A DNA stretch of 64,000 nt from Anaerococcus nagyae (lineage in GTDB: Bacteria; Bacillota; Clostridia; Tissierellales; Peptoniphilaceae), in NCBI RefSeq assembly GCF_017874535.1, contig NZ_JAGGLS010000009.1, forward strand, positions 1 to 64,000, read 5' to 3'. This document shows positions 1 through 64,000 of the stretch, in pieces. The notes under the pieces were generated by a model. The model saw only the letters and a list, made by a program, of their open reading frames with translations, did not search any database and was not told the origin of the DNA. Position 1 is the stretch's first letter. Each line of letters opens with the position of its first letter. A program made the translations under genes and the position numbers.

Positions 1-156
1 TTAGAAGAAGGCGTAGAAATGGTAATGCCAGGAGACAACGCAACATTTAAAATCAGCCTACAAAAACCAATAGCCCTAGAAGAAGGACTAAGATTCGCAG
101 TACGTGAAGGTGGTAGAACAGTAGCATCAGGTGTTGTTACTAAGGTTATTAAATAA
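1..156 (+). CDS. tuf: Elongation factor Tu, C-terminal end (partial)
   Basis: Open from the first base to TAA at 154-156 (51 residues). The translation contains MPGDN and ends [19 protein letters not shown], the C-terminal end of domain III of EF-Tu, the GTPase that delivers aminoacyl-tRNA to the ribosome. The start lies outside the window. A strong hairpin terminator follows 25 bases later, so tuf is the last gene of its transcription unit. Identity is clear from near-invariant residues. Confidence 0.96.
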
Positions 157-181
157 TTTTATACAATATAATTATTTTATT

Positions 182-211
182 AAAAGAGCAGAATAATTTC
201 TGCTCTTTTTT
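182..211 (+). terminator. Rho-independent terminator of tuf
   Basis: An 11-bp stem (AAAGAGCAGAA with TTCTGCTCTTT) around a short loop, ending in a run of T. Confidence 0.9.
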
Positions 212-694
212 GTATAAAATAATAAACTAAATTTATATAAAACATACAGAAATACTTTTATTTGCAAATATAAAATTAAAAAAGGGTAAAAATTAAACTA
301 AGATAATTTGGACTTTTACCTTAGCTATAATTATAGTTGTAATAATTTAGCTTTAAAATATCATAAAAAGATACATCTATTACAGGTTTTAGAAGGAGTC
401 CTAGTATAAAAAAATTAGTTAAATTGTAAATACACTAATTTCTATACTGAAAAAAGTATTACCAATACTAGTCATTATATTTACATGGTTATTAAAAATA
501 TTTATGTATATTTTAATCACAATAAAGATAAAAAAGAAGTTAGATGAATTTCAAAAATGAGAGAATTATTAGAAAAAATCTGTTTAAGTTTTTCTAGAGT
601 TACTTTAGCAATAGTCTATTAATAGATAGTGTATACATATTATCAATTATTGATTATAGTGATTATTAAAGTATACTAAACTCTTGGAGGATTT
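212..694. other. 483-base gap with no convincing gene; possible decayed reading frame
   Basis: Very AT-rich with stops in all frames. Around 485-545 a short frame beginning MVIKNIYVYFNHNK runs 20 codons to a TGA. A further fragment (MRELLEKICLSFSRVTLAIVY) lies in a nearby frame at about 557-620. Together they could be the remains of a decayed protein gene, perhaps a transposase tail, but I cannot name the family. The last part holds the promoter area and Shine-Dalgarno of the next gene. Confidence 0.3.
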
Positions 695-1933
695 ATGAGT
701 AAAAAATCAATAGTGATAATGTTAGCATATGTAGGAATCATTACCGGAGCGGGACTAGCTTCTGGACAAGAGATCTTACAGTATTTTGTATCCCTAGGAA
801 TACCTGGACTTATAGGAGCGGGTGCAATAGGAATTTTACATATATTATTTGGAGGCATACTCTTACAGTTAGGTTCAATGTATTTAGCAACTAATCATGA
901 AGATGTTTTTGATCAAGTAACAAATAAATACGTAGCAAAATTTATGGACTTAGGTCTAATATTTAATTGCTTTGTAATGGGTTTTGTTATGATAGCTGGT
1001 GCAGGAAGTAACCTAAATCAAGCTTTTGGCATAGATAAATGGATAGGTCAATTGATTTGCACTTTTTTGATAATATTTGTTGGTATGCTTGATTTTGAAA
1101 AAGTTTCTAAGATTATAGGCTCTTTTACACCTATTATAATCACTTTTGTTTTAATAGGTGCTATATATACATTCACCAATTCAAACCCAAATTGGGATTA
1201 TTTAAATACAGTAGCAACTAGTTTACCATCTAATTTTAGCAATGTTCCACTATCTGTATTCAATTATTTTGGTCTTTGTATGATGTGCAGTGTATCAATG
1301 GGATTTGTACTAGGTGGAGAAGAGATGAATCCTAGCGAAGCTGGCTTGGGTGGACTTCTAGGAGGAGCTATCTCAGGTATACTTGGTTTACTAGTTGCCT
1401 TTACTATATTTATTAGAATTGATGAAGTAGGACAACTAGATATACCAGTGTTATATATATTAGAAGATATTCATCCAGTATTAGGAGTTTTAATGGCCAT
1501 TACAATCTTTGGTATGATATTTAATACTGCAATATCACTTTTCTACTCCCTATCAAGAAGATTTTCTAAAGGAGATGAAAATAAGTTTAGAAAGATGCTT
1601 ATAGTAATAACTTTAGCAGCATTTGCACTAAGTTTTGGTGGATTTAAAAAATTAGTATCTACTTTTTATCCAATCATTGGCTATATTGGTATAGCTCTTA
1701 TGATTTTATTACTAGTGGCTTGGTTTAGAGATAGGCAGTCAATAAAATATGAAAATTACAAAAGAGTTGGCATAAACCATTATATGAGAAAGAAAATGGA
1801 TGATAATGAAGACTTTAGTAGAGAAGACGAAAAAAAATTAAAAAAATTAATAGATAGATCTAATATAGATAATGAACAGATGCAAGAAGTAGCTGAAGAA
1901 TATGTTCAAAAAGAGTTAGAGGATGAAGAATAG
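695..1933 (+). CDS. YkvI-family integral membrane protein (putative transporter)
   Basis: A 412-residue very hydrophobic protein with about ten membrane segments over residues 1-345 and a charged cytoplasmic tail (residues 350-412, rich in K, D and E). The N-terminus, with ITGAGLASGQEILQYF, is typical of the YkvI family, which has the general fold of sodium-dependent APC/NSS transporters. No substrate is established. The ATG is set by GGAGG at 686-690. It stands alone between an empty upstream gap and its own terminator, so context does not suggest a substrate. Confidence 0.75.
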   Translation: MSKKSIVIMLAYVGIITGAGLASGQEILQYFVSLGIPGLIGAGAIGILHILFGGILLQLGSMYLATNHEDVFDQVTNKYVAKFMDLGLIFNCFVMGFVMIAGAGSNLNQAFGIDKWIGQLICTFLIIFVGMLDFEKVSKIIGSFTPIIITFVLIGAIYTFTNSNPNWDYLNTVATSLPSNFSNVPLSVFNYFGLCMMCSVSMGFVLGGEEMNPSEAGLGGLLGGAISGILGLLVAFTIFIRIDEVGQLDIPVLYILEDIHPVLGVLMAITIFGMIFNTAISLFYSLSRRFSKGDENKFRKMLIVITLAAFALSFGGFKKLVSTFYPIIGYIGIALMILLLVAWFRDRQSIKYENYKRVGINHYMRKKMDDNEDFSREDEKKLKKLIDRSNIDNEQMQEVAEEYVQKELEDEE

Positions 1934-1966
1934 AACTGTGGGTCTTTATAGGCCTGCAGTTTTTTG
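1934..1966 (+). terminator. Rho-independent terminator of the YkvI gene
   Basis: A 9-bp stem (AACTGTGGG with CCTGCAGTT, two G-U pairs) followed by seven T. Confidence 0.8.
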
Positions 1967-1975
1967 TTTTTTATA

Positions 1976-2021
1976 TTGGTATATTAATATGGTTTGTAAA
2001 AGGGTAATAATATCCTATAAT
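1976..2021 (+). promoter_or_regulatory. Probable trehalose operon promoter with upstream TTGGTATATTAA motif
   Basis: TATAAT at 2016-2021 is preceded by TTGTAA at 1994-1999 (16-base spacer). TTGGTATATTAA at 1976-1987 lies just upstream. An almost identical string occurs before the next promoter at 5226, so it may be a shared operator. It loosely resembles the TTGTATA half-site of TreR operators, but no treR is in the window. Confidence 0.4.
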
Positions 2022-2046
2022 ATATATAATTATTTAAGGAGGTATT

Positions 2047-3492
2047 ATGAGAAAGTATATTGATGATGCTCGTAAACTTCATGAATATGTTGGCGGTGAC
2101 GAGAATATTTCTTCAGTAACTCATTGTGTTACTAGGATGCGCTTTGTATTAAACGAACCAGCCAAAGCAGAAATAGAAAAAATTGAAGCCTTACCATCAG
2201 TAAAGGGAAGTTTTACTCAAGCAGGACAGTTCCAAGTTATAATTGGCAATGACGTTGACCAGTTTTATAACGATTTTATGACGATTTCAAAAGCTAAGGA
2301 AGCTAGCAAGGATGAGGTAAAAGCAGATGCAAAGAAAAACCAAAACTGGTTACAGAGAGTTTCTGCAGTATTGGCAGAAATATTTGCACCACTTATACCT
2401 GCTATTATAGTAGGTGGCTTGCTTTTAGGATTAAGGAGTATCTTAGAACAGATACCTTTTGATAACCTAGGTGGACAAACAATTGTTGAGCATTCACAGT
2501 TTTGGTCAGGAACTAATGATTTCTTATGGCTAATATGTGAGGCTATTTTCCATTATTTACCTGTTGGTATTGTATGGTCTATTACTCGTAAAATGGGAAG
2601 TACACAAATACTTGGTATAGTATTAGGTATTTGTTTAGTTTCTCCTAATATATTAGCTAATGCATATACAATTGCAGAGGGTGGAGAAATACCTATTTGG
2701 GATTTTGGATCTTTTCAAATTCAAAGAGTAGGTTATCAAGCTCAAGTAATACCAGCTATGCTTGCAGGTTTTACCCTAGTTTATTTAGAAAGATTCTGGA
2801 AAAAACATATACACCAGTCAGTTTCAATGATATTTGTACCACTTCTATCCTTATTGCCAGCAGTTATACTTGCTCATACAATATTAGGCCCAATAGGTTG
2901 GAAGATAGGAACAGCTATCTCTAATGGAGTTTATGCAGGACTTACATCAAAGCTCAACTGGTTATTTGGTACTGTTTTTGGATTTTTCTATGCTCCACTA
3001 GTTATAACAGGGCTTCATCATATGACAAATGCCATAGACTTACAACTAGCCAGTGATTTTGGTGGCACTATACTTTGGCCAATGATTGCCCTATCAAATA
3101 TTGCACAAGCTTCTGCTGTGCTTGCAGTTATCTTTCTTCACAAAAATGATGAAGCAGAAAAGCAAATATCTGTACCAGCAGCAATATCAGCTTACTTAGG
3201 AGTAACAGAGCCAGCCTTATTTGGTATCAATATCAAATACGGATATCCATTTATGGCTGGCATGATAGGATCAGCTATTGCTGGAATGTTCTCTGTTCTT
3301 ACAAAAACAACTGCTTTTAATATAGGTATAGGAGGATTACCAGGATTACTATCTATTCAGTCTAGCTCATATATAACATTTATAATAGCTATGATCATTG
3401 CTATAGTAGTTCCAATTATTTTGACTGTAGTATTTAATAAGAAAAAAATGTTCCAGAATAAAATTGAATTTAAGACACCAAGTTTTAGTTAG
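2047..3492 (+). CDS. treB: PTS system trehalose-specific EIIBC component
   Basis: A 481-residue membrane permease that imports trehalose and phosphorylates it to trehalose 6-phosphate. The EIIB domain (about residues 1-90) carries the phosphorylated cysteine, C27, in THCVTRMRF. The EIIC domain (about 105-465) has roughly ten membrane segments and the conserved GITEPA-type loop, seen here as GVTEPALFGI. No EIIA domain is fused, so phosphate must come from a separate EIIA (glucose-type), as is usual for TreB. Shine-Dalgarno AAGGAGG sits just before the ATG. treC follows 9 bases later. Trehalose is assigned from family resemblance and the phosphotrehalase partner; sucrose-family PTS is the main alternative. 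Confidence 0.87.
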   Translation: MRKYIDDARKLHEYVGGDENISSVTHCVTRMRFVLNEPAKAEIEKIEALPSVKGSFTQAGQFQVIIGNDVDQFYNDFMTISKAKEASKDEVKADAKKNQNWLQRVSAVLAEIFAPLIPAIIVGGLLLGLRSILEQIPFDNLGGQTIVEHSQFWSGTNDFLWLICEAIFHYLPVGIVWSITRKMGSTQILGIVLGICLVSPNILANAYTIAEGGEIPIWDFGSFQIQRVGYQAQVIPAMLAGFTLVYLERFWKKHIHQSVSMIFVPLLSLLPAVILAHTILGPIGWKIGTAISNGVYAGLTSKLNWLFGTVFGFFYAPLVITGLHHMTNAIDLQLASDFGGTILWPMIALSNIAQASAVLAVIFLHKNDEAEKQISVPAAISAYLGVTEPALFGINIKYGYPFMAGMIGSAIAGMFSVLTKTTAFNIGIGGLPGLLSIQSSSYITFIIAMIIAIVVPIILTVVFNKKKMFQNKIEFKTPSFS

Positions 3493-3501
3493 GAAAAATT
3501 T

Positions 3502-5181
3502 ATGAATTTAGGAAAAAAAGTAATTTATCAAGTGTATCCTAGAAGCTTTAAGGATACCAGTGGTGATGGAATAGGAGACCTTAGAGGCATTGCTTCTAAG
3601 GCTTCTTATATTAAAGATTTGGGAGTAGATATGGTTTGGTTAAATCCATTCTTTATCTCTCCACAAAATGATAATGGTTACGATATAGCGGATTATTACC
3701 ATATAGATGAGAAATTTGGTAGTGAAGAAGATTTAGATTATTTAATAAAAATCTTTGAAGAAAATGGATTAGGACTCATGTTTGATATGGTATTTAATCA
3801 TACGTCAATAGAACACGAGTGGTTTAAAAGAGCCTTAGCAGGAGATAGGTACTATCAAGATTTTTATTATATAAGAGATCCAAAAGAAGATGGATCACTT
3901 CCTACAAATTGGGAGTCTAAATTTACTGGAGATGCTTGGGCACCATTTGGAAATACTGGTAAGTACTATCTATGCTTATACGATAAAACTCAAGCAGACC
4001 TAAATTGGCATAATCCAAATGTTAGAAAAGAATTATTTAAGATAGTGAATTATTGGATAGATAGAGGTATCAAAGGCTTTAGATTTGATGTGTTAAATGT
4101 AATAGGTAAAGATCAGCTTTTAAAAGATAGTACTGGAAATATTGTAGAAGAAAAAGCTTTATATACAGATACTCCTATAGTTCATAAATGGATAAGAGAG
4201 CTTAACCAAAATACATTTGGTCGACATGAAGATATCATAACAGTAGGAGAGATGAGCTCTACAAATATTAAAAATTCTATTATGTATTCCAATAATGATA
4301 ACACAGAACTTTCCATGGTATTTAGCTTTCATCATCTTAAAGTTGACTATGAAAATGGAGATAAATGGACAGACTATGCCTTTGACTTTAAAAAAATAAA
4401 AGAAATTTTAAATGAGTGGCAGGTAGGCATGGAAGATGGTGGAGGTTGGAATGCTCTATTTTGGAATAATCATGACCAACCAAGAGCTAATAATAGATTT
4501 GGAGATGTAAAAAACTACCCATACGAAACAGCAACTATGCTTGCTCAAACTATGCATATGATGAGAGGAACACCATATATTTATATGGGAGAAGAAATAG
4601 GTATGAGTGACCCAAACTATGATTCAATAGACGATTACAAGGATATAGAAAGTCATAATGCCTATGAAATGCTTATAAAAGAAGGAAAATCTAGTGAAGA
4701 AGCCTTCTATATAATTAGCAAAAAATCAAGAGACAACTCTAGAACACCTATGCAATGGGATAGTAGCGAGAATGCTGGATTTTCAAATATAAAGCCTTGG
4801 CTTAGAGTAAATAGTAACTATAGACAGATCAATGTAGAAAGTGCATTAAGCAATAAAAATTCAGTCTATTATTACTATAAAGAACTTATTGAACTAAGAA
4901 AAGAAAAAGACATAATATCCGATGGGTCATATACTCCAATTCTGGAAGATCATCCAAGGGTTTTTGCATATTTGCGTAAATATAAGGATCAAGTTTTAAT
5001 AAATTTAAATAATTTCTATAAAGAAGAAGTGGAGATTGACTTATCAGCAATACTTCCAGATTATAAAGACTTTTCATATCTTTTAGGTAATTATGGTAAT
5101 AGAGAAATGAAAGAAAAAATAATATTACGAGCTTACGAATCTATATCTTTTATAAAATTTATAAAGGATAGTAACATTTGA
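3502..5181 (+). CDS. treC: Alpha,alpha-phosphotrehalase (GH13)
   Basis: A 559-residue cytoplasmic GH13 enzyme that hydrolyses trehalose 6-phosphate to glucose and glucose 6-phosphate. The N-terminus VIYQVYPRSFKDTSGDGIGD and FDMVFNHTS are typical of the oligo-1,6-glucosidase/TreC subfamily. Catalytic residues are present: nucleophile D196 (GFRFDV), acid/base E250 (VGEMSS) and D325 (NNHDQPR). Length matches TreC. It is co-transcribed with treB, which supplies its substrate and separates it from oligo-glucosidases of similar sequence. The C-terminal domain contains YLLGNYGNRE, a segment shared with the degenerate relative at 14823-15890. Confidence 0.9.
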   Translation: MNLGKKVIYQVYPRSFKDTSGDGIGDLRGIASKASYIKDLGVDMVWLNPFFISPQNDNGYDIADYYHIDEKFGSEEDLDYLIKIFEENGLGLMFDMVFNHTSIEHEWFKRALAGDRYYQDFYYIRDPKEDGSLPTNWESKFTGDAWAPFGNTGKYYLCLYDKTQADLNWHNPNVRKELFKIVNYWIDRGIKGFRFDVLNVIGKDQLLKDSTGNIVEEKALYTDTPIVHKWIRELNQNTFGRHEDIITVGEMSSTNIKNSIMYSNNDNTELSMVFSFHHLKVDYENGDKWTDYAFDFKKIKEILNEWQVGMEDGGGWNALFWNNHDQPRANNRFGDVKNYPYETATMLAQTMHMMRGTPYIYMGEEIGMSDPNYDSIDDYKDIESHNAYEMLIKEGKSSEEAFYIISKKSRDNSRTPMQWDSSENAGFSNIKPWLRVNSNYRQINVESALSNKNSVYYYYKELIELRKEKDIISDGSYTPILEDHPRVFAYLRKYKDQVLINLNNFYKEEVEIDLSAILPDYKDFSYLLGNYGNREMKEKIILRAYESISFIKFIKDSNI

Positions 5182-5225
5182 GAAACTATATGATTATCAA
5201 TATATATTAAGGATTTTTATATATT

Positions 5226-5252
5226 TTGGTATATTTAAGAAAGTGATATAAT
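5226..5252 (+). promoter_or_regulatory. Extended -10 promoter before the broken surface-protein gene
   Basis: TGATATAAT at 5244-5252 fits TGnTATAAT. The motif TTGGTATATTTA at 5226-5237 repeats the string found upstream of treB. Confidence 0.4.
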
Positions 5253-5299
5253 AATATCGATAAATAAATATATAAGCTTAAAAAGAATAGTGAAGTACT

Positions 5300-6048
5300 A
5301 TGAAAACAAATAAATCTAATAAAAAATCTGTAACAATCTTATCGTTAGCTATGATTTTATCTTTACCGATTACTAGTCATGCTGATGGACAAGCAAATCA
5401 AAACAATCATTTAAATATTCAAGGTTGTTGTCCTAGAGAGATTACATCTAAAAGCTAAAAGATGAATCAACACATAATTTTAATGAAGAAAAAGGTTCCT
5501 TCCAAGAACATCACGTATATATAACAAAAGATGAAAATGGCAAAGAAATAACACGTGAAAAAGTAGATGGTAAAGAAAGTGAAGGAACAATCCACGAATT
5601 CTACAACACAGGTAAAAAAGAAAAAGATGGATATAAATTTGTACGTACAGAAGATGCAAAGAATACTCCAATAGTAAATGAAGACGGAAGTGAATCAGCA
5701 GGCAATTATGTACCAGGCAAAAAACAAGAAATCACTTATGTATACGAAAAAACAGTAAAAACGCCAGTAAAACCTTCCAAGCCAGAAAATCAAGGTGTTC
5801 CATTAACTCCATTGGAACCAGCAGATTCAGTTGATCCAGAAGTTTCAGAAACTCATGAAAAAACTGAAGTTATAAAAGTTCCAAGGGCTCCTCAAAAAGT
5901 AGAAAAAGCTATTACTAGAAAATCTAATAACAAATCTAACAATCCAAAAACAGGAGTAGGATCTTCAGCAGGTATAGTTGGTGTAGCAATTTCTTCAATA
6001 CTTGCAAGTCTTGGATTAGGTAAAAAGAAAAAAGAAGATGAAAACTAA
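5300..6048 (+). pseudogene. Broken wall-anchored surface protein (signal peptide plus MucBP-like repeat plus NPKTG anchor)
   Basis: An ATG at 5300 opens a 52-codon frame with a signal peptide (basic start, hydrophobic core, SHA cleavage site) that ends at TAA 5456-5458. A second frame, open from 5452, then runs without an ATG through a MucBP-like repeat (EHHVYITKDENGKE ... GKKQEITYVYEKTV), a proline-rich linker, the anchor SNNPKTGVG, a hydrophobic segment and a KKKK tail. The two parts lie in different frames and the usual large ectodomain is missing, so an internal deletion and frameshift is the simplest reading. ATG 5812 could only yield the last 78 residues, without a signal peptide. The anchor resembles those of the two proteins at 61-64 kb. 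Confidence 0.75.
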
Positions 6049-6075
6049 ATAAAAACTGAATAACAAATTTATTTC

Positions 6076-6106
6076 AAGAGGCTCTCTAATAGAGTCTCTT
6101 CTTTTT
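6076..6106 (+). terminator. Rho-independent terminator
   Basis: A 10-bp stem (AAGAGGCTCT with AGAGTCTCTT, one G-U) followed by a T-rich tail. Confidence 0.8.
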
Positions 6107-6156
6107 ATTATAAATGCTTATTGATGCATTCATTAAAAATATATTATGCAATCGAT

Positions 6157-6185
6157 TTGACAAATAATTTATTATCTATTACAAT
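6157..6185 (+). promoter_or_regulatory. Promoter of the riboflavin operon
   Basis: TTGACA at 6157-6162 and TACAAT at 6180-6185 with a 17-base spacer. It ends about 20 bases before the FMN aptamer. Confidence 0.65.
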
Positions 6186-6207
6186 ATAATTGTAAATTAA
6201 ATATCAA

Positions 6208-6316
6208 ATTCTTCAGGGCGGAGTGCAAGTCTCCACCGGCAGTAAAGTCTGCGAGCGTAAGCTGATTAGGCGTGATTCCTAAACCGACAGTTATAGTCTG
6301 GATGAGAGAAGAAATA
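6208..6316 (+). ncRNA. FMN riboswitch (RFN element)
   Basis: Contains the RFN landmarks in order: AGGGCGG with CTCCACCGGC, the GTCTGCGAGC region, GATTAGGCGTGATTCCTAAACC (shown here split as GATTAGGCGTG and ATTCCTAAACC), CCGACAGTTATAGTCTGG, and the closing GATGAGAGAAGAA. It precedes ribD and is followed by a terminator hairpin. FMN binding should therefore favour premature termination of rib transcription. Confidence 0.95.
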
Positions 6317-6358
6317 TAAAAGTAATACCGTGTGTATTACTTATAATCTCACTATTTA

Positions 6359-6383
6359 AGTCCCTGAGTTTAGGGGCTTTTTT
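6359..6383 (+). terminator. Riboswitch-controlled terminator before ribD
   Basis: AGTCCCT pairs with AGGGGCT and is followed by six T. It sits between the FMN aptamer and the ribD Shine-Dalgarno, as expected for transcription attenuation. Confidence 0.8.
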
Positions 6384-6411
6384 AATTGCCTGAAGCTTAT
6401 AAGGAGGCAAG

Positions 6412-7485
6412 ATGAATGATGAAAAATTAATGAGAAGGACTTTCGAACTTGCAAAAAAAGGTGAAGGAAAAGTTCTAACAAATCCTTTGGTTGGAGCTGT
6501 AGTTGTAAAAGATGGAAGGATCATAGGAGAAGGTTATCACCATAATTATGGAAATATTCATGCAGAAAAAGATGCATTTAATAACCTTACTGAAGATGCC
6601 AAGGGTGCAAGCTTATACGTGAACTTAGAGCCTTGTTCTCACCAAGGGAAACAACCACCATGTGTTGATGAAGTTATAAGACAAGGTATTAGTAAGGTCT
6701 ATATTTCAAATCTTGATACCAATCCTAAGGTAGATAGTATAGAAAAGCTTAAAGGTCATAATATAGAAGTTCATAGCGGCATACTTGAAGAAGAGGGAAA
6801 AAAGTTAAACGAAGTATTTTTTTATAATATGAAATATAATAGGCCTTTTGTTTCCTTAAAGTATGCTATGACTTTAGATGGAAAAATTGCTTGTGCTAAT
6901 GGTGATTCTAAATGGATTAGCAATGAAAAATCTAGAGAGTATGTCCACAAATTACGTAGCAAATACGATGCGATTATAGTAGGTAAGGCTACAGCTATAC
7001 ATGATAATCCTTCCCTTAATTCTCGAATAGAAGCTGGCATAGATCCTGTTAGGATAATAATAGATAGTGAACTAGAACTACCAATGGATTTAAAGGTATT
7101 TGATCTAGAGTCTGATAAAAAGACTTACGTAGCAACTTGTTCAGATAAAGAAAATCCTTACAAAGCAGATTTAATCAGATGTAAGGAAAAGAATGGAAAA
7201 GTAGATATTAATGATTTACTAGAAAAGCTTTATGCTATGAATATAGGTTCAATATTAGTAGAAGGTGGATCCCATATAAATAATGCTTTTCTAGAAGCTG
7301 GTCTAGTAGACAGGATTTATGAGTTTATTAGTCCAAAAATCATTTCTGGGGAAAGGTCTATTTCTCCTTTTACTGGAAAGGGATGCGAATTTATGAGTGA
7401 TGCTTATAATTTTGAGATAGAGGATATAAATAGATTTGATACTGACATTTTGATAGAGGCAAAGAATGTTCACTGGAATATCTGA
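6412..7485 (+). CDS. ribD: Bifunctional riboflavin deaminase/reductase RibD
   Basis: A 357-residue enzyme carrying out the second and third steps from GTP in riboflavin synthesis: deamination of the diaminopyrimidine, then NADPH-dependent ribosyl reduction. The deaminase domain (about 1-145) has the zinc ligands H50 (HAE, with proton-shuttle E52), C75 (EPCSH) and C84 (PPC). The reductase domain (about 146-357) begins RPFVSLKYAMTLDGKIA and has LVEGGSHINNAFL. Shine-Dalgarno AAGGAGG precedes the ATG. It is the first gene behind the FMN riboswitch and overlaps ribE by 20 bases. Confidence 0.96.
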   Translation: MNDEKLMRRTFELAKKGEGKVLTNPLVGAVVVKDGRIIGEGYHHNYGNIHAEKDAFNNLTEDAKGASLYVNLEPCSHQGKQPPCVDEVIRQGISKVYISNLDTNPKVDSIEKLKGHNIEVHSGILEEEGKKLNEVFFYNMKYNRPFVSLKYAMTLDGKIACANGDSKWISNEKSREYVHKLRSKYDAIIVGKATAIHDNPSLNSRIEAGIDPVRIIIDSELELPMDLKVFDLESDKKTYVATCSDKENPYKADLIRCKEKNGKVDINDLLEKLYAMNIGSILVEGGSHINNAFLEAGLVDRIYEFISPKIISGERSISPFTGKGCEFMSDAYNFEIEDINRFDTDILIEAKNVHWNI

Positions 7486-8083
7486 AGAAATAGGAGAGGT
7501 TGTAGCTTTTACTCAAAAATCTGACCATGTAAGTGTAGAGGTTAAAGCAAGTAAAGTTCTAGAGGGAATAAAGATGGGGGACTCTATAATGACTGATGGA
7601 GTTTGCCTAACTGTTACGTCTTTTACTGATAAATCTTATACAGCTGATATAATGAATGAATCCTTAAAAGTTACTAAATTTGATAGGTCTATCTTATCAA
7701 AAAAGGTTAATCTTGAAAGAGCTATGAGAATAAACTCTAGGCTTGATGGACACATAGTTCAAGGTCATGTAGATGGTAAAGGAAGCATAATAGCTATAAA
7801 TAAGAATGTATTTAGGATAAAGACAGATAGAGAAGTGTCAAAATATATAGTAAAAAAAGGATCAGTTGCCATTGATGGCATATCACTTACCGTATCAATG
7901 GTAGATAAGGATATTTTTGAAGTTTCTCTTATTCCAGAAACATTGGAAGCGACGACTTTTAAATACAAGAAGATAAATGATTCAGTTAATATAGAAACTG
8001 ATATTATAGGAAGATATATAGAAAAATTGACAGAAGATAAAGAAAGGGTGGACAAAAACTTTTTATTAGAAAATGGTTTTTAA
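7466..8083 (+). CDS. ribE: Riboflavin synthase alpha subunit
   Basis: A 205-residue protein that dismutates two molecules of 6,7-dimethyl-8-ribityllumazine to riboflavin. It opens with the family signature MFTGI and has two lumazine-binding repeats (about 1-95 and 96-190), each with a GDS/GSVAIDGISLT-type stretch. The start lies inside the end of ribD and is fixed by the conserved MFTGI. It is followed 5 bases later by ribBA. Confidence 0.95.
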   Translation: MFTGISEEIGEVVAFTQKSDHVSVEVKASKVLEGIKMGDSIMTDGVCLTVTSFTDKSYTADIMNESLKVTKFDRSILSKKVNLERAMRINSRLDGHIVQGHVDGKGSIIAINKNVFRIKTDREVSKYIVKKGSVAIDGISLTVSMVDKDIFEVSLIPETLEATTFKYKKINDSVNIETDIIGRYIEKLTEDKERVDKNFLLENGF

Positions 8084-8088
8084 AGATT

Positions 8089-9294
8089 ATGGAAGAAATA
8101 TTACAAGCACTAAGAAATAATGAAATAATAATAGTCACAGATGATGAAGATAGAGAAAATGAGGCAGACCTTATCTGTGCAGGTGAAAACGTAACAGGAG
8201 AGATGATCAATCTAATGGCTTGCTACGGGAAAGGGCTTATCTGTACACCTATTGGCAGCAAAGTTGCTGAAAGATTAAATCTAGAGCCAATGGTAGCTAC
8301 AAATACTGACAATCATTCTACAGCTTTTACAGTGTCTATAGACCATGTTGATACTACAACAGGAATATCAGCATATGAAAGAGCAGATACTATCAGAAGC
8401 CTAAGTGAACTATCTACTAAGCCAAGTGACTTGAGACGACCAGGCCATGTATTTCCACTAGTTGCAAGAGAAGGTGGAGTTTTAGTTAGAGATGGACACA
8501 CAGAAGCAACAATTGACCTTATGCAACTTGCTGGATTAGAAGAAGTTGGAATTTGCTGTGAAATAATGGCAGATGATGGTCATATGTTAAAAGGTCAAGC
8601 AGTTAAAGATCTAGCAGAAAAGCTTGGACTTAAAATGACAAGTGTTGAAGCCATAAAGGAATATAAGCTAGAAAAACTTCGTAAGGAAGAAAAGTTAATA
8701 GAACAAACAGATGTTATAAATCTACCTACAGACTATGGAACATTTAAGGCTCTAAGTTTTCTAGATAAAGAAAATGGAGAAGAACATATAGCACTTATAA
8801 AAGGGGATATAAACAAAGAAGACGTTTTATGTAGGGTACATTCTGAATGTCTAACAGGAGATGTATTTGGATCACACCGTTGTGATTGTGGATCACAATT
8901 ACATAAGTCCTTAGAAATGATAGAAAAAGAAGGATCTGGAGTTTTAGTTTATCTAAGGCAGGAAGGTAGAGGTATTGGTTTATTTAATAAAATTAAAGCC
9001 TACAAACTTCAAGAAGAAGGTTATGATACTGTAGATGCCAATATTAAGTTAGGCTTTCCTGCAGACATGAGAAATTATAGGGTAGCTGCAGATATTCTAG
9101 AAGAACTTGGGGTAAAATCTGTAAGACTTCTTACAAATAATCCTGATAAAATTGAGCAAATAGAAAAATATAATATAAAAGTAAATAATAGAGTTCCAAT
9201 AGAAATTCATTCTAATGATATTGATAAAATATACCTAAAAACAAAAGCTGATAGAATGAGACATGACCTAAAAGAATTTAAAGGAGCAAACTAA
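8089..9294 (+). CDS. ribBA: Bifunctional DHBP synthase / GTP cyclohydrolase II
   Basis: A 401-residue fusion that feeds both branches of riboflavin synthesis. The N-terminal DHBP synthase (about 1-200) has the acidic loop [11 protein letters not shown] and HTEATIDLM, and makes the four-carbon unit from ribulose 5-phosphate. The C-terminal GTP cyclohydrolase II (about 205-401) has zinc cysteines C254, C265 and C267 in [19 protein letters not shown] and the [11 protein letters not shown] motif. Both sets of key residues are intact, unlike some RibBA proteins that have lost one activity. Confidence 0.96.
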
Positions 9295-9752
9295 TGAGAG
9301 AATACAGTGCAGAATTAACAAGTGTAGGCAAAAAATACGCAGTAGTAGTAGCAAGATTTAACCATTTTATAACAGATAGACTTGTAGAAGGATGTCTAGA
9401 TACACTAAAAAGACATGGTGTAAAAGACGAGGAGATAGAAATTATAAGAGTACCAGGAGCATTTGAAATCCCACTAGCAGCTCAGAAGGCAAGTAAAAAA
9501 GACTACGACGCAATAATTACACTTGGAGCAGTCATTAGAGGAGATACACCACACTTTGATTATGTATGTGCAGAAGTTTCAAAGGGTGTAGCAAATGTAA
9601 GCTTAAATACTGAAAAACCAGTAATATTTGGAGTAATAACAACAGATACCATAGATCAAGCAATACAGCGAGCAGGTGTAAAATCTGGCAATAAGGGAGC
9701 AGACGCAGCTTTATCAGCTATTGAAATGGCTAATCTAATGGAACTTATATAG
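9294..9752 (+). CDS. ribH: 6,7-dimethyl-8-ribityllumazine synthase
   Basis: A 152-residue lumazine synthase that joins the pyrimidine and four-carbon products of RibD and RibBA. Motifs include VVVARFN at the start, [12 protein letters not shown], and [14 protein letters not shown], which contains the active-site histidine. The ATG overlaps the ribBA stop by one base. It is the last gene of the operon; a hairpin terminator follows. The rib operon here is complete, so the organism can make riboflavin. Confidence 0.96.
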
Positions 9753-9764
9753 GAATAGAGTAAT

Positions 9765-9801
9765 AATCTCTCCAGAAATCAAAATCTAGGGAGATTTTTT
9801 T
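9765..9801 (+). terminator. Terminator of the riboflavin operon
   Basis: AATCTCTCC pairs with GGGAGATT (one mismatch at the top), followed by seven T. Confidence 0.8.
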
Positions 9802-10035
9802 GTGCGTACATTGTGATTTTATATTATAAGTGTGATGAGTAAGCTAGTATATAATATTTGTGGATCTTTGAACTTATATATTGGCTTATTTTGGTACTAT
9901 CTTAAGTTTTCTAATTAAACAACTCCATTAATATTAAATATATCAATTAGAAAAAGATTTACTATATGATGATATTTAGATGATATACTAATAATATAGA
10001 ATTAATTGTTAATTTGAAAAAATATAGAGGTTATT

Positions 10036-11793
10036 ATGAAAAAGAATAGACTATATTTCCTGTTATTTATATTTATGATGATAATGGTAGGATGTGGAAC
10101 TAATAAATTTGATGATAATGAAAATGAAGAAAAGATTAATTATATAGAAAAAGAAAAAATACTTCATGAACTAAGTCAGAGTAAAATGCCAGATGGTGGC
10201 TACAGGTTTGCTAACCAAGAATTTGAAAGTTCTTATAGTATATACTCAAGTTATTACATAAATGCTGCAAAGGCAGAATCAGGGATCGATGACATACATT
10301 TATCCGATCATACAAAAAATAAGATAATAGGTAGATTTTTAACATCAGATAATTTAAATTTGATAGATGTATACTGTGCACTATCATCACTAGAAGATCA
10401 ACATATTTTCACTAGCATTAAAGATAATATAAGAGAGTATTTAAATACTTTATATATTAAGGATGGAGGCTATTATACTTTAGATGCAAATAAGAATGAG
10501 TCTAATTTAGATATGGAAATTTTTGCAAATTATTATGTTTATGAAGTAGCCAGAATGTCAGGACTATTAGAAGAGATAAAGATATCAGATAAATGGCTTA
10601 GATCTATTGTAAAAAAAGTATTTGTAGAGGAAAAACTTTCTAAAGATAAAATAAGTTTGTATAAAAAGCTTATTTATTTAGCTGATAAATATGATATAGA
10701 AATTAGTGATGATGTAAGAGCAAATATAGCTAATATGTGTGAAGATAGTTTTATAAGCTTGGATAATCTCTCTAATGATATTAATCAATATGGCATAGAA
10801 TATATAATGGATAGTTTAGAAGTAGATGATTATATATCTGGAATAAAAGAAAAATCTAAGAAAAAAGAATTTCTACTAGACTGTATATTTGATAAAGATT
10901 CTATAAATGAAGAATTATTTGGATACGATGTTTATAAATTATATTCAGCAGTACATTCATTAAAACTCTTAGGATATAACTTTAATGAAGATAAGAGAAT
11001 ATCTAAAACATTTGATAGTATAGAAAAATTTAGTATTAGTCAAGATGAATATATTAGCCCAGGATATACAGAGTCAAATTTATTTGATACTTATTATGCT
11101 TATTCTTTATTAAGTAAAATAGATTCTTTTGATAAAAATAAACTTATTAAATATTGTAAAAATATAAAGGAGTCTATTGTAAAATCAGATAATGTAGTAG
11201 AACTTGAGTTATATTTAAAACTATTGGATTTAAGCGATTCTTTTAATTTGATTCATAATGACTTGCCGACTATTGAAAATAAATTGGATACAAAATGGAA
11301 TGATTTAATAAATGATAAGGATAATTTTACTGAAAATTTAGGAGAGATTAATAGTTTAATTGAATGTAGACAAATGCTTAACTTAGATTATTCTATAAAC
11401 GAAAAATTATACGAAGAGCTAAGTCAAGAATTTATGCAAGATAATGGCAAAGAGCATATTTATAATTATATAGAGTTAATCAAATTTGTTGATAAAATTG
11501 GAAAATCTAATAATGCTTATATTAATTCTCTTTGTGAGAATCTAGAAGATAAGCTATATTCCCTTAAAAATGAAGATGCTAGAAATAAATTGATTTTACT
11601 TAGCAAATCTTATAGCTTATTTAATAAGACAAACTATAAAATATCAGCTAAATTAAGTGATTATGCATATGATATTTTGATAGATAGTAAGTCAGATAGT
11701 GGTTTATACTATGGAGGTGATTTTGATGAGGATATAATAAATTTTTATAATACCTATTATGCTGTAGAATTGACCCAATTATTATCGAAATAA
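10036..11793 (+). CDS. Lipoprotein with prenyltransferase/terpene-cyclase-like toroid repeats, function unknown
   Basis: A 585-residue protein. The lipobox MVGC places the modified cysteine at residue 20, so it should be anchored outside the membrane. Segments resembling alpha/alpha-toroid repeats recur along the chain: MPDGGYRFA with IYSSYYINAAKAE (about 50-80), IKDGGYYTLD with ANYYVYEVARMS (about 140-175), SPGYTESN with FDTYYAYSLLSKI (about 340-365), and SGLYYGGDFD with YNTYYAVELTQLL at the extreme C-terminus. The DGGY...YYA pattern is that of squalene-cyclase/prenyltransferase and complement-like toroids. I see no DxDD cyclase motif. It is monocistronic and convergent with the ABC gene downstream. 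Function is not assignable. Confidence 0.6.
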   Translation: MKKNRLYFLLFIFMMIMVGCGTNKFDDNENEEKINYIEKEKILHELSQSKMPDGGYRFANQEFESSYSIYSSYYINAAKAESGIDDIHLSDHTKNKIIGRFLTSDNLNLIDVYCALSSLEDQHIFTSIKDNIREYLNTLYIKDGGYYTLDANKNESNLDMEIFANYYVYEVARMSGLLEEIKISDKWLRSIVKKVFVEEKLSKDKISLYKKLIYLADKYDIEISDDVRANIANMCEDSFISLDNLSNDINQYGIEYIMDSLEVDDYISGIKEKSKKKEFLLDCIFDKDSINEELFGYDVYKLYSAVHSLKLLGYNFNEDKRISKTFDSIEKFSISQDEYISPGYTESNLFDTYYAYSLLSKIDSFDKNKLIKYCKNIKESIVKSDNVVELELYLKLLDLSDSFNLIHNDLPTIENKLDTKWNDLINDKDNFTENLGEINSLIECRQMLNLDYSINEKLYEELSQEFMQDNGKEHIYNYIELIKFVDKIGKSNNAYINSLCENLEDKLYSLKNEDARNKLILLSKSYSLFNKTNYKISAKLSDYAYDILIDSKSDSGLYYGGDFDEDIINFYNTYYAVELTQLLSK

Positions 11794-11949
11794 GATAAGA
11801 ATAATTATATCTTTTGTAATCACAATTGTTCTATTTAAATATAATCTAAGGTACATGCCAAAGATAATAGATTGATTCATTTATATAGTTATAGTGTAAG
11901 CTTATACTCAGATTTTAATTTGAAAAATTAAATAAATATAGAGCTAATT

Positions 11950-11989
11950 ATGATGTTACAGATTTAATACTATGAATCTGTAACATCAT
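11950..11989. terminator. Bidirectional terminator between convergent genes
   Basis: A perfect 15-bp inverted repeat (ATGATGTTACAGATT and its complement) with a 10-base loop, placed between the ends of the lipoprotein and ABC genes. The T-run is better on the plus strand than on the minus strand. Confidence 0.75.
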
Positions 11990-11999
11990 TTTAATTATT

Positions 12000-14735
12000 T
12001 TACTCAGCAGATAAAGCCTCGACAGGATCTTTCTTAGCTGCCATAGATGATGGTATGATTCCAGCTATTAGGGTTAGGACTACTGATATTAGTATTAGTA
12101 TACCAGCAGCTTTTGCTGGTAGGGTGGATGTTATATAGTCTATTCCTGTTAGATTTCTAATTAGATTTGTAATTGGTATATTTAAAATCATAGTAACTCC
12201 TATGCCGATTAAACCTGATAATAAACCTATGATAAAGGTTTCAGACATGAAAACTTTTATGATATCTGCCTTGCTAGCACCAATTGATCTTAGGATGCCT
12301 ATTTCTTTAGTACGTTCTAAAACTGATATATAAGTTATAATTCCTATCATTATTGAAGAAACTACCAAACTTACTCCAACAAAGGCTATTAGCACATAGG
12401 AAATAGCATTAATTATATCTGTGATTGATTTTGTTATTAGTCCAATAATATCTGTATAGTTTATTTGCTCGTTTTCACTTTTACCTTGATTGTATTTATC
12501 TATTACATTTTTGATATTTTCACGATTTTCAAAGTTTTCTACATAAATGTCTATTTCTGCTGGTGCATCCTTGCTTACAACTCCTAGATCTTCTAAGTTT
12601 TTGTTGTAGGAATTGCCAGATAAAAACTCATCGTAAATATCAATTAGAGTATCTTTGTTGTTTTCCTCTAAAACGTATTGGGCAAGTTGGTTTTGATCTT
12701 TAATACCTACATTTTGCTTATTTTTATCTTGTGCTTGTATAAGACTTGGATTAATCATAGCTTGCTTTTGCATTTCTCCAGCTTTTTTTTGTGCTTGTTC
12801 TGCAATTTTTGGCTTATTTTTAACTATCCAAGTAGAAAAGGCTAATGAGTCTTTGTCATTTAAATTTTCTAGATAATATTTTGCTGCCTTTTGTTTGTCA
12901 TCATCATTTTGTGCTTTAAATGGCAGATTATTTAGAATATTTTTGTCTTTGTCTGCTATTTGTGCTTTTACAATTTCAGATGCATTTGCGTGCTCTATCA
13001 TCATATCAGTTAGACCTTCTGTAAATCCAATAGTACCATTTACAACTTGATTATCTTCATTAGTTTTTCTTTTTGCTATACCAACTATTTTTGCACTTAC
13101 GCCATCTTTTACTATTTCATCTACTTTTATTTCATCATCTTTTATGTTTACAAAACTATCACCATTTTTTTCATAGTAATCGGAAGGGGATACTATTTTG
13201 TATTCATGGTCTAAAATATCAGATGATTTTATCCCGATTTCATCTAGGTCAACTTTTTCATTATTATCTAGTTTTGCAATAATATTTTTATAGTCTTTTG
13301 CTGGCAAAAATCCTAGTTCATACATATGAGATGTTAGGATTTCATTATTATAATCGGTAAATAACACTAGCTCATTGGATTTTCTTGGCCAGTGGCCATC
13401 TACTATTTCATATTCATCTGTTATTATTGGGCTAATACTCCTATCATCTTTGCTTATTAATTGAGTGAAATTTTTATTATCTTGGCTAGGCTCAAACATA
13501 CTAGCAAATTCTGGACGATTATCCTCTTCAAAATCTTCTCCGTTTGTATTTACTAGCTCTCCTTTTGGATCTTTGGTAAATATATCAAAGTTCATATCAT
13601 AAAGATAGCTAACAAAGTGCGGTCCTACATTTTTATTTAAATCGTCTTTGCTTTTTTCTATATATTTTTTAAAAGGGGTGAGATTATTTTCCTTTACATT
13701 TGAAGCAAAATCTGACCTACGATCCAAGATGAAGTTATTGGTGTATATTTTATTGTCCTTGTGGTTTTTCTCTTCGGTTTTTGGTGGTGTTATAAGAGAT
13801 GATATATTTACTGATTCTTTTTGTACTTGTATGGGATAAGCTTTTAAAGCTTTTCTTTGGCTATCAGCTATAAAATCATTGGCACCAGTAGATATTGATA
13901 AAATAAGAGCTATACCAATTATTCCTATAGATCCCGCAAATGCCGTTAAAATTGTTCTTGCCTTTTTAGTTAAAAGATTATTAAAAGAAAGGCTTATAGC
14001 TGTAGGAAATCCTAATTTTATTTTTCTTGTTTTAAAATTATCATTTTCATTTATTTCTTTATAAGGGTTGCTATCACCAATTATTTGTCCATCTTTTATG
14101 CGAACTATTCTTGTAGAATAAGTTTCTGCTAGTTCTGGATTGTGAGTTACCATTATTACTAGGCGATCTTTGGAGATTTCTTTTAATAATTTCATTATCT
14201 GCTGGCTAGTTTCCGTATCCAAGGCTCCTGTTGGTTCATCTGCAAGTACTATATCAGGATTATTTACCAAAGCTCTTGCAATGGCAACTCTTTGCATTTG
14301 CCCACCAGATAATTCTGAAGGTTTTTTATTAATATGTTTGCCAAGCCCCACTTTTTCTAAGGCTGATATAGCTTTTTTCTTTCTTTGATCTTTGGAAACT
14401 CCAGATAAGGTTAGAGCAAGTTCTACATTTGATAATATGTTTTGATGGCTAATAAGGTTGTATGATTGGAAAACAAAACCTACTGATACATTTCTGTAAT
14501 AATCCCAATCATTATCTGTAAAATTTTTAGTTGATTTATCATTTACTAAAAGGTCACCTGAAGTGTAGTGGTCAAGCCCACCTATTATATTTAACAAAGT
14601 GGTTTTACCACCTCCTGACTGACCCAAAATAGAGACAAATTCATTTTGCCTAAAAGATATGGAAATATTATCCAAAGCTTTTTGCTCAAAATCTCCCGTC
14701 TTGTAAATTTTAGATATATTTTTTAGAGTTAACAT
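12000..14735 (-). CDS. MacB-type ABC transporter, fused ATPase and FtsX permease
   Basis: A 911-residue fusion. The ATPase domain (about 1-225) has Walker A GQSGGGKTT (38-46), signature LSGGQ (142-146) and Walker B VLADEP (163-168). A membrane segment follows at about 258-285, then a very long extracytoplasmic region (about 290-770) rich in D, K, N and Q. Three membrane segments of the FtsX type form the C-terminus, including LERTKEIGILRSIGASKADI. This is the 4-TM layout of MacB/LolD-E-type mechanotransmission proteins, which act on lipoproteins, peptides or cell-wall enzymes rather than forming a channel. It is a single gene with Shine-Dalgarno AAGAAGG; no partner periplasmic adaptor is nearby. 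Substrate unknown. Confidence 0.85.
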   Translation of the reverse strand: MLTLKNISKIYKTGDFEQKALDNISISFRQNEFVSILGQSGGGKTTLLNIIGGLDHYTSGDLLVNDKSTKNFTDNDWDYYRNVSVGFVFQSYNLISHQNILSNVELALTLSGVSKDQRKKKAISALEKVGLGKHINKKPSELSGGQMQRVAIARALVNNPDIVLADEPTGALDTETSQQIMKLLKEISKDRLVIMVTHNPELAETYSTRIVRIKDGQIIGDSNPYKEINENDNFKTRKIKLGFPTAISLSFNNLLTKKARTILTAFAGSIGIIGIALILSISTGANDFIADSQRKALKAYPIQVQKESVNISSLITPPKTEEKNHKDNKIYTNNFILDRRSDFASNVKENNLTPFKKYIEKSKDDLNKNVGPHFVSYLYDMNFDIFTKDPKGELVNTNGEDFEEDNRPEFASMFEPSQDNKNFTQLISKDDRSISPIITDEYEIVDGHWPRKSNELVLFTDYNNEILTSHMYELGFLPAKDYKNIIAKLDNNEKVDLDEIGIKSSDILDHEYKIVSPSDYYEKNGDSFVNIKDDEIKVDEIVKDGVSAKIVGIAKRKTNEDNQVVNGTIGFTEGLTDMMIEHANASEIVKAQIADKDKNILNNLPFKAQNDDDKQKAAKYYLENLNDKDSLAFSTWIVKNKPKIAEQAQKKAGEMQKQAMINPSLIQAQDKNKQNVGIKDQNQLAQYVLEENNKDTLIDIYDEFLSGNSYNKNLEDLGVVSKDAPAEIDIYVENFENRENIKNVIDKYNQGKSENEQINYTDIIGLITKSITDIINAISYVLIAFVGVSLVVSSIMIGIITYISVLERTKEIGILRSIGASKADIIKVFMSETFIIGLLSGLIGIGVTMILNIPITNLIRNLTGIDYITSTLPAKAAGILILISVVLTLIAGIIPSSMAAKKDPVEALSAE

Positions 14736-14822
14736 TTATGCCTTCTTTCTGTAATCAAAATATTATACCCTTAAAATTTGTCAAAAGTAAAGTAAAATAT
14801 AATATACTTTAGAGGGGCAAAT

Positions 14823-15890
14823 ATGGGAGATTTAGTAGTTTATAAAGAAAATCAAATAGATATTATAAAAAAAATCACATATTATAAAAAACTTGATATA
14901 AATGCCATTTTACTAGATCCATTTATAAAATTAGATGAAGAAATTATAGAAAAAGTTCTATTTATAAACTCTTTACTTGCAGATAAGAGCATAAAATTAT
15001 TTGTAAAAATAGATATGAAAAAAATATCTAGCTTACTACTGGACACTAAAGAAGAGGATTTGCCTTGGAATGATCCTAAAATACGCAAGTCTTTTTATCA
15101 ATTTATTAACTATTTGAAAAAACATGGTATAAGTGGACTTTACTTTAGTAATTTTGAAGATTTGTTTTTTGACAATTCAAGTTTTTATCTAAGAGAAATG
15201 AGCAAAAATATACTAGCTACGAATGAAATAACTTCTATTGTTGAAGTGGATTCGGATGATTTGAACTATCAAAATTACTTATCCCATGGAAAGAGTGGAT
15301 TATTTTCATATGTATTTAATAAAAACTTAATTGACAATTCAAATGATTTTTTAGATAGCAAAAAATGCTTATCAGCTATACAGGATAGAAATATAAATCA
15401 AATATATACTACAGATAATAATTTAAAAAATTTTACAAATAATAAAAATTTCCCGTTTTTAACTAGCTCTTTACTTGCAGGAGTAAGTTTTCTTTTAAAG
15501 GGAGCGATTATTTTAAAAGATTTTGAGGAGCTAGGCATATTTTCATCTTCAAACTACAGCAATGATTATAAAGTTTTAGATCAAACTAATAAAACTTTTG
15601 AATTTTATCAAAAACTTATTAAAATAAAAATCCAAAAAGAGGCCATTATAGAAGGAAAATACAGGGAAATTTTTAATAAAGATCCTGATATATTCGCCTT
15701 TATAAGAACTTTTAAAAATAAGAAAATTATTGTATTCGCAAATTTTACTCAAAAGGAAATTCTTGCTGATATTAGATTTCATTTTATAGATAGAAATGAT
15801 TTTCACTATTTACTTGGCAATTATGGTAGAAGAAAAATAGTTAAAAATTTATTACTTAGACCTTATGAATTTATAGCCTTTATAAAATGA
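14823..15890 (+). CDS. Degenerate GH13 (TreC-like) protein, probably non-catalytic
   Basis: 355 residues. It aligns by eye with TreC of this window but is about 200 residues shorter. DLPWNDPKIRKSF matches TreC DLNWHNPNVRKEL, and LLGNYGRRKIVKNLLLRPYE matches LLGNYGNREMKEKIILRAYE near the C-terminus. The nucleophile position (TreC GFRFDV) reads GLYFSN, so Asp is replaced by S109. The acid/base Glu may survive as E141 in IVEVDS. The third Asp (TreC NNHDQP) falls in TTDNNLKNF, without the His-Asp pair. The N-terminal strand with VYPRSF and the VFNHTS block are absent. The frame is intact with RBS AGAGGGG. It could be a pseudoenzyme or an early pseudogene. Confidence 0.7.
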   Translation: MGDLVVYKENQIDIIKKITYYKKLDINAILLDPFIKLDEEIIEKVLFINSLLADKSIKLFVKIDMKKISSLLLDTKEEDLPWNDPKIRKSFYQFINYLKKHGISGLYFSNFEDLFFDNSSFYLREMSKNILATNEITSIVEVDSDDLNYQNYLSHGKSGLFSYVFNKNLIDNSNDFLDSKKCLSAIQDRNINQIYTTDNNLKNFTNNKNFPFLTSSLLAGVSFLLKGAIILKDFEELGIFSSSNYSNDYKVLDQTNKTFEFYQKLIKIKIQKEAIIEGKYREIFNKDPDIFAFIRTFKNKKIIVFANFTQKEILADIRFHFIDRNDFHYLLGNYGRRKIVKNLLLRPYEFIAFIK

Positions 15891-16002
15891 TTTGTAAATA
15901 TATTGTATAAGTGAAATATTATATAAAAATATTGTATATTTTATGCTAAAGTGTTAAAATAATATCTGATAGATAAAATATATACAAATCAGGAGGAAAT
16001 AT

Positions 16003-17292
16003 ATGCAATTTGTGGCTGTACTAGTGACCCTAGTATTGTTTTATGTACTCTATCAAATGAAAAAACGTGGTATTTCATTTGGTGGCAGAGTAATAACAGG
16101 TACTATTATAGGTCTTATTTTAGGATTTATTTTTAAAGACAATACCGAGTATGTATCTGTTTTTGGCAGTATTTATGTAAACTTGCTATACGCAATGGTT
16201 ATTCCGCTACTTCTAACTACTATTATAAGAACTATGTTAAATACTGGTTCTCTTACAAAACTTAGATCAGTTGGTTTAAAATCAATTGGGATTTTAAGTT
16301 TGCACAATGTAATGGGTTCTATTGTAGGTCTTATTCTAGCAGTTGCTTTTAAAATTGGTCAAGGTGTACATTTTGATGTACCAGTAGATTCAGAAGTTAA
16401 GGAAGTGCCAACTGTTAGTGAAACTATTATTAACTTCTTCCCTTCAAATATAGTTTCAAATGCAGCTGAAGGTCAAGTTGTACCAATTATTATATTTTCC
16501 GTTTTAGTTGGTGTTGCTACTTTAAAATTAATTGAATCTGGCAAAGAAGAAACTGTTCGTCCTTTTGCTGAATTTATAAATTCTTTTGCAGAAGTTATTT
16601 TTAAATTAACAAGTATGATTACAAGCTTAACTCCATATGCAGTGCTTGCTTTAATGACAAATGCTGTTGGTAGAGTGGATTCTACAGCTATTGCACCATT
16701 TATATTAATTTTGGTATTAAACTATGTAGCATCAGTAATCCACACTTTCCTTGGAACAGGTATCCTTGTTTCTTCATTTGCAAAAGTAAATCCTATAGCG
16801 TATTTCAAAAAGGTATGGCCAGTAACAATGATTGGCTTTACAACTCAATCATCAATGGGAGCTATTCCTGCAAATGTTGAAAATCTTAGGGAAAAACAAG
16901 GTGTTGCTGAAGAAATAGCTTCATTTACAGCTCCACTTGGAGCAACCATGGGCATGCCTGGTTGTGCAGGATTTTGGCCAGTAATGAACGCGATTTTTGT
17001 TGCAAATATGATGGGACTTGGCTGGGGAGTAGGAGATTATATAAAATTAGTTTTAATTGCTCTTTTAGTTTCCCTAGGAACAGTAGGAGTACCAGGAACA
17101 GCTACAATTACAACAACAGCATTATTTGCAGCTATGGGATTGCCACTAGAAATGGTAGTACTTCTTGCTCCAATTTCTACACTTGCAGATATGGGCAGAA
17201 CAGCTACAAATGTAACAGCTGCAAACTCATCAGCACTTATAGTAGCAGCAAGTGAGGGTAAATTAAATAGAGAAGTATTTAATAGAGCCTAA
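16003..17292 (+). CDS. Dicarboxylate/amino acid:cation symporter, TcyP-like (probable L-cystine)
   Basis: A 429-residue membrane protein of the DAACS (glutamate/dicarboxylate symporter) family with about eight transmembrane segments and two hairpin loops. Conserved substrate-site areas are visible: TTQSSMGAIPAN (hairpin 1 serine-rich motif), GCAGFWPVM, and DMGRTATNVTA near the end. The N-terminal layout and the GCAG segment resemble the L-cystine symporter TcyP more than glutamate carriers, but this is a judgement by eye. Shine-Dalgarno AGGAGG precedes the ATG. It has its own terminator and no co-transcribed partner. Confidence 0.8.
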   Translation: MQFVAVLVTLVLFYVLYQMKKRGISFGGRVITGTIIGLILGFIFKDNTEYVSVFGSIYVNLLYAMVIPLLLTTIIRTMLNTGSLTKLRSVGLKSIGILSLHNVMGSIVGLILAVAFKIGQGVHFDVPVDSEVKEVPTVSETIINFFPSNIVSNAAEGQVVPIIIFSVLVGVATLKLIESGKEETVRPFAEFINSFAEVIFKLTSMITSLTPYAVLALMTNAVGRVDSTAIAPFILILVLNYVASVIHTFLGTGILVSSFAKVNPIAYFKKVWPVTMIGFTTQSSMGAIPANVENLREKQGVAEEIASFTAPLGATMGMPGCAGFWPVMNAIFVANMMGLGWGVGDYIKLVLIALLVSLGTVGVPGTATITTTALFAAMGLPLEMVVLLAPISTLADMGRTATNVTAANSSALIVAASEGKLNREVFNRA

Positions 17293-17302
17293 CAAAAAAA
17301 TA

Positions 17303-17330
17303 AAAGCTTGGTTTTTACCAGGCTTTTTTT
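17303..17330 (+). terminator. Terminator of the symporter gene
   Basis: AAAGCTTGG pairs with CCAGGCTTT (one G-U), followed by a T-run. Confidence 0.85.
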
Positions 17331-17385
17331 ATTGTAAAAATTAACTTTTCTTGTAAAATAATCTTAACTATTTTAAGGAGAGTTT

Positions 17386-18543
17386 ATGAAAATTTTAGTT
17401 TTTGGATTAGGCTATGTGGGACTAGCAAATGCTATTTTACTTAGCCAATCAAACGAAGTCATAGGGATAGAAACAGATGAAGAAAAAATAAATCTGATAA
17501 ATCAAAGAAAATCTCCCCTAAATGACGAAATGATTATTGATTATTTAAATAATAAAGATTTAGATTTAATAGCTACAAAAAACTATGAGGATCATTTATT
17601 AGATAGTGATCTAGCAATTATTGCAGTACCTACAAATTATGATGAAAATACCAGATATTTTGATACAAGCTTTGTAGATGATGTAATAACAAATATAAAA
17701 AATGATAATGAAGATTTGCCAATATTAATAAAATCTACGATACCTGTAGGCTATACAAAAGGAAAAAGGGAAAAATTTGCCTGCCAAAATATTATATTTT
17801 CTCCAGAATTTTTAAGAGAGGGTAAAGCCTTAGCTGATAGTTTAAATCCTTCTAGGATAATTGTTGGAGATAAGACAGATATAGGCAAAAATATAGCTAG
17901 TCTTTATAAAAAAGAATCTTTAAATGATACAGAAGTTTTATATATGGATTCTACAGAAGCTGAGGCAGTAAAACTTTTTGCAAATACTTATCTAGCTATG
18001 AGAGTTTCTTATTTTAATGAACTGGATACTTTTGCAGAAATGAAAGGTCTATCAACAAAAGATATAATTATGGGAGTTTCTGCAGATCCTAGAATTGGCA
18101 ATTATTATAATAATCCTTCCTTTGGCTATGGTGGATATTGCTTGCCAAAAGATACTAAACAACTTTATGCAAACTTTGAAGATGTTCCTAATGCTATGTT
18201 TGGTTCTATAATTGAATCTAATAAGATAAGGAAAGACTATATTAGCCAAAGAATTTTAAGGGATAATCCTAAAATAGTTGGAATTTATAGACTTATTATG
18301 AAAAAAGATTCTGATAATTTTAGAAAATCAGCTATTTTTGATGTAATCAATAATATTAAAGATAAAACAAATGTAGTGATTTATGAACCCAATCTTGAAG
18401 GTCAATCTTTTGAAGGATTAAAAATTATAAATAATTTGGAAGAGCTCAAGAAATCAGATATTATTGTAGCTAATAGACTAGATGATGCACTAGAGGATGT
18501 TGCAGATAAAGTATACACAAGGGATATATTTAATAAAGATTAA
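17386..18543 (+). CDS. ugd: UDP-glucose 6-dehydrogenase
   Basis: A 385-residue NAD-dependent enzyme oxidising UDP-glucose (or a related UDP-sugar) to the uronate, normally for capsule or wall polymers. The Rossmann motif FGLGYVGLANA is at residues 6-16. SPEFLREGKAL and the active-site block GYGGYCLPKDTKQL with catalytic C252 are intact. Length is that of the short single-domain UGD type. No glycosyltransferases lie near, so it is an orphan within this window. GAGAG/AAGGAG precedes the ATG. Confidence 0.9.
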   Translation: MKILVFGLGYVGLANAILLSQSNEVIGIETDEEKINLINQRKSPLNDEMIIDYLNNKDLDLIATKNYEDHLLDSDLAIIAVPTNYDENTRYFDTSFVDDVITNIKNDNEDLPILIKSTIPVGYTKGKREKFACQNIIFSPEFLREGKALADSLNPSRIIVGDKTDIGKNIASLYKKESLNDTEVLYMDSTEAEAVKLFANTYLAMRVSYFNELDTFAEMKGLSTKDIIMGVSADPRIGNYYNNPSFGYGGYCLPKDTKQLYANFEDVPNAMFGSIIESNKIRKDYISQRILRDNPKIVGIYRLIMKKDSDNFRKSAIFDVINNIKDKTNVVIYEPNLEGQSFEGLKIINNLEELKKSDIIVANRLDDALEDVADKVYTRDIFNKD

Positions 18544-18598
18544 TTTTTGATAACACTGGGTATTATATTAAAAATTGATTGGGAAAGCAGGTGCTTCT

Positions 18599-19288
18599 AT
18601 GACAGAAAAGAAAGAAAAATACATACCCTTGGTTCATTCAAAATTAAGGAAATCATTTATAAAAGTTCCAGAAGAAATTTATAAAGCATCTGGAATAGTA
18701 ATATTTGAAAAACGTATCAAATCTTTATTATTTACAACAGACTTGGCTATTATAAGAAATACAAATGCAGATAGCATTATGGCAGTGTATCCTTATACAC
18801 CTCAAAGCTCAATTTCAAATGCTATTTTAAATGTATCCAATGTACCATGTTTTATCGGCGTTGGAGGAGGGACAACTCAAGGATTAAGGTCCAAATATGT
18901 GGCAATTGATGCAGAATTATCAGGGGCTTATGGGGTAGTAGTTAATTCACCTATGCCTAATAAAGATTTAAAAGAAATTGCAAGTTTCGTCGATGTTCCA
19001 GTTATAGCAACCGTTACAAATTCAAAAGATGATTATATTGGCAAGATTGAAGCCGGAGCTGAAATTTTAAATATTTCAGGAGGGAAATATACTGCAGATT
19101 TAGTAGAGGAGGTTAGGAGCGAAATAGGTCCTAAATTTCCAATAATTGCAACGGGTGGCAAAACTGGAGAACAAATACTCGAAACTATAAATGCTGGTGC
19201 AAATGCTATTAGTTATACTCCACCATCCAGCTCAGAAGTATTTGGAGAAATGATGGATAAATATCGTAACCAAAATGTAGCACATTAA
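18599..19288 (+). CDS. Conserved TIM-barrel protein, function unassigned
   Basis: 229 residues from the ATG at 18599. A TTG at 18575 would add eight residues but has no better ribosome site. The second half looks like a ribulose-phosphate-binding or ThiG-like beta/alpha barrel: VPVIATVTN, AGAEILNISGG, then FPIIATGGKTGEQILETI and AGANAISYTPPS, where the glycine-rich turns would hold a phosphate. The first half contains VPCFIGVGGGTTQG. I do not recognise a characterised member. It sits between ugd and a P1 peptidase, with a terminator after it, so context does not indicate a pathway. Confidence 0.6.
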   Translation: MTEKKEKYIPLVHSKLRKSFIKVPEEIYKASGIVIFEKRIKSLLFTTDLAIIRNTNADSIMAVYPYTPQSSISNAILNVSNVPCFIGVGGGTTQGLRSKYVAIDAELSGAYGVVVNSPMPNKDLKEIASFVDVPVIATVTNSKDDYIGKIEAGAEILNISGGKYTADLVEEVRSEIGPKFPIIATGGKTGEQILETINAGANAISYTPPSSSEVFGEMMDKYRNQNVAH

Positions 19289-19300
19289 TAAATAATTTAG

Positions 19301-19329
19301 AGATTCCAAGATAATTGGAATCTTTTTTT
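19301..19329 (+). terminator. Terminator
   Basis: A perfect 9-bp stem (AGATTCCAA with TTGGAATCT), a 5-base loop and a T-run. It ends only 13 bases before the next ATG. Confidence 0.85.
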
Positions 19330-19342
19330 GAAAGGAAAAATT

Positions 19343-20287
19343 ATGTATGAAGGTTATATAACAGATGTTAAGGGAATTAAAGTTGGTCATGCTGAGGATA
19401 TCAAGGGAGGAACAGGTGTTACAGTTATAATTCCTCCAAGTGGAAATAGCTGTGCAGTAGAAGTCAGGGGTTCAGCTCCAGGTACACGAGAGACAGATTT
19501 ACTAAATCCTGTTAATACTGTAGAAAGTGTTAATGCTCTTATTTTAAGTGGAGGATCAGCTTACGGACTCAATGCTTCTAGTGGTGTAATGCAAGCTTTA
19601 GAAGAAGATGGATTAGGTCTTGATGTAGGAGTAGGCATTGTGCCTATCGTTCCCCAGGCTGTATTATTTGACCTAGCATATAAAGATTACAAGTGTCGAC
19701 CTGATAGTAATATGGGAAAACTTGCTTATAAAAATGCTGGCATTAATGAGAATCGCCAAGGAATAGTAGGAGCAGGAACAGGTGCTACTGTTGGAAAAAT
19801 TTTAGGAATGGATAAGTCTATGAAATCAGGTTTGGGATCTGCAAGTATATGTCAAAGAAACTTGGTGGTTTCTGCTATGGTAGCTGTAAATGCATTTGGT
19901 GATATATATGATTACGAAAAAGGAAAGCAAATAGCAGGTCCTATTGATGATGGCAAAATAATAAAAACAGTTGATGTCATGGGCAAGATAATAAATGACT
20001 TTTCAGATTTAGCCGATAAAAATACTACGATAGGAATAGTTTCAACTAATGCTAAGTTTGATAAGACAAAACTTACAAAAATAGCGCAAATGACTCACGA
20101 TGGTTTTGCTAGATCAATTAACCCAGTGCATACTGGTTTTGATGGAGATACAATCTTTGCACTTTCAACAAATGAGATAGAAGCCGATTTAAATATGGTG
20201 GGAGTTATGGCAGCAAATGCTATGAGTCGTGCTATAGCTAATGCAATATACGCAACAAATAAGAAAGAATCTATTGACTTAATATAG
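19343..20287 (+). CDS. P1 (S58/DmpA-like) family peptidase
   Basis: 314 residues from the ATG at 19343, chosen because AAAGGA lies just upstream; a TTG at 19328 is an unlikely alternative. Family hallmarks are KVGHAEDIKGGTGVTVI at the start, GSAPGTRETDLL, LSGGSAYGL, VGAGTGATVGK and KSGLGSAS. The P1 family contains self-cleaving N-terminal-nucleophile aminopeptidases such as L-aminopeptidase/D-esterase DmpA and beta-aminopeptidases. The later small residues around the GLGSAS region or downstream would be the cleavage site, which I cannot fix. Substrate unknown. Confidence 0.82.
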   Translation: MYEGYITDVKGIKVGHAEDIKGGTGVTVIIPPSGNSCAVEVRGSAPGTRETDLLNPVNTVESVNALILSGGSAYGLNASSGVMQALEEDGLGLDVGVGIVPIVPQAVLFDLAYKDYKCRPDSNMGKLAYKNAGINENRQGIVGAGTGATVGKILGMDKSMKSGLGSASICQRNLVVSAMVAVNAFGDIYDYEKGKQIAGPIDDGKIIKTVDVMGKIINDFSDLADKNTTIGIVSTNAKFDKTKLTKIAQMTHDGFARSINPVHTGFDGDTIFALSTNEIEADLNMVGVMAANAMSRAIANAIYATNKKESIDLI

Positions 20288-20309
20288 TATTGATAGTAAA
20301 ATATACCAG

Positions 20310-20357
20310 TACACTCTACTCCGCAATAAATTAGCGGGGTCATAGACCATAGGGAGG
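20310..20357 (+). promoter_or_regulatory. Candidate S6:S18 ribosomal leader
   Basis: A hairpin CTCCGC/GCGGGG with an AATAAATTA loop lies directly before the rpsF Shine-Dalgarno and has no T-run, so it is unlikely to be a terminator. A structured leader with a CCG element upstream of rpsF-ssb-rpsR is the known S6:S18 binding motif. Assignment rests on position and CCG only. Confidence 0.45.
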
Positions 20358-20366
20358 TGAAAAAGA

Positions 20367-20651
20367 ATGAATAATTACGAAGCAGTTTTAATTTTCAAAC
20401 CTGACATGAGTGATCAAGATAGAACTGAACTATTTGATAGATTCAAAGCTGTAATCGAAGAAAATGGTGAAGTTACTAATGTTGATGACTGGGGAAAAAG
20501 AAGATTAGCATACGAAATTAATTATATCAGAGAAGGATATTATTATATCGTAGAGTTTAAATCTGAACCTGATCATATCAGAGAATTTGAAAGAAGACTT
20601 AGACTTTCAGATTTCATAATCAGATACATGGTTATCAGAAAAGAGGACTAA
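20367..20651 (+). CDS. rpsF: 30S ribosomal protein S6
   Basis: 94 residues. It begins [13 protein letters not shown] and contains [10 protein letters not shown] and [11 protein letters not shown], standard for bacterial S6, which pairs with S18 on the platform of the small subunit. Shine-Dalgarno AGGGAGGTG. It is the first gene of the conserved rpsF-ssb-rpsR operon; ssb begins 3 bases after its stop. Confidence 0.97.
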
Positions 20652-20654
20652 TCT

Positions 20655-21209
20655 ATGAATAGAGTTATACTTATTGGAAGACTAACTAGAGATCCCGAAT
20701 TAAGGTATACTCAAAATAATCAGGCGGTCGCTACATTTACCCTAGCTGTTGATAAAAGAATGAGCAGGGAAAAAAGACAAGAAGCAGAATCTCAAAATCG
20801 TCCTACAGCTGATTTCATACGTATAACCGTTTGGGGTTGGCAAGGTGAAAATGCATCTAAATATTTAAGAAAAGGAAGTCAATGCGCTGTGGAAGGTAGC
20901 ATCAATACTGGAAGCTATCAAGATAAAGAAACAGGCAAAACAGTCTATACAACTGATGTTTGGGCTAATAATGTTGAATTTCTAGGATCTAGAAGCGATA
21001 ATCAACAAAATGGAAACTATAATGGATCTAATTATGGTGACAACCAAGATTACGGCAACAACAACTATTCCCAAACTGGTTATCAAAATAATAATTATAA
21101 TAACAATAATGATTCTTATAATCAAAATCAATCAGGTTTTGATAGTAGTGATGATTTCTTTGATGATGATTTTACCGAAATTGAAGATGATGGCAGGATT
21201 CCATTCTAA
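20655..21209 (+). CDS. ssb: Single-stranded DNA-binding protein
   Basis: 184 residues. The OB-fold (about 1-110) begins [19 protein letters not shown] and contains [17 protein letters not shown] low-complexity linker rich in N, Q, Y and G (about 115-160) follows. The acidic tip ends DDGRIPF, the protein-interaction tail that recruits repair and replication partners. Position between rpsF and rpsR is the standard Firmicutes order. Confidence 0.96.
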
Positions 21210-21229
21210 AATATAAGGAAAGGAATATC

Positions 21230-21460
21230 ATGGCAGGAAATAGAAGATATAAACCAAGAAAAAAGGTTGATCCATTTGTAAAAGATCCTTCTAAAGTTAT
21301 CGATTATAAAGATACTGAAACTTTAAAAAGATTTATTTCTGATAGAGGAAAGATCTTACCAAGAAGAGTAACTGGCCTTAATGCAAAACATCAAAGAGAA
21401 GTAACTCGTGCTATTAAAAGAGCAAGACAAGTTGCATTATTACCATACGAAGAAAACTAA
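21230..21460 (+). CDS. rpsR: 30S ribosomal protein S18
   Basis: 76 residues, with [17 protein letters not shown] and [20 protein letters not shown], the latter near-invariant in S18. There is no cysteine zinc motif at the N-terminus, so this is the zinc-independent form. Shine-Dalgarno AAGGAA. Last gene of the rpsF operon, with a terminator beyond. Confidence 0.97.
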
Positions 21461-21497
21461 GAAAATTTTAATATAAAATACATTCAATAAGCAAATT

Positions 21498-21543
21498 AGA
21501 TGCTAAGTGGTCATTTATAAGATTTCTGCTTAGCATCTTTTTT
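21498..21543 (+). terminator. Terminator of rpsF-ssb-rpsR
   Basis: A 10-bp stem (AGATGCTAAG with CTTAGCATCT) around a 21-base loop, followed by six T. Confidence 0.85.
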
Positions 21544-21570
21544 ATTAAATTAATAATATATAAATTCTTA

Positions 21571-21579
21571 TGTTATAAT
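21571..21579 (+). promoter_or_regulatory. Extended -10 promoter of the pyrophosphatase gene
   Basis: TGTTATAAT matches TGnTATAAT and ends 32 bases before the ATG. No good -35 is visible, as is common for extended -10 sites. Confidence 0.5.
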
Positions 21580-21610
21580 ATATAAGAACAAAATTTATAA
21601 AGGAGGAAAT

Positions 21611-23572
21611 ATGTCAGTTGAGATTTTATCTCTAATAGTTGCCATACTAGCTGTATTATTTATGCTTTTTACTGTAAAAGCAAAGATAATGCCATTATCT
21701 GCTGGTAATGATCGTATGGTGCAAATCTCTAATTATATAAGAAATGGTGCAATGACATTTCTTAAAAGAGAGTACAAATTCATTGCAATATTTGTTGTTA
21801 TAGTAGCAATCTTACTTGGAATATTTATAAATGTAAAAACTATGGTTTGCTACATCCTTGGTTCAGTTTTATCAATGCTTGCTGGATTTATAGGAATGAG
21901 AGTTGCTACAGCATCCAATGTTAGATGTGCCAATGAAGCAAAAGAAAGTGGTCAAAATGGTGCCCTAAAAGTAGCTTTCTCTGGTGGATCAGTTATGGGT
22001 ATGGCTGTAACAGGATTAGGTTTTATAGGAATTATTTTAACTTACCTTTACTTTAAAGATCCAACTATCCTAATGGGATATTCTCTAGGTGCTTCATCAG
22101 TTGCTCTTTTTGCAAGAGTTGGTGGTGGTATCTATACAAAAGCTGCCGATCTTGGAGCTGACCTTGTAGGTAAAGTAGAAGCAGGAATCCCAGAAGATGA
22201 TCCAAGAAACCCTGCAGTTATCGCTGATAACGTAGGAGATAACGTTGGGGACGTTGCTGGTATGGGTGCAGACTTATTTGAGTCATATTCAGGTGCTATA
22301 ATTTCTTCAATGACACTTGGTGCAGTATATTTTGCAGAAGCTGGTGTAGGATTTACCTTATATCTAGCATCTATAGGTATACTTGCTTCAATAGTAGCAT
22401 CATTAATATTCTTAGCAAGAGAACATAAAAACCCACAAAAATCTTTAATGGGAACATTATATATCTCAGGAATAATAGTATTAGTTGCTGCATTTATCCT
22501 ATCAAATAAATATTTTGGTAACTATCAAGCTGCATTTGCAGTAATTACAGGTCTTGTTGCAGGTATTATTATAGGTCTTTTAACAGAAGTTTATACTTCA
22601 GATAAATATAAACACGTTAAACATATATCTAAAGAATCATCAACTGGTGTTGCTACAAACATCATTGCTGGTCTTTCAACAGGTATGCTTTCAACAGTAT
22701 TCCCAATATTAGTAGTAGCAATTGCGATAATGCTTGCATTTAACCTTATGGGAGTATTTGGTATAGCACTTGCAGCTGTAGGTATGCTTTCAATTACTGG
22801 TATTACAGTAACAGTAGATGCTTACGGACCTATTACAGATAATGCTGGTGGTATAGCAGAAATGAGCTACTTACCAGAAAATGTACGTGATATTACAGAT
22901 GGTCTTGATTCTATTGGTAATACTACAGCAGCTATCGGTAAAGGATTTGCTATTGGATCTGCAGCTCTTACTGCACTTTCACTATTTATTACTTATTCAG
23001 AATCAATTAACCTAGAAGAAATATCAATTCTAGATAGTAAAGTAGTTGCTGGTATGTTTATTGGTGGTATGCTACCATTTCTATTCTCAGCTCTAACAAT
23101 GAACTCAGTAGGAAAAGCAGCAAGCCAGATGATAGAAGAAGTTAGGAGACAATTTAAAGAAGACGATCAAATCTTAGCTGGTAAAAAAGATCCAGATTAT
23201 GAAAACTGTATTAGTATTTCAACAACAGCTTCACTTCAAGAAATGGTTGTTCCAGGAATACTTGCTATAGTAGTACCTATTATAGTTGGTAAGATCCTTG
23301 GACCATATGCTTTAGGTGGTCTACTAGCAGGTGCTCTTGTAACTGGTGTTATGATGGCAATCTTTATGTCAAATGCTGGTGGAGCATGGGATAATGCTAA
23401 AAAATACATTGAATCTGGTGTAGAAGGTGGTAAAGGATCTGATGCTCATAAAGCAGCAGTAGTAGGTGACACAGTAGGTGATCCATTCAAAGATACATCA
23501 GGCCCATCACTAAATATCCTTATCAAACTTATGACAATAGTGTCTGTAGTATTTGCAGGATTATTTGTTTAA
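21611..23572 (+). CDS. hppA: Membrane-bound ion-translocating pyrophosphatase, K+-dependent type
   Basis: A 653-residue integral membrane enzyme (about 15-16 helices) coupling pyrophosphate hydrolysis to H+ or Na+ export. Substrate motifs are intact: [31 protein letters not shown] and [19 protein letters not shown]. The stretch [14 protein letters not shown] has Ala where K+-independent enzymes carry Lys, which marks the K+-dependent subfamily. Whether it pumps Na+, H+ or both cannot be read safely by eye. Shine-Dalgarno AGGAGG. Single gene with its own promoter and terminator. Confidence 0.95.
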
Positions 23573-23582
23573 TAAAATTTTT

Positions 23583-23613
23583 AAAAACGGAGGAATTAAT
23601 TCTCCGTTTTTTT
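23583..23613 (+). terminator. Terminator of hppA
   Basis: AAAACGGAG pairs with CTCCGTTTT, followed by a T-run. Confidence 0.9.
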
Positions 23614-23821
23614 GTTTACTTAAGTAAGTAGATTTATAAATCTGATGGAAATAAAGATATCTTTTATTCATATAAAATAAGCAATATTAAATTTTGTAAT
23701 AAACTTTATAAATCATTGTATCGGAAAATATTGAAAATTGATAATAAGAATTTATTATAAGTTATGTGAAAGCAATATTTATAAATGTAATTTTTAAAAT
23801 AATATTAAATAGTAATTTTAT

Positions 23822-23850
23822 TTGACAAAAAATATAAATGAGGTTATAAT
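23822..23850 (+). promoter_or_regulatory. Consensus sigma-A promoter of the arginine operon
   Basis: TTGACA at 23822-23827 and TATAAT at 23845-23850 with an exact 17-base spacer: both boxes match consensus. It ends about 30 bases before the T-box leader. The preceding stretch from 23614 is AT-rich with nothing recognisable. Confidence 0.9.
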
Positions 23851-23879
23851 GCTCTTAATCAAATCATTAGTTTATAAAA

Positions 23880-24121
23880 GTGTTGAAGAGAAGAGTATCT
23901 ATCCTAAAGCTTCAAGCGAGTCCTGGTTGGTGTGAGAGGATAAGTAGTAAGATAGAAAAAAGAACCTCTGAGCTTATGAGTCGATACAAGGAGATTCATA
24001 CGGGAACTCCCGTTACAGAGTTAGAGTATGTTAGTACTTGATGAGGTTTATTTTGTGAAAAATAAATAAATATGGGTGGTATCACGAGCTTTCGTCCCTT
24101 TTGGGATGAAAGCTCTTTTTT
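23880..24121 (+). ncRNA. T-box riboswitch, probable arginine (AGA) specifier
   Basis: Stem I begins near GAAGAGAAGAGTA. The 3' side of the specifier loop reads GATAG, a run of A, AGA at 23961-23963, a purine, then CCTCTGAGC. By analogy with glyQS, where the codon precedes one A and the closing helix, AGA (Arg) is the best specifier. The T-box proper is GGGTGGTATCACGAGC at about 24074-24089; its UGGU would pair with an ACCA tRNA end. The terminator hairpin (GAGCTTTC/GAAAGCTC core) spans 24086-24121. Uncharged tRNA-Arg should therefore raise argG-argH and transporter expression. Confidence 0.9.
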
Positions 24122-24177
24122 ATTACCCAAAAAGACACAGATAACTAAATTTGATAATAAATTATATGGAGGAAATT

Positions 24178-25419
24178 ATGTTAAAAAGCGAATATGAAAT
24201 TTTAAAAGAAGCAAACAAGGTAGTCCTAGCGTATTCTGGAGGTCTTGATACATCCGTAATGGTAACTTGGCTAAAAGAACATGGAGTAAAAGAAGTTATT
24301 TGTGTCTCAGTTGATTTAGGTCAAGTAAAAGATCCAGATGCATTAGAAACTAAAGCTTTGGGATCAGGAGCTAGTAAGTTTTATAATATAAATGTTGAAG
24401 AAGAATTTATAGATCAATATGCCTTTAAATCATTAAAAGCAGATGCAAAATATGAGAATGTATACTTATTAGGAACAGCTATTGCTCGTCCACTAATTTC
24501 AAAAGTATTGGTAGATATTGCAAAAAAAGAAGAAGCTGAAGTTATAGTTCATGGTTGCACAGGAAAGGGAAATGATCAAATACGTTTTGAAGTATCTATA
24601 ATGGCCTTAGCACCAGAAATTAAAGTAGTAGCACCTTGGAGGTTCTGGGATATCAAAGGACGTAGTGAAGAAGAAGCTTATGCTAAAGAGCATGGTATTG
24701 AGCTTAAAGTAACCAAAGAAGAAGATTATTCTATGGATGAGAATATCTGGCACTTATCACATGAAGGACTTGACCTAGAAGATCCAGCAAATTCGGCGGA
24801 TTTAGAAAAAGTACTATATTGGGTAACACCGCCAGAAAAAGCAGCTGATAATGCAGAAGTTGTAGAATTAGAATTTGAAAAAGGTATCCCAGTCGCCTTA
24901 AATGGAGAAAAACTAAAAGGATTTGAACTGGTTAAGAAATTAAATGAGATAGCTGGTAAACATGGGATCGGTATTGATGATATAGTCGAAAGTAGGATGG
25001 TAGGTATGAAATCAAGGGGAGTTTATGAAAATCCTGCAGCATCTGTACTATACTTTGCTCATGAGAAGCTAGAAACAGTTACTATCCATCCTGATGCTTT
25101 ACAATATAAGCAAAAGATGGCACATGATTATGCTGAACTAGTATATGCAGGAAAATGGATGACTCCACTTAAAGAAGCTATGGATGCATTTGTTGATGTA
25201 ACCCAAAAAAATGTTACAGGTAAGGTTAAGGTTAAATTATACAAGGGAAATATGCAACCTGCTGGAATTACTGCAAAAAATTCTCTATATTTAGAGGAAT
25301 ATGCAACATTTGAGGAGGATGATGTATACAATCAATCAGATGCTACAGGCTTTATAAACTTATTTGGACTAAGTTCAAAAATATACTCTAAAGCAATTCA
25401 AGAAAGTGAAGATAAATAA
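24178..25419 (+). CDS. argG: Argininosuccinate synthase
   Basis: 413 residues from the ATG at 24178, preceded by GGAGG; an in-frame upstream ATG at 24151 lacks a ribosome site. It condenses citrulline and aspartate with ATP to argininosuccinate. The N-terminal PP-loop is LAYSGGLDTSV. VHGCTGKGNDQIRFE and the DENIWHLSHEG block are typical. First gene behind the T-box; argH starts one base after its stop. No carbamoyltransferase or earlier arginine genes are in the window, so citrulline must come from elsewhere. Confidence 0.96.
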   Translation: MLKSEYEILKEANKVVLAYSGGLDTSVMVTWLKEHGVKEVICVSVDLGQVKDPDALETKALGSGASKFYNINVEEEFIDQYAFKSLKADAKYENVYLLGTAIARPLISKVLVDIAKKEEAEVIVHGCTGKGNDQIRFEVSIMALAPEIKVVAPWRFWDIKGRSEEEAYAKEHGIELKVTKEEDYSMDENIWHLSHEGLDLEDPANSADLEKVLYWVTPPEKAADNAEVVELEFEKGIPVALNGEKLKGFELVKKLNEIAGKHGIGIDDIVESRMVGMKSRGVYENPAASVLYFAHEKLETVTIHPDALQYKQKMAHDYAELVYAGKWMTPLKEAMDAFVDVTQKNVTGKVKVKLYKGNMQPAGITAKNSLYLEEYATFEEDDVYNQSDATGFINLFGLSSKIYSKAIQESEDK

Positions 25420-25420
25420 T

Positions 25421-26797
25421 ATGAAACTTTGGAGTGGAATGTTATCAGGCGATTTAGATAATATTGCAGAAGAACTTAACTCATCCATAAAAGTAGATAA
25501 GAGATTGGTCTTTGATGATATAAAAGGATCAATTGCACATGTCAAAATGTTAGAAAAAACTAATATCCTTAAAAGTGAAGAAGCAGAAACTATTATCAAT
25601 GGTTTAGAATTAATTAATAAAAAGTTGAAGTCAGGTGAAATAGAAGTAGATGAGTCTAGTGAAGATATTCATACTTTTATAGAAGCTACTCTCATAAATG
25701 AAATTGGAGATCTTGGTAAAAAAATGCATACTGCAAGATCTAGAAATGATCAAGTAGCAACTGATCTTAAGCTTAACCTTAGAGATGAGTGCGAGATTAT
25801 CGAAAATATCTTAAAAGATTATGTTAAAACCCTTTGCTTATTAGCTGAAAAAAATACTGATTCTATTATGCCAGGCTATACCCATCTTCAAGCAGCTCAG
25901 CCTGTAACATTTGCTCATCATCTTATGGCCTATACTATGATGGGACTTCGTGATATTGATAGAATTAAAGATTATAAAAAAAGACTTAACTCGTCTCCGC
26001 TTGGTGCTTGTGCTCTAGCAGGCACATCCTATCCTATTGATAGAGAATTTAGCGCAAGAGAACTTGGTTTTGATAGTATAATGCAAAACTCTATGGATGC
26101 AGTCAGTGATAGAGACTATGTATTGGAGTTAGAATCTGTCTTATCTATTATAGCTATACATTTATCAAGACTATCAGAAGAGTTAATAATTTGGTCATCT
26201 CAACCTTTTGGTTTTGTAAAAATTGATGATATGTACTCAACAGGATCATCAATCATGCCTCAAAAGAAAAACCCTGATATGGCTGAACTTTTAAGAAGTA
26301 AGCCAGCAAGAGTTATAGGAAATATGAATCAGTCATTTATTATGATGAAAGGTATTCCTTTAGCCTATGCTAAGGATATGCAGGAGGATAAAGAGGCTAT
26401 ATTTGATAGTATAGATACAGTAAAAATATCCTTAAAGGTTATGAAAGGTCAAATGGATACTTTGACTGTTAATAAAGACAAAATGTTAAGAGCCTGTAAG
26501 GAAGGCTTCCTAAATGCTACTGACGTAGCAGACTATCTAGTAAATAAGGGTCTTGCTTTTAGAGATGCTCATCATATATCTGCTAGACTTGTAAAATATG
26601 CTACAGATAACGGTATAACCTTAGAAGAAATTGATTTGAATACTTACAAAACAGAATCAGATTTATTTGAAGATGACATTTATGATAATATAGATATAGT
26701 AAAATGTCTTAACTCAAGAAATTCTTTAGGGGGACCTGCTAAAGGAGAAGTTAAAAGACAAATAGATTATGTCTTAGATGAGCTTAAAAATAGTTAG
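25421..26797 (+). CDS. argH: Argininosuccinate lyase
   Basis: 458 residues. It splits argininosuccinate to arginine and fumarate. The start at 25421 gives the family N-terminus MKLWSGMLSGD; an in-frame GTG at 25406 would overlap argG and is less likely. Signature sequences are TARSRNDQVATDL, PGYTHLQAAQPV and the flexible catalytic loop GSSIMPQKKNPD. Co-transcribed with argG and the transporter genes that follow. Confidence 0.96.
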   Translation: MKLWSGMLSGDLDNIAEELNSSIKVDKRLVFDDIKGSIAHVKMLEKTNILKSEEAETIINGLELINKKLKSGEIEVDESSEDIHTFIEATLINEIGDLGKKMHTARSRNDQVATDLKLNLRDECEIIENILKDYVKTLCLLAEKNTDSIMPGYTHLQAAQPVTFAHHLMAYTMMGLRDIDRIKDYKKRLNSSPLGACALAGTSYPIDREFSARELGFDSIMQNSMDAVSDRDYVLELESVLSIIAIHLSRLSEELIIWSSQPFGFVKIDDMYSTGSSIMPQKKNPDMAELLRSKPARVIGNMNQSFIMMKGIPLAYAKDMQEDKEAIFDSIDTVKISLKVMKGQMDTLTVNKDKMLRACKEGFLNATDVADYLVNKGLAFRDAHHISARLVKYATDNGITLEEIDLNTYKTESDLFEDDIYDNIDIVKCLNSRNSLGGPAKGEVKRQIDYVLDELKNS

Positions 26798-26813
26798 ATA
26801 AAATGGAGTTAGA

Positions 26814-28274
26814 ATGAAAAACAAAATAAAGAGTGTATTTGCATTTTTACTTATAATGGTAATATTATTACCATTTAAGTCAAATGCAGAAAAAGAAGTT
26901 ATAGACTTTGGAACAAGTGCGGATTTTCCACCTTATGAATACTATGAAGGCGACGAAATCGTTGGTATAGATCCTGACATATTAAAGGCTATAGGAGATT
27001 ATATGGGAGTTGAAGTAAAGCTTCACGATATGGACTTTAATACTATAATAGCAAGCATACAATCAGGAAAAATTGATGGTGGAGCAGCAGGCTTTACAGT
27101 AACTGAAGAGCGTAAGAAATCAGTAAATTTTACTGATTCTTTTGCAAAGACAAGTCAAGTTATTATTATAAAAAAAGATTCTGACATAAAAGAAGTAGAA
27201 GATTTAGAAGATAATAAAACCATAGGTACTCAGCTTGGAACAATAGGTGACACTCTAGCAAAGGATGATTTTGGAGAAGAAAATGTTAGTGCCTTTAATA
27301 AAGTTCCTGATGCTATTTTGTCCCTAAAGTCTAATAAGATTGATGCTATTATATTAGATAAACATTCTGCAGAAAATTTTCTAAATGCAAATAAAGACCT
27401 ACAAATTATAGATACACCTTACCTTGAAGAAGAATATGCAATAGCTATTAGTAAAGATAACCCAGAATTATTAGAGAAAATGAATGAAGCTATATCAGCA
27501 CTAAAAAAATCAGGGAAAATAGATAAGATAATGGATAAATATCAAAATTCAGAAACTTCTGAAGAATCTAAAGGTCTATTTGGAAGATTTAAGAGTACTA
27601 TTATAGACAATGGAGCTTATAAATATTTAATAGATGGATTAAAAATTACATTAACAGTAACATTTTTTGCACTTATCATATCTTTTGTCCTAGGTTTAAT
27701 AATAGCTCTTGTTAGAGAGGCGAATATAAATATGGATACTTCTAGTAAAGGTTTTGGTAGCATATTAATAAAGATACTTGATAAGATATTTGGTCTTTTT
27801 ATATCTATAATTCGCGGTACGCCATCTACAATCCAATTGCTTATAATGTTTAATGTAATACTAGTAAACTTAGATAATTTAATGCTTGTAGCAATTATAT
27901 CTTTTGCTCTAAATTCATCTGCTTATATGGCAGAGTTGTTTAGAGGTGGTATAAATTCTGTAAGCAAAGGAGAAAAGGAAGCAGCAAGAAGCCTTGGCTT
28001 AAGTAGTTTTCAAACTATGAAAAAGGTAGTTATGCCACAGGCTGTCAAAAATTCACTACCTGCACTTGGAAATGAGGTAATCACCTTGTTTAAAGAAACC
28101 TCAATAGCTGGTTTCATAGGACTTGCTGATCTAACTCGCGGAGCATCTATTGTAATAAGTCAAACATTTGATGCAGCCACAGCATACTTTTCAGCTGCTT
28201 TTATATATCTATTAATAGTATTGATAATAGAAAAAATCTTCAAACAATTGGAGAAAGGACAAATATATGCTTAA
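26814..28274 (+). CDS. Polar amino acid ABC transporter, fused substrate-binding protein and permease (probable arginine)
   Basis: A 486-residue fusion. A signal sequence (about 1-25) leads into a type-II periplasmic-binding domain (about 28-245) with [20 protein letters not shown] and GTQLGTIGD, common to glutamine/arginine/histidine binding proteins. The permease domain (about 262-480) has five membrane segments, [14 protein letters not shown] and the ATPase-coupling loop [16 protein letters not shown]. Fused binding-permease proteins are a known variant of the GlnP type. Its place in the arginine T-box operon points to arginine or a precursor such as citrulline or ornithine; sequence alone does not decide. 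Confidence 0.87.
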
Positions 28275-28992
28275 AGTGAAAAAATTAGAAAAATCATATG
28301 GAGACCTTAAGGTTTTAAAGGATATAAATCTAGAAGTATCCGAAAATGATGTCATATCAATTATTGGGCCTTCAGGCTCTGGAAAATCTACCTTTTTACG
28401 TTGCTTAAATCTTATAGAAAAACCAACAGCAGGGGATATTTATTTTGAAAATAAAAAAATAAATGACAAAAACATAGATATAAACAAACTCAGAGAAGAA
28501 ATTGGTATGGTTTTTCAAAACTTTAATTTGTTTTCCAATATGACTATAATAGAAAACTTAACACTTGCACCAGTTATGAGAGGCAAGATGAAAAAAGATC
28601 AAGCTATAAAAGAAGCATCAGATCTCTTAGATAGAATAGGACTTTTAGATAAAAAAGACAATTATCCATCAAGCCTTTCTGGTGGTCAAAAACAAAGAGT
28701 AGCAATAGCAAGAGCACTTATGATGAAACCAAAGCTTATGCTATTTGATGAGCCAACTAGTGCTCTTGATCCAGAAATGGTTGGAGGAGTTTTGGAACTT
28801 ATGAGAGAACTTGCTGAAGAAGGTATGACAATGATCGTAGTAACCCATGAGATGGGTTTTGCTAGAGAAGTTTCAAATAGGGTTATATTTATGGATGGCG
28901 GATATATAGAAGAAGAATCGGATAATCCTGATGAATTTTTTACAAATCCCCAAAATGAACGTAGTAAACAATTCCTATCACAAGTCTTATAA
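28267..28992 (+). CDS. Polar amino acid ABC transporter ATP-binding protein
   Basis: A 241-residue ATPase of the GlnQ/ArtP type: Walker [11 protein letters not shown]-loop MVFQNFNLF, signature LSGGQKQ, Walker [16 protein letters not shown] and H-loop VTHEM. It overlaps the fused permease by 8 bases and ends the arginine operon; no clear terminator is visible before the tRNA-Leu promoter. It energises the transporter encoded just upstream. Confidence 0.93.
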
Positions 28993-29008
28993 ATGTTTTT
29001 ACATTTAT

Positions 29009-29037
29009 TTGACTTATGATAAAAACGGGAGTATATT
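29009..29037 (+). promoter_or_regulatory. Promoter of tRNA-Leu
   Basis: TTGACT at 29009-29014 and TATATT at 29032-29037 with a 17-base spacer, ending 15 bases before the tRNA. Confidence 0.7.
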
Positions 29038-29052
29038 AAATAAGTATTTTAT

Positions 29053-29142
29053 GCAGGATTGGCGGAATTGGCAGACGCGCAAGACTAAGGATCTTGTGAC
29101 CGATTTTAGGTCGTGGAAGTTCAAGTCTTCTATCCTGCACCA
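29053..29142 (+). tRNA. tRNA-Leu (anticodon AAG)
   Basis: A 90-base class II tRNA with encoded CCA. The acceptor GCAGGAT pairs with ATCCTGC. The anticodon arm is CAAGA, loop CTAAGGA, TCTTG, placing AAG at positions 34-36. A long variable arm and the T-loop TTCAAGT are present. It decodes CUU (and CUC after inosine-type or wobble reading). Confidence 0.93.
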
Positions 29143-29150
29143 ACAATTAT

Positions 29151-29176
29151 AAGGGTGGATTATCCACTTTTTTTTT
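29151..29176 (+). terminator. Terminator after tRNA-Leu
   Basis: GTGGA pairs with TCCAC, extended by G-U and A-T pairs, followed by nine T. Confidence 0.8.
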
Positions 29177-29220
29177 GCTTAAAATTAGGAACTTTTGTTA
29201 TAATTATTACTGAGGTTAAA

Positions 29221-30057
29221 ATGAACAGAAAATGTTTTGCGAAAATAAATCTTAGCTTAGATAGCTTATACTTAAGGAAAGATGGATATCATGAGATAGA
29301 TACTATAATGGCTCGTATAAGCTTATTTGATGAACTTAAAATTAATAAAAGCTCAGATAGTAGTTTTCACTATATATCCAACCTACCAGATATCTGTAGT
29401 TTAGAGGACAATTTGATTTTCAAAGCCTGGAATATTTTAAAAGATAGAGTAGATAATCCAGGAATAGATGTCAAACTTAATAAAAAAATCCCTATAGCAG
29501 CAGGCCTTGCAGGCGGTTCAACTGATGCGGCTGAAATGATTAAGGGTCTAAACGAACTTTGGAAACTTGATCTAAGCAAAAAAGAAATGATGGATATAGG
29601 AGCAAGGCTTGGAGCAGATATACCATTTTTCTTTGAAGAAAAAATGGTTAGAGCTAAGGGCGTAGGTGAAAAAATCTATCCCTTTAAGAATAAACTTAAA
29701 ATGAAAATTCTTATTATAAATGATGGGACAGAGATCTCCTCAGCTTTCGTATATAAAAATATGAAAGATTATGGTCACATAGAAAACAATAAAATTGTAG
29801 AGGGACTTAAGGATGGTAATAAGAAAATTATAGATGACTTTGAGAATGTTATGGAGGATGTTATATTTGAGAATTATCCTCATTTAGAGAAAATCAAAGA
29901 AAATCTTTTAGAACTGGGAGCTAATAAAACTTTAGTAAGTGGTAGTGGAGCTAGTATTTTTGCAATATTCTTTGATGATAGTTTATACGAAAATGCATAT
30001 AAGGTTTTATCTAATAAATATAATCTTGTAGAGAAAGTAGAGCTTATAGATGACTAA
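29221..30057 (+). CDS. ispE: 4-diphosphocytidyl-2-C-methyl-D-erythritol kinase
   Basis: 278 residues from the ATG at 29221, which has GAGG upstream and gives the usual family N-terminus (CFAKINLSLD). An earlier in-frame start would lie inside tRNA-Leu and is rejected. It is the GHMP kinase of the MEP isoprenoid pathway: the ATP-binding loop PIAAGLAGGSTDAA and the C-terminal VSGSGASIF are intact. It overlaps murI by 8 bases. Confidence 0.94.
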   Translation: MNRKCFAKINLSLDSLYLRKDGYHEIDTIMARISLFDELKINKSSDSSFHYISNLPDICSLEDNLIFKAWNILKDRVDNPGIDVKLNKKIPIAAGLAGGSTDAAEMIKGLNELWKLDLSKKEMMDIGARLGADIPFFFEEKMVRAKGVGEKIYPFKNKLKMKILIINDGTEISSAFVYKNMKDYGHIENNKIVEGLKDGNKKIIDDFENVMEDVIFENYPHLEKIKENLLELGANKTLVSGSGASIFAIFFDDSLYENAYKVLSNKYNLVEKVELIDD

Positions 30058-30799
30058 TATAGGAGTTTTTGATACAGGACTGGGTGGTCTTAGCGTATTA
30101 AGTGAACTTATTAAAAAAAAGAATGCAAATTACTTTTATCTTGGAGACTCAAAAAGAGCACCTTATGGTTCGCGAGATGAGGATGAAATTATAAAATTTG
30201 CTGATGAAATAGTTAATTTTTTAGAAGAGTATGATATAGATGAGTATGTTATAGCATGTAATACTATATCAGTTATAGCTACAGATTATCTAAGTGAAAA
30301 GTATAAGAAGAAATTTTATCCAATTCCAATTTATGGAATAAAGCAGGCAAGTAAATACTCAGGAGACTTTATGGTCTTAGGAACAGAAGCAACAGTAAAT
30401 AGTCACTATTATAAACATTATTTAGAAACTCCTGGTAAGTCAAAAGTTTATGAAGTAGCAGCTAGGAATTTAGTACCTCTTATAGAAGAAGGAATAATAG
30501 AAGGAAAAGAAATTGATGATAACTTAAAAAAATATCTATCAATAGCTAATGAAAAAAAGATTCCTAATCTGATTTTAGCTTGTACCCATTACCCTATTAT
30601 AAAGGAGGCAATAAAAAAGAACTTAACTTATAATGCAAATATAATTAATCCTGCAACATGTCTTGCTAGCGAGGTTAATTTTTATGAGACTGAGAAGAAT
30701 AATATAGATATATTCTTTACAGAAATAAATGATTCTACAAAAATTATAATAGATAAATTTATAGATACTGACTACAGCTTAAAACTAAAGGAGATATAA
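30050..30799 (+). CDS. murI: Glutamate racemase
   Basis: 249 residues. It makes D-glutamate for peptidoglycan. FDTGLGGLSVL, GDSKRAPYG and the two catalytic cysteines C70 (ACNT) and C178 (ACTHYP) are present. Translationally coupled to ispE by an 8-base overlap and directly abutting ppx. Confidence 0.94.
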   Translation: MTNIGVFDTGLGGLSVLSELIKKKNANYFYLGDSKRAPYGSRDEDEIIKFADEIVNFLEEYDIDEYVIACNTISVIATDYLSEKYKKKFYPIPIYGIKQASKYSGDFMVLGTEATVNSHYYKHYLETPGKSKVYEVAARNLVPLIEEGIIEGKEIDDNLKKYLSIANEKKIPNLILACTHYPIIKEAIKKNLTYNANIINPATCLASEVNFYETEKNNIDIFFTEINDSTKIIIDKFIDTDYSLKLKEI

Positions 30800-31708
30800 T
30801 TGATTTACGCAGTAATAGATATCGGTTCAAATACAGTAAGACTTTCTGTTTATAAAATTTCTGAGGATAAGGTGATTAATCTTTTTAATGAAAAAGAGCA
30901 AGCATCATTAAGGTCTTATGTAGATAATGGTTCTTTAACAGAAAAAGGAATAGACAGACTTATTAGTACTCTTAAGAAATTTAAGCTGGTGGTAGATAAC
31001 TTTGGAGATATAGATGAGCTTCATCCTTTTGCAACGTCAACTATAAGAGATGCGGCAAATAGGACAGAGATACTTAAAAGAGTAAAAGATGAATTAGATC
31101 TAGATATTGAAATTATAAGCGGAGAAGAAGAAGCTAAACTTTCCTTTATAGGAGCTAGCTCATCAGTGGATGTTTCTCGAGGTGTTCTTACAGATATAGG
31201 TGGTGGGTCTTCGGAAGTAGTAATCATTGAACAAAGTAAGGTCATAAAATCAACATCATTAAATATCGGCTCCCTTTCTGCTTTTAATGATTATGTAAAT
31301 GGCTTATTTGTTAGTAAAGATGAGAAAAAAGCAATTGATAGTGAAGTAAAATCATTATTAGAATCAAGTAAGTTATATAGGGAAGATCATGACTTATTGT
31401 GCGCAGTTGGTGGATCAGCCAGAGCTAGTCTTAAGTACTATAACGAATATTATGATTTGGACTCATCAAATACTGTTATGGATGCTAGTAAATTTAATAG
31501 TATGCTAAAAGAAGTCATAGATAAGGAACCTAGAGTAATACTTGACTCTATCCTTGCAGTTAAACCCGATAGGGTACATACATTATTACCTGGTATGGTA
31601 ATACTTAATCGCTTATGCAAATATTTTTATTGTGAAAAAATTAGTATTAGCCAAACTGGGGTAAGAGAAGGGTATGTATATAGTAAACTATTAGGAAGGA
31701 ATAATTAA
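30800..31708 (+). CDS. ppx: Ppx/GppA-family phosphatase (exopolyphosphatase)
   Basis: 302 residues starting at TTG 30800, fixed by AAAGGAGA a few bases upstream; the protein would otherwise lose its first beta strand. The ASKHA-fold motifs are IDIGSNTVRLSVY at the start and TDIGGGSSEVVII. The short single-module form hydrolyses polyphosphate and/or pppGpp; the next gene is ppk, which favours polyphosphate. Confidence 0.88.
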   Translation: MIYAVIDIGSNTVRLSVYKISEDKVINLFNEKEQASLRSYVDNGSLTEKGIDRLISTLKKFKLVVDNFGDIDELHPFATSTIRDAANRTEILKRVKDELDLDIEIISGEEEAKLSFIGASSSVDVSRGVLTDIGGGSSEVVIIEQSKVIKSTSLNIGSLSAFNDYVNGLFVSKDEKKAIDSEVKSLLESSKLYREDHDLLCAVGGSARASLKYYNEYYDLDSSNTVMDASKFNSMLKEVIDKEPRVILDSILAVKPDRVHTLLPGMVILNRLCKYFYCEKISISQTGVREGYVYSKLLGRNN

Positions 31709-31710
31709 TC

Positions 31711-33903
31711 ATGCATGACATATCTTTTACTCAAAATAGAGAACTATCTTGGTTAAAATTTGACCAGAGAGTTCTAGAAGAAGCCAATGATAAAGACGTA
31801 GAGGCCCTTGAAAGATTAAAGTTTTTTTCAATATTTGATACCAATCTTGAAGAATTCTTTATGGTGAGAGTTGGAAGTTTAACAGATTTTAAAAATTTAA
31901 AGAAAAAGCCAATTGATAACAAATCAGGACTTACTAGTGATGAACAAATAGAAGCTATACTTCGTGAATGTTTAGACTTATATCGCAGGAAAGATCAAGT
32001 ATATAATCAAATTGTAGATGAGTTAAAAGTAAATGGTATAAATCTACTTAAAGTATCTGAACTAAATGAGAAAGATAGAAAATATGTTGAGTATTACTTT
32101 AATACTAAGATAGAACCTATTTTAAATTTTCAAGTTGTAGATAGAGTTCATCCATTTCCAAGATTGCCGAATCTCGCCTTGTATGTAGTATTTTCATTAA
32201 TTACTAATAAGGAAGATAAAAGTAAACATGTAGGTTTGATTCAGGTTCCAGATAAGATTAAAAGATATTTAAAAATTAATGATACAAGCTTTGTATTTAT
32301 AGAAGATATAATTAAAGAGTTTGGTGACCAAGTTTTTGAAGGCTATGGTGTAGAAAATAGATATACCATATCTTTAACTCGTAATACAGACATAAGTTAT
32401 GACGACGATGACTATGATATAGATCAAGATTTTAGAGACTATATGAAAAGTAAACTTAAGAAAAGGAAGAGACTTCATCCAGTAAGACTTGAAGTTGATA
32501 CGGATCTTGATGATGATTCCATAAAGTTTTTGACAGCTCAATTTGATCTTGATAAAGAAAATATATTTGTAACTAAGTCATTAATGCAGGCAGGATTTTT
32601 ATTTGGACTAGTAGATGATCTTCCAGAAAATATAATAGCAAAGCACACTTACGAACCTTTTTATCCACAACAATCAGTCATGGTCGATGATAATAAGAAA
32701 ATGATCGATCAAATTAATAAAAAAGATATTATACTCTCATATCCTTATGAATCTATGGATCCAGTTATAAGACTTCTTGAAGAAGCAGCTGATGATGAAA
32801 ATGTCGTTTCTATAAAGATAACCCTATACAGAATTGCAAGTGATAGTAAAATTGCAAAAGCACTTATAAAAGCAAGCGAAAATGGCAAAGATGTAATTGT
32901 TCTTATGGAGCTACGTGCAAGATTTGATGAAGATAACAATATATTATGGTCATCAAGATTAGAAGATGCAGGATGCAAAATTCTATATGGTTTTGATAAT
33001 TACAAAACGCACTCGAAAGTATGTTTGATAACAAGAGTTGATAATGATGGAAATATTAACTATATTAGCCAAGTAGCTACAGGAAATTATAACGAAAAGA
33101 CAGCTAAGCTTTATACTGACTTTTCTCTAATGACATCAAATGAGGCAATCGGACAAGATGCTAAAGACTTATTTGATAATATTATGCTAGGTAATTTAGA
33201 GGGTGAATATAACAATCTGCTTGTTAGTCCTAAGTCTATGCAAGAAGGACTTGATGAATTAATAAATGAGCAAATAGAAATTCAAAGAACAAGTGGAGAA
33301 GGTTATATAAGATTAAAGCTTAATTCTATATCCGATAGAAAACTAATAGATAAATTATCTGAAGCATCTAATGAGGGTGTTGAGATAGTAATGCTTGTAA
33401 GGGGTATATGTTGTATACTTCCAGGTATAAAAGATCGTACAGAAAATATACAAGTATATTCACTTGTAGGAAGATATTTAGAGCATCATAGAGTCTATCA
33501 ATTTGGAAGAGCTGATAATTGTAAATTATATATATCTTCTGCTGACTTTATGACAAGAAATATAAGAAATAGGATGGAAGTTGCAGTTCCAATCTATGAT
33601 GAATTCATCAAAAAACGCATATTAAAATTTATGGATGTAATGTTATCAGATGATGTAAAGATTAGAAGACTGCTTCCAAATGGAGAATATACAAAAGTTC
33701 AAAATATTCATAATATCAATGCTCAAGTAAAACTTGTAGAGGATGCTAAAAAGCGTACAATTGAAGCCAAAGAAGCCAAATCATTACAAAGAATAGCTAA
33801 TAAAAATAGAAAACGTAATGAAGAAATAATGAGCGAAGAAAGAAAAAAATTAGTAAAAGAGAAAAATTATTTCCAAAGAATCATAGATATATTCAGAAAA
33901 TAA
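31711..33903 (+). CDS. ppk1: Polyphosphate kinase 1
   Basis: A 730-residue enzyme that reversibly polymerises the gamma-phosphate of ATP into polyphosphate. The N-terminal domain begins FTQNRELSWLKFDQRVLEEA. The catalytic PLD-like domains contain H434 (YKTHSKVCL), the position of the phosphorylated histidine of known PPK1 enzymes, and H592/H593 (YLEHHRVYQFGR). The C-terminus is a basic, lysine-rich tail. It follows ppx by 2 bases, a common synthesis/degradation pair. Confidence 0.95.
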   Translation: MHDISFTQNRELSWLKFDQRVLEEANDKDVEALERLKFFSIFDTNLEEFFMVRVGSLTDFKNLKKKPIDNKSGLTSDEQIEAILRECLDLYRRKDQVYNQIVDELKVNGINLLKVSELNEKDRKYVEYYFNTKIEPILNFQVVDRVHPFPRLPNLALYVVFSLITNKEDKSKHVGLIQVPDKIKRYLKINDTSFVFIEDIIKEFGDQVFEGYGVENRYTISLTRNTDISYDDDDYDIDQDFRDYMKSKLKKRKRLHPVRLEVDTDLDDDSIKFLTAQFDLDKENIFVTKSLMQAGFLFGLVDDLPENIIAKHTYEPFYPQQSVMVDDNKKMIDQINKKDIILSYPYESMDPVIRLLEEAADDENVVSIKITLYRIASDSKIAKALIKASENGKDVIVLMELRARFDEDNNILWSSRLEDAGCKILYGFDNYKTHSKVCLITRVDNDGNINYISQVATGNYNEKTAKLYTDFSLMTSNEAIGQDAKDLFDNIMLGNLEGEYNNLLVSPKSMQEGLDELINEQIEIQRTSGEGYIRLKLNSISDRKLIDKLSEASNEGVEIVMLVRGICCILPGIKDRTENIQVYSLVGRYLEHHRVYQFGRADNCKLYISSADFMTRNIRNRMEVAVPIYDEFIKKRILKFMDVMLSDDVKIRRLLPNGEYTKVQNIHNINAQVKLVEDAKKRTIEAKEAKSLQRIANKNRKRNEEIMSEERKKLVKEKNYFQRIIDIFRK

Positions 33904-33926
33904 ATATAATTATAAAAAAAATGCCT

Positions 33927-33955
33927 AAATCGATCCTATGGATCGATTTTTTTTT
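33927..33955 (+). terminator. Terminator of ispE-murI-ppx-ppk
   Basis: A perfect 10-bp stem (AAATCGATCC with GGATCGATTT) with a 3-base loop and nine T. Confidence 0.9.
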
Positions 33956-34005
33956 ATAAAAGTAAGTGATTTCTAGGTTTAGCCCTATTAATTTATTATA
34001 AAACA

Positions 34006-34014
34006 TGCTATAAT
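34006..34014 (+). promoter_or_regulatory. Extended -10 promoter candidate
   Basis: TGCTATAAT matches TGnTATAAT, about 120 bases upstream of the carboxypeptidase gene. The -35 region is not recognisable. Confidence 0.35.
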
Positions 34015-34132
34015 GAAACTAAGTAATAAAAGATTCATCTATATTTAAAATTGAAATATATTTTATGATGAAAACTTTATTTTCCCACAGTCAATACAAC
34101 TATATTATTGAAATAAATGAATAGGAATTTTT

Positions 34133-35134
34133 ATGTCTAACAAAGGTATCAGAGAAAAGAAGAGAAAACAAGAACGCAAAAGAAAAGCTCGTAACAAGAA
34201 AATTTTTAGAGGCTCAGCTTTGGCAATTACTGCTGCAGCAATATTTAATTTTGGAATTAAAAGTAACAATGATGACTTTAAGATCACAAGACCTTCAGAA
34301 TATAGGCAAGCTGCTGGTAATTTTAGTGAACTAGAAGAAGAAACAAAAGAAGAAACAAATGATAAAATTCATGTAGCTACTCAAGCAGGTTTTGATGATG
34401 CAAATGTAGATAAATCTCATGCAATAGAAGATGATAAATATCAAGATAAACTTATATCCTACGTCTTATGTGAGCAAACACAATATGCCTACCAATACCC
34501 CAATGATTTTTCAAAGACAGAAAAGTACATAACAAAGGGATCATATATACCATATTATGGCACTGAGAATGGATTTTCCAAAGTCAAGATTGATGATACC
34601 TATTATTATGTAAATAAATTTGGCTTAGCAAAGCTTGATGATGATAAACAAATAAAGATTGTAAATGGTCTATGTTATGTGAGTAAAGAATATCCTCTTC
34701 CAGCTGACTTTAATCCAGGAGTAGATAAGACAGCAAGAAGATCTTTTGAAACAATGAGACAAGATATGGCTAGAGACGGCCTAGATATTAAGATTGCTTC
34801 AGATTATAGGGATTATGATCTTGAAAAAAGAATGCACGAAGCTAACGAACCAGATAGCTCTCTTCCTGGCGAAAATGAACATCAAACAGGTCAAGCATTT
34901 GATTTTTTTACAGAAGGTAGCAAATATAACGATAAATTTGAAAAGACTGCCCAATATGAATGGCTATCAAAAAATGCTTATAAGTATGGATTTATAGAAC
35001 GTTATCCAAAGGGTAAAGAAGATAAAACTGGTCATGAGGCACAATCTTGGCATTTTAGATTTGTAGGTGTAGAAAATGCCAAAGAAATATACGAGAATGA
35101 CCTTACATTAGAAGAATATTTAAAGCTTAAATAA
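34133..35134 (+). CDS. Membrane-anchored D,D-carboxypeptidase, VanY/M15B family
   Basis: 333 residues. A very basic N-terminus (residues 5-27) precedes a single hydrophobic anchor (about 29-45), then an acidic linker. A bacterial SH3-like segment (about 100-165) probably binds the wall. The M15 peptidase domain (about 180-333) carries the zinc ligands in EHQTGQAFDF (H250, D257) and the SWHFR motif (H307). It likely trims D-Ala from peptidoglycan stem peptides. Nothing nearby suggests vancomycin resistance (no vanHAX). Confidence 0.87.
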   Translation: MSNKGIREKKRKQERKRKARNKKIFRGSALAITAAAIFNFGIKSNNDDFKITRPSEYRQAAGNFSELEEETKEETNDKIHVATQAGFDDANVDKSHAIEDDKYQDKLISYVLCEQTQYAYQYPNDFSKTEKYITKGSYIPYYGTENGFSKVKIDDTYYYVNKFGLAKLDDDKQIKIVNGLCYVSKEYPLPADFNPGVDKTARRSFETMRQDMARDGLDIKIASDYRDYDLEKRMHEANEPDSSLPGENEHQTGQAFDFFTEGSKYNDKFEKTAQYEWLSKNAYKYGFIERYPKGKEDKTGHEAQSWHFRFVGVENAKEIYENDLTLEEYLKLK

Positions 35135-35193
35135 TTTACATAAAAATTATTTAAAGTAAGATAATACTATTACTAAAACTAAAGGAGATTAAT

Positions 35194-35565
35194 ATGAAAG
35201 CATTTCACACAGATAAAGCACCAGCAGCAGTAGGACCATATGTTCAAGCTATAGGAACAGAACAATTTGTTTTCACATCTGGACAATTATCACTTAATCC
35301 AGAAAATGGAGAATTAATTACGGAAATCTCTGCTGCAGCTAGACAATCATTAGAAAATGTAAAAGCTATTCTAGAAGAAGCAGGTTCATCAATGGATAAA
35401 GTTGTAAAGTGCAATGTTTATCTTGCAGATATTAACGATTTTGCTGCAGTAAATGAAGTATACAAAGAATTCTTCACAGATCATAAACCAGCAAGATCAG
35501 CTGTCCAAGTAGGAGCACTTCCATTAGGTGGAGTAGTAGAAATTGAAGCAATAGCAACTTTATAA
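35194..35565 (+). CDS. ridA: RidA family reactive-intermediate deaminase
   Basis: 123 residues. RidA hydrolyses reactive enamine/imine intermediates from PLP enzymes. The conserved R101 (PARSAVQV) and the C-terminal GGVVEIEAIA with E116/E118 are present, with VGPYVQAI at the start. Shine-Dalgarno AAAGGAGA. Single gene with a terminator. Confidence 0.93.
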   Translation: MKAFHTDKAPAAVGPYVQAIGTEQFVFTSGQLSLNPENGELITEISAAARQSLENVKAILEEAGSSMDKVVKCNVYLADINDFAAVNEVYKEFFTDHKPARSAVQVGALPLGGVVEIEAIATL

Positions 35566-35588
35566 TTTAACTTTTAAAGATTGAAATC

Positions 35589-35613
35589 AAGGTGGGTTTA
35601 TCCCACCTTTTTT
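35589..35613 (+). terminator. Terminator of ridA
   Basis: AAGGTGGG pairs with CCCACCTT around a short loop, with T6. Confidence 0.85.
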
Positions 35614-35625
35614 AGTAGAGGAAAT

Positions 35626-36816
35626 ATGGCTATAGAAAATAAGCAAATTATAAAAAGTGTGGATAATTTAAATGATTATTTAATAAACACTAGAAGATAT
35701 TTACATGAAAATCCAGAATTATCTGGTAAGGAAATTGAAACTAGTAAGTTTCTGAAAGAGCAGGTAAAAGAATTAGGCCTTGATATAAAAGAAGTTCTTG
35801 GTACTGGATTTTATGCAATCCTTGACACAGGTAGGAAAGGCAAAACCCTAGGTCTTAGGACAGATATAGATGCCTTGCCAATTTTAGAAAATAGGAATAA
35901 CTTAAATGGAGCAAGAATTTGTAGGTCTAAGGATGATGGTGTATTTCATGCTTGTGGGCATGATGGACATATGGCAATTCTTTTGGGGGTAATGAAAATT
36001 TTAGTAGAGAATAAAGATAAATTAAACGGTAAGATTATTTTTATTTTTGAAGAAGGAGAAGAAACAGGTAGTGGTATATCTCCTATGATAGAATCCTTAA
36101 AAAATGAAAAAATAGATGCCATATATGGTAATCATTTAGCATCATTTCTAGAAACTGGAAAAATAGGATTAGATGCTGGCCCCGTTATGGCTGGATTTGG
36201 AATTGTAGATTTTACAGTTAAAGGTAAGGGTGGACATGGATCTAGACCAGACTTATCAGTTAGCCCTATATTTGCAGCAAGTAATATTATAAATTCTCTT
36301 GCAAGTGCATGGGTAAATAGGCTTGATGTAACAAAGACAGTTACCCTTGGCTTAGGATCTATTAATGGAGGTACAATTGCTAATGTCATACCAAATGAAG
36401 TTAGGGTTACAGGAACTATTAGATTTTTTGATAGGAAAGAAGGAGAAAAAGCTGTTGATTTAATTAAAAAAGTTGGTAAACTTACTGCACAAGCCAATGA
36501 ATGTGAATTTATAGCTAACGATATAAGAGTGGAGTATAATCCGGTTATAAATGATGAAAGTCTATCTGATCTTTCTAGAAAAGCCAGTGAAGATATTATG
36601 CCAAATTCTGTAAAAGAAGATGTTATATGGTTTGGATCAGAAAGTTTTTCTGATTACAATAAGATTGCCAAGACTATGTTTGCTCTAGTAGGAACAAAGA
36701 ATGATAAGCTAGGATCAGGGGCTGAGCATCACAATGAGTACTTTGATATTGACGAAAGGTCTATATCTATAGCTATAAAGTCTATGGTAAAATTTGCCAG
36801 TATTTATTTATCTTAA
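35626..36816 (+). CDS. M20-family amidohydrolase/peptidase
   Basis: 396 residues from the ATG at 35626 (GAGGAAAT upstream). It is a di-metal amidohydrolase of the N-acyl-amino-acid / IAA-amino-acid hydrolase type. Metal-site motifs are LRTDIDALPI, CGHDGHMA and EEGEETGSG, and a late histidine occurs in SGAEHHNEYF. The central dimerisation domain runs about 185-300. Substrate is not predictable by eye. Confidence 0.88.
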   Translation: MAIENKQIIKSVDNLNDYLINTRRYLHENPELSGKEIETSKFLKEQVKELGLDIKEVLGTGFYAILDTGRKGKTLGLRTDIDALPILENRNNLNGARICRSKDDGVFHACGHDGHMAILLGVMKILVENKDKLNGKIIFIFEEGEETGSGISPMIESLKNEKIDAIYGNHLASFLETGKIGLDAGPVMAGFGIVDFTVKGKGGHGSRPDLSVSPIFAASNIINSLASAWVNRLDVTKTVTLGLGSINGGTIANVIPNEVRVTGTIRFFDRKEGEKAVDLIKKVGKLTAQANECEFIANDIRVEYNPVINDESLSDLSRKASEDIMPNSVKEDVIWFGSESFSDYNKIAKTMFALVGTKNDKLGSGAEHHNEYFDIDERSISIAIKSMVKFASIYLS

Positions 36817-36860
36817 CTTTGGGTATAAGATTATTGAAGTAAATAATAAAGGAGATAGTT

Positions 36861-37313
36861 ATGACAGTTAAAATTGGTGATTTAGCTCCAGACTTTAGAT
36901 TAAAAGATCAAAATAAAGAAGAAGTAAAATTAGCAGACTTAAAGGGTAAAAAGGTTATTTTATCATGGCATCCGTTGGCGTTTACATCAGTATGTACTGA
37001 TCAAATGAGGAGTCTTGAAAGAAATTACGATAAGATTCAACAAAAAGCTGATACAGTTGTTATAGGACTTTCCATAGATCCATTCCCAGCTAAACAAAAA
37101 TGGGCTGACATACTTTGTATTGAAAATGTAAAAATAGCTTCAGACTTTTTCCCATATGCAGAAATAACAAGGGCCTATGGTTTATTCAACGAAGAAAATG
37201 GAGCTAGTCAAAGAGCGAATGTAATCATTGATGAAGATGGAAAAATTCAATGGGTTAAAATTTATGAACCTTCACAATTGCCTGATGTAGAAGAACTAAT
37301 AGAAAATCTATAA
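36861..37313 (+). CDS. Peroxiredoxin (AhpC/BCP type)
   Basis: 150 residues with the thioredoxin-like fold. Peroxidatic C45 sits in the conserved PLAFTSVC (P-x3-T-x2-C). C86 is a possible resolving cysteine. It reduces peroxides in the cytosol. No dedicated reductase such as AhpF is adjacent. Shine-Dalgarno AAAGGAGA. Confidence 0.9.
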   Translation: MTVKIGDLAPDFRLKDQNKEEVKLADLKGKKVILSWHPLAFTSVCTDQMRSLERNYDKIQQKADTVVIGLSIDPFPAKQKWADILCIENVKIASDFFPYAEITRAYGLFNEENGASQRANVIIDEDGKIQWVKIYEPSQLPDVEELIENL

Positions 37314-37322
37314 AAATACTTA

Positions 37323-37348
37323 CCTCCAAGTGTAACTTGGGGGATTTT
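37323..37348 (+). terminator. Terminator of the peroxiredoxin gene
   Basis: CCTCCAAG pairs with CTTGGGGG (G-U included), followed by T5. Confidence 0.75.
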
Positions 37349-37530
37349 TATTATTCAGAAAATATTGTCCAAAACAAAATCTGTAAGTTTTTAATTTTTC
37401 ATCTAGTACTTATAATAAGTTAATATATTTACTTTAATATGATAATTTAAATTCAATCTATTTAAACAGCTTATTTAGGGTATCAATAATAAATAAGAAT
37501 AAGACTTACTAATATAAAGGAGTTTATCTA

Positions 37531-38898
37531 ATGAACTTATCAAATGTTGTTGATCTACAAAGAGAATATTTTTTTAGTGGGCAAACAAAAACTAAAGAAT
37601 TTAGAATAGAAAATCTCAAAAAACTTAATAGTATACTTGAAATGTTTGAGGATAATATACTGATGGCTTTAAGCAAAGATTTAGGTAAATCAAACTTTGA
37701 AGCTTATGCATCAGAGCTTACTATGGTTTATGATGAAATTGACTTGGCTATAGAAAATTTGGGAAAGTGGATGGAACCAATTCAAGAAAAAACTTCAGTA
37801 GCATCTATGCCTGCTAAATCTTATACTCTTTATGAACCTTTGGGTGTAACGCTCATTTTATCACCATGGAATTATCCATTTTTACTTTCTATAGATCCTA
37901 TAATTGGAGCGATGGCTGCTGGTAATACTATTATCTTAAAGACTAGTAGAAAATCAAAAAATACTACAGAACTATTAAAAGATATATTAAATGCAAATTT
38001 TGATCCTGAATATTTATTTGTGGTAGATAACGATCAAGTATCTCACGATGAACTATTATCATACAATTATGACCATATTTTCTATACAGGTGGCTATAAG
38101 ATTGGTAAACACATTATGGAAGTTGCTAGTAAAAACTTAACAAAAGTAACTTTAGAACTTGGAGGAAAATCTCCTACTATAGTAGATAAAGAAGCAAATA
38201 TTGGGCTTGCAGCAAGATCTATTGCCTGGGGTAACACAGTTAATGCTGGTCAAACTTGCGTATCACCTGACTATATTTTAGTGCATGCATCTATAAAAGA
38301 GAAATTTATTAATGAATTACAAAAGGCTTTATTTGATTTTTATGGTCCAGATTCTCTAAATAATCATGATTATCCAAAAATAATTGATGAAAGTCATTTA
38401 GAAAAATTAGTTTTTTTATTAGAAAATCAAGATATTATTTATGGTGGTAAATATGATAAAGAATTATGTAAGATAGAGCCAACTATAGTAGATAATGTTG
38501 ATTTTAATAATAAACTAATGGATGAAGAGATATTTGGACCAATATTTCCAATAATAACTTATAGTAATGTCAACGAGGTCTTATATAAGATTAAAACACT
38601 TCCAAAACCATTAGCTTTATATCTGTTTACAGAGAATCAAAGGCTAGTTGACAAGGTTATGTATAATATGGAATTTGGAAATGGAATGGTAAATGATACA
38701 TTAATGATGGTTTCTAACCCATACTTACAGTTTGGAGGTGTTGGCAATAGCGGTCAAGGTGGATATCATGGTTATTATGGATTCCAAAATTTTTCTAATA
38801 GAAAATCAATAATGAATGCATCCTCAAATATAGAAGTTAAAATTAAATACCCTCCTTATGATGATACTAGATTAAGAATACTTAGAAAATTAAAATAA
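37531..38898 (+). CDS. Aldehyde dehydrogenase (class 3-like)
   Basis: A 455-residue NAD(P)-dependent enzyme. Catalytic E209 (LELGGKSP) and nucleophile C243 (NAGQTCVSPDY) are intact, with the oxyanion and cofactor motif SPWNYPF. The C-terminal extension after about 435 is hydrophilic and lacks the hydrophobic membrane tail of some class 3 enzymes. Substrate not predictable. It has its own Shine-Dalgarno (AAAGGAG) and stands alone. Confidence 0.92.
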   Translation: MNLSNVVDLQREYFFSGQTKTKEFRIENLKKLNSILEMFEDNILMALSKDLGKSNFEAYASELTMVYDEIDLAIENLGKWMEPIQEKTSVASMPAKSYTLYEPLGVTLILSPWNYPFLLSIDPIIGAMAAGNTIILKTSRKSKNTTELLKDILNANFDPEYLFVVDNDQVSHDELLSYNYDHIFYTGGYKIGKHIMEVASKNLTKVTLELGGKSPTIVDKEANIGLAARSIAWGNTVNAGQTCVSPDYILVHASIKEKFINELQKALFDFYGPDSLNNHDYPKIIDESHLEKLVFLLENQDIIYGGKYDKELCKIEPTIVDNVDFNNKLMDEEIFGPIFPIITYSNVNEVLYKIKTLPKPLALYLFTENQRLVDKVMYNMEFGNGMVNDTLMMVSNPYLQFGGVGNSGQGGYHGYYGFQNFSNRKSIMNASSNIEVKIKYPPYDDTRLRILRKLK

Positions 38899-38905
38899 TA
38901 TATAA

Positions 38906-38946
38906 AAAATAGAGAGCATGGTTTCGTAGACCTTGCTCTCTATTTT
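38906..38946. terminator. Bidirectional terminator
   Basis: AAAATAGAGAGCA pairs with TGCTCTCTATTTT and extends by GGT/ACC, between two convergent genes. Flanking A and T runs serve both strands. Confidence 0.88.
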
Positions 38947-38948
38947 TA

Positions 38949-40169
38949 TTAGATTTCTGTATTGTCTAAATCTTCTTTAATAGCTTTTGCTAGAGCTTTT
39001 ATTTCTTTTACTTGCTCCTCTTTAACAGATGAATTAATAAGTACATCTTCACCTATATAAGTATGTTTGCCAGCTTCTAGAATTTCTTTAGATTTTTTGA
39101 GACTTGTACCTCCCCATGACCAGTTATTTAAGAAAGATACATGTCTATTTTGATAACCTGTTCCTACCAATTCTTCTAAGAAGGCCTCCATTCTGTAGTA
39201 AAGACCTGAATTATAGTTAATTGGTGCAAAAACACTGTGACTATATCTATGACAATCTGAGATTATATAAGATGGATCCCAATCAGATACATCATATAAT
39301 TTAATATCTTCGCTAACTCCTAGATCAGCTAGTTCTCCTGCAAGTATATCAGCTGCTTGTTCTGTATCTCCATACATTGATGCATAAACAATTGCTATAC
39401 CTTTTTCTTCTGGAGTAAATGTTGACCATTTATTATATTTATCAAGGATAAATTTTATTGATTCTGGATCATCATAGACTGGTCCATGAAGTGGTAAGAT
39501 AGCGTTAAATTCAAGCCCTTCCACTTTTTTAAATAGTGCTTGAACTTGTTTACCGAATTTACCAACAATGTTGATATAGTATCTACGAGCTTGATCTAAC
39601 CAATTGCCCTTGTGAATTACATTTTTTGCTTTTAAGTGTCCTTCTATAGCATTAAATGAACCGAAAGCATCAGCACTAAATAAGATCTTGTTATTTGTTT
39701 CATAAGACATCATCACTTCTGGCCAGTGTACCATTGGAGCAAAAACAAATTTAAGATTATGATCTCCTATATTTAATTCATCACCATCTTTTACTTCATA
39801 ATATCTATCTTTGAACTCATCATTATAAAACTGTTCATATAATTTGAAAGTTTTTGTATTACCAATAAGTTTAGCATTTGGCCATCTTCTCATACAAACA
39901 TCTATATTTCTACAATGATCTGGCTCCATATGATGAACAACTATATAGTCTAGGTCTTCACCATCCAATGCTGCTTCAACATTTTCAATATATTGTCTAC
40001 CAAAAGCTGCATCAACGCTATCCATTAAAATATTTTTCTCATCTTTTATAAGATAAGAACTGTATGCAACCCCATTTTCTAGAGGGAACATATTTTCAAA
40101 TCTATCAATTCTTCTGTCGTTTACACCGACATAATACACATTATCTAATATTTCTCTAATATTATGCAT
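38949..40169 (-). CDS. fprA: Flavodiiron protein (FprA family)
   Basis: A 406-residue A-type flavoprotein that reduces O2 and/or NO in anaerobes. The metallo-beta-lactamase-like domain (about 1-250) holds the di-iron ligands H80, E82, D84 and H85 in HHMEPDH, then VHWPEVM, SADAFGSF and LPLHGPVY. The flavodoxin domain (about 255-405) starts with the FMN loop YASMYGDTEQAA. There is no fused rubredoxin, so an external electron donor is needed. Shine-Dalgarno AGGAGG on the minus strand. Confidence 0.94.
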   Translation of the reverse strand: MHNIREILDNVYYVGVNDRRIDRFENMFPLENGVAYSSYLIKDEKNILMDSVDAAFGRQYIENVEAALDGEDLDYIVVHHMEPDHCRNIDVCMRRWPNAKLIGNTKTFKLYEQFYNDEFKDRYYEVKDGDELNIGDHNLKFVFAPMVHWPEVMMSYETNNKILFSADAFGSFNAIEGHLKAKNVIHKGNWLDQARRYYINIVGKFGKQVQALFKKVEGLEFNAILPLHGPVYDDPESIKFILDKYNKWSTFTPEEKGIAIVYASMYGDTEQAADILAGELADLGVSEDIKLYDVSDWDPSYIISDCHRYSHSVFAPINYNSGLYYRMEAFLEELVGTGYQNRHVSFLNNWSWGGTSLKKSKEILEAGKHTYIGEDVLINSSVKEEQVKEIKALAKAIKEDLDNTEI

Positions 40170-40359
40170 AATTCCTCCTTATAGAAATCACTCATATAAA
40201 TACTATACAACTGTTAAAAAGTAAATAAAGTTATTTTGTAGAAGCAAACATTATCGAATATTTTAATATATTAGCGTAAATTGAAAGTAAAAATACTACT
40301 AATAAGACTATAAAATCACATATTTTATTTGGGGTAAAATGATATCAAGAGGTAAAATT

Positions 40360-42174
40360 ATGAGAAAAAATTTAAAAATTAGATCTACCAATTTTGAAGT
40401 TAGTATTGGTAATGTAAATAAAAATAAGGAAGAGATAAAAAAATTAGTAAAAAAAGCAGATGAAGAAGGAGTAGATATCTTATCTTTACCAGAACTTTCT
40501 TTAACAGGAGCAAGTTTATATGATGGATACAAAGACTTAACTAATCAATGTGAACAAGCTTTATATGATTTAATAGAATTTTCTAAAGAACATATGGTAT
40601 TTTTTACTGTAGGATTTCCACTTTCCTATAATAATAAGATATACAACGCCATTGCCTTAATAATAAATGGCAGCATTGCAACTCTTACTACTAAAAAAAA
40701 TCTTGGGGTTTTAGAAAAAAATGTATTTGCTAATGATATGCCAGAAGATGAATGCATTAATGCTATGGACGGATGGCAAGATATAAATATGAATTGGTAT
40801 ACAGTTAACGGTCTTTCAATAGCTATTACTATAGGAGAAGATGAGCTAATGACTATTCCTAGAAGTTTAGCTTATAAAGCAATAACAGAAGCTCAGCAAG
40901 AAATTATCTTAAATCCTTCTGCCCAAGCAAAATTAGTACTTAATGAAGATGAAATTATAAATAGAGTTAAGTTCTTGTCTAAAGATATAACTTATGTTTA
41001 TACATCTGCAGGTAGGGGAGAAAGTACAACAGACTTTGTATATAATGGTTTAAATATAATTGCAAATAACGGTGAAATAATCTCCTGTGCTACAAATATT
41101 TCCAGTGATTATATAGGCAAATATTATTTAAACTCAGATACCGATAGCTTATTTTATAAAGAATTTACTAATAAAAGGTATAAAATTGAAAAGTTTCCTT
41201 ATTTACCAGATTATGAGGATAGGGATAGGTATGTTCAAGATGTTTTAGATATTGGAGCTATAGGACTTTTAACTCGAATGGATCATATTGGAGTTAAGGA
41301 TGTATTTTTAGGTGTATCTGGTGGACTTGATTCTACCATGGCTCTTTTAATTTTAGTTCATGCTTATAGAAAAAAGGATCTGGATTTATCATCTATACAT
41401 TGCTATACTATGCCTGCTTTTGGAACAAGCCATAAGACAAAATCTAATGCCTTTAAACTATGTAAAGCTTTAGGACTTACTTTAAATGAAATAGATATAA
41501 GTGAATCTGTAAAAATTCACCTAAGAGATATAGGTCATGATGGAATTACTCAAGATACTGCTTATGAAAATGCCCAGGCTCGAGAGCGTACACAAATTTT
41601 ATTTGATTTAGCTAATATGCACAACGGTATAGTCATAGGTACTGGGGACCTATCTGAAAATATGCAAGGTTTTGCTACCTTTAATGGAGATCAAATGAGT
41701 AATTATTCTCTAAATGCTTCTCTTACAAAAACAGAAATTAGATATATAGTAGCTGCTATAGCTGAAAGCACTGAGAATATAGAGCTTAAATTAGTATTGA
41801 ACGAAATATTAGATACACCAATATCTCCAGAACTTATTAGCCAAGATAAGGGTGAAATCAGCCAAAAAACTGAGGACATAATAGGACCTTATGAGTTAAT
41901 AGATTTTTTTATATATGAACATTTAACTTACCATTTATCAGCTGAAGAAATACTAGAAGATGCTGTATCAGCTTTCTCTGATAAATATGATAGACAGACT
42001 ATTAGAAAATGGGTTATTTCTTACTTTAAAAGATTTACTTTTAGTCAATTTAAGCGATCTACTAGCGTAGATGGACCAAATATGACAGGTAGGTCATTTA
42101 GTCCACGTGCAGGGTTTAAAATAGCATCCGATATGAGCTTCTCATCTTATATAGAGGGACTAGATGAACAATAA
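40360..42174 (+). CDS. nadE: NAD+ synthase with nitrilase-fold N-domain lacking the catalytic cysteine
   Basis: 604 residues from 40360 (AGAGGT upstream); an in-frame ATG at 40339 would add seven. The synthetase domain (about 280-600) has the PP-loop GVSGGLDSTMALL, GTGDLSE and RSTSVDGPNM-type C-terminal motifs, so NAD+ formation from NaAD looks intact. The N-terminal CN-hydrolase domain keeps Glu (LPELSLTG), a Lys (TTKKNLG) and NPSAQAK plus AGRGESTTDFVYNG. However, the site normally reading EICED is TIGED, with G159 in place of the nucleophilic Cys. Glutamine cannot then be the nitrogen donor by the standard mechanism; free ammonia is likely. It overlaps the next gene by 11 bases. Confidence 0.88.
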   Translation: MRKNLKIRSTNFEVSIGNVNKNKEEIKKLVKKADEEGVDILSLPELSLTGASLYDGYKDLTNQCEQALYDLIEFSKEHMVFFTVGFPLSYNNKIYNAIALIINGSIATLTTKKNLGVLEKNVFANDMPEDECINAMDGWQDINMNWYTVNGLSIAITIGEDELMTIPRSLAYKAITEAQQEIILNPSAQAKLVLNEDEIINRVKFLSKDITYVYTSAGRGESTTDFVYNGLNIIANNGEIISCATNISSDYIGKYYLNSDTDSLFYKEFTNKRYKIEKFPYLPDYEDRDRYVQDVLDIGAIGLLTRMDHIGVKDVFLGVSGGLDSTMALLILVHAYRKKDLDLSSIHCYTMPAFGTSHKTKSNAFKLCKALGLTLNEIDISESVKIHLRDIGHDGITQDTAYENAQARERTQILFDLANMHNGIVIGTGDLSENMQGFATFNGDQMSNYSLNASLTKTEIRYIVAAIAESTENIELKLVLNEILDTPISPELISQDKGEISQKTEDIIGPYELIDFFIYEHLTYHLSAEEILEDAVSAFSDKYDRQTIRKWVISYFKRFTFSQFKRSTSVDGPNMTGRSFSPRAGFKIASDMSFSSYIEGLDEQ

Positions 42175-42970
42175 AAATAAAGTAAAGTTAGGCACGGGTT
42201 TAATTGTCGCAGGTCTTCTTATAGGAGCCTATATAGATAAACAATGTTTTGTGGCCAAGGAAGAAAAGGTAATATTAAAAAGTGAGAAAATTAAAAATCC
42301 TATTAGAATAACACAAATATCAGATTTCCATTCCAATGCTATCAAAAATTTGGATGAACTTTTAATAAATGTCAAAGATTTTGATCCTGATTTTATCATA
42401 CTTACAGGTGATATGATAGATTATGGAACGGATGCTAAGATTGACCGTAGCCTGTATTTTTTAAAAAAATTAGCAGGACTTAATAAAAAAATTTTCTATA
42501 TTACTGGTAACCATGAGGAAACGGGTCCTAATTTAGATAGATTTTTATTTGAGTTAGAAAAGCTAGGAATTGTATATTTATATAATGAATGTTACGAACT
42601 TAATATAAGAAATCAAGATATTTATTTATATGGAACTAGTATGCTTGATTTTTCCTATAAAAACTATAAACCTAAGAAAAATAGCATAAATGTAATTCTT
42701 AGTCACTATTCTAAAATTGTTAGAGATAATTATATAGGAAACGAAGATTTTATTTTCTCTGGTCATACTCATGGCGGACAGGTACGAATGCCGATAATTG
42801 GTGGATTAATAGCTCCAGGAGAAGGAGTGCTGCCTAATTATGATAAAGGGGTCTTTAACTACAAAGACTCAATTATATATGTAGATAGTGGTTTGGGAAA
42901 TACGTTTTTACCATTAAGATTTTTGGATCAAATAGAGTATAGTAATATTACTCTTGCGCCAATAGTTTAG
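42164..42970 (+). CDS. Membrane-anchored metallophosphoesterase (YkuE/YaeI type)
   Basis: 268 residues. An N-terminal hydrophobic helix (about 8-24) probably anchors it, followed by a calcineurin-like phosphoesterase domain: QISDFHSN, ILTGDMIDYG, ITGNHEETG, ILSHYS and SGHTHGGQVRMP contain the usual di-metal ligands. Related proteins act on lipid A precursors or phosphodiesters; the substrate here is unknown. It overlaps nadE by 11 bases, and its last five residues (LAPIV region) plus stop are encoded within the tRNA-Arg gene, a 15-base overlap. Confidence 0.87.
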   Translation: MNNKNKVKLGTGLIVAGLLIGAYIDKQCFVAKEEKVILKSEKIKNPIRITQISDFHSNAIKNLDELLINVKDFDPDFIILTGDMIDYGTDAKIDRSLYFLKKLAGLNKKIFYITGNHEETGPNLDRFLFELEKLGIVYLYNECYELNIRNQDIYLYGTSMLDFSYKNYKPKKNSINVILSHYSKIVRDNYIGNEDFIFSGHTHGGQVRMPIIGGLIAPGEGVLPNYDKGVFNYKDSIIYVDSGLGNTFLPLRFLDQIEYSNITLAPIV

Positions 42971-43029
42971 TGGTAAAACAAAGGTGTCCGAAGCCTAAGA
43001 TGGGGGTTCGATTCCCTCTTGGCGTGCCA
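42956..43029 (+). tRNA. tRNA-Arg (anticodon CCG)
   Basis: 74 bases with encoded CCA. The acceptor GCGCCAA pairs with TTGGCGT through a G1-U72 wobble; discriminator G73. The D-arm is GTTT/AAAC. The anticodon arm AAGGT, loop GTCCGAA, GCCTA gives CCG after T33, with an A27-A43 mismatch, a T-G pair next to the loop and unusual G32. The T-arm is GGGGG/CCCTC with loop TTCGATT. It decodes CGG, a rare codon in this AT-rich genome. It overlaps the preceding CDS by 15 bases and lies 17 bases before queC, so it is probably cut from a longer transcript. Confidence 0.87.
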
Positions 43030-43046
43030 AATAGAAAGGAAAATAA

Positions 43047-43703
43047 ATGAAGTCATTAGTATTACTTAGTGGAGGAGTTGATAGCTCCACGTGTCTAGCT
43101 ATGGCATTAGATAATAAGGAAGAAGTTATAGCAATTTCAATTGAATATGGACAAAGTCATGGTAAAAGAGAATTACAAGCTGCAAAAGATATAGCAAATT
43201 ATTATAAGGTAGATCATAGGATAATTGATCTATCTAATATATTTAATGCATCAAAATCATCGCTTAATAAGAATAATAACTTAGAGGTTAGCAAGGGAGA
43301 CTATGCTGATCAGGAAAATATAAATACCGAAGTAGAATTTAGAAATGGGGTATTTTTAACTGTAATGGCATCTTTAGCTCTACAATTTGACGCTAATAAG
43401 ATTTATTATGGAGCCCATTTAGACGATAGCGGAGCCATTTATGCAGATACTTCTGAAGAGTTTATAGACTCTATAACAAGGACTATAGATATAGGGACTA
43501 GATCAAAGGTAGAAGTAGTTACTCCTTTTAGAAATAAAAGAAAAGAAGATATAGTTAGAACTGGTTTAAAATTAAATCTTCCTTATGAGTTAACTTATAG
43601 TTGCTATGTTGGCGGTGATGAGCCTTGTGGTGAATGTGGAACATGTATAGATAGGAAAAAAGCATTTTTAGCTAATGGAATTACAGACGAAAAGTATTTT
43701 TAA
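43047..43703 (+). CDS. queC: 7-cyano-7-deazaguanine synthase
   Basis: 218 residues. It converts carboxydeazaguanine to preQ0 in queuosine biosynthesis. The PP-loop LLSGGVDSSTCLAM starts the protein, and the C-terminal zinc cysteines lie in CYVGGDEPCGECGTC. The ATG has AGAAAGGA upstream. No queD, queE, queF or tgt is in the window, so the rest of the pathway must be elsewhere. It begins 17 bases after tRNA-Arg, without a visible promoter between. Confidence 0.94.
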   Translation: MKSLVLLSGGVDSSTCLAMALDNKEEVIAISIEYGQSHGKRELQAAKDIANYYKVDHRIIDLSNIFNASKSSLNKNNNLEVSKGDYADQENINTEVEFRNGVFLTVMASLALQFDANKIYYGAHLDDSGAIYADTSEEFIDSITRTIDIGTRSKVEVVTPFRNKRKEDIVRTGLKLNLPYELTYSCYVGGDEPCGECGTCIDRKKAFLANGITDEKYF

Positions 43704-43720
43704 GTAAAAATAATATGTAA

Positions 43721-43760
43721 TAAGAGCCCGCTATTGATAAATATCAATAGCGGGCTCTTA
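43721..43760. repeat. Perfect 19-bp inverted repeat after queC (probable terminator)
   Basis: TAAGAGCCCGCTATTGATA and its exact complement are separated by two bases. No good T-run follows on the plus strand, so it is an atypical terminator or an mRNA 3'-end stabilising hairpin. The rest of 43761-43946 is AT-rich with nothing recognisable. Confidence 0.7.
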
Positions 43761-43946
43761 TGCATATAAAATATTTACAAATAGTAAATTCTTCTTATGA
43801 TTATATTATTTAGAATTTTTAAAATTTAAAGCTTAATAATTTATTATTTATATTATTATAGCTTTAATAATAAATAAAAGTGTACTATAATATTGGTTTA
43901 TATCAGTCTATATTATTTATTAAATTTTAAACTTTCGTATGAAGTT

Positions 43947-44357
43947 CTATAAATTTTTTTGGCAATCTGGGCAGATACCTGTGAATTCAAAGTTGTGTCC
44001 TTTTATTATAAATCCAGTCTCTTTCTCTATAATATTCTCTAGATTATGAACTGGACAATTTTCTATTACAAACTTTTTGTGGCAATTATTGCAAGTTATA
44101 AAGTGCTTGTGATCCTCGTTATTTAGCTGATAAAAACTTACTCCGTCAATCGTAGATTTTAAAAGAACATTTTTTTCTTCAAGTAAATTTAAATTTCTGT
44201 AAACTGTAGATAAATCTATATAAAAGTTTTTACTAAGTTTATTGTGAATTTCTTCAGCTGCTAGCGGATTATTTTCTTTTTCTAAAATTTCTAATATTAA
44301 TTTTCTTTGTTTTGTGACTTTTAAATTCTTATCTTTTAATATTTGGTTAATACTCAT
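43947..44357 (-). CDS. zur: Fur-family metalloregulator, probable zinc repressor
   Basis: 136 residues. The winged helix (about 1-80) has KVTKQRKLILEIL and the recognition region STVYRNLNLLEE. The C-terminal dimer domain has two CxxC pairs, CNNCHKKF and CPDCQ, for the structural zinc, and histidines NEDHKHFI. Divergent from znuA-znuC-znuB across 98 bases that contain a Fur-type palindrome, which makes Zur more likely than Fur or PerR. Shine-Dalgarno AAGAGG on the minus strand. Confidence 0.85.
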   Translation of the reverse strand: MSINQILKDKNLKVTKQRKLILEILEKENNPLAAEEIHNKLSKNFYIDLSTVYRNLNLLEEKNVLLKSTIDGVSFYQLNNEDHKHFITCNNCHKKFVIENCPVHNLENIIEKETGFIIKGHNFEFTGICPDCQKNL

Positions 44358-44388
44358 TATTACCTCTTAAATAATATTATACAATTAT

Positions 44389-44416
44389 TTGACAGAGAAA
44401 AAAATTATTATATAAT
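44389..44416 (+). promoter_or_regulatory. Promoter of the zinc transporter operon
   Basis: TTGACA at 44389-44394 and TATAAT at 44411-44416 with a 16-base spacer. Confidence 0.8.
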
Positions 44417-44420
44417 TATA

Positions 44421-44439
44421 GATGCAAATCATTTGCATC
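44421..44439. promoter_or_regulatory. Zur/Fur-type operator
   Basis: The perfect 9-1-9 palindrome GATGCAAATCATTTGCATC has a 7-1-7 core (TGCAAAT-C-ATTTGCA). It lies 5 bases after the -10 box, over the expected transcription start, where a bound repressor would block polymerase. It is adjacent to the Fur-family gene. Confidence 0.75.
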
Positions 44440-44455
44440 TATATAAGGAGGAATT

Positions 44456-45619
44456 ATGAAAAAACAAAATATAGCATTAATTTTAGCACTATCAGCTACT
44501 TTAGCTGCTTGTGGTAATTCAAATCAAAATCAAGATACAGATAAGGCAGCTACTAACCAAAAGCAAGAAGAAGTAAATACAGAAAATAGCGATAACAAGC
44601 AAGATAATGATATAGAAAAAGAAGATAGCAACATAGATAATGAAGATAAAGATACAGAAAATAATGAAAGTAAACAAGTAGTATACACTTCATTTTATCC
44701 TATATATAACTTAACAAAACAAATTGCTGGAGATAAAATGGATGTCAAAGCTTTCACTAATTTAAAAACTGAAAGTCATGGTTGGGAACCATCAGCAAAA
44801 GACATGGCAGACTTATCTGCTTCTAATATCATGTTTATAAATGGCGCAGGAATGGAAGAGTGGGAAGAATCTGTTGAAGATTCATCAGATGTTGATTTAA
44901 TTAACACTAGTGAAAATATAGATTTAATTAAAGCATCAGATGAAGATCATGATCACGAACATGAGGATGCTGATGGTGACCATGATGAAAGTGAACATGT
45001 AGATGCTGATCACGAACATGTAGATGCTGATCACGAACATGAAGATGCTGGTCATGATCACGAAGAAAGTGAAGAACATCACCATCATCATGGAATGTAT
45101 GACCCACACATTTGGCTTTCACCAGTAAATGGTAAAGAACAAGCTAAAGTCATTGCAGATAAATTAGCAGAAATAGATCCAGATAATAAAGATTATTACA
45201 TGGATAATTACAAAAAAATTGAAAAAGAACTTGAGGATATGATTGATGAGTATAAAGAAAAATTTGATGGAGTAGATAATAAGGACTTCATGGTAACTCA
45301 TAAAGCATTTTCATATTTAGCACGTGATTTTGGTCTTAATCAAATGGCACTTACAGGTTTAATGTCAACAGGTGAAGTTAATCCAGATGTATTAAAAGAT
45401 GCAGTTAATGATGCTAAAAATTCAAATATTAATACCATCTTTTATGAAATGGGAGGATCTGACAAACAAGCAAAGATCTTAGCAGATGAAATAAAGGGAG
45501 ATGTAGCTCCTCTAAATACTATGGAGTATGCAACTGACGAAGACTTAGATAATGATATAAGCTATCAAGACCTTGTAAAAGCTAATCTAGAAGCCTTATA
45601 TCAATCAATGTCTAAATAA
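44456..45619 (+). CDS. znuA: Zinc ABC transporter substrate-binding lipoprotein
   Basis: 387 residues. The lipobox LAAC gives lipidated C19, followed by a low-complexity N/D/E/K linker (about 20-75). The cluster A-I binding fold (about 78-387) has YTSFYPIYNLTKQIAGD, DPHIWLSP, MVTHKAFSYLARDFG and FYEMGGSDKQAK. A long His/Asp/Glu-rich loop (about 160-210), built partly from 7-residue HVDADHE repeats, precedes the DPHIW histidine, as in zinc rather than manganese binding proteins. First gene of znuA-znuC-znuB behind the Zur-type operator. Confidence 0.93.
   Translation: MKKQNIALILALSATLAACGNSNQNQDTDKAATNQKQEEVNTENSDNKQDNDIEKEDSNIDNEDKDTENNESKQVVYTSFYPIYNLTKQIAGDKMDVKAFTNLKTESHGWEPSAKDMADLSASNIMFINGAGMEEWEESVEDSSDVDLINTSENIDLIKASDEDHDHEHEDADGDHDESEHVDADHEHVDADHEHEDAGHDHEESEEHHHHHGMYDPHIWLSPVNGKEQAKVIADKLAEIDPDNKDYYMDNYKKIEKELEDMIDEYKEKFDGVDNKDFMVTHKAFSYLARDFGLNQMALTGLMSTGEVNPDVLKDAVNDAKNSNINTIFYEMGGSDKQAKILADEIKGDVAPLNTMEYATDEDLDNDISYQDLVKANLEALYQSMSK
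44996..45058 (+). repeat. Three 21-base tandem repeats inside znuA
   Basis: Two identical copies (each encoding HVDADHE) and a third diverged copy (HEDAGHD) extend the histidine-rich metal loop. Copy number could vary by slippage while keeping frame. Confidence 0.85.
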
Positions 45620-46284
45620 TGAATATACTAGAAATAAATAATTTAAGTTTTTCTTATGATAAAAGTCCTATTTTAGAAAATATAAATTTAACTATCAAAG
45701 AAGGTGAATTTGTTACTATAAGCGGAGCTAATGGATCTGGTAAATCTACTTTGATAAAATTAATATTAGGTCAATTAAAAGCAAATAATGGATATATAAA
45801 ATTATTTAATGATCCACTTGAAAAATTCACTGATTTTGAAAAAATTGGCTATGTACCGCAAATTAGAGAAGCATCAGGACTTTCTTTCCCTATAACTAGT
45901 CGTGAATATGTAGTTTTAAATTTGTATAATAGCTTTAATAAATTTAATAGACCTACAAAAGATAACTGGCTTATGGTGGATAGTGTATTAAAATCGCTTA
46001 ATATCAAAGAGCTTAGGGACATTCCTATAAATAAGCTTTCAGGAGGACAAGCTCAAAGAGTTATGATAGCTAGAGCTCTTGTTAATAATCCGGAGTTTCT
46101 AATACTTGATGAGCCTACTGTGGGTATTGATAAAAAAAGTAAGGATGATTTGATTAAACTGCTCATACACGTAAACCAAAATTATCACAAGAGTATATTA
46201 ATGATTAGCCATGAAAGTGACTTTAATAAAAAGCTTGGAGCAAAAAATGTAGAGCTAAAGGATGGTGAATTAAAATATGCTTGA
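45619..46284 (+). CDS. znuC: Zinc ABC transporter ATP-binding protein
   Basis: A 221-residue ATPase: Walker A SGANGSGKST, Q-loop VPQIREASG, signature LSGGQAQ, Walker B LILDEPTVGID and H-loop ISHES. The ATG overlaps the znuA stop by one base, and the gene overlaps znuB by 8 bases. Confidence 0.93.
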   Translation: MNILEINNLSFSYDKSPILENINLTIKEGEFVTISGANGSGKSTLIKLILGQLKANNGYIKLFNDPLEKFTDFEKIGYVPQIREASGLSFPITSREYVVLNLYNSFNKFNRPTKDNWLMVDSVLKSLNIKELRDIPINKLSGGQAQRVMIARALVNNPEFLILDEPTVGIDKKSKDDLIKLLIHVNQNYHKSILMISHESDFNKKLGAKNVELKDGELKYA

Positions 46285-47095
46285 ATTTGACTTTATGAGA
46301 CGCTCTCTTTTAGTAGGACTTATGATAGCTCTTATTATCCCAATGATTGGGGTGATAATGGTAAATAGAAAAACGTCTATGATTGGTGATGCTCTTAGTC
46401 ATAGCTCTCTAGCAGGGATTGGATTTGGCCTTATAATAGGGATAAATCCAATCTGGACTTCACTTTTAGTTTGCATACTAGCAAGCTTTGCAATAGAGTT
46501 AATCAGATCAAAGTTTAAAAACTATGGTGATATGGCCACAGCACTTGTAATGAGTACAGGAATTGGTATTGCAGCTATACTCTCTGACTACACGCCAGGA
46601 GGAACAACTTTTGAATCCTTTATGTTTGGATCAATAGCTACAGTTAGCAGAGAAGATGTAATAATAGTAGGAATTATTTTTATTATTGTGTCATTAATCT
46701 CCTTTTATTTTTATTATGCACTATTATATAATTCAATAAATCCAACTATGGCTAGACTTGCTGGTGTAAAAATAAATACAATTAATAATATATTTACATT
46801 TATTACAGCAGTTACTGTAGCCATATCTTCAAAAACTGTAGGTGCTTTAATGATTACTTCTTTAATGACAATACCTGTTGCTTTATCTTTGCTTTTAGCA
46901 AGGTCTTATAAAAGTACTTATAAGTTATCTTTGATATTTTCAGTAATATTTACTATGATAGGAATAAGTGCTAGCTATTATATAGGTATAAAGCCAGGTG
47001 GAGCTATAGTATTGGTAGGGATAGGATTTTTGATTATAGTTAGCATAATACTTGCTATAAAAAATAATTTAATAAAAAACAAACATTCAAAGTAG
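46277..47095 (+). CDS. znuB: Zinc ABC transporter permease
   Basis: 272 residues of the ABC-3 (ZnuB/TroC) family with seven to eight membrane segments. MIGDALSHSSLAGIG is the family signature that contacts the ATPase, and VGALMITSLMTIPVA is conserved. Final gene of the zinc operon; its stop lies inside the terminator stem. Confidence 0.92.
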   Translation: MLEFDFMRRSLLVGLMIALIIPMIGVIMVNRKTSMIGDALSHSSLAGIGFGLIIGINPIWTSLLVCILASFAIELIRSKFKNYGDMATALVMSTGIGIAAILSDYTPGGTTFESFMFGSIATVSREDVIIVGIIFIIVSLISFYFYYALLYNSINPTMARLAGVKINTINNIFTFITAVTVAISSKTVGALMITSLMTIPVALSLLLARSYKSTYKLSLIFSVIFTMIGISASYYIGIKPGGAIVLVGIGFLIIVSIILAIKNNLIKNKHSK

Positions 47096-47115
47096 GTTAA
47101 TAGCCTACTTTTTTT
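47089..47115 (+). terminator. Terminator of the zinc operon
   Basis: A perfect 8-bp stem (AAAGTAGG with CCTACTTT), then a T-run. Confidence 0.85.
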
Positions 47116-47149
47116 CTATGTTATAATTAAGATAGGAAAGAGAGATAAT

Positions 47150-47872
47150 ATGAAAATAATTTTATCACCAGCAAAAAGTTTTAAGGAAAATAAAGGTTTT
47201 AAGACAGAAGACCTTTTATTTGAAGAAAAAACAAAAATCTTAGTAGATAAATTTAAAAAATATACCATGAATGAAATGGGCAATCTAAATCGAACCAACG
47301 ATAAGCTAACAGAAAAAGCTTATTACGATTATCAAGAATTTAATTTTGATCATCTAAATAACCCAGCAATTTTTGCCTATGATGGCTTAGTTTTTAAACA
47401 GTTTTCTAGTAAAGATTTTAAAGATTTAGACTATCTTAATGATCATGTATATATAATTTCAGCCTTATATGGATTACTAAAACCATTAACTGGAATATCT
47501 GACTATAGACTATATTTTGATAATTCTGATATAAATTTATATGAATTTTGGGGGCGAGATTTGTATGATGAGTTATTTAAAGATGATGAATTAGTAATAA
47601 ATTTAGCTAGTAAAGAATACACTAAAACTATTAGACCATTTCTTAAAGATAAGGATAAGTTTTTAAGCTTAAGCTTTAAAGACAATAAGGATGGTAAACT
47701 TAGATCTTATACAGCATGGATGAAGCAGGCTAGAGGTCAAATGCTAAAAGAAATAATTACGAAAAAAGTTGAAAATGTAGAAGAAATAAAAAAACTTAGT
47801 GTAAATGATTATAAGTATGATCCTTATAACTCAACTGAAAGTGAATATGTGTACATTAGGAGTCATTCATGA
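47150..47872 (+). CDS. yaaA: YaaA-family peroxide stress protein (UPF0246)
   Basis: 240 residues. The family start MKIILSPAKSF and the blocks AIFAYDGLVFKQF, YIISALYGLLKPL, LYEFWG and YTAWMKQARG are all present. E. coli YaaA binds DNA and lowers damage during peroxide stress, probably by limiting free iron. Here it opens a 4-base-overlap chain with sbcD-sbcC-addB-addA, linking it to DNA repair. Confidence 0.92.
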   Translation: MKIILSPAKSFKENKGFKTEDLLFEEKTKILVDKFKKYTMNEMGNLNRTNDKLTEKAYYDYQEFNFDHLNNPAIFAYDGLVFKQFSSKDFKDLDYLNDHVYIISALYGLLKPLTGISDYRLYFDNSDINLYEFWGRDLYDELFKDDELVINLASKEYTKTIRPFLKDKDKFLSLSFKDNKDGKLRSYTAWMKQARGQMLKEIITKKVENVEEIKKLSVNDYKYDPYNSTESEYVYIRSHS

Positions 47873-48969
47873 GACTACTTCATTTATCAGATTTACATTT
47901 AGGAAAATACATAGGAAATTACTCACTTATAGAAGATCAAAAGTATGCCTTAAATCAGATAATAGATATTATAGATAGGGAGAAAATTGATGCAGTTATG
48001 ATAGCCGGAGATATTTTTGATAATTCAATTGCAAGTGTAGATGCCCTAAAGTTATATTCAGATTTTATAGATGAAATAATTTTTAAAAGACAAAAGCCTG
48101 TTCTCGCTATAAGCGGAAACCATGATTCAGCAAAAAGGCTTGATATTAATACGAACTTTTTCACTGAACGCAATTATCATATATTCGGGGAATACAAGGA
48201 TGAAATAGTCAGTTTAGAGGATGAATATGGTAAGATTAACTTTCACTTAATTCCCTATATTTCATTAAATCACGCGAAAATTTTATTTGATGAGAATATA
48301 GAAAATTTTACAGACCTTTATAAGTTTCTATTAAAAGATAAAACTTATGAAGATAGAAATATTCTTATTACTCATTGCTATGCAAACAATATAGGTATAG
48401 AAGAGAGTGATGAATACAATGAAGGGCAAAAACCTTTAATAATTGGTGGTTCAGACGCTATGGATGGACACTTATTTATGAGATTTGATTATGTAGCCCT
48501 AGGACATTTACATGGTAAACATTATGTTATAGATCCTAAAATTAGGTATGCTGGTACATTTATGCCATATTCCTTTGATGAAACTAAAGCTTGTAAGAGT
48601 GTAACTGTTGTTGATATTACAGATCAAGTTAAGACTTATGACATAGGCATAAAGCCTTTAAGAGATTTTAAAACTATTGAGGAAAAATTTGATCAAATAG
48701 TAAAAATGAATGCAAGTGATGATTATATAAAGTTTATACTAGAAGATGAACATACAATTGATAATGCCATGGGTAAACTTAAAGAAAAATTTCCTCATGC
48801 CGTTCAAGTAACTTATAAAGATAGAGGAATATTTAATTCACCTAGTGGTTTGGATTTAGATTTGGAAAATAAAAATTCTTTAGACTTATTTAAGGAATTT
48901 TACAAATATAAGATGGATGAAGAATTGAGTAAAGAAGAACTTTCTGTCATAGAGAGGATTATAAAATGA
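47869..48969 (+). CDS. sbcD: Exonuclease subunit SbcD (Mre11 family)
   Basis: A 366-residue Mn-dependent nuclease: LHLSDLHLGK, MIAGDIFDN, AISGNHDSAKR, ITHCY and ALGHLHGKH carry the metal ligands. Works with SbcC to open hairpins and trim DNA ends. Overlaps yaaA and sbcC by 4 bases each (ATGA). Confidence 0.95.
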   Translation: MRLLHLSDLHLGKYIGNYSLIEDQKYALNQIIDIIDREKIDAVMIAGDIFDNSIASVDALKLYSDFIDEIIFKRQKPVLAISGNHDSAKRLDINTNFFTERNYHIFGEYKDEIVSLEDEYGKINFHLIPYISLNHAKILFDENIENFTDLYKFLLKDKTYEDRNILITHCYANNIGIEESDEYNEGQKPLIIGGSDAMDGHLFMRFDYVALGHLHGKHYVIDPKIRYAGTFMPYSFDETKACKSVTVVDITDQVKTYDIGIKPLRDFKTIEEKFDQIVKMNASDDYIKFILEDEHTIDNAMGKLKEKFPHAVQVTYKDRGIFNSPSGLDLDLENKNSLDLFKEFYKYKMDEELSKEELSVIERIIK

Positions 48970-51900
48970 AGCCTATCAAGTTAGAATTTAGAGGCTTTAT
49001 CACATATAAAGAGAAAATTGAAATAGATTTTACTAAACTTTATCATAAGAAAATATTTATTATTTCTGGAGATACAGGGTCAGGCAAAACTAGCTTATTT
49101 GATGCTATTAGTTTTGCCTTATATGGAAAAACCTCAAGGGATATACCTATGGAAAAATTAAGGTCAGACTTTTTGACTCCAGAGGATTATTATACATATG
49201 TAAAGTTTTATTTTGAAGTAGACGGTAAATACTATGAAATAGAAAGAATTCCAACGCAAATAGCAAGAAAATCCAAGTCTAATCAAAAGATAAGTCATAG
49301 TGCAAGCCTTTATGACACCAGCAATGAAAAAACTCTTATAGCTGAAAAAATAAATGATGTAGAAAAAGAGATAAAAAATATAGTTGGTTTAGATAAAGAT
49401 CAATTTACTAAGGTTATGCTATTAGCACAGGGAGAATTTCAGCAATTTCTAAATGCTAGTTCTAAAGAGCGAACTGAACTTTTAGGTAAGATTTTTAGAA
49501 CTGATAAGTATAAAACTATCCAAGAAATAATTAAGGAAAAGTCTCTTGATAGTAAAAAAGAATTAAAATATATAGATAAGAATTTGGAAAATGAGATTAA
49601 TAAAGATGAGGAAATAAACGAAGCTATAGATAGCGGTGAGAAAATAAATCATGAATTTAAAATTATAAAAGAAAAGATAGGAAAAATAAATAATAATTAT
49701 AAAAATAATTTGAAAGAAAAACAATCTTCCTATAAGTATACGAATAAATCCTACACTGCATTGATCGAACAAAAGGAAAAATGCAAGAGCATAAATACTA
49801 ATATTATTAAATTTCAAAAAGTAAGAGAGGATTTAATAGAATTAGAAAAAGAGGAAGATTACTATATAGATCTTAAAGAAAAAAAAGATAAAGCTAATTT
49901 TGCAAAAAATATAGAGTTTATAGAAAATAATTTAGATAGAAATAAGTTAGACTTACAAGAAAGTAATAAACTTTTAGAAAGTTCTCGTAAACTCTTAAAA
50001 GAGATTGAAGATGATATTCTAAAAAGTTATAAGGATTATTCTCTTGTAGATGAAAAAAGTTTAAAATTGGATGAGCTTAAAATTTATAAAACTAAAATAA
50101 ATGAATCTATAAATAAATTAGATCAATTTAAGCAAAAAGAAAAAGAATATTTTCAAATTGAAAGGTATTTACAGCAAGCAGAAAAAATAGATAGAGAGAT
50201 TGAAATTTTAAAAGAATATTTAGAAAATAATCGCAAGAATCTTTATGAAGTAAATAATAATATAGATGATAAAAGAAATACGATCCTGTCAACAGAAAAA
50301 GAATTATCTTCTCTTTTAGATAGACAAAGAGAAATAAATATGGAAATAGATAATTTTGAGAAAAATGAGAAGCTTAGAGAAAAAATAAATAATAATGATA
50401 CTATAATTGCTAAAAAGAAAAGAGAAGAATCTAAATTATTAGTAAAGATAGATTTATATGAGCAAAACAAAAGAATAATTGCTATAAATAATCTAATAGA
50501 TGAACTAAATGAAACAGGAAAGTGTCCAATTTGTGGAGATACACATGAATATCATTTTGAAAAAATAGAGATTAATGATATTGATATTAAAAAAGTCAAT
50601 AATAATTTAACAGAAATTAATAAGGAGATTACTAAGTTAAGAACTCAAAATCAGCTTTATAAGGAATCTATAAGTAAAACAAGAGATATAAAGGAAATCA
50701 TAACAGATAAAACAAGCTTGAAAATAAAAATTAGTGATATAAATAAAGAAAAAGAAAGCTTAGAAAAATCGTTAATAGAACTAGAAAAGTTATCTACAAG
50801 CAAAAAAGAAAATTTAAATAAGACTAGCTATGAAATTCAAAAAAATCAAAATAAACTGATAGATTTAAAAGAAAAGACTAAGGACTCTGAAAATATTATA
50901 AATTACTATCAGTCGAATAAAGATGGTATGAAGAATTTAAATTTTGATAAGTTAAATAAAGATCTAGAAGAGCTTGATAAAAAAATAATGTCTTTAGATA
51001 CTGAAATAAAAAAAATAATTAAAGGGCACAATGATTTACTTAATCAACAAACCAAAATTAAAACAGAGATTTCTAATTATAAAAAAAATATTATTAAGAC
51101 TTGTGAAAATATTGAGTATTTGAAAGTTGATTTAGAAAAAAAGATTAATGAAAAGTTTACAAGCTATGATGAGTATAGGTCATATCTTGATATTTATATG
51201 GAAATTAAGAGTAAAGATCAATTAATTAATAGTTATTTTAATAAATTAAATGAATTAAGAATTACTTATAAAAACTTAGAACAATATGAAGATAAAAAAT
51301 TGGTTGACTTAGAGCATATAGATAGTCAAATTAAGGTTAAATCAGATTCTATAAAGCTACTTAATGAGGAAATTTCAAATATTAAAGTCAAAATCATTTC
51401 AATAAATGAGATTTTCGCTAATATTGAAAATCTAAATTATAGATATGAAAAATTATCAGATGAGAGTGTAATCCTTGATAAACTATCTGAAATTGCAAAT
51501 GGAGCTATAGGTAAGGTAGCTGGCAGACAAAAAGTTGATTTTCAAACATTTGTATTAAGCTATTACTTTGATAGGATCTTAAATTATGCAAATAAGAGGT
51601 TACTTCAAATGTCAAATGGTCAATTCAGTATGGAGCGTAGTTCAGAAGGGAAAAATCTTAAATCTCAGTCAGGTTTAGATATAGAGATTTTGGATGCTAA
51701 TACTGGCAAGACTCGCCCAGCATCAACTCTTTCTGGAGGGGAATCATTTTTAGCCTCCCTATCACTTGCTTTAGGATTATCAGATGAAATATCTGCAGAA
51801 AATGGTGGTATTACAATTGATACTATATTTATAGACGAAGGCTTTGGAACTTTATCTGATGAGTACCTAGCAAAAGTAATTGAACAAATGGAAAGACTTT

Positions 51901-52022
51901 CATACGATAACAAATTCGTAGGTCTAATAAGCCATGTAAGTGAACTAAAAGAGGCTATAGATGGGAAAATTTTAGTAAAATATAGCCAAGATAAGGGAAG
52001 CAATATAGAGGTAATAGCATGA
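48966..52022 (+). CDS. sbcC: Exonuclease subunit SbcC (Rad50 family)
   Basis: A 1018-residue SMC-like ATPase. Walker A SGDTGSGKTSLFDA (about 33-46) and the conserved Q-loop LAQGEFQQFL lie at the N-terminus. Two very long coiled coils flank the zinc hook CPIC (C520, C523). The C-terminus carries signature LSGGESFLASLSLALGLSDE and Walker B TIFIDEGFGTLS. It holds DNA ends for SbcD. Overlaps sbcD and addB by 4 bases each. Confidence 0.96.
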   Translation: MKPIKLEFRGFITYKEKIEIDFTKLYHKKIFIISGDTGSGKTSLFDAISFALYGKTSRDIPMEKLRSDFLTPEDYYTYVKFYFEVDGKYYEIERIPTQIARKSKSNQKISHSASLYDTSNEKTLIAEKINDVEKEIKNIVGLDKDQFTKVMLLAQGEFQQFLNASSKERTELLGKIFRTDKYKTIQEIIKEKSLDSKKELKYIDKNLENEINKDEEINEAIDSGEKINHEFKIIKEKIGKINNNYKNNLKEKQSSYKYTNKSYTALIEQKEKCKSINTNIIKFQKVREDLIELEKEEDYYIDLKEKKDKANFAKNIEFIENNLDRNKLDLQESNKLLESSRKLLKEIEDDILKSYKDYSLVDEKSLKLDELKIYKTKINESINKLDQFKQKEKEYFQIERYLQQAEKIDREIEILKEYLENNRKNLYEVNNNIDDKRNTILSTEKELSSLLDRQREINMEIDNFEKNEKLREKINNNDTIIAKKKREESKLLVKIDLYEQNKRIIAINNLIDELNETGKCPICGDTHEYHFEKIEINDIDIKKVNNNLTEINKEITKLRTQNQLYKESISKTRDIKEIITDKTSLKIKISDINKEKESLEKSLIELEKLSTSKKENLNKTSYEIQKNQNKLIDLKEKTKDSENIINYYQSNKDGMKNLNFDKLNKDLEELDKKIMSLDTEIKKIIKGHNDLLNQQTKIKTEISNYKKNIIKTCENIEYLKVDLEKKINEKFTSYDEYRSYLDIYMEIKSKDQLINSYFNKLNELRITYKNLEQYEDKKLVDLEHIDSQIKVKSDSIKLLNEEISNIKVKIISINEIFANIENLNYRYEKLSDESVILDKLSEIANGAIGKVAGRQKVDFQTFVLSYYFDRILNYANKRLLQMSNGQFSMERSSEGKNLKSQSGLDIEILDANTGKTRPASTLSGGESFLASLSLALGLSDEISAENGGITIDTIFIDEGFGTLSDEYLAKVIEQMERLSYDNKFVGLISHVSELKEAIDGKILVKYSQDKGSNIEVIA

Positions 52023-55000
52023 TTACTACAATTATTTCAAGATCTCCTAGTGCTAATAGCAAATATATTTATAAAAAAATAGAAGAAAATTTAGATAATA
52101 AAGAAAAGGCGTTTTTAATTGTACCTGAACAATATACCTTACAATCTGATATCAATCTTATGGAGAATATCTCTTATAATACTGTTATGGATGCTAAGGT
52201 GCTATCATTTTCATCCCTTTCTAGACATATTATTGATAAGACCGGAGGGCTTTCTGATAACATTTTAAGTAAAAGTGGAAAAATTATACTTTTATCTAAT
52301 ATTCTTAGAGATATAAATGATGATCTTACTTTGTTTAAGGGAAAGAGTCACAACATCGACTTTATAAATGACATAGAATCTTTTATTACTGATATAAAGG
52401 ACAACAAATTTGATGAAGAGTTTTTTAAAACGATAGATAAAGACTTAGATGATGAGATACTTAAGCTAAAGTTTAGAGAAACAAAGCTCATTTATGATGC
52501 TTATCAAAAGGAAATAGCCGATAAATATCTCGATACTGAAGATAGGTTAAATCAAGTTATTACTAGACTTTCTTATTGTGACTTTTTAAAAGGAGCTAAT
52601 TTTTACTTTGATAAATTTGATTATATTTCTGATATCAAAATGGATTTTATAGGGGAACTCTTAAGACTAGGTTCCAATATCAACGTAGCCTTAACTCTTG
52701 ATAAAACATTTATAAATAATCCTATGGCAAAGGATTTAGAAATATATGATATGGCTAATAAGTTTTACTATAGACTTAGTGATCTTGATAAAATCAAGGA
52801 AATAAATCTAAACGCATCTTTAAATAAAAATGAAGATATAAATCACTTGTGTTCAAATTACGAGAGATATAATCCAAGTTTTTATAGAATGAAACCAGCC
52901 AATATTCATGTTTTAGAGTCTATTTCTTCTAAAACAGAAGTAGAAAATATTGCTTTAATAATTAATAAACTAATCTATGAAAAAAATATTAGATATAAGG
53001 ATATAGCTATATATATTTCTGATGAAAGGCAATACGAAAATGAAATAAGTAAGGTATTTAATAGGTATAATTTACCTGTATTTATGGATAAGACTAATAA
53101 ACTATCTGATAATCACATAGTAAAAACTTGGCTTGCAGCTCTTAGACTTATTATTTATGGCTTTAATAGCCATGATTTAAGTTATTTTTTAAGGTCGAAT
53201 ATATTTGATTTTGGAGAAAATTCTGTTGATAAAATTATAATATTTCAAAATTATATTATAAGCAGAAAAATAAAAGGAGATATGTTCAAAGAAGATAAGT
53301 ATTTTGAGCTTGATATAGATTATTACAAAAATCTCTATAAGGATGATCCATCTGGAGATGAAAAGTTAATATATAAAATAAATGAAGAAAAAATAGTAAA
53401 TGATATAAGAAAAAAGATACTAAAACTTTTAGATCCATTATTGTATATTGATAAAGAAAATTCTAAAACTTATGATATGGTTATTGCAATTTATGCTATG
53501 ATAGCTAATTCTAGTTTTATTAAAGGTATCAATAATTATCAGAATATTCTCCTAGAAGAAGGAGATCTTGATAATTATAATGAAAATGATCAAGTTTGGG
53601 ATAAATTTATATCTATCTTGGAAGAATTAGCAAGTCTTATGGGCGATAGAAAATCTTCTTTAAAGTCAATTTATAATACAATAAAAGCTACTGCAGATGA
53701 TGTGGATATAGGGATTATACCACCTACTAAAGATCATATTATTATAACTAATTTTAGAAGACCTAGGGTGTCACAAAGACCTATTAATTTTGCTTTGGGT
53801 CTAAATGATACGTTTTTTCCATCTAAGTCTAAGAGAGATTTTTTATTAGGTAAAGATGAAAAAGACAAACTAACTAATATAAATCTAGACCTTAAAATTT
53901 ATGAAGAAGATTTAGAAGAAAGAGAAAAGCTCAACCTATATAAGATGATAAGTAGTAGTGAAAAGATATATTTTTCTTTTGCCTTAAGCGATAAAGATGG
54001 ATCAGCAATAAATAAATCTGTCGTTTTAAATGGGATCCTTAGGATATTTCCAAACTTAAAAATAACAGATCTTACAAGTATTCCTTTATCAGAAATGATG
54101 TATTCTAGAGAACTTTCTCAAAAACATAGCTTGGAAGTTTTATGGAAGATTCACAAAGGGGAAGAAGTAGAAAGACAAGATATTGATTTTACCAAGTCCT
54201 ATATATCTTATCTAAAAGATTACGGAGATTTTGAAATTATATTAGCTGGGATTTATTATACCAATAATAAAAATAGTATCGATCAAAGTTTGGCTAAGTC
54301 CTTATATCCTAAAAATCACTTTAACGTAACGGAGATAGAGACTTATTCTAAATGTCCTTATAGATATTTTGTAAACTTTGGCATAAAGCCATATTATGAT
54401 GAAAATTATGACGTAGATGCCAGAGAGTTAGGGTCTATAGTTCATAATTCATTAGAAGATGTATCAAGACTTATAAAAGATAGTAATTTAGATGAAATAA
54501 CTAACCAAGAACTTGATAAATTAATTGCTCAAAATTTTAATTCTAGTATCAATAATTACTTAGATAAAACCCGTAGGGATGATCCTCGTAATCAATTTAT
54601 ACTAAGTAATTTAGCTAAAAATACAAAAAATAATTCAAAGGAAGTTATAAGCCAACTTAAAAAGGGAGAATTTAATGTTTTAGATGTAGAAATAGATTTT
54701 GGTTATAATAAAGAAAATAGTTTGCCAGGGGTATACGTAGATGATGAAAACTATTTAATAGGAAGAATTGATAGGATTGATAGAGCTGGTAACTATCTTA
54801 GGATTGTAGACTATAAAACAGGCAAGAAGGTTTTTAAGATAGTAAATATACTAAATGGACTAGACTTGCAATTATTAGTTTACATGATGAGTGCTAAAGC
54901 AATGAGTGATGGTATCATTCCAGTAGGATCATTCTATATGCCACTTTCTGATGAATTAGAAAAGATGGATGATACTTATGATAAATCTAATATAGAAAAA

Positions 55001-55384
55001 ATTTATGAAGACAAATTTAGGATGAACGGTCTAATAATAAAAGTAAATGAGGAGGTTTTTAGGCTAATAGATAAAGATAACTTTGATAATAAAAATATTG
55101 GTGTAATTGATAGGAGAAATACAAATATTTTAACTATTGAGGAAGAAGATCTTATCAATAATTTTGCAAAAAATCTTGTAAGTAAATATATAAAAGAAAT
55201 AAAAATGGGCAATATTAAGCTTAATCCTATTAGATATAGCGAAAGTCAAAATGAATGCCAATATTGTGACTTTAGGGGCATTTGTAAGTTTGATGAGAGC
55301 ATTGATAGCGATAAGTATAGAGATTTTGATAAGAGTAAAGCAATCACTGATCTTTATAAAAATGAGGAGGATATAGATGGCTGA
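52019..55384 (+). CDS. addB: ATP-dependent nuclease subunit AddB
   Basis: A 1121-residue inactivated-helicase/nuclease subunit of the AddAB enzyme that resects double-strand breaks for recombination. The C-terminal PD-(D/E)XK nuclease has LRIVDYKTGKK, and the four iron-sulphur cysteines are C779 (SKCPYRYF), C1080, C1083 and C1089 (ECQYCDFRGICKF). The N-terminal nucleotide-loop position reads ISRSPSANSKYIY, lacking the GK(S/T) of B. subtilis AddB, so it probably does not bind ATP there. Overlaps addA by 8 bases. Confidence 0.93.
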   Translation: MITTIISRSPSANSKYIYKKIEENLDNKEKAFLIVPEQYTLQSDINLMENISYNTVMDAKVLSFSSLSRHIIDKTGGLSDNILSKSGKIILLSNILRDINDDLTLFKGKSHNIDFINDIESFITDIKDNKFDEEFFKTIDKDLDDEILKLKFRETKLIYDAYQKEIADKYLDTEDRLNQVITRLSYCDFLKGANFYFDKFDYISDIKMDFIGELLRLGSNINVALTLDKTFINNPMAKDLEIYDMANKFYYRLSDLDKIKEINLNASLNKNEDINHLCSNYERYNPSFYRMKPANIHVLESISSKTEVENIALIINKLIYEKNIRYKDIAIYISDERQYENEISKVFNRYNLPVFMDKTNKLSDNHIVKTWLAALRLIIYGFNSHDLSYFLRSNIFDFGENSVDKIIIFQNYIISRKIKGDMFKEDKYFELDIDYYKNLYKDDPSGDEKLIYKINEEKIVNDIRKKILKLLDPLLYIDKENSKTYDMVIAIYAMIANSSFIKGINNYQNILLEEGDLDNYNENDQVWDKFISILEELASLMGDRKSSLKSIYNTIKATADDVDIGIIPPTKDHIIITNFRRPRVSQRPINFALGLNDTFFPSKSKRDFLLGKDEKDKLTNINLDLKIYEEDLEEREKLNLYKMISSSEKIYFSFALSDKDGSAINKSVVLNGILRIFPNLKITDLTSIPLSEMMYSRELSQKHSLEVLWKIHKGEEVERQDIDFTKSYISYLKDYGDFEIILAGIYYTNNKNSIDQSLAKSLYPKNHFNVTEIETYSKCPYRYFVNFGIKPYYDENYDVDARELGSIVHNSLEDVSRLIKDSNLDEITNQELDKLIAQNFNSSINNYLDKTRRDDPRNQFILSNLAKNTKNNSKEVISQLKKGEFNVLDVEIDFGYNKENSLPGVYVDDENYLIGRIDRIDRAGNYLRIVDYKTGKKVFKIVNILNGLDLQLLVYMMSAKAMSDGIIPVGSFYMPLSDELEKMDDTYDKSNIEKIYEDKFRMNGLIIKVNEEVFRLIDKDNFDNKNIGVIDRRNTNILTIEEEDLINNFAKNLVSKYIKEIKMGNIKLNPIRYSESQNECQYCDFRGICKFDESIDSDKYRDFDKSKAITDLYKNEEDIDG

Positions 55385-58300
55385 TATAATTTACACAGCT
55401 AGCCAAAAGAGAGCTATAAAAGAAAGAGGAAAAAATATAATTATATCCGCCGCTGCAGGATCTGGGAAAACTAGGGTATTGGTAGATAGGGTTATCGATC
55501 TTATATTAACTGAAAAAGTTGATGTGGATAAGATGATTATAGTTACCTTCACCAACAAAGCATCTATAGAGATGAAAGATAGGATAAGATCTGCTATAGA
55601 AAGAGAAATAGAAAATGATCCTTCAAATAAGTTTTTAAAGGATCAGCTTAAATTGTTAAAGCATGCTCATATTCAGACACTTCATGCCTTTGCTTCTGAC
55701 ATGCTTAGGGAATATTTTTATTACTTTGATAATCTAAGTCCAAATTTCACAGTGATAAGTGATAATGAAAATGTAATTTTAAAAGAGGAAGCTATTGATG
55801 AAGTTTTTTATGAAGAATATAAAAAAGCAGATCAAGATTTTCATAACTTCATTCATAATTTTGCCACAAGTAGGAGTGATAGAGAAGCTAAATCTATTGT
55901 CCTAAAAACTTACGATAAGATTACATCTGAAATAAGTCCAATTAGATGGCTAGATGAGAAAACAAAGAATCCTTTTGATTTTAATACTTTTAAAGATATG
56001 ATAAGACAACGCATTGATCTGCTTTTAGAAGATATAAGAAAAAATAGGTCTTTAGTTTTTGACAATAACATGCGTGATAAATATACAGAAATGATCGAGG
56101 GAGATTTTAGCTTAGTAAATGAACTTAATAATTTAATATATACTGATTGGGATTTATTTATAGAAAAAATAAAAAAAGCTAAATTTTCTACAATGGTAAG
56201 AGCTAGAAAAGATGAAAAAGATATTCAATCAATTATTAAAGCAAATAGAGATTTGTATAAAAAAGAATTATCCAATATTTCTTCATTAGTACTAAATACA
56301 AGCTCAGATATTATAAGGGAGTTTAGTAAAAAAGAGATAACTGTACTTTCTGAGCTTAACTATCTTACAAAGAGATTTATGAAAAAATATAAGGCGAAAA
56401 AATTGGATGGATCCTATCTTGATTTTAATGATATGGAAGAAAAATTCATAAATCTCTTAGAAAATAGAAAAGCGAATTCTATTATAAAGGAAAGATTTCA
56501 ATACATTTTCTTTGATGAGTATCAAGATAGTAATGAAATTCAAAACTATATTATAGAAAAACTAGCAGGAGAAAATAATTTATTTTTTGTAGGGGATGTC
56601 AAGCAATCTATCTATGGATTTAGAAGAGCTGAACCTGAGATATTTTTAAACAAGCTAGATTCTTATGAAAGTAAAGAAAATAAAAATTCTATAAGAATTA
56701 ATCTTAATGAAAATTTTAGGACTGATAAGGATATAATCAAATTTATTAATTATATTTTTGATAGGATAATGACTAAAGATCAATCAGCAATTGATTATAA
56801 AAATGGAGGACATAGGCTAAATCCAACTCAAACTTTTGATAAAAAATATCCTAAATCGGAAATACATATTTTAGATGACAAGCTAAATGAAGAAAATCAT
56901 ATAGCAAATGTCATTGAAAATCTTACAGAAGAAGGCTATGAGTATAGGGATATAGTTATACTTTTAAGAAGTGGATCCAAGTCCTATCTATATGAAAATT
57001 CATTGAAATTAGCTAATATACCTTTCTTTAATGATATAAACAAAGTATCATTTAGGGCGACTGAGGTTGCATTTTTTATAAATATACTAAAACTTATAGC
57101 TAATCCTAAAGACGATATTACGCTTTTATCAGTTCTAAGAAGTGAAATTTATAATTTTTCTGAAGAAGATATAGCAAATATAAGATTAGCATCAAATGAT
57201 ATTAGATTTTATCAAGCATTTGAAAATTATAATGAAAACAATGGCTTATTAAATAAAATAAATGACTTTAAAACTTCCTATGATAATTTCTCCTATCAGT
57301 TATCTTTGATGAATCTTTATGAATTTGGAAATTATGTATTTGAAGTATCAAATTTTTATGAGTTTCTTATGGCAAGAGATAGAGGAGGTGATAGGATAGC
57401 TAATGTTGAAGCATTTATAGATTTGATGGCAGATTATGAATCCAATAATGATAATGGTCTATATGGTTTTTTGGATTATATAGAAAATCTATCCTTATAC
57501 CAAACTGATGATATCAATCCTGCCCGTGACTTATCAGAAAACGAAAATTTGGTGAGAATTATGACTATACATAAATCTAAGGGATTAGAATTTCCTGTTG
57601 TAATTTTGGCTGATGCAGCTAAGAGATTTAATAATAAGCATCTTAGAGAAAATATTGTATTTGATGATAAAATAGGTATTGGTATAAATGTAGCTGATTA
57701 TGAAAATAAAGTTAGACTATCCTCGCTTAAAAAAGATTTAATTACTGAGAAGATAACTGTTTTAAATAAAAGAGAAGAGATGAGAGTACTTTACGTTGCC
57801 TTGACTCGAGCCATAAATAAGCTTGTAATAGTAGGTAATAGAAACCTTAATACGGTAGATAAACTATATGGCAGAGATGATTATTTAAATATGTCTACTT
57901 ATATGGATTGGCTTATAGCTGCTATTTCGCAAGATAAGATTTCCATTGATTTATTTGATAAAGATTTAAATTCAGATGAATTAGGAGATATAGCGAGTCT
58001 TAAGATAATAAATGAAGAGAATGAATATCAAGATAATAAAAATTATGAGATAGGTAATTTATTAGAGTTAAGCGTTCATGATAAACTTTATGAGAAATTT
58101 AAAAATATTTACACAATACCATATGAATATGAATCTGATACTAGAGATTCTATTAAAAAGTCTGTAACAGAAATAACTAAAAATTTTAATCCAGAAGAAG
58201 ATGGTTATCAAGTGCCATCATATAATAAACTTAATCTAGTGGGGGAATATAGAAAGCCAAACTTTGTATCAGAAAAGCATGAGTATAAGCCAACTGATAG

Positions 58301-58754
58301 GGGAACTATAATTCATAAAATTTTCCAAGGACTCAATTATCAAAAATACGATAAGAAAAGTTTAAATAGAGCATTTGATAGATTAGTTATAGAAAATAAA
58401 ATCAAAAGAGATGAACTAGATGTTGTAGAGAATGATAAAATTATAAAGTATTTTAATAATAAAGAAATTATAAGTCTTTATCAAAGCGCAGAAAGTATAA
58501 GAAAAGAAGAATCTTTTTTGATGAAATATCAAGATTATTATGTAAACGGTCAAATAGACATAATGTTTGAATTTGCTAATGAAATAGTGCTTTTGGATTT
58601 TAAAACAGATACTATAAAAAGAGAAGGCGTATATAATGATCAATTAAAGATTTATAAACAAGCTATAGAAGAGAGTTTAGGAAAAAAAGTAATTAAATCT
58701 TATATATATTGGTACAACTTTTCCGAACTAGTAGAAGTAAATAATAATTTTTAA
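55377..58754 (+). CDS. addA: ATP-dependent helicase/nuclease subunit AddA
   Basis: A 1125-residue UvrD-like helicase plus nuclease. Walker A SAAAGSGKTRVLVDR (about 23-37), IVTFTNKASIEMKDR, Walker B FFDEYQDSN, GDVKQSIYGFRRAEP, TIHKSKGLEFPVVIL and VALTRA are intact. The C-terminal nuclease has VLLDFKTD (about 1077). Shorter than B. subtilis AddA, but all helicase motifs are visible. Last gene of the yaaA-sbcDC-addBA unit. Confidence 0.95.
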   Translation: MADIIYTASQKRAIKERGKNIIISAAAGSGKTRVLVDRVIDLILTEKVDVDKMIIVTFTNKASIEMKDRIRSAIEREIENDPSNKFLKDQLKLLKHAHIQTLHAFASDMLREYFYYFDNLSPNFTVISDNENVILKEEAIDEVFYEEYKKADQDFHNFIHNFATSRSDREAKSIVLKTYDKITSEISPIRWLDEKTKNPFDFNTFKDMIRQRIDLLLEDIRKNRSLVFDNNMRDKYTEMIEGDFSLVNELNNLIYTDWDLFIEKIKKAKFSTMVRARKDEKDIQSIIKANRDLYKKELSNISSLVLNTSSDIIREFSKKEITVLSELNYLTKRFMKKYKAKKLDGSYLDFNDMEEKFINLLENRKANSIIKERFQYIFFDEYQDSNEIQNYIIEKLAGENNLFFVGDVKQSIYGFRRAEPEIFLNKLDSYESKENKNSIRINLNENFRTDKDIIKFINYIFDRIMTKDQSAIDYKNGGHRLNPTQTFDKKYPKSEIHILDDKLNEENHIANVIENLTEEGYEYRDIVILLRSGSKSYLYENSLKLANIPFFNDINKVSFRATEVAFFINILKLIANPKDDITLLSVLRSEIYNFSEEDIANIRLASNDIRFYQAFENYNENNGLLNKINDFKTSYDNFSYQLSLMNLYEFGNYVFEVSNFYEFLMARDRGGDRIANVEAFIDLMADYESNNDNGLYGFLDYIENLSLYQTDDINPARDLSENENLVRIMTIHKSKGLEFPVVILADAAKRFNNKHLRENIVFDDKIGIGINVADYENKVRLSSLKKDLITEKITVLNKREEMRVLYVALTRAINKLVIVGNRNLNTVDKLYGRDDYLNMSTYMDWLIAAISQDKISIDLFDKDLNSDELGDIASLKIINEENEYQDNKNYEIGNLLELSVHDKLYEKFKNIYTIPYEYESDTRDSIKKSVTEITKNFNPEEDGYQVPSYNKLNLVGEYRKPNFVSEKHEYKPTDRGTIIHKIFQGLNYQKYDKKSLNRAFDRLVIENKIKRDELDVVENDKIIKYFNNKEIISLYQSAESIRKEESFLMKYQDYYVNGQIDIMFEFANEIVLLDFKTDTIKREGVYNDQLKIYKQAIEESLGKKVIKSYIYWYNFSELVEVNNNF

Positions 58755-58883
58755 AATTTATTTGAAATATATTTTAAATCGATATACAATTTTTCTAGGC
58801 ATCGATGTACTAACAAATATTGGAGAATATAAATTGAATTTTTATTTAAAATGTGAATTGGAAAACATCCCTGACTCAGAGTT

Positions 58884-58893
58884 TATATATATA
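58884..58893 (+). repeat. (TA)5 dinucleotide repeat at the start of the GyrI-like gene
   Basis: Five TA units directly before TG. Removing one unit would fuse the upstream frame starting at TTG 58834 to the downstream GyrI-like frame. Confidence 0.8.
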
Positions 58894-59309
58894 TGAGAAG
58901 AGTAGGTGAATATGGACCAGAAAATAAAATATTAATGGAAAGATTTAAAAGTTGGTTAAGGAATAATATTGCATTTGATAAAGACACAACTATACTTTCT
59001 ATAGCTTTAGATAATCCAGAACTAGTTAGTCCAAGTGAGTGCAGATATGATGTAGGAGTGATTTTTAAAGATGATTTTATAGAAAACGACATAAAAGAAG
59101 AAATTTGTTCTAGAAAAATTAGAGGTGGCAAGTATCTAGTATTTTTAATTTCACATACCCAAGAGAGTATACAAAGTATCTGGATAAATTATCATAAAGT
59201 ATTGATACAGAAAGGATACTCTCAGGATTATAAAAGGCCTATTGTAGAAAGGTATAAAAAAAGTTTAGTCGATAATCACTTATGCGAGCTTTGTGTACCA
59301 ATAATATAA
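58893..59309 (+). CDS. GyrI-like effector-binding protein, 5' end out of frame
   Basis: 138 residues from ATG 58893, beginning MRRVGEYGPEN, which in GyrI/SbmC-type domains is an internal strand, not an N-terminus. There is no ribosome site before this ATG. Upstream, TTGGAGA precedes a TTG at 58834 whose frame encodes NFYLKCELENIPDSEFIYI and then hits TGA. With one TA less in the repeat, it reads ...PDSEFIYMRRVGEYG..., a complete domain of about 158 residues. GyrI-like domains bind small molecules or gyrase, alone or fused to AraC regulators; no DNA-binding domain is present here. It could be frameshifted, phase-variable, or a sequencing slip. Confidence 0.65.
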   Translation: MRRVGEYGPENKILMERFKSWLRNNIAFDKDTTILSIALDNPELVSPSECRYDVGVIFKDDFIENDIKEEICSRKIRGGKYLVFLISHTQESIQSIWINYHKVLIQKGYSQDYKRPIVERYKKSLVDNHLCELCVPII

Positions 59310-59322
59310 TTAAATATTGATT

Positions 59323-59361
59323 AAAATCTCATACGCTATTGTTTTAGCTTATGAGATTTTT
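59323..59361. terminator. Bidirectional terminator
   Basis: AAAATCTCATA pairs with TATGAGATTTT, with further pairing near the loop, between two convergent genes. A-rich and T-rich flanks serve both strands. Confidence 0.82.
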
Positions 59362-59365
59362 AATT

Positions 59366-60094
59366 TTAATAAAAAGCTCCGTTTATATGGATAATATCTC
59401 CAGTTATATAACTGGCTTCATCTGAAATTAAGTATCTAACAAGTCCTGCAATTTCTTCTGGTTTTGCAAATCTATTTGTAGGAACTTCACTTTTTAATTT
59501 ATCAAGTTCATTTTCTGTAAAATCATTTTTCATCATATCGGTTTCTACTATGCCAGGAGCAATAGCGTTTACACGTATGCCAGAAGGGGCAAGTTCCTTT
59601 GCCATAGACTTTGTAAATGTATTTATAGCCCCTTTACTTGTAGAATAAAGAGCTTCCATGCTAGCTCCAAAATCTCCCCAAATTGAACTCATATTTATAA
59701 TAACTCCTTCGCCTTTTGATATCATATTAGGAATAGCCCTCTTGCTGCTTAGAAATACTGAATTTAGATTGGTATTTATAACATCTTTCCATATATCAAA
59801 CTCTATATCTTGTATGAGGGAGAAGTGGGATATACCAGCATTATTTATGAGTATATCTACATTAGAAAAATTTTTCTCAGTTACATCAAACATCATATTA
59901 ACTTCATCTTCTTTAGATACATCTGCTTTTATAGCTATAACATTCGGATTTGTTTTACGTAGTTCATATAAAAGTTCAAATGCTTTTTTTTTACTGTTGT
60001 TATAATTTATTACAATTTTATATTCATCATTAAGCCTTCTAGCGATTGCAGCACCAATTCCTCTAGAAGAACCTGTTATTAATACTGTTTTCAT
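59366..60094 (-). CDS. SDR oxidoreductase, resembles EF-P 5-aminopentanone reductase YmfI
   Basis: A 242-residue classical short-chain dehydrogenase. The cofactor loop TGSSRGIGAA is at 8-17, NNAG at 84-87, and the catalytic S137, Y150 and K154. The unusual stretch SSIWGDFGASMEALYSTSKG, with AKELAPSGIRVNAIAPG, is more like YmfI (which reduces the 5-aminopentanone group on elongation factor P) than FabG of fatty acid synthesis. There are no fab genes near. No efp gene is in the window to support the role. FabG-like reductase of other function is the alternative. Confidence 0.8.
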   Translation of the reverse strand: MKTVLITGSSRGIGAAIARRLNDEYKIVINYNNSKKKAFELLYELRKTNPNVIAIKADVSKEDEVNMMFDVTEKNFSNVDILINNAGISHFSLIQDIEFDIWKDVINTNLNSVFLSSKRAIPNMISKGEGVIINMSSIWGDFGASMEALYSTSKGAINTFTKSMAKELAPSGIRVNAIAPGIVETDMMKNDFTENELDKLKSEVPTNRFAKPEEIAGLVRYLISDEASYITGDIIHINGAFY

Positions 60095-60153
60095 AATTAT
60101 GATTATAACATATGGGTATAAAGAGATAAAGATTATAAGGAGTGATTTATTTA

Positions 60154-60990
60154 ATGAAATATTATGATTTAAATGATGGCAATAAGCTTCCAGCTATAGG
60201 TTTTGGAACGTATAAGATAACAGATGAAAAAGATATGGATGTTGGAATTTCCTCATCCTTAGATGCAGGATACACATATTTTGATACCGCTAAGTTTTAT
60301 GAAAATGAAAAGTTACTTGGAAAATATCTTAAGTCATACGGAAAAAATAGGAGTGATTATAAAATAGCTACCAAAGTTTGGCCGAATTCTTATGGAGCCG
60401 ATAAAACAAAGAAATCTTTGGATGATTCTATGAAAGACTTAGGTGTTGATTATCTAGATGTAGCTTTGCTTCACTGGTATGGAAAAGACTATAAAGAAAC
60501 TTGGGAAGTTTTTAAGGAGTACAAAGATCAAGGAATTATTAAAACAATAGGAGTTTGTAATTTTTCTATAGACCAATTAACTGAATTGCTTGATACTGGA
60601 ATCAAACCAGCTATAGATCAATTGGAAAGTCATTTGCATTTACAGGATAAGGATACTAATGAATTTTTAAAAGAAAATAATATACTTCATCAAGCTTGGA
60701 GTCCGCTAGCTCGTGCAAATAGTGACTTATTAGGAGAGAAAGTATTACAAGAGATAGCTGATAAATATGGAAAGAGCCCTGCCCAAGTTGCTTTGAGATG
60801 GAACATAGAGCGTGGGGTTATGGTTTTAGTAAAATCTGTTCATGATTATAGAATTAGAGAAAATATAGATATATTTGATTTTGATCTTACTGATGAAGAT
60901 ATGAACTCTTTAGCAAGTATTGATAAAAAGTCTAGATATTCTTCAGATCCTGAAGATAAGGTGTGGCTAGAAAAGATTCGTAATATGTAA
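60154..60990 (+). CDS. Aldo/keto reductase
   Basis: 278 residues from ATG 60154; AAGGAG lies about 11 bases upstream. It is a soluble NADPH-dependent reductase of the AKR5/2,5-diketogluconate reductase type: LPAIGFGTY, the catalytic tetrad D44, Y49 (FDTAKFYENE), K74 and H107 (LLHWYG), and IGVCNFS. The C-terminal cofactor site is VLVKSVHDYRIREN. Substrate unknown. Single gene with a terminator. Confidence 0.92.
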   Translation: MKYYDLNDGNKLPAIGFGTYKITDEKDMDVGISSSLDAGYTYFDTAKFYENEKLLGKYLKSYGKNRSDYKIATKVWPNSYGADKTKKSLDDSMKDLGVDYLDVALLHWYGKDYKETWEVFKEYKDQGIIKTIGVCNFSIDQLTELLDTGIKPAIDQLESHLHLQDKDTNEFLKENNILHQAWSPLARANSDLLGEKVLQEIADKYGKSPAQVALRWNIERGVMVLVKSVHDYRIRENIDIFDFDLTDEDMNSLASIDKKSRYSSDPEDKVWLEKIRNM

Positions 60991-60994
60991 ATAC

Positions 60995-61028
60995 AAAAAA
61001 GGAACCATCATTATGATTGGTTCCTTTT
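60995..61028. terminator. Terminator between the aldo/keto reductase and surface-protein genes
   Basis: AAAGGAACCA pairs with TGGTTCCTTT. T and A flanks suit both strands. Confidence 0.85.
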
Positions 61029-61048
61029 AGTTAGATTGTATTGATAAA

Positions 61049-63340
61049 TTATTTTCTTTTTATTGCGTATAGCCCTGCTGTTGCAATTGATAGGCTAACA
61101 TAAACTCCTGTTAGATTTGATATACCAGTTTTTGGATTGTTTGATTTTCTAGATATTTTTTTATTGATATTTGTAGATTTTTTATTAGTTCTATTTATTT
61201 TTTTATCTTTTCTTATATTAGATTTTGGTACTTTTTCTCCTTTAATTTCTTTAGAAACTTTTGTATTATTTTCGACTTTTTTTGCTAAAAATTCTACGCT
61301 TGATAGTCTAGTATTTAATACCTCAATTGCAGCATCAAGCTCTTCTTGACTTGTGTAAGTGTTATTTAAAACTTCTTTTGCGCTAGCTAGAGATTTTTCA
61401 TATAAATTTAAATTGTCTTTATTATCTACTGGTTTATATTTTTCTACTTCACTTATAAAATCAGCAAGTTTTGCTTTTGTAATACTTCGATCATTCATAT
61501 TTGGGTTTGCTATAAAATCATCTGTTTTATTTATTGTGTAATGATCAATTATTTTTCCATATGGATCCATGGTTTCTAGTTTGAATTGATTTTTATTAAA
61601 TGTAAAATGTGTTAGTAATTGGTTTCTATCATCCAAACTTTTATTTACTAACCATTGTTGCTCACCAATTGGATTATAGAACTTACTTCCTGATGCAGAG
61701 GCTAGTGTTAAAAATAAGGTTCCACGTGGATTTGTAACTTCTTTTCTATTATAGTCTAGACCTATACCATCGACTACAATTTTTCCGTTTTTATATATTT
61801 GGTTATTGTATATACTTGTATAGTTATTTTCGACTTTAGCATTTTTATCAGATTCTTTAATTCCGTAAGCTTTTTCAAATTCTAACGCTTGTTCTCCGGC
61901 TAGCATTTGTTTACTTCTTGCATATATGTGATCATGGCCTCCAAGTACTATATCTATATCATTTTCATTAAAAATTCTTACTAACTCATGACGTCTTTGA
62001 AGGATATCTTTATCTTCAGTATGAGTTGCTGTTGAGTAAGGAGCATGGTGGAAACTTACAACTTTCCATGAGAAGTTACTTCCACGTTTTTTTGTAGCTT
62101 CTTTGATAGCTTCTTCAATGAATGTTTTATGCTCTAGTGAGTTTTTGTTATTTGTATTTAGATTTAAGAAAAGTGTATCACCATATGTGTAATAGTAGTC
62201 TCCAGGAATAAATGTTTTTGTTCTATCATCATTTATATTTAAAGTTTGACCATATTCTGTTAAATTTGGTTGATAAAAATGATCTGCAAATGCTGTATTT
62301 TCCTGACTAGTATCATTTTTATCTACTTTTAACTCATGATTACCTGCTATAGTTGAAAAAACTCTTTCTCTAAATATTGGGTTATTTAAGAAATAATCAA
62401 ATTCTCCTTCAAATCCAGCTACTTGTACATTATCTCCCATTGAATAGTAGAAAGATGGATTGATTTCTCTTGCTTTCTTTAATGATTTTCCAAAATCAAT
62501 TATGTCTTGATCAACTTTTCCTTGAGTATTACTATCAAGCCCAACTGATTTCCAGACACTATCTCCTGATCCTATTTGTGGATCTCCAAAAGCGACAACG
62601 TCAAATTCATTATTTTTGCCAAAAGATTTAATTTTTAAAGTATAAACATCTGATTTGTAGTTTCCTGTTTGAACATAATAAGTATAAGTATTTCCTGGCC
62701 TTACATTTGCAATTGCAGTATATGTGCTGTAGCCATTGGAATCACTTGTTTTTCTTGATTTTATAGATGGATAAGTTTTGCCGTCGAAGATTAAATTTGA
62801 ATTATTATCTACATCTCCTTTGGCAAACCAAGTTATAGCTACTTCATTTTCATTTTGACCCATATTTACGACAATGTCTTTTATTGGTGTAGTTATAGCT
62901 TTTAGATTATTATCTGCATAAGCTCCACCAGATTTTCCATATTCGCCATTGGTTTCTTTAAGATTTTTCTTAACTTCTGGGTCAATATTTATTATATTTT
63001 TATCTTGACCAAAAGTTTTTCTATCTGTGCTTTGAGCTCTATTAGAAATATCTGTTCCATCATCTTCTCTTAATGAACTTTCATTTATTTCATCGTTAAA
63101 TTCATAATCTTTGGCAGATTCTGTTGGAAATTCAATGTCATTATCATTTTGAGGATTTTCTTTATCTGATTTTTTTTCTAAAGATTTATCAATATTAGTA
63201 TCTACTTGCTATTTGCTCTCAACTAGATTCGTTTCTGTTTGCTCTATTTTTTCTGTTGCATATGAATTACTAGTAGGTAATAGGGTAGTAGCTGTACTAG
63301 CTATGATTAGAGCAACGATTAATTTATTATTATTTTTCAT
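61049..63340 (-). pseudogene. Wall-anchored purple-acid-phosphatase-like protein with in-frame TAG at codon 44
   Basis: ATG at 63340 with RBS AGGAGA opens a signal peptide (NSYA cleavage), then meets TAG at 63211-63209. The same frame continues without another stop for 115 codons to ATG 62863 and on to the stop at 61049, 763 codons in all. In order after the stop: an acidic linker; a purple-acid-phosphatase N-domain (ITWFAKG); a metallophosphatase (VAFGDPQIG, SMGDN, IAGNHE, SFHHAPYS, LGGHDHIYARS); a FIVAR-like helical module; a Lys-rich stretch; SNNPKTG, a hydrophobic segment and a basic tail. Restart at 62863 would lack a signal peptide and RBS. One base change separates this from an intact secreted phosphoesterase. 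Confidence 0.8.
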
Positions 63341-63383
63341 TAGTTTTTCTCCTGAATATATAAGTGATATTTTAATTGTATAA

Positions 63384-63411
63384 TAAAAACACCTCTATCA
63401 AATAGAGGTGC
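63384..63411 (-). terminator. Terminator of the upstream surface-protein gene (minus strand)
   Basis: On the minus strand, CACCTCTA pairs with TAGAGGTG, followed by T5. It separates the two tandem surface genes. Confidence 0.85.
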
Positions 63412-63427
63412 AATGTATTTTTAAATT

Positions 63428-64000
63428 TTAGTTTTTATTTTTCTTGCTTGCAAACAAACCAGCACTTGCTAGTGATAATGTTGCATATACACCAGTTAGG
63501 GCACCTATACCAGTTTTTGGATTGTTTGATTTATTTGCTATTTTATTACTTGATTTACTTGCTATTTTTTTGTTTGATTTTGGAGCTTTGATTGATGTTG
63601 TTGCTACCTTTTTAGATTTTTTGCTAGTTTTATTATCTACTACTTTCGTAGTATTTTTATCTGCTTTATTATCTGTTTTATCAGCAATATTTTCTTTATT
63701 GTCTATATTATCTTTATTTTCTTCTATAAATTCAACTGATGATAATCTAGTTTGTAGTGCGCCGATCGCAGCATCTACTTCTTCTTGACTAGCTGTTTTT
63801 GAATTTAATACTGTTTCAGCTGATTGAATTGCATCTACATATAAGCTTACATTTTCATTATCTGAAATTGGTTTTAAATTTTTAGCTTGATTTATACAAG
63901 CTTCTAGTTTATCGTTAGAAACTTTTGTGGTATTCATATTAGGATTATTGATAAATTCATCAGTTTTATTAATACGATATCTATCGACAACTTTTCCAGA
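63428..64000 (-). CDS. C-terminal part of a second wall-anchored surface protein (partial, 5' end outside window)
   Basis: 190 residues, open to the window edge. It begins SGKVVDRYRINKTDEFI, matching the neighbour's YGKIIDHYTINKTDDFI, so this is a tandem paralogue, probably also a phosphatase-like surface protein, though no catalytic part is visible. A FIVAR-like module (SQEEVDAAIGALQTRLSSVE) is followed by a K/N/D/S-rich linker, the anchor KSNNPKTGIG, a hydrophobic helix and the basic tail KKNKN. Sortase anchoring through NPKTG is inferred from the layout. Confidence 0.82.
   Translation of the reverse strand, partial: SGKVVDRYRINKTDEFINNPNMNTTKVSNDKLEACINQAKNLKPISDNENVSLYVDAIQSAETVLNSKTASQEEVDAAIGALQTRLSSVEFIEENKDNIDNKENIADKTDNKADKNTTKVVDNKTSKKSKKVATTSIKAPKSNKKIASKSSNKIANKSNNPKTGIGALTGVYATLSLASAGLFASKKNKN

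Follow-up and report, generated by a model that had tools for sequence, protein, structure and literature searches.

Two-domain NAD synthetases (NadE) are treated as glutamine-using enzymes by De Ingeniis 2012, and the characterized members accept both glutamine and ammonia in vitro according to the same text (PMC3376133). Long-form NadE enzymes are likewise described as accepting ammonia in PMC6946656. That source also assigns a double role to the YRE loop, namely contact with glutamine and formation of the bottleneck of the ammonia tunnel. Constriction 1 of this tunnel is built by Tyr58 and Phe130 in Mycobacterium tuberculosis NadE and is lined by the catalytic Cys in the human enzyme (PMC6946656). 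A precedent for a glutaminase domain that is kept but dead in an ammonia-using enzyme is human CPS1, in which the catalytic Cys is replaced and external ammonia is used (PMC4655335). CPS1 differs from the NadE analyzed here in that Ser, and not Gly, takes the place of the Cys and in that another reaction is catalyzed. Its glutaminase fold belongs to class I and is unrelated to the nitrilase fold. A search of the open-licence literature retrieved no report of a Cys-less long NadE and nothing that pairs Anaerococcus with NAD synthetase.

The window, a 64,000-nucleotide stretch of Anaerococcus nagyae DNA, contains an uninterrupted open frame for a two-domain NAD synthetase of 604 amino acids (nadE, 40360..42174, + strand); an in-frame ATG at 40339 offers an alternative start for a protein of 611 amino acids. 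The whole protein scores 490.9 bits against the NCBIfam model NF002730 (PRK02628, NAD(+) synthase; cut-off 473) and is of type F, with a nitrilase-fold domain followed by a synthetase domain. M. tuberculosis NadE (structures 3dla and 6ofc), which is covered by the same model, has the same domain order and folds and is homologous over its whole length (profile E 1.6e-177). The N-terminal nitrilase-fold domain, the former glutaminase (residues 1-265, 40360..41154, +), was delimited by a match to Pfam PF00795 (residues 19-107) and by the modelled fold, and the inter-domain connector is shorter than in the M. tuberculosis enzyme. The C-terminal synthetase domain (residues 275-604, 41182..42171, +) is intact, as judged from a PF02540 match of 99.9 bits and from the alignment. 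In keeping the additional domain the protein differs from the short NH3-dependent NadE, a single domain without a glutaminase, with which it is nevertheless expected to share the use of free ammonia. The NadE proteins of five close Anaerococcus relatives are 70-74% identical to it, and a search of the window genome (99.25% complete) returned a single NadE match. The end of nadE overlaps by 11 bases with a gene for a calcineurin-like phosphoesterase (window 42164-42970), which is followed by queC at 43047; the three genes may be co-transcribed.

An earlier note on this DNA had proposed that the glutaminase Cys is replaced by Gly in a T-I-G-E-D motif, that the Glu, Lys and NPSA motifs remain and that the synthetase domain is intact. 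The alignment with 3dla agreed on all points. Residues T157-I158-G159-E160-D161 correspond to E-I-C-E-D of M. tuberculosis NadE, and Gly159 (GGA, 40834..40836, +) occupies the column of the catalytic Cys176. Retained in 31 of 31 Anaerococcus genomes are Glu45 (40492..40494, +), equivalent to the acid/base Glu52, Lys112 (40693..40695, +; Lys121), Glu119 (40714..40716, +; aligned with the second catalytic Glu132) and Glu160 (40837..40839, +; Glu177); the NPSA stretch is also present. The alignment with relatives that the note had called for revealed Gly at the Cys position in all 31 Anaerococcus genomes searched, which therefore does not represent a sequencing slip. The window NadE has the modelled fold of a nitrilase superfamily amidase without its catalytic Cys, and across the genus the Cys-Glu-Lys triad of glutamine-dependent NAD synthetases is reduced to Glu and Lys. 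Another Cys at the active site, which the note had named as evidence against its reading, was sought among the three Cys residues of the glutaminase (G) domain. A stand-in for the lost nucleophile was rejected, as positions 64, 132 and 243 are Cys in only 12, 1 and 7 of the 31 Anaerococcus sequences and none is fixed in the genus.

The surroundings of the old nucleophile have changed as well. Ala51 (40510..40512, +) replaces Tyr58 of tunnel constriction 1; Ala is found in 31/31 members of the genus and Tyr in 148 of 149 Cys-bearing sequences. The YRE loop, counted from Lys112 to Phe123 (40693..40728, +), comprises 11 steps instead of the 15 that are standard for glutamine-dependent enzymes and are seen in all 151 Cys-bearing sequences; this shortening by four residues relative to M. 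tuberculosis NadE is shared by the genus (31/31, unmeasurable rows excepted). All counterparts of constriction 1 are altered in Anaerococcus, with Tyr58 changed to Ala, Phe130 deleted and Cys changed to Gly. The gate residue Trp/Phe180 and Ser203 are variable in the genus, whereas Cys-bearing sequences have Trp in 144 and Ser in 148 of 149 cases.

An AlphaFold model of the window NadE based on 19 sequences reached a mean pLDDT of 70.9 (52.1 with 6 sequences), with middling confidence in the loop and pocket region. Residues 5-256 of this model superimpose on the nitrilase 3ivz with a Z-score of 27.5 and an rmsd of 2.2 over 227 residues. The comparison of the whole chain with M. tuberculosis NadE gave a Z-score of 32.9 over 549 residues with an rmsd of 20.2, and a value of about 20 renders the modelled domain arrangement untrustworthy. 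Within Anaerococcus, 23 of the 265 G-domain positions are invariant and include Glu45, Lys112, Glu119, Gly159 and Glu160 (P 3.2e-6, for sites that were partly picked after the alignment had been seen). Median dN/dS values were 0.198 for the G-domain and 0.080 for the synthetase (S) domain in 25 pairs with dS between 0.03 and 1. They remained at 0.198 and 0.080-0.082 with upper dS limits of 1.0-1.2 and rose to 0.408 and 0.218 when 86 pairs with dS up to 1.5, near-saturated ones among them, were included. The glutaminase domain is under purifying selection that is looser than that on the synthetase domain; it evolves faster, with a G/S ratio of 2.25 in Anaerococcus versus 1.60 in Cys-bearing pairs. 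The old catalytic pocket, however, appears from these alignments to be conserved and not simply decaying. As few other parts of the domain are as well conserved, it may retain a job such as the intake of ammonium. In three pairs of Anaerococcus nadE loci (L005/L006, L018/L019 and L008/L009) synonymous divergence jumps from a low level in the G-domain to a high one in the S-domain; the step lies near codon 250 in the first two pairs and further along in the third. This pattern looks like interspecies recombination near the domain boundary.

The absence of the Cys extends beyond the genus. In 130 genomes of the family of Anaerococcus, 48 long-form NadE sequences were found and none has the Cys; many other genera of the family gave matches to the synthetase domain alone, mostly in frames of about 240-280 amino acids. 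Among 212 long-form sequences collected, 149 carry the Cys and 63, from 10 of 59 families, do not, 44 of them having Gly instead; the class and the phylum were sampled and only part of the long-form matches fetched, and 63 of 212 is thus not a population frequency. Repeat-species sequences (L031-L035) were dropped, and L250 and L251, Cys-bearing members of the other two-domain subgroup, stand outside the 212 and the tree but are part of the 151 loop measurements. For the most degenerate sequences the placement of the Cys column is uncertain. Both states can occur within one genus: g58, which belongs to a different family in the order, contributed 18 sequences with Cys and 4 with Gly, and the g101 sequences are split between Cys (2) and Ala (2). 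A tree of 211 sequences built on the synthetase domain, without the short L218, requires at least nine changes of the Cys state, of which the well-supported (starred) branches force six; its deep branches are weak and the parsimony counts are blind to loss versus gain. Loss of the Cys thus appears to be recurrent in several separate bacterial lineages. All 13 aligned long-form NadE sequences from viral contigs (17 found) kept the Cys.

The YRE loop is altered in most of the other Cys-less lineages, and has the standard length despite the loss of the Cys in L055, L086, L087, L104, L132 and L214. Comparison of loop length with the Cys state in six independent pairs, defined by starred branches, gave an average of 3.3 pairs differing in the same direction and none in the other, which does not reach significance (median p 0.25). 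At the position of Tyr58, several of these lineages carry Ala, Val, Ser, Thr or His, and others retain Tyr. Such intermediate states bear on the order of events. Among the nine positions tabulated, L104 deviates from Cys-bearing sequences only in the Cys itself, 49 of the 63 Cys-less sequences keep both Glu52 and Lys121, and no Cys-bearing sequence has lost either (two are gapped at the Glu), which suggests that the Cys was lost first. Glu and/or Lys are lost too in genera g27, g31 and g32 of the Anaerococcus family. In g31 and g32 (L048-L053) the glutaminase site has largely disappeared, with Glu and Lys lost or replaced in most sequences, yet the domain is retained in frames of 621-691 amino acids.

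No match to glutamine synthetase (PF00120) was detected in the 99.25% complete window genome, while 14 of 14 control genomes were positive. The enzyme was equally undetectable in 23 of the 63 Cys-less genomes compared to 2 of the 97 Cys-bearing genomes typed (out of 149). Fisher's exact test yields 4e-9 for this association, a value that ignores relatedness. The genomes behind this link cluster on the tree, and over independent pairs, which agreed in direction in 1.6 cases and disagreed in 0.1, it is not significant (median p 0.5). Glutamine synthetase is still present in 40 of the 63 Cys-less genomes, and within Anaerococcus it is present in 19 and absent in 12 of 31. As all members of the genus lack the Cys and only some lack glutamine synthetase, loss of the Cys was probably the earlier event. 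A general loss of glutaminase Cys residues can be dismissed, since a search of the genome turned up one class I glutamine amidotransferase, which we take to be GuaA, and this enzyme has its presumed Cys motif GICYG intact.

The window NadE is very probably an ammonia-dependent NAD synthetase with a folded and constrained nitrilase domain that is dead as a glutaminase. The genus-wide loss of the Cys, the loss of glutamine-site residues and of the loop, and the single NadE match are strong support for a dead glutaminase that sits on an intact synthetase; this part of the earlier note's proposal stands firmly, and we infer its other part, ammonia as the donor. A glutamine-dependent two-domain ancestor would have given rise to what is now the sole NAD synthetase of the cell, its nitrilase-like domain having lost both the nucleophile and the glutamine-gating loop. 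Since these are gone, the enzyme would form NAD by amidating NaAD with free ammonia, and the kept domain may serve a structural role or the intake of ammonia. A pseudogene, or an error of assembly or annotation, was rejected as having a negligible probability in view of the uninterrupted frame, Gly in 31/31 genomes and dN/dS values well below 1. It is improbable that ammonia is supplied in trans by a free-standing CN-hydrolase that hydrolyzes glutamine and hands the product to NadE. The genome does encode two such proteins with an intact CYD motif (L252:1498-2268 on contig C6 and L253:1441-2232 on contig C1), and separate G-subunits are described for other NAD synthetases in PMC3376133. Neither gene adjoins nadE, however, and the docking place is still occupied by the enzyme's own domain. 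Both proteins also fall below every NCBIfam family cut-off. Models for deaminated-glutathione amidase and of nitrilase type match them best, and the two-domain NAD synthase model PRK13981 ranks below these with 67.4 versus 479 bits.

The invariance of Glu45, Lys112, Glu119 and Glu160 in 31/31 sequences could be accounted for if the pocket hydrolyzed glutamine or another amide through water activated by Glu and Lys in the space freed by Gly. We know of no nitrilase mechanism that operates without the Cys. With the glutamine-positioning Tyr58, Trp/Phe180, Ser203 and YRE loop lost or variable, and with the M. tuberculosis C176A variant crystallized with intact glutamine bound (PMC6946656), such a Cys-free hydrolysis is very improbable. 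A slightly better than even chance is given to the domain being a decaying relic, kept only because it holds together the oligomer and the active site of the synthetase; Gly would then merely relieve strain at the nucleophile elbow, and a structural salt-bridge network would account for the charged residues. The nitrilase Cys is described as sitting in an energetically unfavourable turn in PMC4812014, a strain that would explain the repeated choice of Gly. The faster evolution of the G-domain than of the S-domain, more pronounced in Anaerococcus than in Cys-bearing pairs, and the additional loss of Glu and/or Lys in g27, g31 and g32 also fit a relic. On the other hand, no part of the domain is more conserved in Anaerococcus than the pocket residues, and the domain has a similar length in genera that lost them, which shows that they are dispensable for the fold. 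What separates the relic from the ammonia-dependent synthetase is solely the role assigned to the domain, and the former reading is partly contained in the latter. The ammonia-dependent reading itself, if the domain is merely dead, leaves the invariance of Glu45, Lys112, Glu119, Gly159 and Glu160 unexplained.

A bolder proposal, which we regard as tentative and rather doubtful, is that NadE glutaminases were retired repeatedly in Clostridia in a fixed order and that in Anaerococcus the pocket became a port for ammonium. The Cys would be the first to go, changing to Gly or Ala; the glutamine-binding Ser and the gate Trp would be lost next, Tyr58 and the YRE loop after them, and Glu and Lys last. 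The new use of the pocket would have halted Anaerococcus half-way, with the tunnel bottleneck opened by the short loop together with the replacement of Cys by Gly and of Tyr58 by Ala. The invariant Glu/Lys/Glu/Glu cluster could then capture and deprotonate NH4+ and pass NH3 on to the old tunnel. The repeated Gly can be read in two competing ways, as relief of elbow strain once catalysis was lost or as widening of the tunnel mouth, and the latter would, on the bold reading, fit the invariant cluster.

Databases call such proteins glutamine-dependent, as exemplified by the window NadE clearing the NAD synthase cut-off, and flux models would bill a Cys-less NadE with glutamine. If the ammonia-dependent reading is true, the wrong nitrogen donor is assigned for a whole genus and scattered other lineages. 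The sequences provide a natural series from a change of the Cys only (L104) through partial losses (L086, L087, L089) to the rebuilt pocket of Anaerococcus, which allows one to ask whether an ammonia tunnel can be reversed to admit external ammonium. They also make it testable whether the disappearance of glutamine synthetase is linked to that of the NadE glutaminase. Further genes in the vicinity include a divergently oriented one for a flavodiiron-type protein with an ODP beta-lactamase fold and a flavodoxin domain (window 38949-40169, - strand). A ZnuA-type metal-binding lipoprotein with a His/Asp/Glu-rich insert is encoded at window 44456-45619, and its gene is adjoined by that of a divergent Fur-family regulator (window 43947-44357).
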